Of a stretch of DNA of 64,000 nucleotides, positions 1-64,000 are shown in pieces. Where the stretch lies: NCBI RefSeq assembly GCF_002813775.1, contig NZ_CP020370.1, forward strand, positions 1,765,501 to 1,829,500, written 5' to 3'. The position numbers were made by a program, and so were the translations under genes. This DNA is from Candidatus Thiodictyon syntrophicum (lineage in GTDB: Bacteria; Pseudomonadota; Gammaproteobacteria; Chromatiales; Chromatiaceae). Within the stretch, counting starts at the first letter, position 1. Each line of letters starts with the position of its first letter. Below the pieces are notes generated by a model. It searched no databases. It saw only the letters and a program-made list of their open reading frames with translations, and was not told the origin of the DNA.

Positions 1-332
1 AAGGAGTCGGCGAAGTCCGCCCGGATGGTGCCCGGGGCGGCGTTGGCCGGGTTGGTGGCGCCCATGATGTCGCGGTTCTTCGCGACCGCGTCCTCACCCT
101 CCAGGGCCTGGACCATGACCGGCCCGGAGGTCATGAAGTCCACCAGTTCCGCGAAGAACGGCCGGCCCTGATGCACGGCATAGAAGGCCGCGGCCTGCTC
201 CTTGCTCAGGTGCACCATGCGCGCCGCGACGATGCGCAGTCCGGCCGCCTCGAAACGGCTCAGGATGGCGCCGATGGCGTCTTTGGCGACGGCGTTGGGC
301 TTAATGATAGAGAGGGTGCGTTCGACTGGCAT
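1..332 (-). CDS. ndk: Nucleoside diphosphate kinase, N-terminal 110 residues (runs off the window)
   Basis: The protein transfers the gamma-phosphate of ATP to other NDPs through a phosphohistidine, keeping cytosolic (d)NTP pools balanced. The visible part begins [15 protein letters not shown] and contains the family signatures [29 protein letters not shown] and [15 protein letters not shown]. The active-site histidine lies beyond the left window edge, so catalytic completeness cannot be judged. The start is the ATG read leftward from position 332; no alternative is near. Family length is about 141-143 residues, so roughly 30 are missing. The next gene (DHH phosphoesterase) is divergent, leaving about 280 bases that must hold both promoters. 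Confidence 0.95.
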
Positions 333-611
333 GGGGGCTCCGGATCAGGTGTTTGAGGGCGCGCCCGCGGCGATAATGGGGCAAGGTCCCGGGGTCGTCC
401 CCGGCGCGGCGCAGTGGCCGCCGCCGGTGCGGGCCGGCGCAAAGCAAGTCGCGCAGTCTACCGGCAAGGGGGATGACCGGCAATGCCGGGTGTCTGCCGA
501 CGCGCCCGCGCCGGGCGTCCCGGGCGCGCGGCAGTGCCCGGCCGCGCGCCCGGTCGGGGGGCGCAAGTCCATCCGGCCCACGAGAAATTTAACCCGCAGT
601 AGAGGTGAGTC

Positions 612-1565
612 ATGGCCTATTTCGACGTCTTCAACGGGGACGCGGACGGTATCTGTGCGTTGCGGCAACTGCGGCTCGCGCACCCGCGCGAGGCCACCCT
701 GGTAACCGGGGTCAAGCGCGACATTGCCCTTTTGGAGCGGGTCGAGGCCGGCCCCGGGGACCGGGTCACGGTGCTCGACATCGCGCTGGACAGCAACCGT
801 GCGGCACTGACCCGGATATTGGCCGGGGGCGCCCGGGTGCGCTACTTCGACCACCATTTCCCCGGTGAGATCCCCACCCACCCCGGGCTTGATTGTCACA
901 TCGAAACCAGTCCGGACAAGGGTACGAGCCTGTTGGTCGATGAATTCGTCGGCGGGCGTTTTCGCGCCTGGGCGGTGGTGGGCACCTACGGCGACAATTT
1001 CGATGCCGCGGCGCACCGTGCGGCGGCCCCGCTCGGGCTTGCCGCGGCCGAGCTTGCGCTCCTGCGGGAACTGGGCATCTGCATCAATTACAATGGGTAC
1101 GGCGCCGCCGTGGCCGATCTGCATTGCGCCCCGGATGAGCTGTATCGCCGCCTGTGTCGCTACGCGGACCCGTTGGCGTTCATCCGCGAGGACCCGACCT
1201 TCCAGCGCTTGAGCAGCGGCTACGCGGATGATCTGGCCCGCGCGCGGGGCACCGCGCCGACACTCATGCAGGCGCGCTACCGGCTGCACATCCTACCCGA
1301 CGAACCCTGGGCGCGGCGCGTCAGCGGGGTCTTCGCCAACGCGCTTGCACAGGCCGCGCCGGAGTGTGCTCATGCCCTGCTGACGCGGCTGCCGCACGGC
1401 GGCTTCCTGGTGAGCGTGCGCGCCCCGCTGACCCGCCCCGCGGGTGCCGACCAACTATGCCGCCAATTCGCGACCGGGGGCGGACGCAAGGCGGCGGCCG
1501 GCATCAATCACCTGCCCGAAGCGGACTACGACCGCTTCGCAGCGGCCTTCGCGGCCGCCTTCTAG
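612..1565 (+). CDS. DHH-family phosphoesterase (317 aa)
   Basis: Probable cytosolic metal-dependent phosphoesterase of the DHH/DHHA1 superfamily (RecJ/NrnA/PPX-GppA-like fold). The N-terminus shows FNGDADGICA (residues 7-16), the first metal-binding motif with its DxD. A second motif YFDHHFPG (about residue 79) gives the family its name. The C-terminal DHHA1 signature GGGRKAAAG sits at about 291-299. Between them lies LGICINYNGYG, typical of the small hypothetical DHH proteins next to ndk or rlmN in gammaproteobacteria. AGAGGTG lies 5 bases upstream of the ATG as a ribosome site. The substrate (nanoRNA, pAp or cyclic dinucleotide) cannot be assigned from sequence. Confidence 0.85.
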   Translation: MAYFDVFNGDADGICALRQLRLAHPREATLVTGVKRDIALLERVEAGPGDRVTVLDIALDSNRAALTRILAGGARVRYFDHHFPGEIPTHPGLDCHIETSPDKGTSLLVDEFVGGRFRAWAVVGTYGDNFDAAAHRAAAPLGLAAAELALLRELGICINYNGYGAAVADLHCAPDELYRRLCRYADPLAFIREDPTFQRLSSGYADDLARARGTAPTLMQARYRLHILPDEPWARRVSGVFANALAQAAPECAHALLTRLPHGGFLVSVRAPLTRPAGADQLCRQFATGGGRKAAAGINHLPEADYDRFAAAFAAAF

Positions 1566-1699
1566 CCGCATCCCGAACCCGGCGCGGGCCTTGCGCACGA
1601 TTCCGCTCGACCCTTGCGGGGCGGGGTCGCGACCGCGCCGGTGCGCGTGTGGCGAGCGCGCATTCATTTGGTCGTTGGTCAGGGTGGACGGCTTTACTG

Positions 1700-1728
1700 G
1701 TGACAAGCGCGCGCGTCCCCACTATACT
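1700..1728 (+). promoter_or_regulatory. Sigma-70-type promoter for tRNA-Cys
   Basis: A -35-like GTGACA (1700-1705) and a -10 TATACT (1723-1728) are separated by exactly 17 bases. They lie 10 bases before the first base of tRNA-Cys, the spacing expected for a stable-RNA promoter. The two tRNA genes may be transcribed together. Confidence 0.65.
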
Positions 1729-1738
1729 GCCGGGCTTG

Positions 1739-1812
1739 GGCTGAGTGGCAGAGTGGTCATGCAGCGGCCTGCAAAGCCGCCCACCCCGGTTCGATTCCGG
1801 GCTCAGCCTCCA
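1739..1812 (+). tRNA. tRNA-Cys (anticodon GCA)
   Basis: Full cloverleaf: acceptor stem GGCTGAG pairs with CTCAGCC (1802-1808), anticodon GCA at 1771-1773 in loop CTGCAAA, and T-arm with GGTTCGATTCC. The discriminator is U73 (T at 1809), the CysRS identity base, followed by an encoded CCA at 1810-1812. Confidence 0.97.
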
Positions 1813-1967
1813 CTCACGACTGCTCCGCTCGCTTGCGGCGGCGGCTGGCCGGCGCTATCGGCAACTCCCCCGCAGCCCTGGCGAGCAACCGTCCGCATCG
1901 CAACCGGCAGACTCCCGGCGGGCAGCGAGCCCCGGGAGGCGGCGCGGACCGGGGCTTCCAAGACCGC

Positions 1968-2052
1968 GCCCGGGTGGCGAAATCGGTAGACGCAAGGGAC
2001 TTAAAATCCCTCGCCGAGAGGCGTGCGGGTTCGAGTCCCGCCCCGGGCACCA
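1968..2052 (+). tRNA. tRNA-Leu (anticodon TAA)
   Basis: Class II tRNA with acceptor stem GCCCGGG pairing with CCCGGGC (2042-2048), anticodon TAA at 2002-2004 in loop CTTAAAA, a long variable arm (TCGCCGAGAGGCGT) and T-arm GGTTCGAGTCC. The discriminator is A and CCA is encoded. It reads UUA/UUG leucine codons. Confidence 0.97.
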
Positions 2053-2555
2053 ATTCGTTGGCCGCGTCTGCAGTTTTGGCCTGGTCGGCACGATCACGAG
2101 CGGGCGCCGCGCCGTCCGATCGCTACCCAACCCCGCCCGGCGGGTGCCGCCAATAGCGCTCGCGCGAGTGTCCCGGCGCCCCTGGTCCAGGTCCCGCTGT
2201 CGGCGGCGTCCCGCTCCCCACTGACTGCTTCCCGCCAGCGCAACGTCTTGACTGACCGCTGCCAACACCATTGTTGAAGTCGCCAAAGGAGATGACGGCG
2301 CGGCGTGCCGCGCTGCCTTGCCCCTCCCTATGATCCCACCCGCGCTTCCCCGGGCGCCCCCGCGAGCACCGGGTCCGTTGGGTCATTCGCCCGCCTGCTC
2401 CAGCAGTTACGTGTCATTGCATTGCGGCTGGGTCCGTATTCGCGGCGACCTCTTCGGCGGCCGGACGGCGCGCCGGCGCAATCCGGGTGCAGCCGCGCAG
2501 ACACGACAATCATCAGTCGTTCGTACCGGCGGCGGGGATTGCGTTGCGCGGCATC
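2053..2555. other. Gene-free stretch after the tRNA pair
   Basis: No ORF with recognisable protein features, no ribosome site with a credible start and no structured RNA could be identified here. It is GC-rich and probably a decayed intergenic region. A foldback element follows directly. Confidence 0.5.
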
Positions 2556-2563
2556 CCGGCGGC

Positions 2564-2659
2564 GGACTTGATCATCGTTGCGGCCGCGCCGGGCCGGAGT
2601 CCAGGGCTTCAGCCTTGGACTCCGGAAGGTGGCCGCTGGCCGGAACGATGATCAAGGCC
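2564..2659. mobile_element. 96-bp foldback MITE with 8-bp target duplication
   Basis: Ends are GGACTTGATCATCGTTGCGG on the left and, read inward from the right, GGCCTTGATCATCGTTCCGG. These match the terminal repeats of the IS at 50368-52283. A perfect 8-bp duplication CCGGCGGC flanks it (2556-2563 and 2660-2667). The core is a separate hairpin (CCGGAGTCCAGGGCTTCAGC with its complement). There is no coding capacity, so it is interpreted as a non-autonomous relative of that IS. Confidence 0.8.
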
Positions 2660-2869
2660 CCGGCGGCGACGAGCGGCGCGGCGCAATACTTGCCCACCGA
2701 ATGCCTGACCGGCGCCTCATCCCCGCCACGAGCCAACGCAGGAATGCCCGCCGGCAGTTGTCCGCGATTGAATCGCCCGGATGGTCGAGTCCCCGGCGGC
2801 GCCTGTGCCGGGGCGCGTCGTCGGCCGCGGTGCGGCGGCCCGGCGTCCGGTATTTTTTATCTTCCTCAC

Positions 2870-2897
2870 TTGACTTTCATTGCGAAACGAATACATT
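2870..2897 (+). promoter_or_regulatory. Possible promoter of the H-NS-like gene
   Basis: TTGACT (2870-2875) and TACATT (2892-2897) are 16 bases apart in a locally AT-rich patch, 83 bases before the GTG start. This is the best sigma-70 match between the foldback element and the gene, but it rests on consensus reading only. Confidence 0.4.
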
Positions 2898-2980
2898 AGT
2901 AAGGGCGCGCTCGTGACAGCTATGCGCGGCGATACGCAGACCAACTCAGTCCATCCATTTTCAGATCGGAGGTACCCACC

Positions 2981-3388
2981 GTGGAGTACGCAAACCTTAA
3001 CGTTGATGAGATCCGGCAGCGGCTCGAGGAAATCGAGCAGAGCAAGTCGGAATTGCAGCGGGCATTGACCACCCGGCGGCAAGAGGCGAAGCAGGGCGTG
3101 GTGCAGCAGATCAGGGACCTGATCAGCCAAAACGGGTATGAGGTCGACGAGATCGTCCCCTTGATCATGCCCCGGCGTCGTCGTGGGGCCGCGGCTGCGC
3201 CCCGTGCGACCCCCTCCGGACGCGACTACACCCGTTATGTCGATCCGGAGAACTCGGAGAATGTCTATGTCCGTGGCGTGCTGCCTGGGTGGATGAAGCA
3301 GAAGATGCAGGAGCAGGGCTACGATGCGTCCGTCAAGGCGGATCGTGAGTCGTTCAAGGCCAATTACCTCCAGGTGCTCGAGGCCTGA
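2981..3388 (+). CDS. H-NS-family nucleoid protein (135 aa)
   Basis: Probable nucleoid-associated DNA-binding protein that oligomerises and silences AT-rich DNA. Residues 1-65 form a charged coiled-coil dimerisation segment (EIRQRLEEIEQSKSELQRAL). A basic linker MPRRRRG follows. The C-terminal part reads YVDPENSENVYVRGVLPGWM, the Y-x-DP...RG..PxWM form of the H-NS C-terminal motif seen in many proteobacterial paralogs. The start is GTG with a strong GGAGG at 2968-2972, 8 bases upstream. It stands alone between gene-free stretches. Its presence fits a genome with many AT-richer acquired genes such as the PLD gene at 48.9 kb, but that link is inference. Confidence 0.85.
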   Translation: MEYANLNVDEIRQRLEEIEQSKSELQRALTTRRQEAKQGVVQQIRDLISQNGYEVDEIVPLIMPRRRRGAAAAPRATPSGRDYTRYVDPENSENVYVRGVLPGWMKQKMQEQGYDASVKADRESFKANYLQVLEA

Positions 3389-3895
3389 TACCCCGCGCCC
3401 TGAGCCCCGCGCCGGATTTCCGAGTCGAAACCGGCGCGACGCCTGGCTGATGAGGCGAGCAAATCCCCGTCAGGTGTGCGTCAAGGCGTGCCCCCGGCGG
3501 GTGTGCTTCGAGCGGGTCACGATGGGCCATCGCGCGGCGCCCAGCGTGGCGTCGCAGCGTTCCGCAGGGTCGGCGCTGCGTGGGTGCGGCATCCGCCTCG
3601 GTGATGTTAAGTCAATGAAAATATTGGCTTTAATGAGTCCGGTAAAAGGGGCGTCAGCGGGCTTCGGTCGCGGGATAGATCAAGTCCAACAAATCCGCTG
3701 GCTTTTCGCTTCGCATGTGTCTAGACTCCAAAATCTGCGCGATCCGGCGCCAAGCGGTCGTTACACCCCGTCTCGCGGTTGATTGCTTTTTCGACGCTCA
3801 GGCGTCTCCGTCGAGCGTACATTTTCTTTCACTTTGCCTGGATCGGTCCCGACAACGCCGGGTAAGCCGCCTGGGCAAACAGGCTCGGAGCCTCC
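3389..3895. other. Long leader region upstream of rhlE
   Basis: About 500 bases without a credible gene. An AT-rich patch (about 3600-3650) and a pyrimidine-rich stretch just before rhlE stand out. Long untranslated leaders are common upstream of cold-inducible helicase genes, so this may be a regulatory leader, but no specific motif was recognised. Confidence 0.3.
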
Positions 3896-5185
3896 ATGTC
3901 TTTCGATTCGCTCGGCCTCAGGGCCGACTTGCTGCGCGCCGTCGCGACGCAGCGCTACGGTCGGCCGACGCCGATCCAGGCGCAAGCCATCCCAGAGATA
4001 CTTGCCGGTCATGATCTATTGGCCGGCGCCCAAACCGGGACCGGTAAGACCGCCGCCTTTGTACTGCCCGTCTTACATCGGTTAGCCGAACAGGGCCATC
4101 CCCAACGCCATCCCCGCGCGCTGATCCTGACGCCGACGCGCGAACTCGCGGCCCAGGTCGGGGAGCGGGTCGCGGCCTACGGCATTCACCTGCCGCTGCG
4201 TTCCGCGATCGTCTTCGGCGGCGTTGGTATGCAGCCCCAAGTCGACAAACTCCAGCGCGGCGTCGATGTCCTGATCGCGACTCCCGGGCGCCTGCTCGAT
4301 CATGCGACCCGCCGCACGGTGGATCTGTCCCGGGTTGAAATCCTGGTGCTGGATGAGGCCGATCGGATGCTCGATATGGGCTTCATCCACGACATCAAAC
4401 GGATCTTGCGCCTGGTTCCGGAGCGGCGGCAAAACCTCCTGTTCTCCGCGACCTACTCAGATGAGATCCGCCGCCTTGCCGATGGCCTGCTCAAGCACCC
4501 CAAGACCGTCGAGGTGGCGGCCCGGCGCAATATGCCGATCGAGGCGGTCGCCCAGTCCGCGCACCCGGTTGACCGGCAGCGTAAGCCCGATTTGTTGGCC
4601 CACCTGATCCATCGCGAGGGTTGGGAGCAGGTACTGGTCTTCACCCGCACCAAGCATGGGGCGAATAAACTCGCCGAGAAGCTCACGCGTGACGGGATCA
4701 CCGCCGCGGCGATCCACGGCAACAAGAGCCAATCGGCGCGCACCCGGGCCCTGGACGAGTTCAAGCGCGGGTTGGTACGGGCCCTGGTGGCGACCGATAT
4801 CGCCGCGCGCGGCCTGGATATCGCCAATCTGCCCCAAGTAGTCAATTTCGAATTGCCGAACGTGGCCGAGGACTATGTCCACCGTATCGGCCGCACCGGC
4901 CGCGCGGGTGCCGTCGGCGCCGCCCTGTCGCTGGTCAGCCATGACGAGAAGGGATTACTCAAGGGGATCGAGCGCCTGTTGCGCCGGGAAATCCCCATGA
5001 CCCCCGTCGTCGGGTTCGAGCCGTCCGCGAATCCGCCGGCCGAGCGCGATGAGGATGACGAGCGCGTGCGCGGGCGCACCGATTTCGCCCCGCGCCCGCG
5101 CAGTGGGCCTCGCGGCGACCGCATGGGCGGGGCGCCGGCCGCGCGGCCGGGTGGCCGGCGTGCCATGCCGGCCCGCGGCCGCTAG
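3896..5185 (+). CDS. rhlE: DEAD-box ATP-dependent RNA helicase RhlE (429 aa)
   Basis: Cytosolic RNA helicase that remodels rRNA and mRNA structure. All core motifs are visible: Q-motif ([11 protein letters not shown], about residue 23), Walker A AQTGTGKT (about 43-50), [22 protein letters not shown] (about 152), SAT, ARGLDIA and [10 protein letters not shown]. The very short lead-in [16 protein letters not shown] and the Q-motif spacing match the RhlE subgroup. The C-terminal 60 residues are low-complexity and rich in R, G, P and D, as in RNA-binding tails of this group. An RRM protein follows about 150 bases downstream in the same direction, a common pairing in cold adaptation. Confidence 0.93.
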
Positions 5186-5338
5186 CCGTCGGTATCGCGT
5201 TGCCGGCTGCCCACGCGGCCTGGCCGCGCCACGATTTCGCCCCAACGGTTGGGGACAAAGACTGTCGAATCAGTTGTGCATTGATCATTCGACCGTTCTC
5301 ACTCTCTCTTCAATGCACTTTGACGGAACACTTGAACG

Positions 5339-5611
5339 ATGAATATCTACGTTGGCAACCTGGCCTACTCCGTGACCCAAGACGATCTGCGCGACGCCTT
5401 CGCCGCCTATGGCGAGATCTCCAGCGTCAACCTGATCACCGACAAATTCACGGGCGACTCCAAGGGTTTCGGCTTCGTCGAGATGCCGAACAACTCGGAG
5501 GCCGATGCGGCCATCAAGGCCCTGAACGAGACCCCCCTGAAGGGTCGCAACCTGAAGGTCAACCAGGCCAAGCCGCGCGGTGAGCGTCCCTCCCGCGGTC
5601 CGCGCTGGTAA
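5339..5611 (+). CDS. RRM-type RNA-binding protein (90 aa)
   Basis: Single RNA-recognition-motif protein. RNP2 (NIYVGNL, residues 2-8) and RNP1 (KGFGFVEM, about 42-49) are both intact, and the tail RGERPSRGPRW is a short RG-rich extension. This is the small glycine-tail RBP type whose relatives in cyanobacteria and proteobacteria are often cold-induced. It probably acts as an RNA chaperone with the upstream helicase. Translation starts at ATG directly after GGAACACTTGAACG, so the ribosome site is weak. A perfect hairpin terminator follows within 10 bases of the stop. Confidence 0.9.
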   Translation: MNIYVGNLAYSVTQDDLRDAFAAYGEISSVNLITDKFTGDSKGFGFVEMPNNSEADAAIKALNETPLKGRNLKVNQAKPRGERPSRGPRW

Positions 5612-5620
5612 GCAACGCGT

Positions 5621-5647
5621 AAGGCCGGGGCGCTCGTCCCGGCCTTC
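5621..5647 (+). terminator. Rho-independent-type terminator after the RRM gene
   Basis: A 9-bp perfect stem AAGGCCGGG/CCCGGCCTT with loop GCGCTCGT, followed by TCTT. The U-tract is short, but the position, 9 bases after the stop codon, supports the call. Confidence 0.7.
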
Positions 5648-5789
5648 TTGCGCGGTGACGCGCGCGCACTGGTGGCCGTCGGAGCGGTTTGAATGCCGCA
5701 CCGACGTCGCGTTTGACGTCGGCCGTGTAACGTTGTCCGCAAATGATCCCCGATCCTGATTCCAACGGCAGTTCGTCGGGGATCCCCGC

Positions 5790-7619
5790 GTGCTGACTTA
5801 CCGGGTGCGTCCGCAGAACCCGCAGGCCCATCTGTTCACTGTTGAGTTGGTGATCCGGGGCCCGGTGACGACTGCGCTGCAACTCACCATGCCGGCCTGG
5901 TGTCCCGGCAGCTATATGATCCGGGACTTTGCGCGCAACGTCGTATGCTTTGCCGCGCAAGCTGCCGACGGCCGTGCCCTCACCCTGACGAAACTGGACA
6001 AACAGACCTGGGAACTGGTCCCCGGCCAGGGTTGTATCGCGCCCCTGATCGTTCGCTACCAGGTCTACGCCTGGGAGTTCACGGTGCGCTCGGCCCACCT
6101 CGACTGCACCCACGCCTATTTCAACGGTCCCAGTCTGCTGCTGCAGGTCAGCGGTCACGCCGACCGGCCCTGTCGTATCGAGCTGTTGCCGCCGCCGGGG
6201 GAGCGGTATCGGGACTGGCGGGTGGCCACCAGTCTGCGCGCCCTGGACGCCGCGCCCTGGGGGTTCGGCGCCTATCAGGCAGACGACTATGCCGACCTGA
6301 TCGACCATCCGGTGGAGATGGGGACCTTCGAGTTGATCAGCTTTGCGGTCCGCTCGGTCCCGCACGCGATGGCCATCAGCGGTCGGCAGCGGTGCGACCT
6401 GGAGCGCCTGGGGCAGGACCTGGGGCGGGTCTGTGAGCAGCACGCCGCGCTCTTCGGTGAATTGCCGATCGATCGCTATCTCTTTCTGACCGCCGCGGTC
6501 GGTGACGGCTATGGCGGTCTGGAGCATCGCTTCTCGTCCAGTCTGCTGTGCACCCGGGATGACCTCCCGCAGCCGGCCGGAGAGGGGGCCGACGCGGCGC
6601 CCACGGAAGGCTATCGGCGCTTCCTCGCTCTGTGCAGCCACGAGTATTTCCACCTGTGGCACGTCACGCGCATTCGGCCCGCGGCCCTGATGACGGGCAC
6701 CTTGAGCGCCGAGGTCCATACCCGCACCCTCTGGGCCTTCGAGGGCATCACGTCCTACTACGACACCTTGGCCTTGGTGCGCAGCGGTTGTATCGACACC
6801 GATGCCTATCTGCAACTCCTGGCCGAGACCATCACCCGGGTCATGCGCACCCCCGGCCGGCTGGTCCAGTCGCTGGCGCAGTCCAGCTTCGATGCCTGGA
6901 CCAAGTTCTACCGGCAGGACGACAACGCCCCCAACGCCATCGTCAGCTATTACGCCAAGGGGGCTCTGACGGCGCTCGCCCTGGACCTGACCATCCGGCG
7001 CGACACCCAGGGCCGGGTCTGCCTGGACGACGTGATGCGCGCCCTCTGGGAGCGCTATGGCCGGACCGGGGTCGGGGTCCCGGAGCGCGGCGTGGAGGCC
7101 ATGGCCGCGCAGGTCTCCGGTCTCGCCCTGGACGGCTTTTTCGCCCAGGCACTGGACGGCACGACGGACCTGGACCTGGCGCCCCTGCTCGCCCAGGTGG
7201 GGATAGCGTTGCGTCTGCGGCCGGCGACCGGCCCCAAGGACCTGGGTGGGGTCGTCGCGCGGTTCGCGCCGGGCGTGGCCAAACCCAGCCTGGCGATCCG
7301 GCTGAGCGCCGGGTGCGCGGACGCGGTGATCCAAAACGTCCTGTCCGGCGGGGCCGGGGAGCGCGCCGGGCTGGCGCCCGGGGACTTGGTCGTGGCCGTG
7401 GACGGACTGCGCGTCACGGCGGAGAACCTGGAGCGGCGGGTCGCCGCGGCCGGGGCCGACACCGCGATCCGTCTGCACCTGTTTCGCCGCGACGAACTGA
7501 TGGAACTTACCGCCAGCCCGGCGCCGGCCGCCGCGGATACCTGCGAACTGATGCGCCTGGACCCGGTGCCCGCGGGGGCCGCCCCGGCGCAGGCCGCCTG
7601 GCTCGCCTGTCTGGCCTGA
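5790..7619 (+). CDS. M61-family glycyl aminopeptidase with PDZ domain (609 aa)
   Basis: Zinc aminopeptidase of family M61. The zinc site HEYFH (HExxH, about residues 284-288) is followed by the distal glutamate in WAFEGITSYY (about 316), the standard gluzincin arrangement. The N-terminal beta-sandwich carries AWCPGSYMIRDF, a typical M61 signature. A PDZ domain lies at about 500-580 (IQNVLSGGAGERAGLAPGD). The start codon is GTG; no signal peptide is evident, so a cytosolic location is likely. birA begins only 7 bases after its stop, so the two are probably co-transcribed. Confidence 0.9.
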   Translation: MLTYRVRPQNPQAHLFTVELVIRGPVTTALQLTMPAWCPGSYMIRDFARNVVCFAAQAADGRALTLTKLDKQTWELVPGQGCIAPLIVRYQVYAWEFTVRSAHLDCTHAYFNGPSLLLQVSGHADRPCRIELLPPPGERYRDWRVATSLRALDAAPWGFGAYQADDYADLIDHPVEMGTFELISFAVRSVPHAMAISGRQRCDLERLGQDLGRVCEQHAALFGELPIDRYLFLTAAVGDGYGGLEHRFSSSLLCTRDDLPQPAGEGADAAPTEGYRRFLALCSHEYFHLWHVTRIRPAALMTGTLSAEVHTRTLWAFEGITSYYDTLALVRSGCIDTDAYLQLLAETITRVMRTPGRLVQSLAQSSFDAWTKFYRQDDNAPNAIVSYYAKGALTALALDLTIRRDTQGRVCLDDVMRALWERYGRTGVGVPERGVEAMAAQVSGLALDGFFAQALDGTTDLDLAPLLAQVGIALRLRPATGPKDLGGVVARFAPGVAKPSLAIRLSAGCADAVIQNVLSGGAGERAGLAPGDLVVAVDGLRVTAENLERRVAAAGADTAIRLHLFRRDELMELTASPAPAAADTCELMRLDPVPAGAAPAQAAWLACLA

Positions 7620-7626
7620 GCCGGTC

Positions 7627-8610
7627 ATGCCACGGGGCCTCGACCTGATCCGCCTGCTCGCCGACGGGGACTATCACTCCGGCGCGGCGATTGCCCAGCG
7701 CCTGGGTCTGAGCCGCACGGCCGTCTGGAAGGCGCTGCGCAAGGCCACCGACCACTATGGTCTCGCCCTCGAGAGTGCCCCCGGCCGCGGCTACCGCCTC
7801 CCAACCCCGCTGGAACTCTTGGACCCGGCACTGATCCTCGGCGCCCTCTCCATCGCCGGCGGGGAGCGGCTCGCCCGGCTTGAGATCCACGACCAACTCG
7901 CCTCCACCAACGACCGACTCATGGCAGACGCAGCGCTGTCGGCCCCCGCGGGTACCGTCTGTCTCGCCGAGCGCCAGACGGCCGGGCGGGGGCGGCGCGG
8001 CCGGACCTGGGTGTCGCCCTTCGGCACCAATCTCTATCTCTCGCTCCTGTGGCGCTACCCCTTCGGACCCGCCGCCGTGGGTGGAGTCAGTCTGGCGGCG
8101 GGGGCGGCCGTCGCCGGGGTCTTGGCTCGCCTGGGGGTTGCGGACCTGGGGCTCAAGTGGCCCAATGACCTGCTGTGGCGGCACCGCAAACTCGGTGGTC
8201 TGCTGCTGGAGGTGGCGGGCGAGGCCCAGGGGCCGAGCCACCTGGTGGTGGGCCTGGGCCTCAACCTGCGCCTGGATGCCGACCAGGGGCGGGCCATCGA
8301 CCAGCCCTGGGCCGACCTGCGCGAGGCCCTGGGCGACGCGGCGCCAGGGCGCAATCGCCTGGCCGCCGCGCTTATCGAGGGCCTGCTGGAGATGCTGGAG
8401 CGCTACGGCGACCTCGGGCTCAAGCCCTTCCTGGACGAGTGGGCCGGGTTCGACCTCCTGCGCGGGCAGCGGGTCCGGCTGCAACAGGGCGAGCGCCTGA
8501 TCGCGGGCGACTATGCCGGGATCGACCCCGACGGAGCCCTGCGGCTGCACACCGCCGAGGGCCTCCAGCGCTTCCACTCGGGGGAGGTCAGCGTGCGTCT
8601 TGGTGACTGA
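7627..8610 (+). CDS. birA: Bifunctional biotin-protein ligase / biotin operon repressor BirA (327 aa)
   Basis: Activates biotin to biotinyl-AMP and transfers it to the acetyl-CoA carboxylase carrier protein. An N-terminal winged helix (AIAQRLGLSRTAVWKALRK, residues about 24-42) predicts repressor activity as in E. coli BirA. The ligase core shows STND, the biotinyl-AMP loop GRGRRGRTW (about 120), KWPNDL with the catalytic lysine, and the KLGGLLLE strand. The C-terminal SH3-like domain is complete. coaX lies downstream across a hexanucleotide hairpin; the birA-coaX order is common in gammaproteobacteria. Confidence 0.95.
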   Translation: MPRGLDLIRLLADGDYHSGAAIAQRLGLSRTAVWKALRKATDHYGLALESAPGRGYRLPTPLELLDPALILGALSIAGGERLARLEIHDQLASTNDRLMADAALSAPAGTVCLAERQTAGRGRRGRTWVSPFGTNLYLSLLWRYPFGPAAVGGVSLAAGAAVAGVLARLGVADLGLKWPNDLLWRHRKLGGLLLEVAGEAQGPSHLVVGLGLNLRLDADQGRAIDQPWADLREALGDAAPGRNRLAAALIEGLLEMLERYGDLGLKPFLDEWAGFDLLRGQRVRLQQGERLIAGDYAGIDPDGALRLHTAEGLQRFHSGEVSVRLGD

Positions 8611-8636
8611 GCCGCCGCGCCTGGAGAGTGCTTCTA

Positions 8637-8757
<121 letters not shown>

Positions 8758-8800
8758 TGTTTAACTTGTTCCTGACTCGTTACTTTGCACCAGGACGCCC

Positions 8801-9577
8801 ATGAACCTGTTGATCGACATCGGCAACACCAACCTGCATTGGGCCCGGCAGGACGCCGCGGGTCTCGGTCCGATGACCGGGGTCCGCCACGGCGGGGGCC
8901 TGCCGCTCGATCTGCTTGCCGCCTGGGAGGCGCTGGACCCGCCGCGGCGGGTGCTGGTCGGCAACGTCGGCGGGGCGGACCTGGGTGAGACCGTCGCCCG
9001 GGTGGTGCGCGCCTATTGGGGGCTGGAGGCGCAGTTCGCCGTGACTCGCCGTGACTGCCTGGGGCTGCGGGTCGCCTATGCGCAGCCGACCCGCCTGGGA
9101 GTCGACCGCTGGCTGGCCCTGCTCGGCGCACTGGGGCGCGGTGCGGCGGCGGCGCTCGTCGTGGATGTCGGCACCGCGGCCACCTTCGATGTCCTGGCCT
9201 CGGCCGGCCAGCACCTGGGCGGCCTGATTCTGCCCGGCCTGACCATGATGCGCGACAGCCTGTTCGCCGGCACTCGGATCCCCCCGGGCGAGCCGGAGCC
9301 CACCGACGAGCCCTGGGCCGCGGACACCGGCGCGGCCGTCGCCACCGGCAGCCTGCACGCCCTGGCGGCCCTGGCCGAACGCCTGCACCAACGGCTCTGG
9401 GACCGGCTGTCGGAGAGCGCCGGGGCGGGATCGGCGCCCCCCCCGGCCTTGCTGATCACCGGGGGCGATGGGCCCCGCATCGCTCCCCTGATCGCCCGGC
9501 CCCTGGAACTGGTCCCGGAGCTTGTCCTGTGCGGACTGGCCCGCCTGGCCTCGACCCAGTGGCGACCTGAAAACTGA
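8801..9577 (+). CDS. coaX: Type III pantothenate kinase CoaX (258 aa)
   Basis: Catalyses the first step of coenzyme A synthesis, ATP-dependent phosphorylation of pantothenate. ASKHA-fold signatures are present: DIGNTNLHWA (residues 6-15, phosphate 1 loop), GVDRWLALLGA (about 93) and DVGTAATFDV (about 122), followed by GGLILPGLTMMRDSL. Length is normal. Type III kinases are not feedback-inhibited by CoA and usually require a monovalent cation (family knowledge). No coaA-type gene is in the window. Confidence 0.95.
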   Translation: MNLLIDIGNTNLHWARQDAAGLGPMTGVRHGGGLPLDLLAAWEALDPPRRVLVGNVGGADLGETVARVVRAYWGLEAQFAVTRRDCLGLRVAYAQPTRLGVDRWLALLGALGRGAAAALVVDVGTAATFDVLASAGQHLGGLILPGLTMMRDSLFAGTRIPPGEPEPTDEPWAADTGAAVATGSLHALAALAERLHQRLWDRLSESAGAGSAPPPALLITGGDGPRIAPLIARPLELVPELVLCGLARLASTQWRPEN

Positions 9578-9605
9578 TCGCTGACTGCGCCTCGCGGCAC
9601 CAGGA

Positions 9606-10820
9606 TCAGGCGTCGGCGTCGCGCGCACGGCAGGCGCAGACACGGTTGCGGCCCTGGTGCTTGGCGGCGTACATGGCCGCATCGACCGCGCCGAGCAGAT
9701 CCTGCGCGTTCTGCGTGAGGTCGTCGGCACAGCTCACGCCGAAGGAGCAGGTGATCCGCAGCGGCGGGACGGGTCGGAACAGGGCGGGGCTCGCCTCCAG
9801 GCCGGTGCGCATCCGTTCCGCGACCCGGGTCGCCGCGGCGAGCGGCGTCTCGGGCAGCAGGACCATGAACTCCTCCCCGCCGAAACGCGCGAGCAGGTCC
9901 TGGCCGCGCAGGCGCTGGTGGGTGGTCGCGACCACATGCTGGAGCACCTGATCGCCGACCCCGTGGCCATGGGTGTCGTTCACCTGTTTGAAGTGATCGA
10001 TGTCGAAGAGGATGAGCGACAGCGGGATCGCCGACTGGCGATGCCGCAGCAGTTCTGCGTCCAGCCGGGCGAGAAAGACCCGGCGGTTGTAGAGGCCGGT
10101 CAGGGGGTCGCGCTCCGAGAGATGCGTCAGGATGGTGTTGGCCGCGTGCAGATTGGTCTCCGCGCGCAGAAAATCGAACAGCGGGAAGCACAGCGCGAGC
10201 ATGAAGATCCCCATCAGGTCGATCAGCAGCATGGTGTAGAGGACCTGTTTGCGCACCTCCGGGCCCAGGGTATCGGTGAACACGAACCCGTACATCAGGA
10301 ACACGGTTCGCAGGATGAAGGCGGTACCGATGATGACGATGGCGCCGATGATGGTTCCCCCGATCAGGTTGTTCGGGTAGGCATGGGCATAAAAGAGCCG
10401 GGCGACCGCAAGGTAAAGCGCACCGTTGAGGCTTGAGGTCATGGCGCCCGGCACCGTTTCACTGTCGACGAACACCACCAGAACCCAGAACACCAAGGCC
10501 AAGGACAGGGCCGCGGCGCCGAGTGTCTGCGCAATCCCCGGCCGGCGCAGGAAGTCGAGCGTCGCGCACAGCAGGAAGATGGGAAAGACGAGCAGCAGGA
10601 TCTCCGCCGCCGGGATGGTCAGCAGCGTGAGACCGTAGACCCATTGCGACAGGTTGAGCGCCCAGCCGGCGGCAAAGGCCAGGGCGCCCAAGGCCAGCCA
10701 GGTGTAGGCCCGCTCCTGGCGAATGTGTGCCGCGATGGCCATGAAGACCCCGGTGAGGGTGAAGACCATGATGGAGACCAGGAGCAGGGTCGGCGGATCG
10801 ATCAAGGAGAAGGGGTACAT
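9606..10820 (-). CDS. Membrane-bound diguanylate cyclase (404 aa)
   Basis: Makes cyclic di-GMP from two GTP. The N-terminal half (residues about 10-225) contains about seven hydrophobic segments forming an integral sensor module; no named sensor family was recognised. A complete GGDEF domain follows: DPLTGLYNRRVFLARL, FDIDHFKQVND, then GGEEF (about 313). The inhibitory I-site RxxD is present as RGQD exactly five residues before GGEEF, so product inhibition is expected. It is convergent with coaX and its 5' end faces the end of the defence operon. Confidence 0.92.
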   Translation of the reverse strand: MYPFSLIDPPTLLLVSIMVFTLTGVFMAIAAHIRQERAYTWLALGALAFAAGWALNLSQWVYGLTLLTIPAAEILLLVFPIFLLCATLDFLRRPGIAQTLGAAALSLALVFWVLVVFVDSETVPGAMTSSLNGALYLAVARLFYAHAYPNNLIGGTIIGAIVIIGTAFILRTVFLMYGFVFTDTLGPEVRKQVLYTMLLIDLMGIFMLALCFPLFDFLRAETNLHAANTILTHLSERDPLTGLYNRRVFLARLDAELLRHRQSAIPLSLILFDIDHFKQVNDTHGHGVGDQVLQHVVATTHQRLRGQDLLARFGGEEFMVLLPETPLAAATRVAERMRTGLEASPALFRPVPPLRITCSFGVSCADDLTQNAQDLLGAVDAAMYAAKHQGRNRVCACRARDADA

Positions 10821-10963
10821 GACGCCTCAGTTAGGCCCTGAGGGTGGGCCCGGTCGATTCGTAGCGGTCGGGGTCGGCCATGGCATGGTCGCCCCGCCGG
10901 CCTCCAGTCGACACTTTACCGCCGATCGTCGCCTGAGACACCCGGTGAAAGTCGCGCAGCAAC

Positions 10964-11061
10964 CCTGTGGGAGCGGCTTGCGCGAGACGGGGCCCGGCAA
11001 GCTGCCGCAGCGTTACAGGTTACCGCGGCGTCGCATCGCGGCTGCAAGCCGCTCCCACGGC
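10964..11061. repeat. REP-like inverted repeat pair
   Basis: Two arms with the motif GTGGGAGCGGCTTGC and its complement GCAAGCCGCTCCCAC enclose about 60 bases. The same GTGGGAGCGGCTT motif recurs at 28.9, 31.8, 37.6 and 55.3 kb. The 3' end of the Res reading frame runs into this repeat and takes its last residues from it. Confidence 0.75.
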
Positions 11062-13595
11062 CTGGTCCCCGAACTGGCCGGCGAGGCCGCTCAGCGTCAT
11101 ATTCTCCGCGATGGCGTCGTGGGGAATCAGCAGATACCGCCAGGGCTTGCCCCCGTGGGCGAGTGCGTGGACGGTGGCGTTGGCGCACCAATTGACGGCG
11201 ACCTCTTTCTTGGCCAGCACCACCGGGTCCTCCAGTTCCTTGCGCATCTTCGGTTCGAGCATGTAGATGGTCGCGTCCGTCTCGGCCACGAAGTCCGGCT
11301 GGTACTCCCGATGATTGGCACCATCACGGTAGTAAATCTGGAACTGCCCTTTGGCAGGGCGAAACCACTTCTGGGCCTCTCGCTCCAGGATCACCGCGAG
11401 CTTACGCTCCGCGTCGGACTCGAATTTCTGTACCGGGTACAGGCAGCGCGCAAAGCCGCCGAACAGGTATCGGCCCATGTTGCTCTTGTCCCGCGGGGCT
11501 ATCCGGTAGTCCGCGGGCGGCTCCGCTACCGCGTAGCTGTAGGCGCTGGGTTTGAGTTCCGTGAAGCCCTTGCTGATCTTCACCTCGTAACCCGCGGCCT
11601 CCTCGAACCAGTGCTCCTGCATCTGGGCATGTATGAAGGCGGCGATGGGCTGCTGATAACAGCGCAGGACCCGGCAAGCGTCGTCCTCCGACAGATAGCC
11701 CAGGAAGTGCCGGACCGTCTGCCCGGCCAGGTCATAGAGCAGGTCCGCATGGCGTACTGTAGCGTCGTTAGATCCAGCGTGAAGGGGTTGAAGCCGGAGC
11801 GCACCTCACCCTTGGGGACCACCAGGATACGCGGCATAGCGATCGTCTGACGGGCGACCAGGTCGACGGTCTTGGCGACCACGGCGGCAATGTCCGGCTC
11901 CTCGGCCAGCCCCTTCAACTCCAACTGCGCCGGGGTACGGCTCTCCTCTACTGCCAGGACGATGGCCGCCTGAACCTCAGGCTTCCTCAGGTGCTCGACC
12001 GTCGGCACCCTCCGGGGATCGCCGCTCAGCTTCTGGATCGCCGCATAGGCCAGTTGCGCCAAGGCTTGCTCCTGCGGCTTCTCGAAGGCGGCGCGTTGGT
12101 CCTGGCCAGCCACTCGGGTGCTGCCGGTCGGTGTCGCGGGTTTGAATCCCAGCCGGCTCGCCAACTGGGACTGGGAAACCATCGTGGCCGTCTTCGTCCC
12201 CACCTGATCCATGTCCAGCACCAAGGTCTGGAGTTGAATCGGCGATCCCGGCCGCTTGGCCTCGTCCACGATCTCCTGAAACCGGTCGTGGGCCACGATG
12301 TTCAGCCGGTCCACCGTGGTCACACCGGTACGCACACCATAGGGCAGGCGCAGCCCGCGGCCGATAGACTGTTCGATCAGCACGCGGGCGTTGGCCGCGC
12401 GCAGCGGCACGATGGTGTAGAGGTTGGTGACGTCCCAGCCCTCCTTGAGCATATTGACGTGGATGACGATCTCGGTGGGTTCCTCCGTGTGCTCGACCTT
12501 GAGCAGGCGTGCGATCATGGCCTCCTCCTCGGCGCCGGTCTTGCTCGAATCCACCTGGATCACCTTGTCCTGGTAGCGCCCCTCGAAAAAGGCCGCGGAC
12601 TGGATCAGGGCCAACAACTGGCCCGCGTGCGTCGTGTCCCGGGCGATGACCAGCACGAAGGGCTTGACGATGGGCTTGTCGAACTGCCGGGCGTAGGTCT
12701 CCAACTCCACCTTGACACCCTCGTGCAGGCGCACCCCATCCTCCAGCTTGAGGCGCTCGATCTCCTCCGTCGACATACCGCTGGGGTCGAAGTCCTTGCG
12801 CGTCACCACCGCGGGCTCCTTGACGAAGCCGTCGGCCATCGCCCGGCCCAGCGGGTAGTCGACGATCACGTTCTTGAAGGGCAGGGTGCCCTTGCTGGTC
12901 TCGACGAACGGCGTCGCCGTCAACTCCAGCCCCAGGATGGGCTTGAGTTCATTGATCGCCCGGATCCCCGCGCCCGCCCGGTAACGGTGCGACTCGTCCA
13001 TCAGAAGCACCAAGTCCGGCAGCCCGGCCAGGTAGTCGAAATAGCTCGCGCCGATGTATTCGGACAACCGCTTGATGCGCGGGGCCTTGCCGCCGCGCAC
13101 CTCGGAGTTGATCTTGGAAATGTTGAAGATGTTGATCCGCACGGAACCGAACAGCCGCCCGCCGGTGACGTTCTGCTGCTCGTAGTTGTCGCCGGTGATG
13201 ACCATCGGCGCTTCGGTCGCAAACTCCGCAATGCCGCGGAAGACATACTTGGGCGTGTTCGGTGTAAAGTCGACGATCAGCTTGTTGTAAATGGTCAGAT
13301 TGGGCGCCAGCACGAAGAAATTGTCGATGCCGTGGGCCAGGTGCAGATAGCTGATGAAGGCGCCCATGAGCCGGGTCTTGCCTACGCCGGTGGCGAGCGC
13401 GAAGCACAGGGACGGGAAGTCCCGCTCGAAGTCCGTGACCGATGGAAACTCACTGCGGATTGTTTCCAGCACCGCAGCGACGTCGGCGCCCTTGCCGGGC
13501 GGCGTTATCTCCATGATCCGGTTCAGGACCTCCAGCGACCGGCGCTGAGGTGGGCGCAGACTCAGACGGCCGGCGATGGCGTTCACATGCGTCAT
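11020..13595 (-). pseudogene. res: Type III-like restriction helicase-nuclease (Res), frameshifted
   Basis: Superfamily 2 helicase with a C-terminal nuclease, the DNA-cleaving partner of the adjacent Mod methyltransferase. The first 620 residues carry Walker A ATGVGKT, the helicase box MDESHRYR, TATPF and GWDVTNLYTIVPLR, plus the motif VI-like EQSIGRGLR. Near position 11750 the frame changes: after FTLDLTTLQYA the conserved text continues in another frame as ADLLYDLAGQTVRHFLGYLS. That frame holds the PD-(D/E)XK site YQPDFVAE...MLEPK. Restoring one base would give about 858 residues. The start overlaps the Mod stop (ATGA). As read, the nuclease domain would not be made; a sequencing error is the main alternative. 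Confidence 0.85.
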
Positions 13596-14809
13596 GGTAG
13601 TTCCTCCGGGCCGAACAGGTCCATCTGCCCCGGCGTCGGCGGCGCACTCGGCAGGTTCTCCACCCGTAGCGAGTAGTCATCATGGCCCCACTCGCAGCGA
13701 GAGAGGACCTGCCGGGGGATCTTTTTCACAGTGAGATTGGAGTACAGGTCCGCACGGGCGCGGAACGAGGTGCAGAGCACCAGGAGGCTGCGCTCCGGCC
13801 CCACCTCGTCGCTCAATTGCGCAAGCTGTTCGTGGGTCAGACTGGCGGTGGTCACATAGACAAAGTCGCGTTCGGTGGAGTGGCCGTGCTGCCAGTAGAC
13901 TGAATCGGATGGGGCATAGCTGAAGCCCTCCAGCTTGCACAGGGCCTCGGTGAGCATGGCGGCGTTGTAGTCGTGGTTGATGACCCAGTTGCCCCAGGTG
14001 TCCTTCTCCAGCAGCGAGGGGGCCAGCCGGTAATAGCGAAAGCCCCCGCCGCCCTTCCAGCCCACGGCCTTGGTGATGCCGCCGGGGTCATCATTGTCGA
14101 TGACCTTTTTGAGCCGCGGGATGATGTGGGTATGGCAGTGCTCGCCCAGTTCCACCATGATCCAGCGGCGGCCCATCTTGTGGGCCACGGCGCCGGTGGT
14201 GCCGGAACCAGCGAAGGAGTCGAGCACGAGGTCGCCTGGGTTGGTGGCGATATGTAATACCCGCTGCATCAGCCGCTCAGGTTTTGGGGTGAGGAACGGG
14301 TCCGCCTTACCGAACAAGCCATGCATCTCCTTTTTTGCTTCATCGGTATGCCCTACTTCTTCATGAGGCCACCAGGTCCATGGCACGAAACCTTCCACTT
14401 CGTCAAGAAACCGAACAATATTCAGATAATGACACTCGTTGTCATCGATGGTAATCCACAAAGACCCATCCTCCGACAACAACCGCCGGATGATCTCCAG
14501 CCGGTCGCGCATCAGCGACAGCCAGATGGAATGCTCCACCCCGTCGTCATAGTGCGTAAAGGCGCTCCCGGTGTTGTACGGCGGATCGATGAAGACGCAC
14601 TTCACCTTGCCCGTGAACTCCGCCTCCAGCGCCTTGAGCGCCAGCAGGTTGTCCCCGAAGATCAGCCGATTGTCGAAGCAGTCACGCTCCGCCACCCGAT
14701 GGGCGGCGTGATAAGACCGCGCCGGGTCCTCCAGCAGGATGCGCGGTTCCAGCCGCGGCCGGTTTTCCTTGCCGATCCAGGTCAGTTCCAGTTTTTGCTT
14801 CGTCGCCAT
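13592..14809 (-). CDS. mod: Type III-like site-specific DNA methyltransferase (Mod), apparently internally deleted (405 aa)
   Basis: N6-adenine-type beta-class methyltransferase. Motif IV DPPYNTG is at about residue 75, and the AdoMet-binding motif I FAGSGTTGAVAHKMGRRW lies near 200, in the order expected for this class. The segment WTWWPHEEVGHTDEAKKEMHGLFG followed by TPKPERLMQRVLHIAT is typical of type III Mod. These blocks normally sit 150 or more residues further from motif IV. Here the text jumps from LNIVRFLDE directly to VEGFVPWTWW, so the target-recognition region appears to be lost in frame. The total is well short of the usual 550-650. It starts 2 bases after the DUF4411 remnant and overlaps Res by 4. 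Activity is doubtful. Confidence 0.8.
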   Translation of the reverse strand: MATKQKLELTWIGKENRPRLEPRILLEDPARSYHAAHRVAERDCFDNRLIFGDNLLALKALEAEFTGKVKCVFIDPPYNTGSAFTHYDDGVEHSIWLSLMRDRLEIIRRLLSEDGSLWITIDDNECHYLNIVRFLDEVEGFVPWTWWPHEEVGHTDEAKKEMHGLFGKADPFLTPKPERLMQRVLHIATNPGDLVLDSFAGSGTTGAVAHKMGRRWIMVELGEHCHTHIIPRLKKVIDNDDPGGITKAVGWKGGGGFRYYRLAPSLLEKDTWGNWVINHDYNAAMLTEALCKLEGFSYAPSDSVYWQHGHSTERDFVYVTTASLTHEQLAQLSDEVGPERSLLVLCTSFRARADLYSNLTVKKIPRQVLSRCEWGHDDYSLRVENLPSAPPTPGQMDLFGPEELP

Positions 14810-14811
14810 GA

Positions 14812-14925
14812 TCAGAAAGTCCAGCCTTGCTGCGCCATGAAGGCTTCCAAGTTAAGACACGGCACACCGAAGTGTTGGCAGACATTCGGCACGATGAAGG
14901 CGCCGGTATCGAATACGTAGATCAT
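14812..14925 (-). pseudogene. DUF4411 (PIN-like) remnant, 37 aa, with the middle missing
   Basis: The frame reads MIYVFDTGAFI, matching the first strand of DUF4411 PIN-like proteins (MIYLLDTN-type). It then passes straight to IVPNVCQHFGVPCLNLEAF, resembling their last 20 residues (PNVC..LGV.C). About 100 central residues are therefore absent without loss of frame. Its ATG overlaps the stop of the HTH-ImmA gene (ATGA), and the Mod start follows 2 bases later, so translational coupling is kept. HTH-ImmA/IrrE with DUF4411 is a known toxin-antitoxin-like pairing; here the presumed effector is gutted. Confidence 0.6.
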
Positions 14926-16097
14926 GCCGGCACCGCGTTACGGAACAGTGCCTCCTCAAGACCCGCGACGCTCTTGGTCCGGACGCCGAGATAGTCCGCA
15001 GTCTGTTCGAGGGTCAATCGCCCTTGATAATGCTTGGCGAAAACGAGCCGCATGTAACCTTCACCGAGGTAGGTCGTCTGGGTCGCATAGTAGTCGCCGC
15101 CGGACCCGCCATTCTCGGTTTCGGCGGCCCACTGCTTGACCTTGGCCTCGTACTTACTTTGGTCGATCAGGCCGCGATCGAGTAATCGGCGCAGGATTGA
15201 CTCCCGGCTCACATGATAGCGTCGCGCCAGTGGTACCGCCGCATCGTCGTATGGTGCAGAAATCCCGGTCAATTGGCTTTCAAAGTCCGCGGAAGGAACC
15301 AGAATCTCGGCCGCAAGCGCGTTGCAGAATCGTTCGATGCCTCGCTCTCTCTGTGGCAATCCTTGAAGATGGGCGTCATCCACGGTCGAGATCGCGTTGA
15401 CCTTCAGCAGCAAATGCGCCAGCTCATGGAAGAGGCTGAAGATCTGGCGGGTCTTGGCGGTACTGTTGTTCAAATAGATGAGCGGGAATTCATCGTCCGC
15501 CAGGCAGAAGCCAGAAATGGTCTTCTGCTTGAAGGAGTGCTTGAAGACAAATACGCCACTGGCTTCTACTGCGCTCCGCCACGCCTTGAGCGCCGCCTCC
15601 GCGCTCTTCCAGCCAATTTGTGCATCCAACGCGATACCGAGGTACGCGCGAACCCTGTCTCCCGCTTGCCGTACGTCGCTTTGCGTGGTCAGCGGCAGGT
15701 CCCGGAAGATCTTGCGCGGCGATGAGTTCACGCCATCGTTCAGCTCGTGCAAGGAAATCTGGTAGGCGTGGGCAAGGCGAAGCTGATAGCGGGTATCCGC
15801 GGCCAGGCGATCAAGCTCGCTGTCGGGCAGGGTGCGAAACTGCTGCTTGACTTTGCGCTCCGCCGGGGGGGCGGGCAGAAAGAAGACTGCGAGCGGCCTC
15901 TTGTACAATCCGTAAACGAGGTTTTCCAGCTGGGCATAGGTCGGACTGGCTGCGCCGGTCTCCCAGGCAACGATCTCGCCGATATCACGCTTGAGGTGAA
16001 TGGCGACATCATCAAGCGAATAGCCCTGAGACTCCCGCGCCCAGCGCAGAACCGCCGGCTGGACACCGAGGGTATGGAATCCAGGCTTCTTGGTCAC
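14922..16097 (-). CDS. XRE-type HTH with ImmA/IrrE metallopeptidase domain (391 aa)
   Basis: Probable DNA-binding regulator with a built-in zinc peptidase. Residues about 13-75 form an XRE helix-turn-helix (AVLRWARESQGYSLDDVAIH). The ImmA/IrrE domain carries the gluzincin site HELAH at 224-228. A further region (about 335-391), with an HTH-like LTLEQTADYLGVRTKSVAGL, follows. In related systems such proteins repress their operon or cleave a partner repressor under stress (family knowledge). It sits 52 bases after the helicase stop and overlaps the DUF4411 remnant by 4 bases, so it is embedded in the defence operon. Confidence 0.9.
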   Translation of the reverse strand: MTKKPGFHTLGVQPAVLRWARESQGYSLDDVAIHLKRDIGEIVAWETGAASPTYAQLENLVYGLYKRPLAVFFLPAPPAERKVKQQFRTLPDSELDRLAADTRYQLRLAHAYQISLHELNDGVNSSPRKIFRDLPLTTQSDVRQAGDRVRAYLGIALDAQIGWKSAEAALKAWRSAVEASGVFVFKHSFKQKTISGFCLADDEFPLIYLNNSTAKTRQIFSLFHELAHLLLKVNAISTVDDAHLQGLPQRERGIERFCNALAAEILVPSADFESQLTGISAPYDDAAVPLARRYHVSRESILRRLLDRGLIDQSKYEAKVKQWAAETENGGSGGDYYATQTTYLGEGYMRLVFAKHYQGRLTLEQTADYLGVRTKSVAGLEEALFRNAVPA

Positions 16098-18367
16098 TCA
16101 TTGCCTCCGTAATGTTCTTGGTTTGCGATATGGCGTCTTTTCATCCGGCTCACTGGATCGACCAGCGAATCGAAAATATCGGTTGGAGCGACAGCGTCTG
16201 CGCCAGTTTCGCTTCGGTCTCTGCGATCAGTCGTTCCCGTTGGCGGTCCACCTCGTCCTGCGCATCGAAAAGCGACCGCCGTTTCCGGCTGCGCTCGGCC
16301 TCCAGGGCCTTGACCTGCCGCTGGCCCACGAGCTTCTCCTCAAGCGTGACGCCAGCGGTGGCCGCGCGGCGTGCCTCCCGAATCTGGCGATCCATTTCCT
16401 TGATTTCTCGTTCCAGTCCGACCTTGAGATCATCGGCCCAGCCGTCGAGCTTTTGCGCCTCGGCATCGAAGAAGCGGGCGTTGCGCTCGGACACCTGGCG
16501 TTCGATGAGGACTCGTTGCCGGGTTGTCTGGGCACCCAGCGCTTCCTCCCTCGGCCGCAGCCCCTCTCCCCCTGGTAGTGGGGAGGAAGAGCCGGGCAGC
16601 GTCATTAGGCGTGCGGCGGCTTCCGGGTCGAGGGACTCACCGTCGTCCGGCACGGCGGCGAAGATCAGATGATCCTCCCCTTGGTCCAGGGATTCTACAC
16701 GGAACAGCGACAGCGATAGCCAGCCGGAGCGACCGATCAGGGGCTCGATGAGGCTGATCTTGCCTGGGTGCCGACCGTAGTCGAATCGAATCTCGGCGGG
16801 CGGCAGATCGCGGCCCTTCGCCTTGGCGAGCAGGGCCTCGGCCAGGGGGTGGTTGAGACGGTAGAGGTGCGCCTCGCCGGAGCGGCGCGGCAGCTCATAG
16901 AGCCCGAGCGGGATCGCGGCATCCGCATCCGGCGGCGCCCGGCGGAGACGGAAGGTAGCATCGCCCAGAAACTCGGCAGCGTCGGTCAGTTCGTGGCGGG
17001 TGAGTTGCATGAGCAGGTGCTCGTAGCGGGTCAGGCTCGCCTTGGCGGTTTCCTCGCGGACCCGCAGCTTCTCGCGCACCTCGTCGTCGAAGTTCTCCAG
17101 GAGTTGGGCGCGGGTACGGGCCATGGAGGTGTCGATCTCGAAGCTCAGCTCCAGTTGGAGTTGGTCGAAGGCGTTCTGGATCTCCTCGGGCCTGCGGCAG
17201 CGCTGATAGATGGCGGCAATACGCTTCTCGAAATCCACCCCGGACTCGATGGCTCCAAGCACCTCGTCGCTAGCGCCGAAGACGCCCTCAAAGAGTTGGA
17301 ACTTCTCGGCGAGCAGTTCATAGACGCGCTGGTCGGCGGCATTCTTGCGGTTGAGGAAGTTGACCACTACCACATCGTGTCGCTGCCCGTAGCGGTGACA
17401 GCGGCCGATGCGCTGCTCGATGCGCTGGGGATTCCAGGGAAGGTCGTAGTTCACCACCAGGGAACAGAATTGGAGGTTGATCCCCTCGGCGCCGGCCTCG
17501 GTGGCGATCATGATGCGGCCCTGGTCGCGGAAGTAGTCCACCAGGGCGGAACGCATGTCAGCGGTCCGCGAGCCGGTGACCCGGTCGGTGCCCTGGTGGC
17601 GCTCGGACCATTGTGTGTAGATGTGGCGGGAACGCTCGTCGGTGTTGGAGCCGTTGAAGAGGACGATCCCCTCTGGGTGGGGACTGTCCGCCAACAGGCG
17701 CAGCAGATAGCTTTGGGTGCGGCGGGACTCGGTGAAGATGATGGCCTTCTCCGGCGCACCCAGCGTCTTGGCCTTGGCGAAGGCGACACCGAGCGCCTTG
17801 AGCAGGGCACGGCCTTTGGCGTTGTGGTCGAAGGAGGCGGCGAGTCGGGCGAAGGCGTCCAGGTCGGCGATCTCACGCTCCAGGGCGGCACGGTCGGTCT
17901 CGCTCAGCGGCTCGGGCGGGGTGTCGTCGGTCCACTCCTCGGCGGTCTCGTCCAGTGCCTCGTAATCCTGGTCCAGGGCCTCTTCCAGCGGCTCGCGGGG
18001 TTCCTTTATCCCCAGCTTGGCCCTGAGCCGGTTGGCAATGGTCGTCAAGGCCCCGGCAATAGCGAAGGTGGACGAGGCCAGGAGCTTGCGCAGGACCAGC
18101 GTCATCAGGGAGCGCTGGCTGGCGGGCAGGGCCTGGAGGTTGTCCCGCTGCAGGTAGTCCGACACCAGGTGGTAAAGCCGGTCCTCGCCCTCTTCGGGGG
18201 TGAATTCCTCCACCAGCGGCAGGCGCTTGGTGAAGGGGACATAGGCGGTGACCTGACGCCGCAGGGTGCGATGGCAAATGGGCTTGAGCCTGGCCTTGAG
18301 GGTGGCGAAGACCTGCGCTTGGGTCAGGTTGGCGAATTGCTCCCGGAAACTTTTTAGATCCCCAAAG

Positions 18368-20095
18368 CTCGACTTTGGCCATTTTAGGCGCATCCGCTCA
18401 TCGTGCCAGCCGCGACCGGCAATCGCGGGGCCAGGGTCCGCACGGCGGACCCTGGGGGACCACGGAGCCAACCCGTCAGGCCCGCTCCGCGGCCCCGGCG
18501 CGGCGGCGCGGCACGCCGCGCGACGCGGCTCAGGCGGTCGCGGCCAGTTGCGCGAGCACGCGCTCCCAGGCGGGGCGGGAAATTACCACCTGATCCTGAT
18601 CCGCAAGCGAGTTGACGTAATTCCCCTCGGCCCAGATGGTGCGGCGCACCAGCGCCAGGCAATCGGAAAAGGTGGCCTGCGGCTTGAAGTACCAAGCGGT
18701 CGAGCGCGGCAAGGACGCCCAGTGCTCACGCAGCCGATGCACCATCAAGCAGACGATGGAAAACAGCGCCAGCAATGCCGGCGTGGTGCGGGCGATGGCC
18801 TTGGCGGCCCATTGGCGCTGGGTCTCGACGCCCAGGTGGCGACGGACCTCGGCGAAGGTGACTTCGATCGACCAGCGCAAGACGAACCATTCGATGACGC
18901 GTACCGACGGCACGGTCAGGTCAGTGGTGAAGAACGCCTCGGCGGCCAGCGGGTCGGCCGGATCGACGACCAATACCCAGCGGATCGGCAGGGGCGGCCA
19001 CCCCGGGGTATGCCAGAGACAGACCCCGCTGAGCAGACGCAGCGTCTTGGTCTCGCCGCGATACCACTGAACCGTGGTCTCGGTGCCGTGCGTACGCGCC
19101 TCCTCCAGGCGTGTGGCCAACTTGGCCAGGGGTGGGCCTTTCTTCGGCTTGGGGCCACGCCGTCCCGGCGGCACCGGTGCGGGCGGCCCGAACAAGCGTG
19201 CATCCAGGCGCAGGCGCGAAATCAGGGCCGCCTGCGCGCTGAGGCACTCCCAGCCCAGGCGCACACAGGAGTAGCTGCCGTCCCCAACGAGGACCCAGCG
19301 GCGGCGCGTGAGCCCGCGCGCCACCAGCCGGACCATGACGAGGGTCCAGTCGATCACGGTCCGATGGGCCTTGCCAGCCGCGACGTTGGCCCGTTGCGAG
19401 GGCGCCAGCAACGTCAGGAACGGCAATGCCCAGGGCCGCCGACTCCACGGCAAGGGGACGATCAACGCCATGCAGATCCATTGCAGGCCCAGACAGGTCA
19501 CCACGCGACTTTTGCTCGAGCGCACGGCATCGCGGTACATCCCCTTGGCAGCAATGCGCGCGCCCTTGCGCCGCTCCAGGGTCTCGTCCACGACGATCAG
19601 CAACGGCCAGCCGGGCGGCAGCAGCGCGATCAGCAGCCCCAGCAGGATCTGCGACCCCTGCACCCCCGACCAGCGCCCGCGACTCAGCACCCGGTGGTAA
19701 CGCTCGAACCGGGGCGCGTGCCCCAGCCCCATGACCCGCAGGGCCGCGGCCACCGTGCGCGGGCCTTGGGCCAGCAACGTGCCGGTCAACAAGACCTGCA
19801 CATGGCGCCAGGTCGGCGCGGTGAACAGCGGCGCAAAGGGCAGCAAAGTCGGTACAATCGAGGCGGGCAGGTGGGGCATCAGGAGGTACGTCCGGTGTCT
19901 TGGTCGACCTCGGAACATACACTGTTGGTGCCCCGCCTGCCTTCCCCCTGCGTGTCCCCGCGTGCCACGGCCACGGGCGGATGCTGGCTGGCCGCGACGA
20001 TCGGCCGCCGCAGCCCCCGCTCAGCACACGCTTCGCCACCACCGCGGCGTCACGCGCGGGGCCGTCGCCCAACTGCAAAAATGGCCAAAGTCGAG
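18368..20095 (-). mobile_element. Insertion sequence (1728 bp) inside the helicase gene
   Basis: Perfect 18-bp terminal repeats CTCGACTTTGGCCATTTT bound the element. A 5-bp target duplication CAAAG lies at 18363-18367 and 20096-20100. It carries a single DDE transposase in the same orientation as the interrupted gene. The repeats and the clean reading-frame restoration show a fairly recent insertion. Confidence 0.92.
18530..19918 (-). CDS. DDE transposase, IS4/IS701-like (462 aa)
   Basis: Transposase of the element at 18368-20095. Candidate catalytic acidic positions are LLIVVDETLERRKG (about residue 110), VLVGDGSYSCVRLG (about 213) and, near the C-terminus, the helix RWSIEVTFAEVRRHLG, which resembles the conserved YREK-type region of IS4-related enzymes. 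It is full length with no frameshift and therefore probably active. The start could also be the in-frame ATG 39 bases downstream (MPHLPASIVP). The family is assigned from motif style only. Confidence 0.8.
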   Translation of the reverse strand: MFRGRPRHRTYLLMPHLPASIVPTLLPFAPLFTAPTWRHVQVLLTGTLLAQGPRTVAAALRVMGLGHAPRFERYHRVLSRGRWSGVQGSQILLGLLIALLPPGWPLLIVVDETLERRKGARIAAKGMYRDAVRSSKSRVVTCLGLQWICMALIVPLPWSRRPWALPFLTLLAPSQRANVAAGKAHRTVIDWTLVMVRLVARGLTRRRWVLVGDGSYSCVRLGWECLSAQAALISRLRLDARLFGPPAPVPPGRRGPKPKKGPPLAKLATRLEEARTHGTETTVQWYRGETKTLRLLSGVCLWHTPGWPPLPIRWVLVVDPADPLAAEAFFTTDLTVPSVRVIEWFVLRWSIEVTFAEVRRHLGVETQRQWAAKAIARTTPALLALFSIVCLMVHRLREHWASLPRSTAWYFKPQATFSDCLALVRRTIWAEGNYVNSLADQDQVVISRPAWERVLAQLAATA

Positions 20096-20770
20096 CAAAG
20101 CTGTGCTCGTCGATGAAGCTGACCAGGCCGAACAGTTCCAGGAGTGAGTTCTGTAAGGGCGTTGCGGTGAGCAACAGCTTGTGCCTGCCGGCCAGGGCCA
20201 GTTTCAGGGTATTGGCGATGACGTTGGACGGTTTGTAGACGTTGCGCAGGCGGTGTGCCTCGTCGATGACCACCAAGTCCCAGGCGGTGGCCTGGACATC
20301 GGCCGCCCGGCTCTTGGCGAACTGGTAGGAGCAGATGACGACCTCGGGCACCTCGAAGGGGCGGAACTGGCCCTGGCGGATCGCGGCGTTGTAAGACTTG
20401 GCCTCAAGGAGTCGGCAGGGCAGGAAGAATTTCTCGGTCAACTCCTGAAACCATTGCTTGCGCAGGTTCGACGGGGTGATGACGAGGATGCGGCGGCGGC
20501 GCTCCGCCCAGCGCTGGGACAGGACCAGACCGGCCTCGATGGTCTTGCCGAGGCCCACTTCATCCGCCAGCAGGGCACCCTTGGACAGGGGGGAGGCGAA
20601 GGCAAACAAGGCCGCATCGACCTGATGGGGGTTGAGGTCGACCTGGGCGCTGGCAACGGCACCAGCGAGCCGCTCGGGACTGTCCGGCGGGAAGCGGCGC
20701 GTCAGTTCAAAGGCGATGTACTTGGTGTGGTAGTCCGTGAGGCTCATGGGTCAACCAGGGCATTGGCCTG

Positions 20771-21511
20771 TCAAGTCAACACGGCAACGCAAGCCGCCCA
20801 CACCTCGGGGTGCTTGGCGCGCAGTTCACAGAATGGGCTCAGGTTCTGACCGGTACCGTAGCGGTACCAGCCCAGCAACCCGTGGTCGTCCACTTCGTCC
20901 AGTTGTTCGCAGAGCGCATCGGCATCAATGGTGTCTTCCTGCAAGGCAAGTTCGACCACTATCAGAATGCGCTTGTGGGTCTTGCGGTAACCGGCCTCCA
21001 AGGCCTCGCGGCGGTCTAGCTGGAGCAGTTCCACGGTTTTCACGCCATGTAACGACGGGGCGTTGGTAGCGAGGTCGAAGCGGGCCACGAAGTTGTAAGT
21101 GTCAGGATTGAAGTCCAGAAAGTCCCAGGGATTGACCGCCGTGGGGTCTACCAGCAGCGGTAATCCGTTCGCATCCAACGGGAAGAGGTTACCCTTGAAG
21201 CGCCCGCACTCAGTACAACAGAGGAGCATATTCGGCCATCCGAACATGCGCCCCGGGTAGGGCGTCTTTGGCCAAAAGTGCTCGATGTCCGTTCCGTGAG
21301 AATCTCCGCAATACATACAGCGCTCGCGCTCCCCCGCCATGGCCTTAAGCGTCTTGAGTACGGTCATCAACGGTTTGGTTTTCCGCGCGCCTTTCCATTC
21401 TCGTTCGATCTTCAAGGTCCCGCTTACCCACTTTTGATCGGCCCTCTGCTGACGCCGATCAAGTGCAAGCTGTGTCGACGCCGGCAGGCGGCTACGTGTG
21501 ACCCGCCGCAT
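20771..21511 (-). CDS. HNH endonuclease, PtuB-like Septu component (246 aa)
   Basis: Probable nuclease effector of a two-gene Septu-type antiphage system. The HNH zinc-finger form is clear: CMYCG (C65, C68), DIEHFWPK with the catalytic-type H78, then PNMLLCCTECGRFKGNLFP with a second cysteine pair. The gene begins 3 bases after the stop of the AAA ATPase, the standard PtuA-PtuB order and spacing. It ends 23 bases before the helicase start. The C-terminal 130 residues match no domain I can name. Confidence 0.82.
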   Translation of the reverse strand: MRRVTRSRLPASTQLALDRRQQRADQKWVSGTLKIEREWKGARKTKPLMTVLKTLKAMAGERERCMYCGDSHGTDIEHFWPKTPYPGRMFGWPNMLLCCTECGRFKGNLFPLDANGLPLLVDPTAVNPWDFLDFNPDTYNFVARFDLATNAPSLHGVKTVELLQLDRREALEAGYRKTHKRILIVVELALQEDTIDADALCEQLDEVDDHGLLGWYRYGTGQNLSPFCELRAKHPEVWAACVAVLT

Positions 21512-21514
21512 TCG

Positions 21515-22816
21515 TCAGGGCTCCTCGTCGCCGGCCGCGAAAATTTCTAGCTGCTTTTCCTTCTCCTTTTCATCCTTGGTAAGCTTGGCGCCGGCCCGCT
21601 GCTTGGCTTGCAGTCCAGCCAGCGTAGCGCGTCCCTCGACAGCCCGCGGGGAGCGCGTGTTTTGCAGGCCGAAGGCCGCCGTGAGCAGGATGGTATCTGG
21701 CCGCGAGGCGATGACTTTCCTATATTCCTGTTCGGTCAGCGCCCTGGGCGATGCGCTGCTGCCCGGTTCCGGCAACACGAAAAGACCGTTGGGATCGGCT
21801 GCCTGGCAAATGATGGGGCTATGGGTGGTGACCAGGAACTGGATGTTGGGGAAGTGCCGCTTGAGCCAGAACCCGATCTCGCGCTGCCATTCCGGGTGCA
21901 GATGGGCATCGACCTCGTCGATGAGGACCACTCCACTGCGTTTGATGCGAAGCGTCCCATCGACTCGCTCGGTCAGCTCCTCGGTGCCGTAAGCGCTGAT
22001 CAGGTGGCGCAGGATGTCCGTGAGCAGGGCCAGGGCCGCGCGATAGCCATCGCTCATCTCCTCCCAGGAGAGTTGCACCCCGTTGCGATCCCTGAGCCAG
22101 AGGCCATCGGAGTCAACGCGATCGACGACGATCTGATTCGGCATCAACTCATCGCGGAGGATCTCAAGCAGCAACTCCAGTTGTGCCCGTTCAGCCGCCC
22201 GGTTTTCCAGTGCCTTGTGGTTGAGATTACGCAGCCACTGATCCACTTCAGCCAGGGAGGCCGCCTCTTGGAACATGGTAACGAAGCGCTCAGTGGAAGG
22301 GGAAACCATCTGGCGTGCGGTCTCGGGGGAGGCGCCGAAGACCCGGCGGAAGGGGCCGTAGCCGCAGGAGAACCAGCCCTTGGCATCGTTCGACCAGATG
22401 CTGCGATCCGGGGTCACATAGTTCCTTTGGTTCTGCTTCTCGGCGGGAATGATGGATTGAAGCGAGACCTCCCGGCCGCCGTTGATAAAGACCAGCTTTG
22501 CCGGAAAGCTCGTCAGGGTTGTTCGACCAGAGTCCGCGAACGAGTCATCCTCAGGGCGTCTTACGATCTCCAACTGAATCGACGCTTCGCCGCCGCTGCC
22601 ATCACGAATCCAACCCTTAAAGCTTGTTTGCAGCGCCCGGGCTGTATCTTTGCCGGCGAGAGCAATCGCAACGGCCTTCAACAGGGTGCTCTTGCCGGAA
22701 CCGTTATCGCCGGTGAAGACTGTCCACCCCGCGTAGCTGCCATCGGGCCGACCGAGGTCGAACGCCAGATCGGCGAAGCCGCGGACGTTCTTCAGGATCA
22801 CCTTGCCGATATACAT
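21515..22816 (-). CDS. AAA/ABC-type ATPase, PtuA-like Septu component (433 aa)
   Basis: Single-chain SMC/ABC-like ATPase of the AAA_21 kind (MYIGKVILKNVRGFADL start). Walker A is GDNGSGKST (about residues 31-39), a signature-like WEEMSDGYRAALAL precedes Walker B GVVLIDEVDAHLHPEWQ (about 297), and the His-switch lies in LVTTHSP. The start at 22816 is chosen because GGGGAGG lies 6 bases upstream. In Septu, PtuA assembles with the HNH protein PtuB and gates its nuclease activity through ATP (family knowledge). It follows the DUF262 gene by 59 bases. Confidence 0.85.
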   Translation of the reverse strand: MYIGKVILKNVRGFADLAFDLGRPDGSYAGWTVFTGDNGSGKSTLLKAVAIALAGKDTARALQTSFKGWIRDGSGGEASIQLEIVRRPEDDSFADSGRTTLTSFPAKLVFINGGREVSLQSIIPAEKQNQRNYVTPDRSIWSNDAKGWFSCGYGPFRRVFGASPETARQMVSPSTERFVTMFQEAASLAEVDQWLRNLNHKALENRAAERAQLELLLEILRDELMPNQIVVDRVDSDGLWLRDRNGVQLSWEEMSDGYRAALALLTDILRHLISAYGTEELTERVDGTLRIKRSGVVLIDEVDAHLHPEWQREIGFWLKRHFPNIQFLVTTHSPIICQAADPNGLFVLPEPGSSASPRALTEQEYRKVIASRPDTILLTAAFGLQNTRSPRAVEGRATLAGLQAKQRAGAKLTKDEKEKEKQLEIFAAGDEEP

Positions 22817-22875
22817 GGGCCCTCCCCTTGTCTGTGGTGGTGAATCGATCGGATCCGGCTCATTTCGATGACTCG

Positions 22876-24594
22876 TTACGCCAGTTGCGCGATGCGCCAG
22901 ATCGAGGTGGCCTGGTTGGCCATCCAGACCTGACGGGCGGCGATGCGCTCGGGCGTCCATTCGGCGTAGTCCTGCGCCAAGAGATGGGTGATGGCAAAAC
23001 CGCTGCGCGCGTAGGCGGTGCGCTTGACCGGGTATGGGGCATTACCCAGGTCCCGGTTGGCCCCCGCCTGCATCAGGGTCAGATTGCCCAGGCGGTCGGC
23101 CAGGGCCTCGGCCTCTGCGTCCGTGAAGCCGTTCCAACCCGCCTGTGCATTCTGGGGCAAGACGTGCTCCAGGGTGAAGGCATCGCTGGTGAAATCGTAG
23201 TCGTGTTCCGGTGCCAGGTGACGCTCCAGGGCACAAAGGATGTAGCGGGCCACGCGGTTATTGCGCGATTGGGTGGTGCGAATGGTCTTGTCGGCGAAGG
23301 CGGCGCGAAAGGCGGCATCGTTTGGGTAGACGCCGGTCATGGCGGTCAGGGCGACGCTTAAGGACGGGATCTCGCTGCGGGCGATGCGCTCGGCAACCGC
23401 GTTGTAGGTGCGCTCCTGCTCGGCCGGGCTGTAGCCGCAGATGACGTTGTAGCGTAGCGAGATGACGACGCAGGTGCGCACCAGGCCGATGAATTCGGTT
23501 TCCGCAAAGTGGCGCCTGGCCGACAGGAGCAGGGGGAAGGGCTGGCGCACATTGAAGGTGCGCAGGGTGCCGGCCAGGGCCTTGAGTTCCCGCGGCCAGT
23601 CGGAAAGTTCCGGGGACGACAGGGCCAGATAGGTATCCAGGTCCTCTTCCATGTCGCGCAGGAGTTGGAAGACGGCCTCGCGGGTCTTGACCTGGCCGCG
23701 AATCGTCTTGAACAACTCGGCCTGGCGCGCGAAGGGGCGGCGGCTGTTCCAATGCACGCGCAGGAAGTCGGGAAAGCTCTCGGCCCCCAGGCGCCCGACC
23801 ATGGCCTCCCAGCGCCCTTCCAGGTTGCGCAACTCATGGTCGTTTTGCCCGCCCCGGTCCAGCACCGAGAACAGGTAGTTCTTGAGCAGGTCGGTGGCGG
23901 AGAGTCTCACCCCGCGGGCGTTGAGGGTCTCGAAGACCTTGTAGGCGTTCAACTCGTCGGTCACGGTGATGACGGTGAAGAAGAGCCGGTCGGTCAGGTC
24001 CTCGGCCAGTTGGGCCAGACGCGGGCCCTGGTCTGCGGTCTCCTGTTTGAGGCCCTCCCCAATGCGCTTGTCGAACCACTCGAAGGCCTTGCGCAACAGG
24101 TGCTCGGAGGCCCGGAAGCCGCGGCGCGGCAAGTGCCCCAGGGGGACGAGATAGTCCTGGAAGTAGCTGTTGTTGTTGCGGTTGAGGGTCAGCTTGGGGC
24201 GCGAGACCAGGGTGACGGGGTCGAGATAGCCGATGTAGGTCTGGCGGATCTGGGTGATGCGCCGGGCGTTGTCCGCCGGCTCTTTGCCCGCGTCGACCAG
24301 GCGTTGCAGGTGTTTGAGGATAGCCAGGATGATGATGGTAACCGTGGTCAGGCGCTGTTGGCCGTCGATGACCTCGAAGGTCTTATCGTCGGGTGACTGG
24401 AGGACCAGATAGCCCAGATAGTGGGCCGGCTCGCCGTCGGGTTGCAGGGTGCCCTGCAGGTCCAGCCACAGGTCCTCCCATTCCTCGTCGGTCCAACTGT
24501 AATCGCGCTGGAACCGGGGGATGCGGTAGCTCAGGCCGTTGCCGATGAGCTTGCGGAAGGTATTGTTCTCGGTCTTGAAGTTGGTTGCGGCCAT
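22876..24594 (-). CDS. DUF262/DUF1524 protein, GmrSD/type IV restriction-like (572 aa)
   Basis: Two-domain protein related to nucleases that target modified phage DNA. The N-terminal DUF262 (ParB-like) domain shows YRIPRFQRDYSW (about residue 22) and VIDGQQRLTTV (about 75), the nucleotide-binding signature. The C-terminal DUF1524 HNH-type region has FTLEHVLPQNAQ and DRLGNLTLMQAGANR. No deletion is evident. It is the first gene of the leftward defence run, so its upstream region (24595-24751) should hold the operon promoter. Whether it works with the neighbouring ATPase/HNH pair or independently is unknown. Confidence 0.88.
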   Translation of the reverse strand: MAATNFKTENNTFRKLIGNGLSYRIPRFQRDYSWTDEEWEDLWLDLQGTLQPDGEPAHYLGYLVLQSPDDKTFEVIDGQQRLTTVTIIILAILKHLQRLVDAGKEPADNARRITQIRQTYIGYLDPVTLVSRPKLTLNRNNNSYFQDYLVPLGHLPRRGFRASEHLLRKAFEWFDKRIGEGLKQETADQGPRLAQLAEDLTDRLFFTVITVTDELNAYKVFETLNARGVRLSATDLLKNYLFSVLDRGGQNDHELRNLEGRWEAMVGRLGAESFPDFLRVHWNSRRPFARQAELFKTIRGQVKTREAVFQLLRDMEEDLDTYLALSSPELSDWPRELKALAGTLRTFNVRQPFPLLLSARRHFAETEFIGLVRTCVVISLRYNVICGYSPAEQERTYNAVAERIARSEIPSLSVALTAMTGVYPNDAAFRAAFADKTIRTTQSRNNRVARYILCALERHLAPEHDYDFTSDAFTLEHVLPQNAQAGWNGFTDAEAEALADRLGNLTLMQAGANRDLGNAPYPVKRTAYARSGFAITHLLAQDYAEWTPERIAARQVWMANQATSIWRIAQLA

Positions 24595-24694
24595 GGTGCC
24601 TCCGCCGGGCTGGCTGGCGGGCGAACGGTGACGAGCGGCTGATCTTTATCTTGGTTGGCGGATTCTACACGTAATAGTGAGTGGCTTTGATGCA

Positions 24695-24744
24695 CCGGGG
24701 CAGGATGCCCCGGCTCCTGTGTCGGGGCAGGATGCCCCGGCTCC
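24695..24744. repeat. Tandem GGGGCAGGATGCCCC hairpins
   Basis: Two copies of CCGGGGCAGGATGCCCCGGC-type palindromes lie head to tail, 27 bases apart. They sit between the 3' end of the histidine kinase gene and the start of the defence run and could terminate transcription in either direction. A similar GGGGCG-type hairpin occurs at 59.55 kb. Confidence 0.6.
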
Positions 24745-24751
24745 CGGCGGA

Positions 24752-27700
24752 TCAGTCGGCCAGCACGCTGCCGATCAGTTCGACCAGCGCACGGTTATCG
24801 AGCGGTTTGCGCAGGACCCGCGCCGTCGGGTCCATGGCGGCGGCGTCGGCGGCGCCGGCGGGGTCGCCGGTCATGAGGATGACCGGCAGTTGCGGCCGGT
24901 CGCAGCACAGGGCACCGTAGAGGGCCAGACCGTCCAGGCGCGGCATGGCGATGTCCGACAGGACCAGGGCGACGGCCGGCTCCAAGGCCAGACGGTCCAG
25001 GGCGTCGGCGCCGTCGGCGGCCGTAAAGACCTGGTAGCCGGCGGCGACCAGCACCCGGGACAGGGCGTTACGGACCCGTTGGTCGTCATCGACGACCAGG
25101 ATCTGGGGACAGGTTGGCGGTCCGGCCGGCTGGGGCCGCGCTGCGTCGGGCGCCAGGGGGACGGGCGGCAGGACCGGCGCCCCCGGGGGCTGGGCGGCAG
25201 CGGGTCGGTCGGTGCGGGGCAGCCAGAGACGAAAGCAGGTGCCCGCGCCGGGCACCGAGCGCACCTGGATGGCGCCGTGGCTGCGCAGGGCGAATTCGCG
25301 CACCATGAAGAGGCCGAGCCCGGTCCCGCGACCGCGTGACTTGGTGGAGAACAGGGGTTCGAAGATGCGTCGGCGCACCGCCTCGGTCATCCCGGTCCCG
25401 GTGTCGCGCACACTCAGCTCGGCCCGCTCCCCCGGCCCCGGGTCACCCAGGTCCGGGGGCTCCGGGTCCGGATCGGTGCGCGCCGCTACGCTGAGCGTCA
25501 GGCGCCCGCGCGCGCCCATGGCATCGCGGCTGTTGAGTGTCAGGTTGAGCAGCGCGGCCTGGAGCAGGGCGGGGTTGACCAGGGCGCGCACGCCCGGCTC
25601 CAACGCCAGAACCAGTTCGATGCCGGGCGGCAGCAGTCGGCTCACCAGCGGCGCGAAGGCCTCCACCAGCGCCCCCAGGTCGCAGGGGACCACGCTGCGG
25701 TCCTCGCCGCGCCCGAGCGAGAGCAGGCCAGAGGTGACGACCTTGGCCTGCCCGATGGCTGCCTGGGTCTCGTCGAGGACCTCGCGCGCCGCGGTGCCGC
25801 CGCTGTCCACCGGCAGCAGGCGCCGCAGGTATTGCAGGTTGTTGCCGATCGCCCCCAGCACGTTGTTGAAATCATGGGCCACGCCCCCCGCCAGGTGGCC
25901 GATGACCTCGCGCTGGCGCGATTGCAGCAGCCCACCCACGACCGCCTGCTCGCGCAGGTTGGCGCTGATACGGCTCGCCACCAGCTGCAGGATCTGGTGT
26001 TCCGGTTGGCCGCACCCGGGGCAGCGGCGACGGTCCGCCAGGTCCAGGACGCCGTGGTGGGGCAGGCCTTCGGCGTCGCTCCAGTTCAACACCACCCGGG
26101 CCAGGAAGCTCAGGCCGGTGCCCAGGGCGGGGTGGTGCACCCCTTGGGGTTCGGGCTCGGTGCGGCAGGGCTGGTCGAGGTCGATGGGTCCGTCCAGGGG
26201 GACCTCGCGGGTGGGCCCGCCGGCCAGCCTCCCCACCGCGGCGATCAGGCGGTAACGCCCGTCGCGGACCTCCGCCAGGGCGGCGAGTTCGACCCCGAGG
26301 GAGGCGCAGCCGAAGCGCAGAAGCTCCGCCAAGTCCTGGTCGGCGGGTTGATAGCGGGTCCCCAGGCGGCAGAAGGCCTCGAGCTTGGCGCTGTAGTCCT
26401 GCAAGGCCAGTTCCGCCTGGGCTCGGGCCTCTTCCGCACGCTGCCGTTGCGTGATGTCCTGGACCAGACCGAGCGGGATCGGGGGCCCGCCGCAAGGCTC
26501 CGGCAGCATGGCGACGCTCAGTTCGCCCCACACCAGGGTGCCGTCAGGCCGCAGATAGCGCTTGGTCATCTGGTAGCTGTCGCGCCGGCCCGCCACCAGT
26601 TCCTGGAACAGGCCCATATCGGTGTCCATATCCCCGGGGTGGGTGAAGTCCTCGAAGCGCAGCGACTTGATGGTTGCGGCGTCGCGTCCCAGGAGTCGCT
26701 CCAGGGCGGGGTTGACGAAGCGGGGCCGCCGGTCGGGCCCGACGATGGCCATGCCGAGCGGTGCCTGTTCGAAGACGGCCCGAAAGCGTGCCTCGCTCTG
26801 TGCCAGGGCCGTGAAATTTTCGCGCAGGGCGGACTCCATCCGGGCGAAGGCGGCGGCCAGTTCGGCGGTCTCGCGCAGGCGGCTCGGGCGGGGGGGCGGC
26901 GTCGGGTCGGCGTGGTCCAGGCGCCCGGGCAGGCGCCCGGCGGCCTCGGCCAGGGCGGCGATGGGTCGGCCGACCCGCCGGCTGAGAAAGAAGGCGCCGC
27001 TCAGGGCGAGCAGGGTGATGAGACCCAGGCGCCAGAAGACCCCGAGTTGGACCTCTTGCAGGGTCTGCACCGGCTGGGTCGCCGCGAACTCGGCCACCAG
27101 TCGCACCGGCGTACCGTCCAGGGTCAGCGGGGCCTCCAGTTGGTAATGGCCCTTGCGCCAGCGCTCCATGCGCGAGTACCCGGGGCGCCGGGCAAGGTGG
27201 AAGCGCAGACCGGCCGGGGGCCGCGATTCCGCCCGGTCGGGCCTCGCGGCGGCGTCCGGCGCCGTGAGCGTCAGTTGCAGCCCCTGCGCCTGGGGCATCA
27301 GTTGCGTGATCCGGGTCACCAGTGCCGGCAGTGCGTCGCGGGCTACCGCCAGGGTCGGCGGCGGGTCCGCGGCGGCGAGGTCGGCGCGACTGAGCCCCAG
27401 CGCCAGGTTCAGGGTATCGGCGACCCCCTGTTCCATGGCCTCATTGAGGCGCTGATTCTGCCAGATCGAGACCCCGAGCGACGGGATCAGGACGGCGAGC
27501 ACCAGGGTGACGAACAGGAAGTCGCTGAAGGACGCGGCCGCCGGGCGGCGCCGCAGTCCCAGGAGGCCGATCGCCAGGGCCCCGGCCAGGGCTGCATTGA
27601 GCACCCCGTTGATGGCCTGTTTGAAGGCGACCAGCAGCACCTCGGTCATGCTCATGGCGAGCGGTCCGCCGTAGCACAGCGCTACCAGGGGCATCCCCAG

Positions 27701-28054
27701 GAAGACCCAATAGAGCCCGTCCAGGGCGGCCAGCGGCAGCACCTCGCCGCGCGGGCGCAGGTAGTGCCGCAGCAGGCCCACGCTCAAGGCCTCGGCCAGG
27801 GTGATCAGCCAGGCGTAGGGGTGGTGCCACAGCAAGATGGTGTAGGCGCCACCCACCGCGGCGACCAGGACGCCGGCGCCCGTGCCCAGCCACTTGATCG
27901 CCAGCATGGCGAAGAGCGAGCCGAACACCAGGTCCAGCCCATAGGCCATGGGCAGGTGCACGAGGCTCCCGGCCCCGGCCGCGGCAGCGAGGCCGACCAA
28001 CAGGGCGAGGTCGGGTATCCGCTCCGGGCGGGTGTAATTAGGCGGGTTCGGCAC
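24752..28054 (-). CDS. Membrane hybrid histidine kinase with PAS, GAF-like and receiver domains (1100 aa)
   Basis: Inner-membrane sensor kinase. The N-terminal half has about six hydrophobic segments, a short periplasmic-type region and another membrane segment followed by a HAMP-like linker. Then come a PAS domain (ARFRAVFEQAPLGMAIVG), a GAF-like region, a HisKA box with the phosphohistidine in GGVAHDFNN, an ATPase domain (N-box TLNSRDAMG, DTGTGM, GTGLGLF) and a C-terminal receiver (VVDDD, LSDIAMPRLDG, lysine in RKPLDN). The start is set at the GTG at 28054, with AAGG upstream. An in-frame start at 28171 is possible but would overlap the divergent regulator. The divergent OmpR-type gene is the likely partner. 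Confidence 0.87.
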   Translation of the reverse strand: MPNPPNYTRPERIPDLALLVGLAAAAGAGSLVHLPMAYGLDLVFGSLFAMLAIKWLGTGAGVLVAAVGGAYTILLWHHPYAWLITLAEALSVGLLRHYLRPRGEVLPLAALDGLYWVFLGMPLVALCYGGPLAMSMTEVLLVAFKQAINGVLNAALAGALAIGLLGLRRRPAAASFSDFLFVTLVLAVLIPSLGVSIWQNQRLNEAMEQGVADTLNLALGLSRADLAAADPPPTLAVARDALPALVTRITQLMPQAQGLQLTLTAPDAAARPDRAESRPPAGLRFHLARRPGYSRMERWRKGHYQLEAPLTLDGTPVRLVAEFAATQPVQTLQEVQLGVFWRLGLITLLALSGAFFLSRRVGRPIAALAEAAGRLPGRLDHADPTPPPRPSRLRETAELAAAFARMESALRENFTALAQSEARFRAVFEQAPLGMAIVGPDRRPRFVNPALERLLGRDAATIKSLRFEDFTHPGDMDTDMGLFQELVAGRRDSYQMTKRYLRPDGTLVWGELSVAMLPEPCGGPPIPLGLVQDITQRQRAEEARAQAELALQDYSAKLEAFCRLGTRYQPADQDLAELLRFGCASLGVELAALAEVRDGRYRLIAAVGRLAGGPTREVPLDGPIDLDQPCRTEPEPQGVHHPALGTGLSFLARVVLNWSDAEGLPHHGVLDLADRRRCPGCGQPEHQILQLVASRISANLREQAVVGGLLQSRQREVIGHLAGGVAHDFNNVLGAIGNNLQYLRRLLPVDSGGTAAREVLDETQAAIGQAKVVTSGLLSLGRGEDRSVVPCDLGALVEAFAPLVSRLLPPGIELVLALEPGVRALVNPALLQAALLNLTLNSRDAMGARGRLTLSVAARTDPDPEPPDLGDPGPGERAELSVRDTGTGMTEAVRRRIFEPLFSTKSRGRGTGLGLFMVREFALRSHGAIQVRSVPGAGTCFRLWLPRTDRPAAAQPPGAPVLPPVPLAPDAARPQPAGPPTCPQILVVDDDQRVRNALSRVLVAAGYQVFTAADGADALDRLALEPAVALVLSDIAMPRLDGLALYGALCCDRPQLPVILMTGDPAGAADAAAMDPTARVLRKPLDNRALVELIGSVLAD

Positions 28055-28170
28055 TGGCGTCAACCTTGAATCTGACTGGCAGCCTGTCAATTGTTGAAAA
28101 TTCCCGGGATCGAGCGCGCGGGGGGAGCGATAATGAGGGGCCGGCCGATACACTATGCGATTATTCACCA

Positions 28171-28902
28171 ATGACCGACAACCCGCGCATCATTATCGTC
28201 GAGGACGATGTCCCCCTGGCCCGCAGCCTGCAACGCCTGTTGGTCGATGACGGTTGCGACGTGTCCCTGGCCTTCGACGGGACCGAGCTGAAACGCCTGC
28301 TGCGGCACGGCGAGGTCGACCTGGTGCTGCTGGATCTCAACCTCGGTGCCGAGGACGGCATGGACATCGCACGCGAACTGGGCGGGACCAGTGCGACCGG
28401 GCTCATCATCGTCACCGGGCGCGGGCGCAAGTCCGATTGCGTGACCGGGTTGGAGGCTGGGGCGGACGACTATGTGACCAAGCCCTTCGATCACGATGAA
28501 CTGCGCGCCCGCATCCGCGCCGTGTTGCGCCGTCGCCGGCGGGGGCGCGACGGGGTGCCGATCCTGGTGGTGGGTCCGTATCGGCTCAACACGGCGGACC
28601 GCTGCCTCAGCCTCGAGGGCAGCGGCGCCCGGGTCGAGTTCACCGGCCGGGAGAGTTTCCTGCTCGCCTGCCTGATGTCCCACCCGGCCGAGTCGGTGCA
28701 CCGCGCCGACCTCACCCGCGGCGACTCCTGGAACCCGGACGACCGGGCGACCGACGTGCATGTGAGCCATATCCGGCGCAAGCTGCAGGACGCCGGGATG
28801 TCCGGGCTCTGCATCCAGCCGGTGCGGGGTATCGGCTATCGGCTCACGCTGGCCCCGCCCGCGGAGTCGCCCGCGGAGTCGCCCCCGCCCGCTGGACCCT
28901 GA
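28171..28902 (+). CDS. OmpR/PhoB-type response regulator (243 aa)
   Basis: DNA-binding regulator acting with a sensor kinase, probably the divergent hybrid kinase. The receiver shows IIIVEDDVPLARSL (acidic pocket), LVLLDLNLG with the phosphoacceptor aspartate, and YVTKPFDHDEL with the conserved lysine. A winged helix follows (ATDVHVSHIRRKLQDAG, then VRGIGYRL). The C-terminus has a short proline/alanine tail (PAESPAESPPPAGP). The start at 28171 (MTDNPRIII) is preferred over an in-frame ATG at 28066, which would add an unrelated 35-residue extension. No strong ribosome site is visible. Confidence 0.92.
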   Translation: MTDNPRIIIVEDDVPLARSLQRLLVDDGCDVSLAFDGTELKRLLRHGEVDLVLLDLNLGAEDGMDIARELGGTSATGLIIVTGRGRKSDCVTGLEAGADDYVTKPFDHDELRARIRAVLRRRRRGRDGVPILVVGPYRLNTADRCLSLEGSGARVEFTGRESFLLACLMSHPAESVHRADLTRGDSWNPDDRATDVHVSHIRRKLQDAGMSGLCIQPVRGIGYRLTLAPPAESPAESPPPAGP

Positions 28903-28929
28903 AGGCAAGCGGTCCGCCGCAACGTCGCG

Positions 28930-28996
28930 CAGCGACGCCGTGGGAGCGGCTTCAGCCGCGACGGGCCGCGCGGGAACGCGGCTGGAACCGCGACGC
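28930..28996. repeat. REP-like hairpin
   Basis: Contains GTGGGAGCGGCTTCAGCCGC, a palindrome typical of gammaproteobacterial REP sequences, followed by a degenerate second arm. It separates the regulator gene from convergent yjbQ. Confidence 0.7.
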
Positions 28997-28999
28997 GAT

Positions 29000-29425
29000 T
29001 CATCCCGCCGCCTCACCGCTGATGGTCAGCACAACCTGCCGCCGATGGGCGCGGGTGCGATGCTCGTAGAGATACAGACCCTGCCAGGTACCCAGCGCCA
29101 GGCGGCCGGCGCCGATCGGCAGGGTCAATTCCGTCTTGGTGAGGATGGCGCGCAGGTGGGCGGGCATGTCATCCGGCCCCTCGTCGCTGTGCTCGAAGCG
29201 CGCATCCCCGTCCGGGACCAGGCGGCACAGGAATGCCTCCAGGTCGCGGCGCACCGTCGGGTCCGCGTTCTCGCACAGGATCAGGGACGCGCTGGTGTGC
29301 TGGACGAAGCAATGGCACAGTCCGGTGTGCACCCCGGCGGCCCGCACGCGCCGCTCGACCTCCGCGGTGATCTCGTAGGTACCGCGCCCGCGGGTGCTGA
29401 CTGACAGGACCTCTTGGGCGATCAT
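29000..29425 (-). CDS. yjbQ: YjbQ family protein (UPF0047), 141 aa
   Basis: Small conserved enzyme-like protein of the YjbQ family, described as having weak thiamine-phosphate synthase activity; its physiological role is unclear. Signatures: CHCFVQHTSASLILCENADP, HSDEGPDDMPAHLRA and LGTWQGLYLYEHRTRAHRR, with the histidines expected at the metal site. The start at 29425 (MIAQEVLSVSTRGRG) matches family length. The longer reading frame upstream adds 29 atypical residues and reaches close to recG. It is divergent from recG. Confidence 0.9.
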   Translation of the reverse strand: MIAQEVLSVSTRGRGTYEITAEVERRVRAAGVHTGLCHCFVQHTSASLILCENADPTVRRDLEAFLCRLVPDGDARFEHSDEGPDDMPAHLRAILTKTELTLPIGAGRLALGTWQGLYLYEHRTRAHRRQVVLTISGEAAG

Positions 29426-29518
29426 CGCCGGGTCCCCGGGACCGCCGGGTACCGGCCCGGCGCGGCAGTGGTGACATGACAGGTTGGGACGCTCATCGCA
29501 GCGGGCCTCCAAGAAGAA

Positions 29519-31705
29519 ATGATGCTACCTTCCCCCGATTGTCCAGCCCCCCGCCGCGAAATGCCAGCGATCCCCGACCCTACCCCTGACCCGCCCCCGC
29601 CGCCGCCCGCCCTGGATCAACTCCCGGTCGCCGACCTGCAACGGGTGGGTCCCAGGGTCCAAGAGCGCCTGGCCCGTCTGGGCATCCACAGCGTCCAGGA
29701 CCTGCTCTTTCACCTCCCGGTCCGCTACCAGGACCGCGGCCTGGTGGTGCCGCTCACCGACCTGCGCCCCGGGGCCGAGGTGCAGATCGAGGGCGAGGTG
29801 GGCGAGACCCAAATCAGCTATGGCGGGCGCCGTTCGCTCAAGGTCTGGCTCACCGACGGGACCGCGACGGGCGAGCAACCGATCCCGGGCGGGGTCTTGT
29901 TGCGCTTCTTCCATTTCTCGCCCCAACAGGTGGCAGCCCTGCGCCCCGGGGTGCGGCTGCGTTGCTACGGGGAGGTGCGCCAGGGGCCGAACAGCCTGGA
30001 ACTGGTCCACCCGGAGTACCGCCTGTGCGGCGCGGATGAAGCGCCGCCACCCGCGCCGCGCCTGACACCGATCTATCCCTCCACCGAGGGCCTGCAGCAG
30101 TCGTCCTGGCGGGGCCTGACCGATCAGGCATTGGCGCTCCTGGCGCAACACCCCCCGGGCGAGTGCCTGCCGGCCGCGGTCCTGGCCGGCTTCGCGCTCC
30201 CGGACCTGGGCACCGCGTTGGACTATGTCCACCGCCCGCCTCTGGCGGCAAGCCTTGCCGACCTGACGGAGCGCCGCCACCCGGCCTTCCTGCGCCTGGC
30301 CTTTGAGGAACTGGTGGCCCACCAGGTGAGCCTGCGGCGCCTGCGCCTCGCCCACCTGCGCACGCCGGCCCCGGTGCTCGCCGGTGACGGGGGGCTGCGG
30401 CGGCGCCTGCGCGAGGTCTTGCCCTTTGCGCTGACGCCGGACCAGGAGCAGGCCGCCGCCGAGATCGCCGCCGACCTGGCGCGTGCGCTGCCCATGCAGC
30501 GCCTTCTGCAAGGCGACGTGGGCTCGGGCAAGACCGTGGTGGCGGCCCTGGCCGCACTCCAGGCGATTGAGTCCGGCCGCCAGGCGGCCCTGATGGTGCC
30601 GACCGAACTGCTCTCGGAGCAGCACTACCGGGGCCTGGCGACCTGGCTCGAGCCGCTGGGAGTGGCGCCCGTCTGGCTCACCGGCCGGCACAAGGGGCGC
30701 GAGCGCACCGCGCTCCTCGCTGCCATCGCCGCCGGCCGCGCGCCGCTCGTCATCGGCACCCATGCCCTGATCCAGGAGGAGGTGCGCTTCGCCGACCTGG
30801 GGCTCTCCATCATCGACGAGCAGCACCGCTTCGGCGTCCACCAGCGGATGCGCCTGCGTGAGAAGGGTGCCCAGGAGGGCGGGGCGCCCCACCAACTCAT
30901 CATGACGGCGACCCCCATCCCGCGCTCGCTCGCCATGACGCTCTATGCGGACCTGGACCTGTCGGTGATCGCCAAGGCGCCCCCCGGGCGCACCCCCATC
31001 GTCACCGTGGCCCTGCCCGACGGCCGGCGCGAGGCGGTGATCGGGCGGGTACACGACGCCTGCGCTGCCGGGCGTCAGGCCTATTGGGTCTGTACCCTGA
31101 TCGAGGAGTCCGAGGCGCTCCAGGCCCAGGCGGCGCAGGAGACCGCCCGACAACTCGGCGACTGCCTGCCCGGGGTGCGGGTGGGCCTGGTCCATGGCCG
31201 CCAGCGCGCCCCCGAGCGTGAGGCGGTGATGGCCGCCTTCGCGGCGGCCGCCCTGGATCTGTTGGTAGCGACCACGGTGATCGAGGTCGGCGTCGATGTC
31301 CCCAATGCCAGCCTGATGATCATCGAGAATCCGGAGCGGCTCGGGCTCTCGCAACTGCACCAGTTGCGCGGCCGGGTCGGGCGCGGCGCGCGCGAGAGCC
31401 ATTGCGTGCTGCTCTATCATGCGCCGCTGAGCGTCCAGGCGCGGGACCGACTGGCCCTGATCCGCGCAACACTCGACGGCTTTCGCATTGCCGAAGAGGA
31501 TCTGAAGATGCGCGGGGCGGGCGAGGTGCTGGGCACGCGCCAGACCGGCACCCTGGAGTTCCGGGTGGCCGACCCGCTGCGCGACCAACACCTGACCGGT
31601 GCCGCCCAGCGCGCGGCCGACCTGATCCTCGCGCGTTATCCGGACCTGGTGGAACCCCTGATGCAACGCTGGCTCGGGCGGCGCGAGGTGTTCGGGGTGG
31701 TATGA
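29519..31705 (+). CDS. recG: ATP-dependent DNA helicase RecG (728 aa)
   Basis: Remodels stalled replication forks and branched recombination intermediates. The N-terminal wedge/OB domain (LGIHSVQDLLFHLPVRYQDR) is followed by Walker A GDVGSGKT (about residue 332), the helicase box DEQHRFG (about 431), TATPIPRSLA, ATTVIEVGVDVPNA and QLHQLRGRVGRG, then the TRG motif region. The first 40 residues are proline-rich (PDPTPDPPPPPPALDQL) and atypical, so the true start may be an internal ATG (position 29561, MPAIPD). Confidence 0.95.
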   Translation: MMLPSPDCPAPRREMPAIPDPTPDPPPPPPALDQLPVADLQRVGPRVQERLARLGIHSVQDLLFHLPVRYQDRGLVVPLTDLRPGAEVQIEGEVGETQISYGGRRSLKVWLTDGTATGEQPIPGGVLLRFFHFSPQQVAALRPGVRLRCYGEVRQGPNSLELVHPEYRLCGADEAPPPAPRLTPIYPSTEGLQQSSWRGLTDQALALLAQHPPGECLPAAVLAGFALPDLGTALDYVHRPPLAASLADLTERRHPAFLRLAFEELVAHQVSLRRLRLAHLRTPAPVLAGDGGLRRRLREVLPFALTPDQEQAAAEIAADLARALPMQRLLQGDVGSGKTVVAALAALQAIESGRQAALMVPTELLSEQHYRGLATWLEPLGVAPVWLTGRHKGRERTALLAAIAAGRAPLVIGTHALIQEEVRFADLGLSIIDEQHRFGVHQRMRLREKGAQEGGAPHQLIMTATPIPRSLAMTLYADLDLSVIAKAPPGRTPIVTVALPDGRREAVIGRVHDACAAGRQAYWVCTLIEESEALQAQAAQETARQLGDCLPGVRVGLVHGRQRAPEREAVMAAFAAAALDLLVATTVIEVGVDVPNASLMIIENPERLGLSQLHQLRGRVGRGARESHCVLLYHAPLSVQARDRLALIRATLDGFRIAEEDLKMRGAGEVLGTRQTGTLEFRVADPLRDQHLTGAAQRAADLILARYPDLVEPLMQRWLGRREVFGVV

Positions 31706-31756
31706 GCCGCGGACCCTGGAGTCCAAGCTTTACCGTCAACGTCGCGCCGTGGCGCT

Positions 31757-31788
31757 GTGGGAGCGGCTTCAGCCGCGACGGGCGTCGC
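31757..31788. repeat. REP-like hairpin after recG
   Basis: GTGGGAGCGGCTTCAGCCGC palindrome followed by GACGGGCGTCGC. It is the same family as at 28.9 and 55.3 kb and lies just before the AraC-type remnant. Confidence 0.7.
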
Positions 31789-31789
31789 A

Positions 31790-32040
31790 AGCTGCCTTCC
31801 GGACGTCTTGCCGCGCACCGTGCAGTTGGCCTTCCGGCGTTACCGCCAGTGCGCCCCGATGGAGTTCATCCGCCGCGCCCGCTTGAACGGCATCCGCCAG
31901 GAACTGCCGGCCCGCGGCGGGGGGCCGCCGTCGCCGAAATCGCCATGAGATTCGGCTTCTTCCACATCGTGAAGGTGACGGCCACCGGGCTGGCCTGCGA
32001 CAACCTTCCGACGCTGGTGGAAGCCTACGAGAAATCGTAG
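31790..32040 (+). pseudogene. AraC-type regulator C-terminal remnant, frameshifted
   Basis: One frame reads LPRTVQLAFRRYRQCAPMEFIRRARLNGIRQEL, and another continues AVAEIAMRFGFFHIVKVT. Together these match the two helix-turn-helix units of an AraC DNA-binding domain (typically S.RTLQRAFR...P..F.R..RL...R..L, then V.EIA.RWGF.H). The frame changes near 31910, inside a GC-rich run. No upstream ligand-binding domain is present, so it is a decayed fragment and not a functional gene. Confidence 0.65.
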
Positions 32041-32206
32041 GTGCATCGCGGCCGAGGGGCCGCGCACCGCGCTGCGTGATTACGCGGTGAGGCTCGCGCG
32101 AGGCTTGCAGGTGCGGGGCCAAACGCACTACTTGCTGTGAGTGCGATGGCCCCCGATGCCGTTAAGTCAAGCGCTGCCGGTTCCCAGGTCTTGGGACGCA
32201 CATCGC

Positions 32207-32767
32207 TCAGATATCGCCACAGGCGAAGTTGCACTGCATGGAATTCCCCACTTGGACGCCAACCATGCACTGCGTTGTCGGCACTACCGCCACCGCGCCG
32301 ACTGACCTAGATGATTCACAGGCTGGCGGCAAGCTGATAGCGATGACGCTCATCGGCACGCCGGATTGATTGTCATAGATGTTTGTCGTGTGGGGGACGA
32401 TCGGGAAAGTCCCCCCTGCCGGGTCGCTGATGATATTGGTCACTGCTGCCGCATAGGCATCGCGCAACAGGTTGAAACCACCCGTAACGCTGACCAGGGA
32501 CCCGACCGCCAAGGCACCGGCGAGGAGCGAGGCGATGTAGCCCTGGCCCTTGCGTACGGACCGGTAAGCGAGGAACCCCAGCGACAACGCCAGCAGGATC
32601 AGCATGGTGCCGCCCAGCGTCGGGATCGGGAGGGCGCTGGTGGCACCCAGTCGCCCGAAGGTGATGCTGCCGTTTGCCGCCTGTGCCAAGGCCAAACCCG
32701 GTATCAGCACCAGGCTCCCAAGGCCCATGAAGGCCCCGAACTTCAGAATACGCGAAGACTTGCTCAT
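32207..32767 (-). CDS. Midcut-by-XrtH-type exported protein (186 aa)
   Basis: Small envelope protein that appears to be an exosortase H (XrtH) substrate of the unusual internal-site type. A signal peptide (ILKFGAFMGLGSLVLIPGLALA|QA) is followed by the PTL-type sorting motif LPIPTLGG at about residue 48, in mid-protein. Next come a hydrophobic helix (TMLILLALSLGFLAY), a basic stop RSVRKG and a second hydrophobic helix. The C-terminal 90 residues contain four cysteines. The start at 32767 has GGGGGA 6 bases upstream. Ordinary XrtH targets carry this motif at the extreme C-terminus. No exosortase gene is in the window. Confidence 0.75.
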   Translation of the reverse strand: MSKSSRILKFGAFMGLGSLVLIPGLALAQAANGSITFGRLGATSALPIPTLGGTMLILLALSLGFLAYRSVRKGQGYIASLLAGALAVGSLVSVTGGFNLLRDAYAAAVTNIISDPAGGTFPIVPHTTNIYDNQSGVPMSVIAISLPPACESSRSVGAVAVVPTTQCMVGVQVGNSMQCNFACGDI

Positions 32768-33141
32768 CGATTTCCCCCTTTGTCTGACCACTCATGCTGC
32801 TGCGCTTTACCGCAAACTTGCTGCCTGATCGTCCCATGTCGGTCGACCGACGCAAAATGATATCATATCCCTGGTGCCGGGCTTGGACCCTGGGCGGCCG
32901 CGGCAGCCCTGAAGCATAACCCTGCCGCCGGCTGACATTGGGCGGCGTCGGCGCCGTTGGGCGCTGGCGTTGGCCGCTGCGGGGTGCGTTGGCCCTGACC
33001 GGGGGTTGCGGCAGAAGGTTTGGCAGGTGCCGGGAGGGTTGTCGGACCGGTACTCGGGCATGCGTCACGCTCGCCAGGCCAGCGGTTGCCAGCACCGGTG
33101 GTCGCCGGCGTGCCGGGGTCGGGCGCCGTTCCCGGCGGCGG

Positions 33142-34662
33142 TTATTCGAGCTGAAGCTGCAGCGGCTGGGCGAGCAGGCGGCGCATCCGCGCGGGGTCGA
33201 GCCAGGGGCCGGCACAGGACGCGCGGATGAAGGCGATGGCGCCACGCACGCCCAGGGTGCGATAAAGCTCGCGCAGATGGCGGGCAAAGCGTGCCAGGGT
33301 GTTGAACAGGTGCGCCAGGCGCATCAGGTAGTGATAGCCCTTCATGGCGTTCCAGTTCAGGGCAAAGGCGTGCTCGTAGTGGTAACCCTGATGTTTCTCC
33401 ACCAGGAAGCCGGCCTCGATGCCCCAGCGGTAACGGGCCCCTAGGTTGCAGCGCTCATGCGCATTAGCGCGGCTGAGTGGTTGGCTGGAGAGCCAGGCAT
33501 GGCGCGCGGTCTTGGTCAGGCGCGCGCCTTGTTCATCGATCGTCTCCCAGGTCTCCTCACAGACCACCACATGCAGACTGAGGTGGCGGCGCGTGTTGTT
33601 TGAGAAGGCATAGTCGATCGCGTTGACCCAGGAAAAGCGCTGGTGGCGCTCCCCCCAGTCGCGCTGACAACCCGCTGGCTGCACCGCGTGCAGCGCGTGG
33701 AATTCCTCCCAGACCGTAGGCAAGTCCTTGTCCTTGAAAACGATCATGAACTGCCAGTGGTACTGATGGCAGCACTGCATCACCGGTCCGTCGGCATAGA
33801 GACCGTCGAGCAACAGCAAGATCGGCAGGCGCGGGAACAGCGTCTTGATCCGGGCGCTGAGCCGCGTGAAGGCGCGCCGTTCGCAGTCTTGTTTGTCGGC
33901 CTTGGTATCGCCCTTGGCATATTCGAGGAATTCGCTCAGCAAGGGGATCACCAGCCCGTTGTGAAAGGCCAGACTGGCCTCCAGGACGTAGACGAAGTAC
34001 TGGGTGTGGCGCGCGTCCTCGGCCCCGACCTGACGTTCCAGGAGATTCTCATCCCAGAGGTGGTCACGGGTGAATTTCTGGGAGCCGTCGATGGCGATGG
34101 GATAGGCGTGGTTGATCAGGTAGCGGCGGAAGGTCTTGGCGCGGATCAGGCGGCGTACCAGGTCGATGTGCGCCTGTTCGAGGTGGGTCACGTCGATGTC
34201 GCGCAGCAGCCGAAACAGGGTGTCGGCGTGCGGGAGGGTCTCCAGTTCGGGGAACAGGAGCCGTAGGTTGGCCTCGAACTGGGGGTGCGTCAGTTCGCGG
34301 TTGACCGCGCGCCGGGAGGCGAACTGAAAGACGAACATCAGCAGCCCGTAGAGCAGCAGCACGGTGAGCCGATGCCGACACTTCTTGGGGTTGCGGGGCT
34401 CGGGAATCTGTCCCAGGGCGGCGAGCAACGCGGGCAGTTCCCGGCGCAGGACGCGCACCTGGCCGCTGACCGCCGCCTCGCGGGCCTGCTGTTCCTCGGC
34501 GAGCGTGGCGTACGCCGAGCAGCGATTGGGTAACGGCGCGGGTACGCGGGGGATCAGTCCGTCCTGGCGCTGCTGTTGGCGTAGCGCCTGTTCCTGCTGT
34601 TTCTTGTGCGCGCGTTGCTCCTTGATGGCCGCGCGTGACAGGCGGCGGCAGGGTTTGCTCAT
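33142..34662 (-). CDS. Transposase of the DUF4338-carrying IS (506 aa)
   Basis: DDE-type transposase. Visible candidate catalytic segments are PIAIDGSQKFTRDH, LPILLLLDGLYADGPVM and YRWGIEAGFLVEKHQGYHYEH; the last resembles the C-terminal glutamate helix of ISH/ISNCY-like transposases. A basic, glutamine-rich N-terminus (AIKEQRAHKKQQEQALRQQQ) probably forms a coiled coil. The start is the ATG overlapping the upstream stop. The longer frame upstream is only the antisense-free shadow of the DUF4338 gene. No internal stops are seen, so it is likely functional. Confidence 0.8.
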   Translation of the reverse strand: MSKPCRRLSRAAIKEQRAHKKQQEQALRQQQRQDGLIPRVPAPLPNRCSAYATLAEEQQAREAAVSGQVRVLRRELPALLAALGQIPEPRNPKKCRHRLTVLLLYGLLMFVFQFASRRAVNRELTHPQFEANLRLLFPELETLPHADTLFRLLRDIDVTHLEQAHIDLVRRLIRAKTFRRYLINHAYPIAIDGSQKFTRDHLWDENLLERQVGAEDARHTQYFVYVLEASLAFHNGLVIPLLSEFLEYAKGDTKADKQDCERRAFTRLSARIKTLFPRLPILLLLDGLYADGPVMQCCHQYHWQFMIVFKDKDLPTVWEEFHALHAVQPAGCQRDWGERHQRFSWVNAIDYAFSNNTRRHLSLHVVVCEETWETIDEQGARLTKTARHAWLSSQPLSRANAHERCNLGARYRWGIEAGFLVEKHQGYHYEHAFALNWNAMKGYHYLMRLAHLFNTLARFARHLRELYRTLGVRGAIAFIRASCAGPWLDPARMRRLLAQPLQLQLE

Positions 34663-35564
34663 GGCGTCGTCCCCCCGGACGCGGCGCACAAGCGCTCGCG
34701 CCACTGTGCACTCAAGGGCTTGACCCAGACTTGGCGCGGGGCGCTGTGATAGGTCCGGCCCGGTCGCGCCAGCCCGCTCCCGCTGGTCTCCCCCAGCAGT
34801 TCCCACCCGGCGGCACGGTAACAGGTGCCGGCGTAGTGGCGCGGGTCGACGAAGGTCTCCAGCAACAGCGGCGCAAACCCCCAGTGTTCGAGCCAATCGG
34901 CGCGCACCCGCCGCGCCAGTTGTCCCAGCACATGGCTGGCCAGGTGCGGCACCTGGACGTGGGGAAAGATCAGAAAGCGGCTGTTGTTGAGCACCCGCAC
35001 CTGGTTGGCCCGGCGCGTCTGGGCGTCCCACCCGATCCAGTGGTCACGCACCGCCAGCGCGCGCGCCGCGCCCGCCAGCAGGAGGCAGCCCAGGTGCTGC
35101 TCGCCCGCGGTGATGAAGTAGCGCAGCCGGTAGCCGAAGGCACCCTTGTAGCCCAAGGGGTGCCAACGCGCGACCGCCGCATTCCATTGCGCCACCGCCG
35201 CGGCGTCGGCGCGCACCGGCGCCAGGCGCACCGGGCCGAGCGCGGCCAAGGGGCCGTGAATCGGCATCGGCGCCGCCACCACCGGCGCCGGGGGGACCGG
35301 GCGGGGACGCCGCGCGACCTGCAACGGGGGCAGCGCCACCAACCCGGCCGCCTCCAGACGTTCCAGAAACTCCCGACAGGCGTGAACCTTCGCCGCCCCC
35401 GTCACGGTATACCACTGCAAATGCTCGCACAGCGTCGCCGCCAACTCGCGCCGCCCCAACCGCGGCAGCCACGCCACCGTCTGGCGGATACCGGCGATCT
35501 CCTCGACGCTGAAGACGCGACCACAGTGCACCCACGGTCCTGGACTCATCGCACCCATCGCCAC
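34659..35564 (-). CDS. DUF4338 (DruA-like) accessory protein of the IS (301 aa)
   Basis: Protein of the DUF4338 family, the same domain as DruA of the Druantia antiphage system. Signatures: RRELAATLCEHLQWYTVTGAAKVHAC near the N-terminus, GYKGAFGYRLRYFI in the centre and NNSRFLIFPHVQVPHLASHVLG with ADWLEHWGFAPLLLETFVDP. The C-terminus ends in YHSAPRQVWVKPL. Here it is the first of two overlapping genes between inverted repeats, so a transposition role is more likely than defence. Its molecular function is not established. Confidence 0.78.
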   Translation of the reverse strand: MAMGAMSPGPWVHCGRVFSVEEIAGIRQTVAWLPRLGRRELAATLCEHLQWYTVTGAAKVHACREFLERLEAAGLVALPPLQVARRPRPVPPAPVVAAPMPIHGPLAALGPVRLAPVRADAAAVAQWNAAVARWHPLGYKGAFGYRLRYFITAGEQHLGCLLLAGAARALAVRDHWIGWDAQTRRANQVRVLNNSRFLIFPHVQVPHLASHVLGQLARRVRADWLEHWGFAPLLLETFVDPRHYAGTCYRAAGWELLGETSGSGLARPGRTYHSAPRQVWVKPLSAQWRERLCAASGGTTP

Positions 35565-35813
35565 CCCCCGGCGGAACGGCAGACCGATTACCCTGCCATT
35601 AATCCTGCCAGAGTCGCCGCGCGGTGTCTACCCCCTTGTGCGAACATTAACTTTCTCTAACCCCCGCCAGCCCGCGCCGTGACTGGGGTGGCGCGGTTAT
35701 GCTTCAGGGCTGCGGCCGCGGCCGCAGCGCCCGGCCCTTGATCGTGCAATAATCTCAAGGGGCCGCCACAGGCCCGGTCGCCTTCCTTGAGATGATCCCC
35801 TGTCGTTGAAACC

Positions 35814-36740
35814 ATGCCGAGCACTGACGTTCCCCCAGCCAAGATCGGCGATTGTCGCCCAGGTCCGGACCCGGCCGCCTGGCGCGGGCGCCTGCGCAAT
35901 TACTACCTCCTGGTGCGTCTGCACCGCCCCATCGGGACCTTCCTGCTCATGTGGCCCGCCCTCTGGGCCCTGTGGCTGGCGGGACAGGGGCATCCGCCCT
36001 GGCAGGTGGTCCTGATCTTCGTCCTCGGGGTGGTGCTGATGCGCTCGGCCGGGTGCGCGATCAACGACTTCGCGGACCGCCACTTCGACGGACACGTCGC
36101 CCGCACCAATCAGCGCCCGTTGGCTACCGGGGCGGTCAGCCCCGCGGAGGCGGTCGGGGTCTTCGTGGTCCTGTCACTGGTCGCCTTCGCCCTGGTGCTG
36201 CTCCTGGACTGGCGCACCGTGGCCCTGTCCACCGTGGCCGTGCTCCTGACCCTGGTCTATCCCTTCATGAAGCGTTTCACCCATGTGCCCCAACTCTTTC
36301 TCGGCGCGGCCTTCGGGTGGGCCATCCCCATGGCCTACATGGCCGTCGCCGGCGCGATCCCGGTGAGTGCCTGGTTACTCTTCATCGCCACCCTTATCTG
36401 GGCTCTGGTCTACGACACCCAGTACGCCATGGTGGACCGGGAGGACGATCTGAAGATCGGCATCAAGTCCACCGCCATCCTGTTCGGGGTCTGGGACCGG
36501 TTGGCGATCGGCCTGCTCCAGGTCCTGATGCTGGGCCTGCTGCTCGGGATCGGCCTGGATGCCGGCCGGGGCGCCTGGTACCTGGGCGGGTTGGCGTTCG
36601 CCGCCGGCCTGGGGGTCTATCAGCAATGGCTGATCCGCAGGCGCGAGCCCCGCGCCTGCTTTCAGGCCTTTCTCAACAACAACTACTTCGGTCTGGCGGT
36701 GTTTGTGGGCCTGGTGCTGGACTATGCCGTCGGCGGCTGA
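35814..36740 (+). CDS. ubiA: 4-hydroxybenzoate octaprenyltransferase UbiA (308 aa)
   Basis: Integral membrane prenyltransferase attaching the polyprenyl tail to 4-hydroxybenzoate in ubiquinone synthesis. Both aspartate-rich motifs are present: NDFADRHFD (about residue 83, Mg-prenyl-diphosphate binding) and [13 protein letters not shown] (about 200). About eight hydrophobic helices are evident. The start gives a 20-residue lead-in [12 protein letters not shown] before the family core; an internal start is possible. It begins about 100 bases after the IS, which may have affected its promoter. Confidence 0.93.
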
Positions 36741-36794
36741 ACAGGTCGACCGCGCCTGAACGCAATTGCGCGTAATTAATTGAGGGTTTAGACA

Positions 36795-37508
36795 ATGTTT
36801 CGTAGCCTGCGTGTGTCCTTCCGGGCCGGCGTGGTCGCCTTACTGCTGTCCATCGGCTCGGCCTGGGCCGCCGAGGGCGGCAGCGAGTTCGCGACGCTGA
36901 CGCCCGCCGTACCCACCGCGACCGGCGACAAAGTGGAGGTCGTGGAGGTCTTCTGGTACGGCTGCTCCCATTGCTGGCACCTGGAGCCGATCATGAACAC
37001 CTGGGTCGGCACCCAGCCCGCGGGCATCGCCTTCCGCCGGATGCCGGCCACCGGCGCGCGCTGGGACCCCCATGCCCGGGCCTATTACGCCGCCGAGGCC
37101 CTGGGCAAGCTCGATGAGTTCCATGTGGCCCTGTTCAAGGCCATGCAGATCGACCGGCGGCCCATCTTGAAGGAGGACGACCTCGTGAAGTTCGCCGGTG
37201 AGATCGGTATCGATGAGAAGGCCTTCCGCGATGCCTATAACTCTTTCACGGTCGAGACCAAGGTCCGCAAGGCCCAGGATCTGGTCGCGCGTTACGGCAT
37301 CGATGGGGTCCCGGCGGTGATTGTCAACGGCAAGTACCGCACCAGCCCGAGTCAGACCGGCGGCAAGGAGCGGTTCATCGAGGTGCTCAATACGCTGGTG
37401 GGCCAGGAACTCGCCGCCAAGGGGGCGTCGGGCGTAGCGACGACGGCACCAGCGCCCGTTGCCACGCCGGCACCCGCCGCGGCGACCGCTCCCGCGGGTG
37501 GATCCTGA
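36795..37508 (+). CDS. dsbA: Thiol:disulfide interchange protein DsbA (237 aa)
   Basis: Periplasmic oxidase that introduces disulfide bonds into exported proteins. A signal peptide (VALLLSIGSAWA|AE) is followed by the thioredoxin-fold active site WYGCSHC (about residue 54; CSHC rather than E. coli CPHC). The cis-proline loop is GVPAVIVNGKY. The C-terminal 30 residues are a low-complexity Ala/Pro tail (APAPVATPAPAAATAPAG), an unusual extension for DsbA that may be a flexible linker. It lies 54 bases after ubiA in the same direction. Confidence 0.92.
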   Translation: MFRSLRVSFRAGVVALLLSIGSAWAAEGGSEFATLTPAVPTATGDKVEVVEVFWYGCSHCWHLEPIMNTWVGTQPAGIAFRRMPATGARWDPHARAYYAAEALGKLDEFHVALFKAMQIDRRPILKEDDLVKFAGEIGIDEKAFRDAYNSFTVETKVRKAQDLVARYGIDGVPAVIVNGKYRTSPSQTGGKERFIEVLNTLVGQELAAKGASGVATTAPAPVATPAPAAATAPAGGS

Positions 37509-37821
37509 TTTTAGGGACTGAACCGCGAATGACTCGCCGGATCGGGACCTTTGCACCGTCGCCCCGGGGGCCTTGTGGGAGTGGCTTTACCGTAAGAGCC
37601 GCTCCCGCCGGGGGCTTTCATGTTTCGGGGGTGTCAGACAAGCCTTCATGGCGGTTAGCCGCGACGCGAGGCCGCGGTAACCAAGAAGACACAAAGGGAT
37701 CTGCGCAGCATCCGGATCGCCCGATGGGTGAGCCAAATCACTTCGACAACGCCTTGAAATTTCTTGGCGAGCTTGGCGCCTTGGCGTGAGAACTGCTCTT
37801 TCCAGGTTACGCCTGGTCGAA
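37509..37821. other. Intergenic region with REP-like hairpin, no gene
   Basis: Contains GTGGGAGTGGCTTTACCGTA followed by AGAGCCGCTCCCGC (37573-37612), a REP relative. It also has repeat-like text CTTGGCGAGCTTGGCGCCTT near 37765, resembling dispersed CTTGGCG repeats seen in other bacteria. No credible ORF is present. It separates dsbA from convergent ybiT. Confidence 0.55.
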
Positions 37822-39417
37822 CTAGGCCGCCGCGCGCTCGCTCTGCAGATAGTCTTCGTAGTTGCCGCGGAAGTTGACGATCCCCTGGGGCGTCAACTCG
37901 ATGATGCGGGTCGCCAGCGATGAGACGAACTCCCGGTCGTGACTGACGAAGATCAGGGTGCCGGGGTAGTCCTCCAGCGCGTTATTGAGCGACTCGATGG
38001 ACTCCATGTCCAGGTGGTTGGTGGGCTCGTCCATCAAGAGGCAATTGGGCTTTTGCAGCATCAGCTTGCCGAACAGGAGCCGCCCCTGCTCGCCGCCGGA
38101 GACCACGTTCACCGGCTTCCTGATCTCGTCCTGGGAGAACAAGAGCCGCCCGAGGGTGCCGCGGATGACCTGCTCGTCGTCGCCCGGCTGCTTCCACTGG
38201 TCCATCCAGTCATAGAGGGTGGTGTCGGCGGCAAAGTCGGCCGCGTGGTCCTGGGCGAAATAACCGATGTTGCTGTTCTCCGACCACTTGATCGTGCCGC
38301 TGTCGGGTGCGAGCTCACCGGCCAGGCAGCGCAGCAGGGTGGTCTTGCCGATGCCGTTGGGGCCGATGATGGCGACCCGTTCGCCGACCGCAACACTCAG
38401 GTCCAAGCCCCGGAAGAGCGGCTTGCCGCCATAGCCCTTGGCCAGTGACTTCACCTCCAGTGCCAGGCGATAGAGCTTCTTGTCCTGGGCGAAGCGGATG
38501 AAGGGGTTGACCCGGCTGGACGGCTTGATGTCCTCCAGCTTGATCTTCTCCAACTGGCGCTGGCGCGAGGTCGCCTGCTTGGCCTTGGAGGCGTTGGCCG
38601 AGAAGCGGCTGACGAAGGTCTGCAGCTCGGCGATCTGGACCTTCTTCTTGGCGTTGTCGGCATACTGGCGCTGGCGCACCTGGCTGGCCGCGGTCATGTA
38701 TTCGTCATAGTTGCCGGGATAGAGGCGCAGTTCGCCGTAGTCCAGGTCCGCCATGTGGGTGCAGACACTGTTCAGAAAGTGCCGGTCATGGGAGATGATG
38801 ATCATGGTGCTGTTGCGCGCGTTCAGCACCTCTTCCAGCCACCGGATGGTGTTGATATCCAGGTTGTTGGTGGGCTCGTCCAGCAGCAGGATGTCCGGGT
38901 CCGCGAACAGGGCTTGGGCGAGCAGCACGCGCAGCTTCCAGCCCGGCGCCACGGCGCTCATGGGGCCCTCGTGCAGTGCCTCCGGGATATCGAGCGCCAG
39001 CAGCAGTTCCCCCGCGCGCGCCTCGGCCGTGTAGCCGTCCAACTCGGCGTAGTGCACCTCCAGGTGCGCGACCGCCATGCCCTCGGCCTCGCTCATGTGC
39101 GCCAGCGCGTAGATGCGGTCGCGCTCCTGCTTGATCTGCCACAGTTCCTCGTGGCCCATGATCACGGTATCGATCACCGTCTGGTCCTCGAAGGCAAACT
39201 GGTCCTGGCGCAGCTTGCCCAGGCGCTTGCCCGGGTCCACCGACACGTTGCCGGCGCTCGGCTCCAGGTCGGCGCCCAGGATCTTCATCAGGGTCGATTT
39301 CCCACTGCCGTTGGCGCCGATCAGGCCGTAGCGACTGCCCCCGCCGAACTTGACGGAGACGTTCTCGAACAACGGCTTGCCGCCGAACTGCATGGTAATG
39401 TTGGCCGTGGATATCAA
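37822..39417 (-). CDS. ybiT: ABC-F family ATPase YbiT (531 aa)
   Basis: Soluble tandem ATPase without membrane domains that acts on the ribosome. Two ABC domains: Walker [10 protein letters not shown] (about residue 36) with Walker [13 protein letters not shown], and GPNGIGKTT (about 352) with [11 protein letters not shown]. The signatures are [12 protein letters not shown] and [12 protein letters not shown]. The inter-domain P-site linker with [21 protein letters not shown] is the YbiT subgroup mark, and length and text match E. coli YbiT closely. The start at 39417 ([17 protein letters not shown]) is conserved. Confidence 0.95.
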
Positions 39418-39470
39418 AGCAGGGTTCCGTCAAATGCGAGGGGGGAAGGGCGGGCCGCCAGGGTTCGACG

Positions 39471-39633
39471 GGCCTTGATCATGGCTGCGGCCACTGGGAG
39501 CGCCACACCCCAGTGCGGCGCGGCCTGGCGAGCGACCGCCGCGTTGCGTTCTGCGGATAGGCTGCGCCGCACTGGGGTGCGGCGCTCCCGGCGTCCGACT
39601 GCGGGGCTGCGCGTGCGCTCGCTGACCAAGGCC
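39471..39633. mobile_element. 163-bp degenerate foldback MITE
   Basis: The left end GGCCTTGATCATGGCTGCGG and right end (inward) GGCCTTGGTCAGC resemble the family ends. Flanks GTTCGACG (39463-39470) and GTTCGGCG (39634-39641) match at 7 of 8 positions. The core is a long hairpin (GGGAGCGCCACACCCCAGTG with GCACTGGGGTGCGGCGCTCC). It looks like an old copy. Confidence 0.65.
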
Positions 39634-39649
39634 GTTCGGCGGCCAAAAT

Positions 39650-39677
39650 AAAAAAGCCCCGCGGTAAGGCGGGGCTT
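39650..39677 (-). terminator. Rho-independent terminator of the cold-shock gene
   Basis: Read leftward: AAGCCCCGC, loop CTTACC, GCGGGGCTT, then a T-rich run TTTTATT. It lies about 40 bases after the csp stop, a textbook intrinsic terminator. Confidence 0.9.
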
Positions 39678-39713
39678 CTTAAGACCAGGCGGCGGGCCAC
39701 CCGGCCCCCAGGT

Positions 39714-39917
39714 TTACTGGGCTACGACGTTGGTCGCGCTGGGGCCTTTCTGGCCTTGCTCAACGTTGTAGGTGACGGTCTGTCCCTCGGCCAGCGACTT
39801 GAAGCCGCCGCCCTGGACGGCGCTGTGATGGACGAAGACGTCCTTGGTGCCGTCCGACGGGGTGATGAAGCCGAAGCCCTTCTCGTCACTGAACCACTTG
39901 ACTGTGCCTGTAGCCAT
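39714..39917 (-). CDS. Cold-shock-domain protein (67 aa)
   Basis: CspA-family single-stranded nucleic acid chaperone. RNP1 KGFGFIT (about residues 13-19) and RNP2 DVFVHHS (about 27-33) are intact on a typical 67-residue OB fold starting [14 protein letters not shown]. The ribosome site AAGAGG lies 8 bases upstream. A long gene-free upstream region (39918-40325) could hold the structured leader common to csp genes. It also fits the nearby cold-adaptation genes rhlE and RRM, though it is far from them. Confidence 0.95.
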
Positions 39918-40325
39918 TACGGATACCTCTTGGATGAAACTGAACTGGTGTACATGCAGACGATTGTCGCGATATTACGGAAGGATCTGCCACACGCATC
40001 GCGGAGAGGAGGTACTACCGAACCACTACAGGAAAACACTGCACTTGCGCCATAGTGCCCAATCCTGAATCTCAATGCAAGGTATTTCTATCGAGTCCCT
40101 CAAGGCGTCGGCGAACGGACCCGGCAGACCAGTGCCCCCCGGGGGCCATGCCCGCGGCGGGTGCGGGCTCAAGGCGCAGAACCACCGGGGGCGGCGAGCC
40201 GTGGTGCTTGCCTGGCATCGCGGCTGCCAAGGATGCGGGACGCCGGGGGGAGCGCGGGGACGAAGGGCTGCACGCGCGGTCGCGGCCCCGCGGACCTGCG
40301 TGCCCCGGGAACGCCTATGCCCACA
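39918..40325. other. csp leader region and spacer before the Rpn-like array
   Basis: About 400 bases without a supported ORF. The half nearest csp is AT-richer and is probably its leader and promoter. The other half is very GC-rich and resembles the sequence 3' of the fifth Rpn-like gene near 54.5 kb (GCACGCGCGGTCGCGGCCCC against GCATGCGCTGTCGCGGCCCC), suggesting that flanking DNA was copied with the gene. Confidence 0.4.
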
Positions 40326-41297
40326 TCAGTGCCCGCGACGCTTGAGCCAATCCGCGACCACCGCGGGGTCCAGGGCGCGCAGCAGTTCCCCGGGGTCCAG
40401 CCCGCGCAGGCGCTCCTGCGGGTCCAACCCGCGCAGGCGCTCTTGCGGGTCCAGCCCGCGCAGCCGCTCTTGCGGCGGGATCTGCTCCAGGATGGCCTGG
40501 ATCTCGTCCGGATTGAACTCGTGTACGTGGGCGATCAGCAGGCGGCGGGTGTCGCGCTCGAACTCCTCCATCGTATACGCCATGTCAGGTACCTCGATAC
40601 GGTAATGGAAATACAACTGTCCCAGCAGGCCGCGACTGTGCGGGTTGCGCGCGTGCCAATTGCGCAGCCCATGGCGCACCCGCTCCAGCCGGGCGCTGAA
40701 GACCTCCCAGGGGGCATTGCGCGCCTCGGCCGTGATCTCCCCGAGCAGGATCAGCCGGATGGAGCGCCCGCCCCAGCGCAGGTCGAAGACCCCGGGCCAG
40801 GGGGTGGCAGTCAGGGTGCCCGGGGGCACTTGGGACAAGAGCCGCTCCGGCGTGCGCGTGGCCACCGCGTAGAGGCCGAAGTCGTCCTCCGGCAGCAGAC
40901 GGTAGGTCTCTCGCGGCGGCTCGACCAGCTCGCGCGCGGGTTCTGCATCGGCACCGGGCGTGGCCGGAGTGCGTGCCCGCTCGATGGAGACCAGCTTGCG
41001 GTAGGTCACGAAGTGGCCGATCAATTCATCCAGCGCCCAGGCGTCGAGTGGCTGGTGCTGCGACTTGTAGGTCAGGACATTGTGGGCCGCGAGCCGCTCC
41101 AGCCCGTCGGGCAGGTCGGCGAGCGCCGCGGGGCCGGCGTCCAGCGCGGCGCCCGGCCGACGTTCGATGATCAGGATGTCGAGCCGCTGGCTCTTGAGCG
41201 CCAGCTCCTTCTCGACATCCACCCGCCAGGGACGGCCGGTGAAGAGGTCGGTCAGGGCGATGCCGAAGAGGCGGTGCCAGGGGGTGAAGGTGTCCAT
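40326..41297 (-). CDS. Rpn/PD-(D/E)XK-like protein, array copy 1 (323 aa, three 9-residue repeats)
   Basis: Resembles the recombination-promoting nuclease (Rpn)/PD-(D/E)XK family: MDTLTPWHRLFGIALTDLF start, then WRVDVEKELALKSQRLDILII with the acidic strand expected of the nuclease core, and [14 protein letters not shown] near the end. The C-terminus has PQERLRGLD three times, then PGELLRALD and [12 protein letters not shown]. Relatives in cyanobacteria and gammaproteobacteria also end in GL-PEERL-type repeats. It differs from copies 2-4 mainly in repeat number and a few substitutions. A TACACT box lies just upstream of the ATG in every copy. Confidence 0.7.
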   Translation of the reverse strand: MDTFTPWHRLFGIALTDLFTGRPWRVDVEKELALKSQRLDILIIERRPGAALDAGPAALADLPDGLERLAAHNVLTYKSQHQPLDAWALDELIGHFVTYRKLVSIERARTPATPGADAEPARELVEPPRETYRLLPEDDFGLYAVATRTPERLLSQVPPGTLTATPWPGVFDLRWGGRSIRLILLGEITAEARNAPWEVFSARLERVRHGLRNWHARNPHSRGLLGQLYFHYRIEVPDMAYTMEEFERDTRRLLIAHVHEFNPDEIQAILEQIPPQERLRGLDPQERLRGLDPQERLRGLDPGELLRALDPAVVADWLKRRGH

Positions 41298-41445
41298 GGG
41301 GGCAAGTGTAGCAGCGGGACGCGGCCTATCCGCTGTCGACCGGGGGCAAGGATCGAGAGGTCAAGTTGCCGATCGACGGGAGGGTCCTGACCCCAGGACC
41401 CCTTCGGCAGGCGAAACCAACCGCGAGCAGACCGCGGGTCGCTCA

Positions 41446-42498
41446 TCAGTGTCCGCGACCCTTGAGCCAATCCTCGACGATCGCGGGGTCCAGGGCGCGC
41501 AGCAGTTCCCCGGGGTCCAGCCCGCGCAGGCGCTCTTGCGGGTCCAGCCCGCGCAGGCGCTCCTGTGGGTCCAGCCCGCGCAGGCGCTCTTGCGGGTCCA
41601 ACCCGCGCAGGCGCTCTTGCGGGTCCAACCCGCGCAGGCGCTCTTGCGGGTCCAGCCCGCGCAGCCGCTCCTGCGGTGGGATCTGCTCCAGGATGGCCTG
41701 GATCTCGTCCGGATCGAACTCGTGTACGTGGGCGATCAGCAGGCGGCGGGTATCGCGCTCGAACTCCTCCATCGTATACGCCATGTCAGGTACCTCGATA
41801 CGGTAATGGAAATACAACTGTCCCAGCAGGCCGCGACTGTGCGGGTTGCGCGCGTGCCAATTGCGCAGCCCATGGCGCACCCGCTCCAGCCGGGCGCTGA
41901 AGACCTCCCAGGGGGCATTGCGCGCCTCGGCCGTGATCTCCCCGAGCAGGATCAGCCGGATGGAGCGCCCGCCCCAGCGCAGGTCGAAGACCCCGGGCCA
42001 GGGGGTGGCAGTCAGGGTGCCCGGGGGCACTTGGGACAAGAGCCGCTCCGGCGTGCGCGTGGCCACCGCGTAGAGGCCGAAGTCGTCCTCCGGCAGCAGA
42101 CGGTAGGTCTCTCGCGGCGGCTCGACCAGCTCGCGCGCGGGTTCTGCATCGGCACCGGGCGCGGCCGGCGTGCGTGCCCGCTCGATGGAGACCAGCTTGC
42201 GGTAGGTCACGTAGTGCCCGATCAATTCATCCAGCGCCCAGGCGTCGAGCGGCTGGTGCTGCGACTTGTAGGTCAGGACATTGTGTGCCGCGAGCCGCTC
42301 CAGCCCGTCGGGCAGGTCGGCGAGCGCCGCGGGGCCAGCGTCCAGCGCGGCGCCCGGCCGGCGTTCGATGATGAGGATGTCGAGCCGCTGGCTCTTGAGC
42401 GCCAACTCCTTCTCGACGTCCACCCGCCAGGGACGGCCGGTGAAGAGGTCGGTCAGGGCGATGCCGAAGAGGCGGTGCCAGGGGGTGAGGGTGTCCAT
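41446..42498 (-). CDS. Rpn/PD-(D/E)XK-like protein, array copy 2 (350 aa, six repeats)
   Basis: Nearly identical to copy 1 over the first 270 residues, but the C-terminal PQERLRGLD unit is present six times in a row before PGELLRALDPAIVEDWLKGRGH. This accounts exactly for the 27-residue size difference. The nuclease-like core (VEKELALKSQRLDILII) is intact. The 148-base spacer to copy 1 is shorter than the other two spacers. If active, it is expected to be a DNA-acting enzyme; that is inference from the family. Confidence 0.7.
   Translation of the reverse strand: MDTLTPWHRLFGIALTDLFTGRPWRVDVEKELALKSQRLDILIIERRPGAALDAGPAALADLPDGLERLAAHNVLTYKSQHQPLDAWALDELIGHYVTYRKLVSIERARTPAAPGADAEPARELVEPPRETYRLLPEDDFGLYAVATRTPERLLSQVPPGTLTATPWPGVFDLRWGGRSIRLILLGEITAEARNAPWEVFSARLERVRHGLRNWHARNPHSRGLLGQLYFHYRIEVPDMAYTMEEFERDTRRLLIAHVHEFDPDEIQAILEQIPPQERLRGLDPQERLRGLDPQERLRGLDPQERLRGLDPQERLRGLDPQERLRGLDPGELLRALDPAIVEDWLKGRGH
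41515..41676. repeat. Six tandem 27-bp coding repeats in array copy 2
   Basis: Unit (top strand) begins GTCCAGCCCGCGCAGGCGCT and is exactly 27 bases, six copies end to end with one to three substitutions each. Read leftward each encodes PQERLRGLD. The other array genes have three, two and one copies, so the tract behaves like a minisatellite. Confidence 0.95.
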
Positions 42499-42711
42499 GC
42501 GGACAAGTGTAGCAGCGGGATACGCCTATCCGCTGTCGACCGAGGGCAAGGATCGAGAGGTCAAGTTGCCGAGCGACGCGGGCTCGGGCCTACGCGGGCT
42601 GCCGCACTCCGGCGGTACTCTTGACTTGCGCCGGGGCATGGATGCCGAGGAGGTGACCCCAGGACCCCTTCGGCAGGCGAAACCAACCGCGAGCAGACCG
42701 CGGGTCGCTCA

Positions 42712-43656
42712 TCAGTGTCCGCGACCCTTGAGCCAATCCTCGACGATCGCGGGGTCCAGGGCGCGCAGCAGTTCCCCGGGGTCCAGCCCGCGCAGGCGCT
42801 CTTGCGGGTCCAGCCCGCGCAGCCGCTCTTGCGGTGGGATCTGCTCCAGGATGGCCTGGATCTCGTCCGGATCGAACTCGTGTACGTGGGCGATCAGCAG
42901 GCGGCGGGTGTCGCGCTCGAACTCCTCCATCGTATACGCCATGTCAGGTACCTCGATACGGTAATGGAAATACAACTGTCCCAGCAGGCCGCGACTGTGC
43001 GGGTTGCGCGCGTGCCAATTGCGCAGCCCATGGCGCACCCGCTCCAGCCGGGCGCTGAAGACCTCCCAGGGGGCATTGCGCGCCTGCGCGGCGATCTCCC
43101 CGAGCAGGATCAGCCGGATGGTGCGCCCGCCCCAGCGCAGGTCGAAGACCCCGGGCCAGGGGGTGGTGGTCAGGGTGCCCGGGGGCACCTGGGCCAAGAG
43201 CCGCTCCGGCGTGCGCGTGGCCACCGCGTAGAGGCCGAAGTCGTCCTCCGGCAGCAGACGGTAGGTCTGTGCCGGCGGCTCGACAACCTCGTGCGCTGGT
43301 TCTGCGCCCGCAGCGGGCGCGGCCGGCGTGCGTGCCCGCTCGATGGAGACCAGCTTGCGGTAGGTCACGAAGTGCCCGATCAGTTCATCCAGCGCCCAGG
43401 CGTCGAGTGGCTGGTGCTGCGACTTGTAGGTCAGGACATTGTGCGCCGCGAGCCGCTCCAGACCGTCGGGCAGGTCGGCGAGCGCCGCGGGGCCGGCGTC
43501 CAGCGCGGCGCCCGGCCGGCGTTCGATGATCAGGATGTCGAGCCGCTGGCTCTTGAGCGCCAACTCCTTCTCGACATCCACCCGCCAGGGACGGCCGGTG
43601 AAGAGGTCGGTCAGGGCGATGCCGAAGAGGCGGTGCCAGGGGGTGAGGGTGTCCAT
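42712..43656 (-). CDS. Rpn/PD-(D/E)XK-like protein, array copy 3 (314 aa, two repeats)
   Basis: Same architecture as copies 1 and 2, with two PQERLRGLD units. It diverges in a central patch (APAAGAEPAHEVVEPPAQTYR instead of the GADAEPARELVEPPRETYR form) and has EIAAQARNAPWEVF, a form shared with copy 4, so copies 3 and 4 form one sub-pair and 1 and 2 another. The 213-base spacers on either side are almost identical to each other, evidence of tandem duplication of a roughly 1.16-kb unit. Confidence 0.7.
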   Translation of the reverse strand: MDTLTPWHRLFGIALTDLFTGRPWRVDVEKELALKSQRLDILIIERRPGAALDAGPAALADLPDGLERLAAHNVLTYKSQHQPLDAWALDELIGHFVTYRKLVSIERARTPAAPAAGAEPAHEVVEPPAQTYRLLPEDDFGLYAVATRTPERLLAQVPPGTLTTTPWPGVFDLRWGGRTIRLILLGEIAAQARNAPWEVFSARLERVRHGLRNWHARNPHSRGLLGQLYFHYRIEVPDMAYTMEEFERDTRRLLIAHVHEFDPDEIQAILEQIPPQERLRGLDPQERLRGLDPGELLRALDPAIVEDWLKGRGH

Positions 43657-43869
43657 GCGGACAAGTGTAGCAGCGGGATACGCCTATCCGCTGTCGACCG
43701 AGGGCAAGGATCGAGAGGTCAAGTTGCCGAGCGACGCGGGCTCGGGCCTACGCGGGCTGCCGCACTCCGGCGGTACTCTTGACTTGCGCCGGGGCATGGA
43801 TGCCGAGGAGGTGACCCCAGGACCCCTTCGGCAGGCGGAACCAGCCGCGAGCAGACCGCGGGTCGCCCA

Positions 43870-44787
43870 TCAGTGTCTGCGACCTTTGAGCCAATCCTCG
43901 ACGACCGCGGGGTCCAAGGCGCGCAGCAGTTCCCCGGGGTCCAGCCCGCGCAGCCGCTCTTGCGGCGGGATCTGCTCCAGGATGGCCTGGATCTCGTCCG
44001 GATTGAACTCGTGTACGTGGGCGATCAGCAGGCGGCGGGTGTCGCGCTCGAACTCCTCCATCGTATATGCCATGTCGGGTACCTCGATACGGTAATGGAA
44101 ATACAACTGTCCCAGCAGGCCGCGACTGTGCGGGTTGCGCGCGTGCCAATTGCGCAGCCCATGGCGCACCCGCTCCAGCCGGGCGCTGAAGACCTCCCAG
44201 GGGGCATTGCGCGCCTGCGCGGCGATCTCCCCGAGCAGGATCAGCCGGATGGTGCGCCCGCCCCAGCGCAGGTCGAAGACCCCGGGCCAGGGGGTGGTGG
44301 TCAGGGTGCCCGGGGGCACTTGGGCCAAAAGCCGCTCCGGCGTGCGCGTGGCCACCGCGTAGAGCCCGAAGTCGTCCTCCGGCAGCAGACGGTAGGTCTC
44401 TCGCGGCGGCTCGACCAGCTCGCGCGCCGGTTCTGCGCCCGCATCGGGCGCAGCCGGGGTGCGTGCCCGCTCGATGGAGACCAGCTTGCGGTAGGTCACG
44501 AAGTGGCCGATCAGTTCATCCAGTGCCCAGGCGTCGAGTGGTTGGTGCTGCGACTTGTAGGTCAGGACATTGTGTGCCGCGAGCCGCTCCAGGCCGTCGG
44601 GCAGGTCGGCGAGCGCCGCGGGACCGGCATCCGTCACCGCGCCCGGCCGGCGTTCGATGATGAGGATGTCGAGCCGCTGGCTCTTGAGCGCCAACTCCTT
44701 CTCGACATCCACCCGCCAGGGGCGGCCGGTGAAGAGGTCGGTCAGGGCGATGCCGAAGAGGCGGTGCCAGGGGGTGAGGGTGTCCAT
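43870..44787 (-). CDS. Rpn/PD-(D/E)XK-like protein, array copy 4 (305 aa, one repeat)
   Basis: First gene of the array in transcription order and the shortest, with a single PQERLRGLD before PGELLRALD. The start is taken at 44787 (MDTLTPWHRLF) by identity with the other copies. A longer frame to 45105 reads through the spacer and overlaps the divergent MerR gene, so it is rejected. A small change, RRPGAVTDAG for RRPGAALDAG, distinguishes it. Its promoter region is shared with, and opposed to, that of the MerR gene. Confidence 0.7.
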   Translation of the reverse strand: MDTLTPWHRLFGIALTDLFTGRPWRVDVEKELALKSQRLDILIIERRPGAVTDAGPAALADLPDGLERLAAHNVLTYKSQHQPLDAWALDELIGHFVTYRKLVSIERARTPAAPDAGAEPARELVEPPRETYRLLPEDDFGLYAVATRTPERLLAQVPPGTLTTTPWPGVFDLRWGGRTIRLILLGEIAAQARNAPWEVFSARLERVRHGLRNWHARNPHSRGLLGQLYFHYRIEVPDMAYTMEEFERDTRRLLIAHVHEFNPDEIQAILEQIPPQERLRGLDPGELLRALDPAVVEDWLKGRRH

Positions 44788-45043
44788 GGGGCAAGTGTAG
44801 CAGCAGGACGCGGCCCATCCGCTGTCGACCGGGGGCAAGAGTCGAAAGGTCAAGTTGCCGATCGACGCGGGCTCGGGCCTACTCGGGCTGCCGCACGCCG
44901 GCGGTACTCTTGACGTGCGCCCAGGACCCTCCAGGACCCTTATAAGACCTGACCCCAGGACCCTTTGACCCCAGGACCCTCTCGAGCGAAATCTCGCGTG
45001 TCGACGTATTGTCAGCGACACTGTTTGATGTATAGTTAGGTGC
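44788..45043. other. Divergent intergenic region between the array and the MerR gene
   Basis: Contains three imperfect copies of GACCCCAGGACCCT-type text (about 44925-44985), which also occurs once in each array spacer (for example 41388 and 42654). The right end becomes AT-rich and holds the MerR promoter. No ORF is supported. Confidence 0.5.
45009..45036 (+). promoter_or_regulatory. Promoter of the MerR gene, probably giving a leaderless mRNA
   Basis: TTGTCA (45009-45014) and TATAGT (45031-45036) are 16 bases apart. The ATG follows the -10 box by only 7 bases, so transcription would begin at or next to the start codon. No ribosome site is visible. Confidence 0.6.
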
Positions 45044-45580
45044 ATGACTGACCCACTCGACATCAACGCCCTCAGCCGCGAAACCGGCGTCCCCGTGCGC
45101 ACCATCCGCTACTACCTGGCGGAGAAACTGCTGCCGGCGTCGGCGGGACGGGGACCGGCCGCGAGCTATGGCCCCGGCCACCGCGACCGCCTGCTGCTGA
45201 TTCGGCGCCTGCAGGAGGCCCACCAGCCCCTGGCGACGATCCGGGCGCAGTTGGAGGCCCTCGACGATGCCGGCGTGGCCGCGGCGCTGGTCGAACCGGG
45301 CGCCGTGCAGGATGCTCCCGCGACCGCCTACGACTATGTGCGTCAGGTGTTGGGCAAGCCTGCCCGGCATGGCGAAGCGCTCGCCAACGCCGCGCGACCG
45401 GAGCCCGCGGCCACGCCTGCACCACCGACGGTGCGCCGGCAGCCCCGCAGCACTTGGGAGCGCATCGCCCTGCACCCGGATATCGAGTTGCATGTGCGCC
45501 GACCGCTCGCCCGCGCCGATCAGCGCCGGCTCGACGCCCTGCTGGAGCAGGCGCAGCGGCTGTTCAGCACGGAACCCTGA
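45044..45580 (+). CDS. MerR-family transcriptional regulator (178 aa)
   Basis: DNA-binding regulator, probably controlling the adjacent vWA-PARG gene. The N-terminal winged helix is clear: INALSRETGVPVRTIRYYLAEKLLP (residues 4-28), then a dimerisation helix (RLQEAHQPLATIRAQLEALDD). A proline/alanine linker leads to a C-terminal segment, RSTWERIALHPDIELHVRRPL, of the kind that in related MerR-vWA pairs may bind ligand. No metal-binding cysteines are seen. Its stop lies 86 bases before the downstream start. Confidence 0.85.
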   Translation: MTDPLDINALSRETGVPVRTIRYYLAEKLLPASAGRGPAASYGPGHRDRLLLIRRLQEAHQPLATIRAQLEALDDAGVAAALVEPGAVQDAPATAYDYVRQVLGKPARHGEALANAARPEPAATPAPPTVRRQPRSTWERIALHPDIELHVRRPLARADQRRLDALLEQAQRLFSTEP

Positions 45581-45666
45581 CCAGGAATCCAGCCACCGAA
45601 ACTCGAGGGCAGACGCCGACCCAAGCGGTCGCCGTCCGCCGCTACGACAACCTGAAGGAGACGCCC

Positions 45667-48510
45667 ATGTCCGCCATCGCCGAGAGTCTGTCCCGAGTGG
45701 TCGTCGGAAACCCCATCCAGTTCCTCAACCTCAGTCTCTTCCCGCTGTTGGCCGAAGGACTGGCCAAGCCGGGCTACCGGCTCCTGGATGACGCACTTGG
45801 CGACGGTGGCGCGCGTGTCACGGAGGTTTCCGAAGTGGGGCACGTGCCGGAATTGTGCTTCGTCAACCGGGGCGACCTGCCGGTGTTGTTGGTCGACGGC
45901 GAAGAACTGATCGGCGCCAAACAGAACCGCATCCTCAACCTCAGCATCCTGGCCCCCGCGCACCAGACGATCGTCATCCCGGTTTCCTGCGTCGAGGCCG
46001 GTCGCTGGCACGCGCAGTCCGCCGAGTTCGGGAGCGCACGGCGCGCCCACTTCGGCGCTGGGCGGGCGCGCAAGGCCGCGGACGTGAGCGACTCCCTGCG
46101 GCGGCGCGGTTCCCGCGAGAGCAACCAGAGCGCGGTGTGGCACGACATCGCAGAGCGCTCGCGCCGCATGAAGGTGTCCTCTCCGACTGGAGCCGCCGCA
46201 GCCCTTGCGACGGCCAAGGTCGAGCGCTTCGCGGCCATTGGGGAAGGGGAAGACTGGCGGCTGATCGACGCCGGGCTCGCCGGCGGCGCCCTGGTCAAGG
46301 ACGGGCGCCTCATCCACCTCTGCGCCTTCCGGACCCCGGCCGACACTGACGGCGGTGCGGCGCCGGACCCCGCGGGCCGCAACCGCCTGGTGCTCTCATT
46401 GGACACCGACCGCCGGCTGATCCGCTGGCGCGGCGACAGCGAGCGCTATCTGCATCTGCGCCTGCGCACACCACGTCTGGGGGGCGAGCGTGCCCCGGTG
46501 GACCTGGCCTTGGCCCTGGACCGGTCCGGGTCCATGGGTGGTGACAAATGGCCGCGCGCGTGCGAGGCCGCGTTGACCGCCATCGAGCGACTCGGACCCC
46601 GTGATCGGGTTGCCCTGGTCGTTTTTGATGACCACATCGACACCCTGCTGCCCCTGACCGCGGCAGGTACCGAGGCCCGTCGTGCGGCTGCCGACGCACT
46701 CGGCGGCGTCGGCCCGCGCGGCTCCACCAACCTTGGCGAAGGTTGGCTCACCGCCTGCGGTCTGATCGGCCGCGAGGCCACGAACGAACGGCTGCGCCGC
46801 TGCTTTGTACTCACCGACGGCCAGGCCAATGTCGGAATCGTTGATCCCGCAGAACTCGCCCAGCACGCCGGGCAGCTACTTCAGCTTGGTATCCGCACCA
46901 GCACCTTTGGTGTCGGTAACGACTACAACGAGGAACTGCTCGGTGCCCTGGCGGACGCGGGCGGCGGCGCAGTCCGCGACATCGCCAACGCCGCGGGCAT
47001 CCCGAGCGCCATCGCCCAGGAGTTGGGCGATGCCCTCGAGGTGGTCTATGCCGATAGCCGTGTGCAGCTCGCCTGGCAGGCCGACCTCGCGGTCGCTGTC
47101 ATGGGGCCTTGGCCGGTCACCCCGTCCGATCATGCGCTGATTATCCGCACCGGCGATCTGGTCAGCGAACAGGTGCTCGACCTGCTGGTCAGCCTCCGCT
47201 TCCCGGCCGGCAATAAGAACGCGGATTGCACCGTGCGGGTGACGGTCAGCGACGGCGACCGTCCCCTGGGCACGGAGGAGATCCATTGGACCTGGGTTGA
47301 CTGGGCCACGCGCAAGGGTCAGCCCCGGCAAGCCGCAGTCGAGCGTCGGGTTGGCGAGCAACTGGCCCATCAGGCGCGGCGCGAAGCCGCCGCCCGCAAC
47401 CGCGACGGCGATCTCGAGGGGGCGTGCGACAGTCTGCGCACCGCTGCCCAGCGCATTCGCAACTACGGATCGGAGAATCCCGCGCTGCTGGCCCTGGCGG
47501 ATTCCATCAAGTCCGAAATCCCGCGGTATCAGCAGCCGCTCCCGGCACGAGACGTAAAGGCACAGATCGCCGAGTCCCGGGCAGGAACACTCGGACGGGG
47601 CGGGGCCGGTGCCCGCATCCGGGACCTTGCCCCCCAGTTGGCGTATCTCCCCTGCCAGGACAGCCCGGAGCTCGCCGAGCGCTGCCGCAAGCTGGTGAAG
47701 ATCCCGCGCGAACAGGCCGCCGCCCTGGGCCAGTCGGCACTGGCAGCGATCACGGCCGGGGCCTATCCCGATGCAGCCGGACAGCCCGTGGACTGGAGTG
47801 CCGCCGTGGCCGCGGCCGTCGCCGCCAAACGCAGCCTGCCGCCGGATGCCGTCCTGCCGACGCCCGCGGTCGCTCGGTCCACCCAGAACAGGGTCCAGGT
47901 GGCCAACGAAACCACCCTCACGGCAGCCCGACGACTGGCCAACGCGGGCGAGCGGGTGCTGGCGCTCAACTTCGCCAACGGCATCCAGCCCGGTGGCGGC
48001 TTTCTGAACGGCGCCCGTGCCCAAGAGGAGGTGCTGTGCCGCTCCAGTGCCCTCTACGCCACCCTGCGGGGCGATCCCATGTATGCCGCCCACGCGGCCA
48101 GGACGCGACCGGATTCGACTGACTGGGCGATCCTCTCCCCGGAAGTGCCGGTGTTCCGGACGGACGATGGCACCGCGCTGCCGACGCCCTGGATGCTCAG
48201 CGTACTCACCTGCGCCGCGCCTTATGCCCCCGGCATCGGCCAACCACTGGCGGGCGACCTCTTGGCCGTTCGCATCCGGCGCGTCCTCGCCATTGCCCGG
48301 GCCTATGACTATTCGGTACTGGTCCTGGGCGCCTGGGGTTGCGGCGCCTTCGGCAACGATCCCGCCCGCACTGCGAGCGACTTCCATGCCGCACTTGCCG
48401 GGGAGTTCAACGGCGCCTTTGCACAGGTGGTCTTCGCCATCGCCGACTGGTCGGCGGAGCGGCGCAATCTGGCGCCGTTTCGGGATCTGTTCGCCGCCGG
48501 TGTAGCCTAA
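45667..48510 (+). CDS. ARPP-1-like / vWA / microbial PARG fusion protein (947 aa)
   Basis: Three modules in one chain. Residues about 1-170 resemble the ARPP-1 (DUF6569) domain (FVNRGDLPVLLVDGEELIGAKQNR). A von Willebrand A domain (about 275-460) has a full MIDAS: LALDRSGSMGG (about 284), RGSTNLGEG (about 352) and LTDGQANVG (about 382). The C-terminal quarter is a microbial-type PARG/TIGR02452 domain with NFANGIQPGGGFLNGARAQE (about 768) and LGAWGCGAFGNDP (about 886), which would remove ADP-ribose. The start at 45667 has GAAGGAG 6 bases upstream; a longer frame from 45454 is rejected. The pairing suggests a regulated NAD+/ADP-ribose stress function. The combination in one polypeptide is unusual. 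Confidence 0.8.
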   Translation: MSAIAESLSRVVVGNPIQFLNLSLFPLLAEGLAKPGYRLLDDALGDGGARVTEVSEVGHVPELCFVNRGDLPVLLVDGEELIGAKQNRILNLSILAPAHQTIVIPVSCVEAGRWHAQSAEFGSARRAHFGAGRARKAADVSDSLRRRGSRESNQSAVWHDIAERSRRMKVSSPTGAAAALATAKVERFAAIGEGEDWRLIDAGLAGGALVKDGRLIHLCAFRTPADTDGGAAPDPAGRNRLVLSLDTDRRLIRWRGDSERYLHLRLRTPRLGGERAPVDLALALDRSGSMGGDKWPRACEAALTAIERLGPRDRVALVVFDDHIDTLLPLTAAGTEARRAAADALGGVGPRGSTNLGEGWLTACGLIGREATNERLRRCFVLTDGQANVGIVDPAELAQHAGQLLQLGIRTSTFGVGNDYNEELLGALADAGGGAVRDIANAAGIPSAIAQELGDALEVVYADSRVQLAWQADLAVAVMGPWPVTPSDHALIIRTGDLVSEQVLDLLVSLRFPAGNKNADCTVRVTVSDGDRPLGTEEIHWTWVDWATRKGQPRQAAVERRVGEQLAHQARREAAARNRDGDLEGACDSLRTAAQRIRNYGSENPALLALADSIKSEIPRYQQPLPARDVKAQIAESRAGTLGRGGAGARIRDLAPQLAYLPCQDSPELAERCRKLVKIPREQAAALGQSALAAITAGAYPDAAGQPVDWSAAVAAAVAAKRSLPPDAVLPTPAVARSTQNRVQVANETTLTAARRLANAGERVLALNFANGIQPGGGFLNGARAQEEVLCRSSALYATLRGDPMYAAHAARTRPDSTDWAILSPEVPVFRTDDGTALPTPWMLSVLTCAAPYAPGIGQPLAGDLLAVRIRRVLAIARAYDYSVLVLGAWGCGAFGNDPARTASDFHAALAGEFNGAFAQVVFAIADWSAERRNLAPFRDLFAAGVA

Positions 48511-48909
48511 CCGGGTCGGTTCCATCCCAATGCGACGTGCTTGGGGACCACCTGACGCAACGCCCGAGTGCGTCCCCAGCGCCTTGGCCTGAAACGTGTT
48601 CACAGACGAGCCTGAAAAGAACATAATCGGGGTAGCGTCCGCGACTTGTTCCACGATTTCTGAGCCGATGACAGGAGGCTGACCGATGACTGAACGGTCG
48701 GGACCTTGGTCGATCTGGGTATCCTGGAAATCGACGGCCGCCAGCGCGTCTTCATACCTTGGGATGAGATTGATCTGCGGGTGCTGCTGGCGGCTTGAAT
48801 GTGAAGAGCCTCGAAGAGCATCGGCCTCGGCGATGCGCGAACTGCGTCATCCCGAAGTTTTTATCGTTTGCCAGAAATATTTGAGCCGAGCCCTTAGTCA
48901 GGTGAAAAC
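48511..48909. other. Gene-poor stretch with a possible short coding relic
   Basis: A 32-codon frame ending at 48797 reads LVDLGILEIDGRQRVFIPWD and continues EIDLRVLLAA. It looks protein-like but has a stop just upstream, so it is probably the tail of a lost gene. Otherwise nothing was recognised. GC content falls towards the PLD gene. Confidence 0.3.
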
Positions 48910-49950
48910 GTGAAAATAATCTCAGATCGGCAAATCCATCAGGCTATCGCAATAGCTAATCCGTATTGTATTGCAGTCGCCTACGTCGGCGCCGACTGGA
49001 CGACATATGTCAATGCAGACTCTTTGCAAGAGGTAATAGTTTCCCCTACGCTTGGCAGCAATCCGCGCGCGATATCCGGTATTGTGACGGCACTTTGCGG
49101 TTGGGATAAGGTTCATTTCTTAACGAACCTGCACTCGAAAATCTACCTCGGCAAGAATTGCGCCGTTATTGCCAGCTCCAACCTGACCAGCCACGGTCTC
49201 GCCGGCGGTGTTCATGACTTACGCGAAATCGGATGCGCTGTCGAAAGTCCGGGAAATCTGACGAAGATCGCCGGAATTATTGCTGATTACCGATCTGCTG
49301 CAGCCCTTGAATTTCCAGATGAGGCAGCCAAGAAGCGAGCCCTACTACAGCTTGAGCGTAATTGGGGTAAGGCGCTTGCGGAAGGGCTTATTGAAGAAGA
49401 TTACGCCAACAATAATAAACAGGTGAAAAAAGACGTTAGATCATTCGACCCCCAGAGCAGAAGCCCGTTTCATATTTGCTGGTATCGTGGGGATTGCCAG
49501 CTTAATCATGCGGCCATTGCGGAAATAGTCCCGGAATATCGGGAAGATGGCGCGGAAAGCATCCTTCATGACTATTTGTCATTTGCCCGGTCTGACGACG
49601 ATAAAATCTCCGTTGGTGATTGGGTATTGGTATGGAGAGCGCGAGCGGATGGGCAGCCAGATCGCGGAGTAAACCCATACTGGCTTTACATTCATACGAT
49701 AGTCCCAAAAGGGGCCGACTGCGCAGATTATCCCGTATTAGCGATACAGCGAACAGATAAGCGTGTAGGCTCGCCTCCATTTGAAATACCTCCCCATGTA
49801 GCCGCGTTCCGGCAAGTACTTAGCTCGGGAGCATTCCCGGAATTTCTTGAGGCAACTGATGAGATTTGGGAGGTTTCTCGCACCTTTCCCCGTTTTTCCG
49901 AGTTCATAGCGGCTTGGAAAAATATGTGCGGCAATGAGCAACCGATTTAG
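48910..49950 (+). CDS. Phospholipase D-like nuclease domain protein (346 aa)
   Basis: Contains one HKD-type site: HSKIYLGKN (H75, K77) followed by IASSNLTSHGL, as in PLD-superfamily nucleases of the NgoFVII/DUF kind that act as homodimers. The second half (residues about 180-346) is uncharacterised and carries DWVLVWRARADGQP, perhaps a small-molecule or DNA-recognition part. The start codon is GTG after AGGTGAAAAC. Base composition is clearly lower in GC than its neighbours, a sign of horizontal acquisition. The function is unknown; an antiphage or restriction role is a guess. Confidence 0.7.
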   Translation: MKIISDRQIHQAIAIANPYCIAVAYVGADWTTYVNADSLQEVIVSPTLGSNPRAISGIVTALCGWDKVHFLTNLHSKIYLGKNCAVIASSNLTSHGLAGGVHDLREIGCAVESPGNLTKIAGIIADYRSAAALEFPDEAAKKRALLQLERNWGKALAEGLIEEDYANNNKQVKKDVRSFDPQSRSPFHICWYRGDCQLNHAAIAEIVPEYREDGAESILHDYLSFARSDDDKISVGDWVLVWRARADGQPDRGVNPYWLYIHTIVPKGADCADYPVLAIQRTDKRVGSPPFEIPPHVAAFRQVLSSGAFPEFLEATDEIWEVSRTFPRFSEFIAAWKNMCGNEQPI

Positions 49951-50007
49951 CTCGTTGCAGAGAGGCAGATGCCCCTAGAAGCTTATCCGCAAAGTTTCTC
50001 TTCAGGC

Positions 50008-50031
50008 GGGATGGGGCATTTGCCCCGTCCC
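50008..50031 (+). terminator. Hairpin after the PLD gene
   Basis: GGGATGGGGCA, loop TT, TGCCCCGTCCC form an 11-bp stem with one wobble pair, followed by CCAATATTTT. It lies about 60 bases after the stop, a plausible intrinsic terminator. Confidence 0.6.
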
Positions 50032-50072
50032 CAATATTTTCAGGTTGTCACCGAATCGATCGAGGACAGCCC

Positions 50073-50348
50073 ATGGCGCCACTGCTGCTCAACGACGTGC
50101 CGATGCCACTGCCCGCGCGCCTGCGCGAGCGCGATGCGGCGGACCGTCGGACGCTGGATGGACAGGTGATCTGGCTGCTGCAACATTTACCCCAAGGAGC
50201 GCATCTATGCAATGGCAAGAAATCCGCGCCCATTATCCGCAACACTGGCTTTTGCTGGAGGCGGTCAAGGCCCATTCGGAAGGCGACCAGCGTATTCTCG
50301 AGCAACTGGCGGTGCTTGACGCCTTCCCCGATTCGGCGACGGCCCTGA
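50073..50348 (+). CDS. Possible FitA/RHH-type antitoxin, C-terminus doubtful (up to 91 aa)
   Basis: The first 45 codons read MAPLLLNDVPMPLPARLRER and DAADRRTLDGQVIWLLQHL, the pattern of small ribbon-helix-helix or FitA-like antitoxins (I.DVP..L...L..RA....RSL.GQV..LL). The rest overlaps the following gene in another frame and looks non-protein-like, so a frameshift or natural early end is possible. No toxin gene is paired with it. Confidence 0.35.
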   Translation: MAPLLLNDVPMPLPARLRERDAADRRTLDGQVIWLLQHLPQGAHLCNGKKSAPIIRNTGFCWRRSRPIRKATSVFSSNWRCLTPSPIRRRP

Positions 50349-50367
50349 GCGCTTACGCACGAATTCA

Positions 50368-52283
50368 GGCCTTGATCATCGTTCCGGCCACCCCCGTTAC
50401 GCCGCTACCGGCAGGAGCGCGGGCGGCTTGGGCGGGCGCGGTCGTCGGCGCGCTGGCGGCGGGGGCAACGGCATGCGCTGGAGCACCTGCGCGAACAGCG
50501 TTTCGTGGGCCCGGCCGAAGAAGCGCTCAGCGGCAGTGGTCCCGTCGGGGCGACGGAGGTGGAAGTTATGTACGGCGGTCAGTGCCTCGAGCTTGCGGTC
50601 GCTCAGGCGATGTCGGCCATGGTGATGTAGGGACAGTTGGCCGTTGCGCCCCTCCACGCTGGAACTGCTGCGCTGGAACAGGTCGGCGCAGTCACCGGCC
50701 ACCTGTTCGAGGCGCGCGCGCTCGGCCTCTGGGAGGGCCTGGAGCGGATGATCGCGTTGGCGCAGCGGTTCGAGCAACTGCCGGCTCAGGGCGTGCAGAC
50801 GGTGGCGCGGTTCAGCGAGCGTGCTGCGATTGGCGACGCGCTCGAGGTAGAGCGCCGGAATCAGCTGCGTGAGCAACGCCAGTTCCACGGCGGGCGGCAG
50901 ATTCAGCGCCTCGACCTTGGCCTGCACGGTCGCAAAGAAAAAGGTAATGGTGGCAAGGAACTGAATCGTCAGGCGCTGCGCCTTGGCCAGGCGCTCACGG
51001 GCGCGCGTTGGCAGATCGGCCGCGTCGGCCAGCTGTTGCAGCCGCGTCCACACGTCGGCAAAGCGTTGCGCGATGCGCGCCACGGGCTGCGCCTGTCCCT
51101 GCTCCAACTCATAGGGGTGATAGAGGGTCCCCAACTCACGCACCAGTTCACGGGCCTCGGCCTGACGCGCTTGCGCCTGTACCTGATCGGCTTCGGCCTG
51201 CACCACGACCGCCAGGGCGGCTTCAATGCGGGGCGCGAACGCCGGTGGGCGCCCGCGCGGACGCGGGGATTGGGCGTCATAGGCCTGCGCGGTCGCCCGC
51301 TCAGCGTCCAGCGACGTCTGGGCGGCCGCGACGCTGGCGCCCGCCTGTTTCACGTGGCGGACCAAGTGTAGGCTGGTGCCCTTGGACACCTCCTGTTGCA
51401 CATGAAACAGGTCCGGGGAATGATGGGCCGCACAATCCGTCTGGATATGGCGGCGCAACGCTGTGGCCTCGTCGCTGGTGCCCTGGATCACGGTCACGTT
51501 CAAGCCGTCCAGACCCGCGCGCAACGCCTGCGTCCAGGTGGCCGCCGTGCGATCGGCGGCGTACTGTTCGCGCAGCAGAAAGTTCGACACCGGCTCCAAC
51601 ATGACCAACAAAATCTGCGGATGAAAGGTCTCATCCTCGCACGCCGTGATCGCGCGGTGCGGCATGCCCACCGCCAACGCCGCCCGTTGCTCACGCGCCA
51701 CGGCGACCACCATCTCCTCCAAGGCCGCATTGAGGGCCTGGTGGGTGCCATAGCTCGCGCCGACGAACGCCGACAACCCACTCAACTTCAAGAATTCACA
51801 CACCATCCGCACCCCGGCACCGCCGTGCAGCGTGATGACGAAGTGCGCCGCCACCACCACTTGGTGCAGCCACTGCACGCCCTCAGGGGTCGCCACGAAG
51901 GCTGCCAACACCGCCGGGGCCGCGCCGACCGGGGTCGGCTTGCACCAGTCCTGCAAGGTGCTGCGCGCCACGCCCAGTTCGGCGGCGACGTGGCGTTGCG
52001 GCTGCCCCGTCGCCAAGCGGGCCACGGCCGCCCCGCGCTGTTCGGCTCGCTCCAGGCGCGAGCGGTGCTTCACGACCCACCGCCGGCCGACCGCCGGACC
52101 ACGCCCGATGGCGTCGACCCGATGTCTGCGCTAAAGTCGATCCCGGCAGGACCTTCGAACATCGTGCTTCTCCCTCGGTTTGTTTGCACTTCCAAGGGTA
52201 CACAATTTCGCGGGTCCTGCCGCTCTCCAGTGGGGGTTAACCAAGCCCTACGCTAGGTCTTGGCCGGATTTATGATCAAGGCC
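50368..52283 (-). mobile_element. DUF6399-type insertion sequence (1916 bp)
   Basis: Ends GGCCTTGATCATCGTTCCGG (left) and, read inward, GGCCTTGATCATAAATCCGG (right) are inverted. A perfect 8-bp target duplication CGAATTCA lies at 50360-50367 and 52284-52291. One transposase gene fills the element. It is the only member of its end-sequence family in the window with coding capacity. Confidence 0.92.
50397..52073 (-). CDS. DUF6399-family putative transposase (558 aa)
   Basis: Large transposase-like protein. An N-terminal HTH (AVARLATGQPQRHVAAELGVARSTLQDWC, residues about 15-43) is followed by a long helical region. The DUF6399-type C-terminus has SSSVEGRNGQLSLHHHGRHR and LTAVHNFHLRRPDGTTAAERFF. 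Candidate acidic residues are in ITACEDETFHPQ (about 144) and IQGTSDEATALRRH (about 203). It ends in a proline/arginine tail. There are no stops or shifts, so it is probably active. It is the obvious candidate to mobilise the foldback MITEs. Confidence 0.75.
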   Translation of the reverse strand: MKHRSRLERAEQRGAAVARLATGQPQRHVAAELGVARSTLQDWCKPTPVGAAPAVLAAFVATPEGVQWLHQVVVAAHFVITLHGGAGVRMVCEFLKLSGLSAFVGASYGTHQALNAALEEMVVAVAREQRAALAVGMPHRAITACEDETFHPQILLVMLEPVSNFLLREQYAADRTAATWTQALRAGLDGLNVTVIQGTSDEATALRRHIQTDCAAHHSPDLFHVQQEVSKGTSLHLVRHVKQAGASVAAAQTSLDAERATAQAYDAQSPRPRGRPPAFAPRIEAALAVVVQAEADQVQAQARQAEARELVRELGTLYHPYELEQGQAQPVARIAQRFADVWTRLQQLADAADLPTRARERLAKAQRLTIQFLATITFFFATVQAKVEALNLPPAVELALLTQLIPALYLERVANRSTLAEPRHRLHALSRQLLEPLRQRDHPLQALPEAERARLEQVAGDCADLFQRSSSSVEGRNGQLSLHHHGRHRLSDRKLEALTAVHNFHLRRPDGTTAAERFFGRAHETLFAQVLQRMPLPPPPARRRPRPPKPPALLPVAA

Positions 52284-52387
52284 CGAATTCATCGCGAAGT
52301 CCCGCAACGGGAACTTTACGTTTTCCACACTAGCCGGGATACGCTGGACATCCTGGAGCGGCAGTGGCTTGGCATTCGGAGCGACTC

Positions 52388-52510
52388 ATGATAATTGAAT
52401 TGCGACGTGGCCTCCCGTACGTCACCGCAGAAATCGAGTATCGCGGACAGCACGAAGATCCAAGGATGTGCTTGCCCAGTCGCGGAACTTGGATGGCAGT
52501 GAACATGTAA
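52388..52510 (+). pseudogene. Truncated retropepsin-like protease gene (40 aa)
   Basis: The ATG overlaps the stop of the preceding split gene (ATGA). MIIELRRGLPYVTAEIEYRG matches the first strand pair of retroviral-like aspartic proteases often found at this position. The frame then turns to unrelated text and stops before any DTGS active site. A deletion has removed the body of the gene. Confidence 0.5.
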
Positions 52511-52562
52511 GCAGTGACGCCATTTGCCTTCAGATTCAGAAGATAAGCCCGGAGAATCAACT

Positions 52563-52757
52563 ATGACTGTTGCAGAGTTGGCCTACGAACAGATCAAGAC
52601 ACTCCCCGAGACCCAGGCGCGGGAGGTGCTGGATTTCATCGGCTACCTGAAGGAAAAGAGCGAGCGAGCGCAATGGGAGGATCTGATGGCTGCTCAAGCG
52701 GGTTCGCTCGCTTCCGTCTGGGACAACCCGGAAGATGAGGTGTGGAATGATCTATAG
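52563..52757 (+). CDS. MazE/DUF2281-like antitoxin (64 aa)
   Basis: Small antitoxin: MTVAELAYEQIKTLPETQAR and EVLDFIGYLKEKSER form the helical N-terminal part typical of DUF2281-type antitoxins. The tail ASVWDNPEDEVWNDL is the toxin-binding type. It overlaps the toxin start by 11 bases. The start at 52563 is chosen by family form. Confidence 0.75.
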   Translation: MTVAELAYEQIKTLPETQAREVLDFIGYLKEKSERAQWEDLMAAQAGSLASVWDNPEDEVWNDL

Positions 52758-53385
52758 GCGCGGCGACTTGGCCCTGGTGCCGTTTCCGTTCACCGACCTG
52801 TCGTCCGCGAAGCGACGGCCGGTATTGGTGTTGGCCGACCCGGATGGCTACGGTGACTTCGTCGCGGTCGCTGTGACCTCGCGCCCGCACCACAGCAACG
52901 CCATTGCCATCCGCGATCAGGACATCAGTAGCGGCGCGCTGCCCGCGGCGAGTGGGGTGCGTACCGACAGGGTCGTTACCTTGAACGTCGTTCTGGTAAA
53001 CAAGGTTTTCGGGTCCGCGAGCAGCATGTTCGTGGATCGAGTGGTACGCGGGGTTTGCTCACGCGTCGGGATCAATGCAGCCCCGGCGCGCCAAGCAACG
53101 GGACCTAGGTTGGGTGCGATAGTCGGGAGAAGATTGGCCAACAGGGTGAACAAACGCATCGTCATCATCGTCGGCCCCAACGGCGCGGGTAAGACCACCT
53201 TCGCCCGCGAGTTCCTGCCGAACGAGGTTCTGTCCTTACTGGACCCGGAGACGGCTATGGTTCGGGTTGCGGAGCGTGTAGCCCAGGGTGGGCACGCCGT
53301 CCCGGAGTCAACAATCCGCCGTTGCTTTGCTGCGGGCTTGAGGAATTTTTCTCGTCCTTTTCCGTTTTCACCGGACACGATTTAG
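52747..53385 (+). pseudogene. MazF/PemK toxin joined to a deleted zeta-type toxin
   Basis: Residues 1-108 are a PemK/MazF mRNA interferase (MIYRRGDLALVPFPFTDLSS, RRPVLVLAD, then LVNKVF) without the usual C-terminal helix. The same frame runs on into NKRIVIIVGPNGAGKTTFAR with Walker A, the start of a zeta/UDP-N-acetylglucosamine kinase, then jumps to RVAERVAQGGHAVPESTIRR near its C-terminus, so about 60 central residues are missing. The zeta part could also be translated alone from a GTG at 53146. This is a fusion of relics and toxin activity is doubtful. Confidence 0.7.
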
Positions 53386-53445
53386 CCCCCATGGTCAGGT
53401 TGCATGCTGATATCGCAGCCATAGCCACTCTGACAGAGAAAACAG

Positions 53446-53658
53446 ATGAATTCTCCGGAACTGGAGCGAATGACGATCAACACCAAGGTCATGGGCGGCA
53501 AGCCTTGTATTCGCGGCATCAGGATAACGGTCGGCACCGTCACCGGATTGCTGGCGTCAGGCGAAACGATAGGCAAAGTCCTGGAACTCTATCCCAGCCT
53601 CGAATGGGCGGACATTTGTGCGGCCCTGGCCTATGCGACAATCGCTCCAGACCGATGA
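53446..53658 (+). CDS. DUF433 antitoxin-like protein (70 aa)
   Basis: Matches DUF433 (VapB-like HTH): MGGKPCIRGIRITVGTVTGL, then EWADICAALAYA. Its usual C-terminal tail is replaced after AYATIAPDR, where the sequence meets a VapC-type fragment on the other strand. The usual DUF5615 toxin partner is absent, so it is an orphan and probably slightly truncated. Confidence 0.75.
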   Translation: MNSPELERMTINTKVMGGKPCIRGIRITVGTVTGLLASGETIGKVLELYPSLEWADICAALAYATIAPDR

Positions 53659-53868
53659 GTCGACCAGTACCATCACGCATCGTCGCGCCGCATGGCATCC
53701 AGGTCGCCATCCCAGGGCAACTTGCCGCGCGCCGCGCGGATGCGTTCCTGCTCCTTCAGTCGAACCAAGCCGTAACCGCTCCTCGATCGCTTCGCGCTTG
53801 GGTTGGAGCCCCGAGAGCGCCTGTGCACGCTCCATGAGCCGGTCATCGATCACGATGTTGGTTCGCAT
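53640..53868 (-). pseudogene. VapBC remnant: VapB with a frameshift, VapC cut to about 11 residues
   Basis: VapB starts at 53868 (MRTNIVIDDRLMERAQALSG, KREAIEERLRL). One extra base then shifts the frame. The rest continues as VRLKEQERIRAARGKLPWDG in the next frame and ends at 53673. VapC begins there (ATGA overlap) with MVLVDSSVWSD, a PIN-domain start, and is cut off where it meets the DUF433 gene. It is non-functional. Confidence 0.75.
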
Positions 53869-53989
53869 GCCGTGGGTCTCCGGAAGACTCAATGTCGGCA
53901 ATTATGCGCCTCGAGCTTGGGGCGGCGGAATCCTCGCTCGCGTCGTCTTACCCGCTGAACTTCATGGTCTGCAGTTCCACGCGCGTGAG

Positions 53990-54124
53990 GGCCTTGATCA
54001 TAACTCCGGCCACACGTCCTTGCGGCAACCCGTCGCGGCCTGGGGGCCGCTCCTACGCCGTAGGAGCGGCCCCCAGGCCGCGACGGATGGCACCCTCGAG
54101 GTGGCCGGAATAATGATCAAGGCC
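53990..54124. mobile_element. 135-bp foldback MITE with perfect target duplication
   Basis: Ends GGCCTTGATCATAACTCCGG and (inward) GGCCTTGATCATTATTCCGG match the IS at 50368. The 8-bp duplication CGCGTGAG flanks it exactly (53982-53989 and 54125-54132). The core (about 54030-54086) is a near-perfect palindrome containing GGGGGCCGCTCCTACG and its complement, a REP-like sequence. Confidence 0.88.
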
Positions 54125-54142
54125 CGCGTGAGGACGGGGATA

Positions 54143-54360
54143 TGCGGCGTCGCTACGCGACGTTCAGGGCGGATCAGGGCATGAGCTTACGCTTGAGCAG
54201 ATCATTGACCTGCTGCGGGTTGGCCTTGCCCTGGCTCCGCTTCATGACCGACGAAGCCGAAGACCTTGTCCTTGCCGGCGCGGTACTGGGCCACCTGGTC
54301 GGGGTTGGCAGCGATGATGGTGTCGATCAGTGATGCGATGGCGCCGCTGTCGGTGATCTG
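54143..54360 (-). repeat. Duplicated 3' end of gatB
   Basis: About 215 bases repeat the sequence at 55368-55587, covering the last 65 or so codons of gatB and the adjoining repeat. The copy has two short deletions (one removes part of the MKQSQG/VGQ region) and many substitutions, so it is non-coding. With the true gatB end it brackets the broken Rpn-like gene. Confidence 0.85.
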
Positions 54361-54572
54361 TGTCGGTGTGTCCGATGAGGCGGTAGCGCTCACCGGCAAC
54401 GGCCGTGCGGGCCGCCAGGGCCGCGGCGAGTGCCTCGACCTGGACCCGGCCCTCGGCATTGGGACTGTCCTATCAGGGCGTGGATCTGGACAGTATCTTC
54501 GGGATAGGACGGGCTGCATGCGCTGTCGCGGCCCCCGCAGATCTGCGCGCCGCGGGCGCACCGATGCCGAGA
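54361..54572. other. Unassigned sequence 3' of the fifth Rpn-like gene
   Basis: About 210 bases without a supported gene. The right half resembles the sequence 3' of array copy 1 (40260-40325). The left half, read leftward, gives protein-like text [20 protein letters not shown] that I cannot assign. Confidence 0.3.
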
Positions 54573-55239
54573 TCAGTGCCCGCGACGTTTGAGCCAATCC
54601 TCGACGACCGCGGGGTCCAGGCCGCGCAGCCGCTCCTCTGCGTCCAGGCCGCGCAGCAGGTCCTGAGGACCGAACCGGCGCAGCAGTTCCTGCGGGTCCA
54701 GCCCGCGCAGCAGTTCCCCGGGGTCCAGCCCGCGCAGGCGCTCCTGCGGTGGGATCTGCTCCAGGATGGCCTGGATTTCGTCCGGATTGAACTCGTGTAC
54801 GTGGGCGATCAGCAGGCGGCGGGTGTCGCGCTCGAACTCCTCCATCGTATATGCCATGTCAGGTACCTCGATACGGTAATGGAAATACAACTGTCCCAGC
54901 AGGCCGCGACTGTGCGGGTTGCGCGATGGAGACCAGCTTGCGGTAGGTCACGAAGTGGCCGATCAGTTCATCCAGCGCCCAGGCGTCGAGCGGCTGGTGC
55001 TGCGACTTATAGGTCAGGACATTGTGTGCCGCGAGCCGCTCCAGCCCGTCGGGCAGGTCGGCGAGCGCCGCGGGGCCGGCGTCCAGCGCGGCGCCCGGCC
55101 GGCGTTCGATGATGAGGATGTCGAGCCGCTGGCTCTTGAGCGCCAACTCCTTCTCGACGTCCACCCGCCAGGGGCGGCCGGTGAAGAGGTCGGTCAGGGC
55201 GATGCCGAAGAGGCGGTGCCAGGGGGTGAGGGTATCCAT
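54573..55239 (-). pseudogene. Fifth Rpn/PD-(D/E)XK-like copy, broken by an internal deletion
   Basis: The start at 55239 (MDTLTPWHRLF) through VTYRKLVSI is nearly identical to the array. Near 54912 the text jumps to GNWH/ARNPHSRG-region sequence in another frame. About 330 bases between GGTTGCGC and GATGGAGACC have been lost, shifting the frame. The C-terminal part ([19 protein letters not shown]) is intact, and its repeat tract is diverged: [45 protein letters not shown]. This is an older, non-homogenised version of the tract. Confidence 0.85.
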
Positions 55240-55327
55240 GGGGGCAAGTGTAGCAGCGGGACGCGGCATATCCACTGGCCACCGCGGGCCAGTGCGGCGC
55301 TGACGGCGCTACTGCCCCGGCGCCGCA

Positions 55328-55386
55328 CGTTACCGCGGCGTCGCGTCGCGGCTGAAGCCGCTCCCACGGCGTCGCCGCGCGACGTT
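55328..55386. repeat. REP-like hairpin downstream of gatB
   Basis: GCGGCTGAAGCCGCTCCCAC is the reverse form of the GTGGGAGCGGCTTCAGCCGC motif seen at 28.9 and 31.8 kb. It sits immediately 3' of gatB, and part of it is included in the duplicated gatB end. Confidence 0.7.
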
Positions 55387-55395
55387 TACGGCGAA

Positions 55396-56829
55396 TCAGG
55401 GCAGGAGCTTGCGCTTGAGCAGGTCATTGACCTGCTGCGGGTTGGCCTTGCCCTGGCTCTGCTTCATGACCTGGCCGACGAAGAAGCCGAAGACCTTGTC
55501 CTTGCCGGCGCGGTACTGGGCCACCTGGTCGGGGTTGGCGGCGATAATGGTGTCGATCAGTGACGCGATGGCGCCGCTGTCGGTGATCTGGGTGAGGCCC
55601 TGGTCGGCGATCACCTGGTCGGCGTCGTCGCCGCCGGTCCATAGGGCCTCAAAGACCTGTTTAGCGATCTTGCCGGAGATGGTCCCGTCCTGGATGCGGC
55701 GGATCAGACCGGCCAGTTGGGGCGCCGACACGGGGCTCGCGCCGATCTCCAGGCCGGATTTGTTGAGTGCGGCGGTCAGTTCGCCGCCGATCCAGTTGGC
55801 CGCGAGCTTGGGCTCGCCGGTCACGCTGGTCACGGCCTCGAAGTAGGCGGCCAGTTCGCGCTCCGCGGTCAGCAGGTCGGCGTCGTAGTCCGAGAGGCCG
55901 AAGTCCGTCTGGAAGCGCTCGCGCATGGCGTCCGGCTGTTCGGGCAGGTCGGCGGTGGCCGCCGCGATGAAGGCGTCGTCGAGTTGGACCGGCAGCAGGT
56001 CGGGGTCCGGGAAGTAGCGGTAGTCGTTGGCCTCCTCCTTGACGCGCATGGTGCGGGTCTCGTCCCGGTCGGGGTCGTAGAGGCGGGTCTCCTGGATGAC
56101 CCGGCCGCCGGCCGTGATAAGATCGATCTGGCGCTCCACCTCGAACTGGATCGCCCGCTCCAGGAAGCGGAAGGAGTTGATGTTCTTGATCTCGGCCCGG
56201 GTGCCCAGGGTGGTTTGACCCAGGGGCCGCACCGAGACATTGGCGTCCACCCGGAAGGACCCCTCCTGCATGTTGCCGTCGCTGATCCCGTTCCAGCGCA
56301 CGATCTGGTGGATCTTCCTGGCGTAGGCCACGGCCTCGGCCGCGCAGCGCAGGTCGGGCTCGGAGACGATCTCCAGGAGCGGGGTGCCGGCGCGGTTGAG
56401 ATCGATGCCGGTGCAGCCGTGGAAGTCCTCGTGCAGCGATTTGCCGGCGTCCTCCTCCAGGTGCGCGCGGGTGACCCCGATCTCGCGCACCGTGCCGTCC
56501 GTAAGCTGAATCTCGACCCGGCCCTCGCCGACGATGGGGGACTCGTACTGGCTGATCTGATAGCCCTTGGGCAGGTCAGGATAGAAATAATTCTTGCGGG
56601 CGAAGACCGAACGCGGGGCCAACTCGGCGCCGATCGCCGTGGCGAAGCGCACCGCGAGCCGCACCGCCTCGCGGTTGAGGACCGGCAGCACGCCGGGCAG
56701 GCCCAGGTCGACGGCGCACGCCTGGGTGTTGGGCGCGGCCCCGAAGCGGGTGGGCGAGCCCGAGAAGATCTTGGACTGGGTCGCGAGCTGGGTGTGGATC
56801 TCGAGACCGATGACGGTTTCCCATTGCAT
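55396..56829 (-). CDS. gatB: Aspartyl/glutamyl-tRNA amidotransferase subunit B (477 aa)
   Basis: Binds misacylated Glu-tRNA(Gln) or Asp-tRNA(Asn) and works with GatA and GatC to amidate it. Signatures: [12 protein letters not shown] start, [56 protein letters not shown] and [16 protein letters not shown]. The C-terminal YqeY-like tail domain ends [11 protein letters not shown]. The start at 56829 matches family length; the longer frame upstream adds 51 unrelated residues. gatA and gatC are not in the window on this side. Confidence 0.95.
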
Positions 56830-57025
56830 CGTCTGTGTTACCTGTGGGGGCGGGGGAGGGGACACTTCGCGCCATTCTTGCACAGTCGCGCGGCCTGGCA
56901 ACCGGAAATGCCCCGCTGGCCCGGCCGCCGCCGAGGCCCCCCTTACCCCGGCGCAATATTTGCTTGTAGAATTCGCTTCCACTTTCCCACTCCACCTTGT
57001 CTTCAGGCCACCACAGGATCACCGG

Positions 57026-59542
57026 ATGCCCACCTCTGCCCACACCCAACTGCGCCGCAGCGAGCCGAACGAGCAACTCTTCGCGACCCCGCCCCTGGCG
57101 ATGGACACCGAGGGGATAGCGGAGGATTTCCGCCGCTATTACTCCCATACCCTGGGCCGCGACCGCGACTGTCGCTCCGCCTACTACACCTACAAGGCAC
57201 TCGCGAACACGCTTCGCGATCGTCTGATGGAGCGCTGGAAGCGCACCCGCCAGGCCCACGACGAGGCGGGCTGCAAGCGCACCCATTATCTGTCGCTGGA
57301 GTTCCTGATGGGGCGCACCCTGTCCAACGCGCTGCTCAACCTCGGGGTGGACGCGGTCACCGAGGAGGGGCTCAGCCTGATGGGCCTGCACCTGGAGGAA
57401 CTCGCCGCCTGCGAGCCGGACGCCGGGCTCGGCAACGGGGGCCTGGGCCGGCTGGCCGCCTGCTTCCTGGACTCCTGCGCCACCCTGCAACTGCCGGTCA
57501 AGGGCTACGGCCTGCGCTACGAATACGGCATGTTCCGCCAGTTGATCGAGGACGGCGCCCAGTTGGAGGAGCCGGACCATTGGATGCGCGACGACAATCC
57601 CTGGGAACTGCGGCGCCCCGAGTATACCCAGCGCATCCAGTTCGGCGGCCATACCGAGCACTACAAGGATCACGACGGGCGCCCCGCGGTGCGCTGGGTG
57701 AATACCCACGACGTGCTGGCGGTACCCTACGATATCCCGATCCCGGGGTATGAGAACAACACCATCAACACCTTGCGCCTGTGGAAGGCGGCCGCGACCG
57801 ATGAGTTCGACCTGGGCGAATTCAATGCCGGCAGCTATCCGGAGTCGGTGGCCCAGAAGAACGCCGCCGAGCACATCACCATGGTGCTCTACCCCAATGA
57901 CGCGAGCGAGAACGGCAAGGAACTGCGCCTGCGGCAGCAGTTTTTCCTGGCGAGCGCCAGCATCAAGGACGTGCTGCGCGAATGGGTCCGGCTCAACGGC
58001 AAGGACTTCACGCAGTTCGCGGAGAAGAACTGTTTTCAGTTGAACGACACCCATCCGGCCGTCTCGGTGGCGGAACTGATGCGCCAACTGATGGACGATC
58101 ACGGGCTGGACTGGGCGGCCGCCTGGGCCATCACCAGCAAGACCATGGCCTATACCAATCACACCCTGCTGCCCGAGGCCCTGGAGCGCTGGCCGGTGTG
58201 GTTGTTCGAGCAACTGCTGCCCCGGCCGCTGGAGATCATCTATAAGATCAATGCCCTCTTCCTCGCCGAGGTGGCCACCCGCTGGCCCGGCGACAGCGAG
58301 CGCCAGCGGCGCATGTCGTTGATCGAAGAAGGCGATGTCAAGCAGGTGCGGATGGCGTATCTGGCCATCGTCGGCAGTATCTCGGTCAACGGTGTCGCGG
58401 CCCTGCACTCCCGGCTCCTGGTCGAGGGGCTGTTCAAGGACTTCTACGAACTGTGGCCCGGCAAGTTCAACAACAAGACCAACGGGGTCACGCCGCGGCG
58501 CTGGCTCGCGCTGTGCAACCCCGGGTTGCGGGCGCTGCTGGACGAGACCATCAATGACGGCTGGGTGCGTGACCTGGACCGGCTGGAACGGCTCGCCCCC
58601 TATGCTGAGAATGCCGCGTTCCGGGCGCGCTGGCATGACATCAAGCAGGCGAACAAGGCGCGGCTGGCGCAGACCGTGGCGCAACTGTGCCATGTGGACT
58701 TTCCGCTGGATGCCATGTTCGACGTCCAGGTCAAGCGTATCCACGAGTACAAGCGCCAACTGCTGAACATCCTGCATGTGATCCACCTGTATAACCGCAT
58801 CAAGCGCGGCGATACGCAGAACTGGACCCCGCGGTGCGTCCTGTTCGGCGGCAAGGCCGCCCCCGGCTATTACATGGCCAAGCAGATCATCAAGTTGATC
58901 AACAACGTGGCCGCGGTGGTCAATCGTGATCCTGCCACCGAGGGGAAGCTGCGGGTCGCCTTCATCCCCGACTATCGGGTCTCACTGATGGAGGTGATTG
59001 CCCCCGGGACGGATCTCTCGGAGCAGATCTCCACCGCCGGCAAGGAGGCGTCCGGCACCGGCAACATGAAGTTCATGATGAACGGGGCCGTCACCATCGG
59101 CACCCTGGATGGGGCCAACATCGAGATCCGGGAACAGGTCGGCGATGAGAATTTCTTCCTCTTCGGCCTCACCGCGGCCGAGGTGGAATACCGTCGCCAC
59201 GGCTACGACCCCAACAGCATCATCGCCCATGACCCGGCGCTGTTGGAGGTGATGAACCTGCTGGATGCGGCCCACTTCAATCAGTTCGAGGGCGGGATCT
59301 TCGACGCCGTCATCAACAGCATCCGCAACCCCTACGACCCCTGGATGACGGCGGCCGATTTCCGCGCCTATGTCGATGCCCAGGAACGGGCCGCGGCGGC
59401 CTATCGCAATCGCGAGCGCTGGTTGCGCATGAGTATCCTCAATACCGCCCATAGCGGGCACTTCTCCTCCGACCGCACTATCGGGGAGTACAACCGCGAT
59501 ATCTGGCACATGGAGCCGGTGCCGCCGGCGCCGGTGCGCTAG
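57026..59542 (+). CDS. glgP: Glycogen phosphorylase (838 aa)
   Basis: Releases glucose-1-phosphate from glycogen using pyridoxal phosphate. Signatures: THYLSLEFLMGRTLSNALLN, GLGNGGLGRLAACFLDSCAT, NDTHPAVSVAELMR and the PLP-lysine segment EASGTGNMKFMMNGAVTIGTLDGANIEI (written in parts: GTGNMKFMMNGA then IGTLDGAN). Length is typical. The start at 57026 (MPTSAHTQLRRSEPNEQ) follows CAGGATCACCGG; a longer upstream frame overlaps gatB and is rejected. It is divergent from gatB. Confidence 0.96.
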   Translation: MPTSAHTQLRRSEPNEQLFATPPLAMDTEGIAEDFRRYYSHTLGRDRDCRSAYYTYKALANTLRDRLMERWKRTRQAHDEAGCKRTHYLSLEFLMGRTLSNALLNLGVDAVTEEGLSLMGLHLEELAACEPDAGLGNGGLGRLAACFLDSCATLQLPVKGYGLRYEYGMFRQLIEDGAQLEEPDHWMRDDNPWELRRPEYTQRIQFGGHTEHYKDHDGRPAVRWVNTHDVLAVPYDIPIPGYENNTINTLRLWKAAATDEFDLGEFNAGSYPESVAQKNAAEHITMVLYPNDASENGKELRLRQQFFLASASIKDVLREWVRLNGKDFTQFAEKNCFQLNDTHPAVSVAELMRQLMDDHGLDWAAAWAITSKTMAYTNHTLLPEALERWPVWLFEQLLPRPLEIIYKINALFLAEVATRWPGDSERQRRMSLIEEGDVKQVRMAYLAIVGSISVNGVAALHSRLLVEGLFKDFYELWPGKFNNKTNGVTPRRWLALCNPGLRALLDETINDGWVRDLDRLERLAPYAENAAFRARWHDIKQANKARLAQTVAQLCHVDFPLDAMFDVQVKRIHEYKRQLLNILHVIHLYNRIKRGDTQNWTPRCVLFGGKAAPGYYMAKQIIKLINNVAAVVNRDPATEGKLRVAFIPDYRVSLMEVIAPGTDLSEQISTAGKEASGTGNMKFMMNGAVTIGTLDGANIEIREQVGDENFFLFGLTAAEVEYRRHGYDPNSIIAHDPALLEVMNLLDAAHFNQFEGGIFDAVINSIRNPYDPWMTAADFRAYVDAQERAAAAYRNRERWLRMSILNTAHSGHFSSDRTIGEYNRDIWHMEPVPPAPVR

Positions 59543-59546
59543 AGGA

Positions 59547-59567
59547 GCCGGGGCGTCCCGCCCCGGC
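59547..59567. terminator. Hairpin after glgP
   Basis: GCCGGGGCG, loop TCC, CGCCCCGGC form a perfect 9-bp stem 4 bases after the stop. There is no U-tract, so it may be only a repeat-type hairpin. Confidence 0.45.
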
Positions 59568-59581
59568 GTCATTGCCGCAAG

Positions 59582-59741
59582 GGCCTTGATCATCGTTGCG
59601 GCCAACAGCGGTCCGTCCGCAACCGGAGGTCGAGGCTTTAGCCGGTGGCGGTTGCTGACATATCCAAGAGAAATCAGTGGTGTCGGCACGCCGGACCGGC
59701 TAAAGCCTCGACCTCCGGTGGCCGGAACGGCGATCAAGGCC
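59582..59741. mobile_element. 160-bp foldback MITE
   Basis: Ends GGCCTTGATCATCGTTGCGG and (inward) GGCCTTGATCGCCGTTCCGG match the family. Flanks GCCGCAAG (59574-59581) and GCCGCATG (59742-59749) agree at 7 of 8 bases. The core arms are CCGGAGGTCGAGGCTTTAGC and its complement, about 50 bases apart. Confidence 0.75.
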
Positions 59742-59807
59742 GCCGCATGCAGCAAGCCCGAGAACCAATCCGGGTCCGAGAGGCAGACTGAAAGGCGATT
59801 AGGAACG

Positions 59808-59908
59808 GCGTTGTCGTTGTCGTAATCGAGGCTATCGTCGCGTCCCGGATGCTCTTGCACCCCAAAGTGTATCGCTTCTTCGATTACGACAACGACGACG
59901 ACAACGAT
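59808..59908. repeat. Hexanucleotide-repeat hairpin element (copy B)
   Basis: GTTGTCGTTGTCGTAATCG on the left, CGATTACGACAACGACGACG on the right. The centre (CCCGGATGCTCTTGCACCCC, then TATCGCTTCTTCGATT) is clearly related to that of copy A at 8637-8757. Confidence 0.78.
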
Positions 59909-59912
59909 GATC

Positions 59913-59933
59913 GCAGGGGCGGGACGCCCCTGC
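59913..59933 (-). terminator. Hairpin after the GGDEF gene
   Basis: GCAGGGGCG, loop GGA, CGCCCCTGC form a 9-bp stem just beyond the stop of the leftward GGDEF gene. A possible terminator without a U-tract. Confidence 0.45.
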
Positions 59934-59937
59934 TCCT

Positions 59938-60438
59938 TTACGCGCCGGCACAGACCCGGTTGCGCCCGCCGCGTTTGGCGGTGTAGAGGCGGTCATCGGC
60001 CTGGGCCAGCAGCGTGTCCAGGCTGTCGCAATCGGCCGTCAGGGCGGAGACGCCGATGCTGACGGTAACCGACAGGGGGCCGCGCGGGGTGTCGAGGACG
60101 ACGCCCGCCAGGTGTCGACGCAGGCGCTCCGCCCGCGCCGCGGCCTGGCTGTCGTCGGCCACGGCGAGCAACAGGGCGAATTCCTCGCCGCCGACCCGCG
60201 CGCACAGGTCGCGGCCGTCGGTCTGGTCGCGCAGGGCGTCCGCTACCCGTCTCAGGACCTCGTCGCCGCGGGCGTGACCGTACTGGTCATTGACGCGCTT
60301 GAAGTGATCGATGTCGAGCATCATGGCTGCCAGGGGCAGGGCGCGGGCGCGCGCCTCGTTGAGCAGGCCCACGAGGATGCCGACGTTGGTCCTGTTGTCT
60401 TCGACCACCAGGACCTTGGGTCTGGGGTCAAGCATCAA
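59938..60438 (-). CDS. Shortened REC-GGDEF protein (166 aa), probably internally deleted
   Basis: The first 28 residues (KVLVVEDNRTNVGILVGLLN) are the opening of a receiver domain, with its acidic pair but without the phosphoacceptor aspartate. They join directly to the middle of a GGDEF domain (RARALPLAAMMLDIDHFKRVND, then VGGEEFALLL and the end RLYTAKRGGRNRV). The receiver body and the DPLTGLxNR beginning of GGDEF are absent without loss of frame. Catalysis and phospho-control are therefore doubtful. It overlaps the Hpt gene by 4 bases (ATGA). Confidence 0.8.
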   Translation of the reverse strand: MMLDPRPKVLVVEDNRTNVGILVGLLNEARARALPLAAMMLDIDHFKRVNDQYGHARGDEVLRRVADALRDQTDGRDLCARVGGEEFALLLAVADDSQAAARAERLRRHLAGVVLDTPRGPLSVTVSIGVSALTADCDSLDTLLAQADDRLYTAKRGGRNRVCAGA

Positions 60439-61055
60439 GCTGTCTTTTGAGCAAGGTAGTGTTCGAGCAGGGTCTGGGCCTCCTTGAAGCGATAGGTGCG
60501 GATCAGGCCATGCAGTTCATCGAAGAAGGGGCGGTCCGCGGCGGGGAGGCCAGCGGCGGCCAACTCCTCGGCCAGGGTCTTGCAGTCGCGCGCGCGGTGT
60601 CCCTCCAGGGCGAGCCGCAGCGCCGCGTAGCGTTCCTCCAGCCAGCCTTGATCCACGCCGGCCGCGGGGTCGGGCGCGTCCGGCGCCGTGGCCGTGCGGG
60701 CCCCGGCGATGGCATCGCACAGGGCCGGGATCCCCTGGGTCAGGGTCGCGAGCAGAGCCGGGTAACGTTCCGGGTGGTTCTCGCGGATCGCCTCGTGCAG
60801 CGCGGCGCAGGCCACGAACAGTTCGGTGGCCGCCAGGTTACCCAGGACCCCTTTTAGGGTGTGGGCCAACTGCCGGGCGGCGGCGGGGTCCTGGTCCAGG
60901 GCCGCGGCGAGCTGGGTCGGGGTGTCGCGGTAGGAGTCGCTGAACTCGCTTAGGACCTCCCAGAACAGGTCCAGGTCTTCGCCGACGCGCTCCAAGAGTT
61001 CAGCGCTGTCGATCCCGGGGATGGACGGGGGTTGATCGCCTGGGGATAAGTCCAT
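60435..61055 (-). CDS. Hpt-domain phosphotransfer protein (206 aa)
   Basis: Histidine phosphotransfer protein. The Hpt signature AHTLKGVLGNLAATEL (His at about residue 65) lies in a four-helix bundle segment. A second helical half (about 140-206) with LEERYAALRLALEGHRARDC resembles the accessory helical domain often paired with Hpt modules. It is translationally coupled to the shortened REC-GGDEF gene, so the pair once formed a phosphorelay-to-c-di-GMP unit. The kinase is not adjacent. Confidence 0.85.
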   Translation of the reverse strand: MDLSPGDQPPSIPGIDSAELLERVGEDLDLFWEVLSEFSDSYRDTPTQLAAALDQDPAAARQLAHTLKGVLGNLAATELFVACAALHEAIRENHPERYPALLATLTQGIPALCDAIAGARTATAPDAPDPAAGVDQGWLEERYAALRLALEGHRARDCKTLAEELAAAGLPAADRPFFDELHGLIRTYRFKEAQTLLEHYLAQKTA

Positions 61056-61297
61056 CGGTGCGGGTACCTCTTGTGTGACGGGTCGGGTGGGCCGGCGGGT
61101 GTGGCCGGGCGGCCTGGCGGGGCCTGCCGCCGCGGCGGTTGGCCGGTTTTCGGAAGCGGCCGATCACCCCGGCGGCGCGCGCAAGCGGCAATTATCCTCA
61201 CGGGGCTAAGATCCTACCAGAGGTTGACGCGGCGCGGTCGCGGTTGCTGTAATCAGCGGCCCAGTCCCGCGGGCACCCGCCCAGGAAGATCGCGACC

Positions 61298-62809
61298 ATG
61301 CTCCTGCAACCCGTCATCCTCTCCGGCGGTTCCGGCACCCGCCTGTGGCCCCTGTCGCGGGAGGCCTATCCGAAGCAATTCCTGCCCCTGACCAGCGAGC
61401 ACACCATGCTCCAGGAGACGGTCCGGCGTCTGGACGGACTGGACCAGGAGCACCCACGCCATGCCATCGGCCTGCTCGAGCCGCTGGTGGTGTGCAACGA
61501 GGCCCACCGGTTTCTGGTCGCCGAGCAGTTCCGCGTCCTGGGGCGCCACCCGGGCGCCATCATCCTGGAGCCCAAGGGCCGCAACACTGCCCCGGCGCTC
61601 ACTGTCGCGGCCCTGGCGGCACTCCGGGGCGGCCTGGACCCGGTCCTGCTGGTCATGCCGGCGGACCATATGATCCGCGACGAACCGGCCTTTCGCGCCG
61701 CCGTCGCCGACGGCGTCACCCTGGCCGAGCAGGGCGCGGTGGTGACCTTTGGGATAGTCCCCAGCAAGCCCGAGGTGGGCTACGGGTACATCCGGCAAGG
61801 CGAGCCCTATGTCGGCGAGGCCCGGGGTGAGAGTCCGCTCGAGGGCCTGGCCGGTCACGCCTACCGACTCAGCGCCTTCGTCGAGAAGCCCGATCTGGAG
61901 ACGGCCCAGGGCTATCTCGCCGATGGCCGGTACCTGTGGAACAGCGGCATCTTTGTCCTCAAGGCGTCCCTGTGGCTGAGCCTGATCGAGCGCCTGCGCC
62001 CCGACATCGCCCAGGCCGCGACCCACGCCTTTACGGCTGGGCGCGAGGCCGGGCAGTTCTTCGGCCTCGATGCCGCCGCCTTCGCCGCCTGCCCCAGCGA
62101 CTCGATCGACTATGCGGTGATGGAGCACATCGCCGGCGAGGCCCGCCGCGAGGCGCCGGCGACCATCGTCATCCCCCTGGACGCCGGCTGGTCCGACGTG
62201 GGTGCCTGGTCCGCCCTGTGGGAGGTCCGGGCCCAGGACGCCGCCGGCAACGTGCTCGACGGCGACGCCTTCGTCCATGACGCCAACAACAACCTGCTGA
62301 TCGCCCGCCATCGGATGGTGGCCGTGGTGGGGGTGGATGACCTGATCGTGGTCGAGACCCCGGACGCGGTGCTGGTGGTGAAAAAGGACCGCGCCCAGGA
62401 CGTCAAGGTCGTCACGCAATTCCTGGAACACGCGGGGCGCCACGAGTTCCGCCACCACCAGCGGGTGCATCGCCCCTGGGGCGCCTATGAGTCCATCGGG
62501 CATGGCGGACGCTATCAGGTCAAACGCCTGTCCGTGAAGCCCGGTGAGTCCCTGTCGCTGCAGATGCACCACCATCGGGCCGAGCACTGGGTCGTGGTCT
62601 CCGGCACCGCCCGCGTGACCTGTGACGACAAGTCCTTCCTGATCACCGAGAACCAGTCGACCTACATCCCGGTCGGCAGTGCCCACCGGCTGGAGAACCC
62701 GGGGACCATCCCGCTGGAGATCATCGAGGTCCAGTCCGGCAGCTACCTGGGCGAGGACGACATCGTCCGCTTCGAGGATGTCTACGCGCGGGGCAGCAAG
62801 GACGGTTGA
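61298..62809 (+). CDS. manC: Mannose-1-phosphate guanylyltransferase / mannose-6-phosphate isomerase (503 aa)
   Basis: Bifunctional AlgA/CpsB/ManC-type enzyme making GDP-mannose for exopolysaccharide or O-antigen. The nucleotidyltransferase signature LSGGSGTRLWPLSREAYPKQF is at residues 8-28 (LSGGSGTRLWPL then YPKQF), with EPKGRNTAPA and FVEKPD further on. A cupin-type isomerase domain at the C-terminus shows RPWGAYESI, PGESLSLQMHHHRAEHW and ENQSTYIPVG. It is full length and apparently monocistronic, with no other capsule genes nearby. Also called cpsB or algA. Confidence 0.94.
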   Translation: MLLQPVILSGGSGTRLWPLSREAYPKQFLPLTSEHTMLQETVRRLDGLDQEHPRHAIGLLEPLVVCNEAHRFLVAEQFRVLGRHPGAIILEPKGRNTAPALTVAALAALRGGLDPVLLVMPADHMIRDEPAFRAAVADGVTLAEQGAVVTFGIVPSKPEVGYGYIRQGEPYVGEARGESPLEGLAGHAYRLSAFVEKPDLETAQGYLADGRYLWNSGIFVLKASLWLSLIERLRPDIAQAATHAFTAGREAGQFFGLDAAAFAACPSDSIDYAVMEHIAGEARREAPATIVIPLDAGWSDVGAWSALWEVRAQDAAGNVLDGDAFVHDANNNLLIARHRMVAVVGVDDLIVVETPDAVLVVKKDRAQDVKVVTQFLEHAGRHEFRHHQRVHRPWGAYESIGHGGRYQVKRLSVKPGESLSLQMHHHRAEHWVVVSGTARVTCDDKSFLITENQSTYIPVGSAHRLENPGTIPLEIIEVQSGSYLGEDDIVRFEDVYARGSKDG

Positions 62810-62828
62810 GCCGCGGGGCACAGATTTT

Positions 62829-62959
62829 GTCCGCAAATGAACGCAAATGAACGCAAATAGTCCGATTCTGCCAGCGTCGGCTTGATCTCCTCGCGTGGGT
62901 TGCCGCGGGTTTCTCGCGATAAGTGATTTATTTGCGTTTATTTGTGTTCATTTGCGGAC
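62829..62959. repeat. Iterated AAATGAACGC hairpin element
   Basis: The left arm is GTCCGCAAATGAACGCAAAT continuing GAACGCAAATA. The right arm is TATTTGCGTTTATTTGTGTT continuing CATTTGCGGAC. The arms are imperfectly complementary over about 31 bases with a 68-base centre. Built on the same plan as the two hexanucleotide elements but with a different unit. It lies between manC and ychF. Confidence 0.8.
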
Positions 62960-62993
62960 TAAGATTAACGGTTTTGCCGTCCGGGACCTCACC

Positions 62994-64000
62994 ATGGGAT
63001 TCAAATGCGGGATCGTAGGTCTGCCCAACGTGGGCAAGTCCACGCTGTTCAATGCCCTGACCAGGGCCGCCATCGCGGCCGCGAACTACCCCTTCTGCAC
63101 CATCGACCCCAACGTGGGGGTCGTCCTGCTGCCCGACCCGCGGCTCGACGTCATCGCCGCCATCGCCAAGCCCCAGGCCATTCTCCCGACGACCATGCAG
63201 TTCGTGGACATTGCCGGACTGGTGGCCGGCGCCTCCAAGGGTGAGGGACTGGGCAACAAGTTCCTCGCCAACATCCGCGAGACCGACGCCATCGCGCATG
63301 TCGTGCGCTGCTTCGAGAACGACGACGTGATCCACGTCTCCGGCGGCGTCGACCCCCTGCGCGACATCGAGATCATCGACACCGAACTGGCCCTGGCGGA
63401 CCTCGAATCGGTGGAGAAGGCCCTGGACCGTGCCGGCCGCGCCGCCAAGGTCGGGGACAAGAAGGCCGCGGTGCGCCGCGACCTGCTGGAGCGGGTGCGC
63501 GTGCAGCTCGACCAGGCGCGGCCGGTGCGCACCCTGGATCTCAGCGACGAGGAGCGCGCCGAACTGCGCGACCTCTTCCTGCTGACCAACAAGCCCGCCA
63601 TGTACATCGCCAACGTCGCCGAGGACGGCTTCACCGCCAACCCCCTGCTGGACGCCGTGCGCGAGCACGCGCGCGCGGAGGGCGCCCTGGTGGTCCCGGT
63701 GTGCGCCGCCATCGAGGCCGAGATCGTGGAACTGCCCGATGAGGAGCGCGGCGAGTTCCTGGCCGAACTGGGGCTGGACGAGCCGGGCCTGAACCGGGTG
63801 GTGCGGGCCGGCTACGAACTGCTGGGGCTGGAGACCTATTTCACCGCCGGGCCCAAGGAGGTCCGCGCCTGGACCATTCCCGCCCGCTCGCGGGCGCCCC
63901 AGGCGGCCGGGGTCATCCACTCCGACTTCGAGCGCGGCTTCATCCGTGCCGAGGTCATCGCCTACGCCGACTTCGTTGCCTGCAAGGGTGAGCAGGGGGC
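62994..64000 (+). CDS. ychF: Ribosome-binding ATPase YchF, first 335 residues (runs off the window)
   Basis: OBG-family P-loop protein with ATP preference, linked to ribosome function and stress responses. [20 protein letters not shown] gives the G1 loop. [22 protein letters not shown] is the G3 region and [11 protein letters not shown] lies at G4, where the NxxE form (in place of NKxD) explains ATP use. The TGS domain begins at about residue 280 ([16 protein letters not shown]). The family is about 363 residues, so only about 28 are missing. Written in parts, no unusual change is visible. Confidence 0.95.

What the first reader, a model, noticed from the sequence alone, without database searches (positions are those of the whole stretch)
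11020..24594. Eight-gene composite defence run joining Septu-like, DUF262 and type III-like Mod/Res modules
Seen: eight leftward genes with gaps of 60 bases or less or ATGA overlaps: DUF262/DUF1524, PtuA-like ATPase, PtuB-like HNH, SNF2/RapA-like helicase, HTH-ImmA/IrrE, DUF4411 relic, Mod, Res. Known: Septu (PtuAB), DUF262 type IV-like enzymes and helicase-Mod-Res clusters are each described separately. Inference: the tight spacing suggests one transcript and possibly one layered system, with the ImmA/IrrE protein as a switch. The downstream half is damaged in four genes while the first three look intact.
Basis: partly seen in the sequence, partly recalled or inferred. Interest (0 to 1): 0.72.

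Follow-up and report, generated by a model that had tools for sequence, protein, structure and literature searches.

The report
Decayed restriction operon carrying swappable defences
This purple sulfur bacterium holds a broken copy of a widespread helicase-plus-restriction operon into which bacteria slot and swap other anti-virus systems, and the two systems at its front still look usable.

Summary
The run is real: coordinates, domains, tight gaps and damage in four genes are confirmed (IS element in the helicase, internal deletions in DUF4411 and Mod, frameshift in Res). The best reading is not one eight-part machine. A DrmD-like SNF2 helicase, a type III-like Mod and a Res form a conserved core found in several phyla. 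Other defence genes sit at fixed places in it: between helicase and Mod (-16 to 7,510 bp, 68 loci), between Mod and Res (-35 to 1,554 bp, 45 loci), and sometimes before the helicase. Cargo includes Septu, GmrSD, a Kiwa KwaB gene, IetAS, SIR2-HerA and toxin-antitoxin-like pairs. Helicase and Res distances correlate (r=0.93, 34 loci); the kind of cargo in the first slot shows no signal on the helicase tree (47 loci). In seven close pairs with different cargo, DNA similarity stops near the helicase stop and resumes at the Mod start. GmrSD and PtuAB are cargo of this core; GmrSD also adjoins helicase or Mod in other genomes, but GmrSD-PtuA-PtuB-helicase is intact only here. Embedding of defences is already a published idea; I found no paper describing this platform, in a limited open-access library.

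The parts
22876..24594 (-). GmrSD-like (DUF262+DUF1524) protein, 572 aa, open; cargo before the helicase; matches PADLOC HEC-06
   Evidence: HEC-06 757 bits; dN/dS 0.12-0.15 against L078 and L098
21515..22816 (-). PtuA ATPase of Septu, open; cargo
   Evidence: PtuA1 547 bits; dN/dS 0.14 against L098
20771..21511 (-). PtuB HNH protein of Septu, 246 aa, open; cargo
   Evidence: PtuB1 125 bits; no Pfam hit at 0.01
20097..20747 (-). 5' part of the DrmD-like SNF2 helicase (core gene 1)
   Evidence: 99% protein identity to L021
18367..20096 (-). IS element in the helicase; transposase ORF 18530-19918
   Evidence: 19-bp inverted repeats; PF13546 DDE_5; five full-length 100% identical copies in the genome
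16150..18366 (-). 3' part of the DrmD-like SNF2 helicase
14922..16097 (-). HTH-ImmA/IrrE protein, open; cargo in the helicase-Mod slot
   Evidence: PF06114; RmrA 73 bits; 94% to L021
14812..14925 (-). DUF4411 remnant, 37 codons after an in-frame internal deletion shared with G007
   Evidence: PF14367
13592..14809 (-). Mod methyltransferase (core gene 2), internal deletion
   Evidence: PF01555; MTase_III 635 bits
11020..13595 (-). Res helicase-nuclease (core gene 3), broken by a frameshift into ORFs 11580-13595 and 11020-11622
   Evidence: ORFs; PF04851; REase_III 450 and 175 bits for the two pieces

Best explanation
The locus is a decaying copy of a cargo-carrying restriction operon. Its core is a DrmD-like SNF2 helicase, a Mod methyltransferase and a Res helicase-nuclease. 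Shown by comparison: the core genes stay together across several phyla, and unrelated defence genes are placed and replaced at fixed slots in or just before the core, with boundaries at gene ends. Inferred: Mod marks host DNA; Mod-Res cuts unmarked DNA in the type III manner; the SNF2 protein helps by translocating or remodelling DNA; cargo is exchanged mainly by recombination in the conserved helicase 3' end and Mod 5' end. In this genome GmrSD and PtuA-PtuB sit before the helicase and ImmA-DUF4411 in the helicase-Mod slot. Cargo probably acts on its own: GmrSD would cut modified phage DNA that the core cannot handle, as BrxU does beside BREX, and PtuAB would be a separate ATPase-nuclease. 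Here the core is broken and the DUF4411 partner of ImmA is gone, while GmrSD and PtuAB are open and may still work.
For: 99 helicase loci (80, 18 non-duplicates, the window): 68 have a called Mod ORF and 51 a called Res ORF in the held stretch; of the 31 without a Mod ORF, 24 have under 3.5 kb left after the helicase and tblastn sees Mod sequence in five of the other seven (L031 fragment, L044, L046, L067, L127). Class sample of 369 genomes: 20 others have the helicase at E<=1e-100; Mod sequence follows in 16 of those 20, three others run out of contig. Cargo families. Slot-A cargo class on the helicase tree: 32 changes on 47 rows, shuffled mean 33.2, 62 of 200 shuffles at or below. Mantel r with helicase: Res 0.93 (n=34, 0 of 2000), Mod 0.57 (n=35). 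In the 7 of 11 compared pairs whose slot contents differ throughout, DNA similarity ends 5-85 bp before the helicase stop and resumes within 22 bp of the Mod ORF start. Named plasmids: Deinococcus SNF2-AIPR-HTH-VapC-Mod-Res, Rhizobium SNF2-Mod-DUF262-Res, Cupriavidus SNF2-Mod-Res. GmrSD lies before the helicase in L078 and directly before Mod in L014, L079, L181 and L182.
Against: No functional data. Slot-B cargo keeps phylogenetic signal (14 changes on 36 rows against 20.0 shuffled, 0 of 200), and SMC-like AAA cargo correlates weakly with the helicase (r=0.53, p=0.04; the other cargo families tested -0.27 to 0.51, p 0.06-0.95; n 5-10). 18 of 65 slot-A rows and 8 of 44 slot-B rows were dropped as unclassed. 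Of 6 other GmrSD homologues in the class sample only one (L147) lies by Mod-Res, and there no helicase was found. Of 7 family genomes with GmrSD at least 70% identical, 3 show it by helicase or Mod, 1 beside PtuA on another contig than the core, 1 at a contig end, 2 alone (G002, G028) (a partial eighth place, G005:C47, was not inspected). L042 and L146 have helicase and Res sequence but no Mod.
Confidence: 0.74

Rival explanations
1. One layered eight-gene system in a single transcript, in which the ImmA/IrrE protein senses infection and releases the other modules.
For: All genes co-directional with gaps of 59 bp or less. Two congeners carry traces of PtuB before the helicase: L021, 28 of 29 bases, score 51 against a maximum of 29 in 300 shuffles; L078, 7 of 14 residues, score 42 against a maximum of 41 in 500 shuffles, but not significant at DNA level (score 18, 95% of shuffles below 20).
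Against: ImmA is near-complete in only 7 of 99 helicase loci; loci such as L002 have the helicase directly before Mod; cargo turns over while the core persists. Congener G007 has no PtuB trace before its helicase.
Confidence: 0.1
2. An ordinary defence island: independent systems that landed side by side, with no slot rule.
For: Defence genes cluster in general; some close GmrSD homologues (G002, G028) stand alone.
Against: Strand agreement inside against outside the core (p=5.8e-13), cargo at fixed positions, breakpoints at gene ends, and the same cargo families recurring in the same slots of distant bacteria.
Confidence: 0.12
3. A divergent class 1 DISARM whose DrmD is the helicase.
For: The best NCBIfam model for intact relatives is DISARM_DrmD_b (690 and 695 bits).
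Against: Both are below the curated cut-off of 950. No DrmA- or DrmB-like gene is among the window's pieces; the nearest MZB/DUF1998 domain in this genome is about 31 kb from the locus.
Confidence: 0.04

Closest known systems
Defences embedded in other defences: Hma-embedded candidates (HEC) and 'guilt by embedding' (Payne et al. 2024 preprint; not held in the library, known to me only through PMC12988326 passages and the PMC12137116 reference list)
   Same: Foreign defence genes lie inside a host defence operon; the window's GmrSD matches HEC-06 at 757 bits; many cargo genes match PADLOC PDC families.
   Different: The host operon here is a DrmD-like helicase with type III-like Mod and Res, not Hma. 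I could not check whether the preprint already lists this host.
BREX with BrxU (PMC8565348, passages read)
   Same: A modification-based system with a GmrSD-type enzyme beside it; the two give complementary phage protection there.
   Different: No PglZ or BrxC was seen among the window's pieces; the core is Mod-Res plus an SNF2 helicase.
DISARM class 1 (DrmD)
   Same: SNF2 helicase of the DrmD type next to a DNA methyltransferase.
   Different: DrmD cut-off not reached; no DrmA or DrmB in the locus; a Res subunit is present.
Type III restriction-modification (EcoP15I type; PMC4490356 and PMC4005696 seen in a search listing only)
   Same: Adjacent or nearby Mod and Res; PADLOC type III models match both.
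   Different: An extra SNF2 helicase leads the operon, and cargo separates Mod from helicase and often from Res.
Septu type I
   Same: PtuA ATPase and PtuB HNH, adjacent.
   Different: Carried as cargo of a restriction core.

Membership tests
Septu type I | Adjacent PtuA-type ATPase and PtuB-type HNH genes | tested here: met
   PtuA1 547 bits, PtuB1 125 bits; 3-bp gap; AAA_21. The NCBIfam PtuA/PtuB models are retron Ec78 equivalogs and were not reached.
Septu type I | Phage protection | not testable with these tools
   no experiment
GmrSD / type IV restriction | DUF262 fused to DUF1524 | tested here: met
   PF03235 132 bits, PF07510 98 bits, both over cut-off
GmrSD / type IV restriction | Cleavage of modified DNA | not testable with these tools
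   no experiment
Type III restriction-modification | Mod methyltransferase and Res helicase-nuclease genes | tested here: met
   MTase_III 635 bits, REase_III 450 and 175 bits for the broken copies; open copies in relatives such as L006, of 540 and 896 aa
Type III restriction-modification | Cutting between head-to-head unmodified sites | not testable with these tools
   no experiment
DISARM | DrmD helicase at the curated cut-off | tested here: not met
   690 and 695 bits against 950 in two intact relatives
DISARM | drmA and drmB in the operon | tested here: not met
   absent from the locus pieces; nearest MZB/DUF1998 domain about 31 kb away
Hma | HmaA helicase, HmaB methylase, HmaC ATPase | tested here: not met
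   The helicase pieces match DrmD better than HmaA (189 and 458 against 81 and 88 bits); the methyltransferase's listed best matches are type III, and no HmaB or HmaC is among the listed best hits
IrrE/ImmA-DUF4411 toxin-antitoxin-type pair | HTH-COG2856 gene overlapping a PIN-like DUF4411 gene | tested here: inconclusive
   Pair present beside 5 of 6 other near-complete ImmA genes; DUF4411 deleted in the window. That DUF4411 is PIN-like rests on PMC8790059 (table passage); the fold prediction was poor (mean pLDDT 45); two solved DUF4411 proteins exist (9vzy, 9vzz)

The most novel reading that the evidence does not exclude
The helicase-Mod-Res core is a general docking operon for bacterial immunity. 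Recombination in its conserved helicase and Mod ends lets bacteria of different phyla swap whole, ready-made antiphage systems into one transcribed slot, with the restriction core guarding against loss and the cargo covering phages that evade restriction. When the core decays, as here, the cargo can outlive it.
Probability: 0.45. Interest if true: 0.75.

Novelty: new variant of a known kind. Interest (0 to 1): 0.6.

Why it matters
If right, a simple rule (look between this helicase and its Mod, and between Mod and Res) would point to new defence genes in several phyla and on conjugative plasmids, and would give a natural series of nearly identical cores with different cargo in which to ask whether embedded defences cooperate with, or only travel with, a restriction system.

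Tried and rejected
A single conserved eight-gene system: rejected because helicase and Res stay while neighbours change. DISARM: rejected on cut-off and missing genes. A fold for DUF4411 gave mean pLDDT 45, so no fold search was made. A wider search for this PtuA clade found none beside the window's own among 369 class genomes at E<=1e-100, so its usual context could not be counted. The idea that only the first three genes are under selection was tested by dN/dS: intact and broken genes alike show 0.03-0.35, so the breakage is young relative to the divergence from congeners; PtuB has no close relative to compare. The consensus promoter/terminator scan found no more sites than its shuffles (2 promoters against 2.0, 7 terminators against 9.3) and decides nothing about one transcript. 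Literature: ten searches gave no description of this core; the library is open-access PMC only and the key preprint is not held.
Full report
WHAT IS THERE. The window is contig 1, bases 1765501-1829500, of a 7.74-Mb genome in three contigs. A same-genus genome (G006) has a contig of the same length (8,428 bases) as L021 and the same helicase place and identity, and L021 is titled uncultured Thiodictyon, so the host is a Thiodictyon-like Chromatiaceae; the species name is not given by any search. The helicase is interrupted by an IS element with 19-bp perfect inverted repeats whose five full-length copies in the genome are identical. DUF4411 and Mod have in-frame internal deletions and Res is frameshifted. 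GmrSD, PtuA, PtuB and ImmA/IrrE are open.

THE CORE. In a sample of 369 class genomes 20 others carry it, and Mod sequence follows in 16 of those 20; three of the other four run out of contig and one (L146) has helicase and Res only. Over 99 loci (80, plus 18 after dropping two duplicates, plus the window), 68 have a called Mod ORF and 51 a called Res ORF. Of the 31 without a Mod ORF, 24 have under 3.5 kb left; of the other seven, tblastn sees Mod sequence in five (a fragment only in L031) and none in L042 and L146. Three named plasmids show the order under public annotation, and 45 plasmid records hold the helicase, all below 60% identity.

THE SLOTS. Between helicase and Mod lie -16 to 7,510 bp (median 2,352; 7 of 68 under 200 bp) and between Mod and Res -35 to 1,554 bp (median 886; 14 of 45 under 200 bp). 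Cargo families identified by profile in the first slot: SMC-like AAA, AIPR, DUF2130, PHP-SMC, AlbA_2-RecG, AAA_21 with DUF4276, HTH-IrrE with DUF4411, HTH-IrrE of a second kind, TcmP-like with DUF5131, IetA-IetS, SIR2-HerA, AAA_13, PDC-S06, PDC-M28, KwaB of Kiwa, Fic, RmuC, Bro-N, PtuA-PtuB, GmrSD; in the second: YhcG/DUF1016, RhuM, zeta-like kinase, PDDEXK_3. Each name was tested on one or two representatives and extended by BLAST clustering. Some loci have a gene tight before the helicase: a WYL protein in L035 with cluster mates in L127, L135 and L140.

TURNOVER. On a helicase tree the first-slot class changes 32 times over 47 rows against 33.2 in shuffles (62 of 200 at or below), so no signal; the second slot keeps signal (14 over 36 rows against 20.0; 0 of 200). 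Eighteen of 65 and eight of 44 rows were dropped as unclassed. Helicase and Res distances correlate at r=0.93 (n=34), helicase and Mod at 0.57 (n=35); six cargo families give -0.27 to 0.53, only SMC-like AAA at p=0.04. I compared 11 close pairs at DNA level: in the 7 whose slots differ throughout, similarity stops 5-85 bp before the helicase stop and resumes within 22 bp of the called Mod start. Helicases about 93-96% identical can carry AIPR, SMC-like AAA, or DUF2130 with AAA_13 (L068, L024, L070).

THE WINDOW AS A CASE. PtuA is present in 3 and GmrSD in 5 of the 99 loci, the window and the distant L135 (24%) counted. In the same family I inspected 7 other genomes with GmrSD at least 70% identical: G005 (the L078 genome) has it before the helicase, G424 and G053 directly before Mod, G006 beside a PtuA cut short, with the core on another contig, G007 at a contig end, and G002 and G028 alone. 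Before the helicase L021 keeps a 28-of-29-base match to the end of PtuB (score 51, shuffle maximum 29). L078 has a 14-residue match (score 42, maximum 41 in 500 shuffles) that is not significant as DNA. G007 shows no such trace. So GmrSD-PtuAB-helicase probably existed in a common ancestor of some congeners, but is intact only here. The DUF4411 deletion is shared with G007 (11 of 114 bases different); the Mod deletion and the split Res are not seen in G007 or L021. dN/dS against congeners is 0.03-0.35 for intact and broken genes alike, so most damage is young.

HOW IT LIKELY WORKS. By family knowledge (inference, not shown here), Mod methylates host sites and Mod-Res cuts unmarked DNA. The SNF2 protein's task is unknown; translocation or remodelling is my guess. 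GmrSD-type enzymes cut modified DNA, and BrxU with BREX gives complementary protection (PMC8565348, passages read). ImmA/IrrE with DUF4411 looks like a toxin-antitoxin-type cassette (PMC2701414 and PMC8790059, passages read): 5 of 6 other near-complete ImmA genes in the set have DUF4411 behind them.

NOVELTY. Embedding of defences is known: HEC-06, the family of this GmrSD, is an Hma-embedded candidate with reported antiviral activity (PMC12988326, passages read, citing a preprint I could not read). PMC8565338 (passages read) reports that Hma often occurs with Septu type I. The core seen here is not DISARM by two tests and not Hma. Ten literature searches found no description of it. I rate it a new variant of a known kind.

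Noticed in passing
G000:C1 about 596500-610000 (L095): The same genome has a second Septu (PtuB1 366 bits; PtuA 37% to the window's) lying between HmaB- and HmaA-like genes with HmaC beyond: an Hma operon with embedded Septu (213, 229 and 119 bits for HmaA, B, C). Similar PtuA-helicase neighbourhoods were mapped in G002, G005, G006 and G007.
   Followed up: partly
18367-20096: The IS element in the helicase has five full-length, 100% identical copies in this genome, one on contig C2, so it moved recently.
   Followed up: partly
L098 (G006:C293), about 3970-5312: PtuA of a congener is cut short and followed by a 415-aa transposase-like ORF (the family label ISL3 is my recall, not from a call).
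   Followed up: no
L050, L059, L138, L141, L142: A variant of the core with a Mod of about 1,030-1,140 aa and no Res hit; in L141 and L142 a gene of about 1,080-1,115 aa lies further downstream. May be a second, single-chain type of the platform.
   Followed up: no
L147 (G193:C1:2339500-2359499): GmrSD (74%), an IetS gene, Mod and Res in a row with no helicase hit: the core without its helicase.
   Followed up: partly
G000:C1:1745544-1745693: An MZB/DUF1998 domain about 20 kb left of the window; possibly another defence gene.
   Followed up: no
L154 (Rhizobium plasmid p7, NZ_CP072872.1): A DUF262 protein sits between Mod and Res, so DUF262 cargo can also use the second slot.
   Followed up: no
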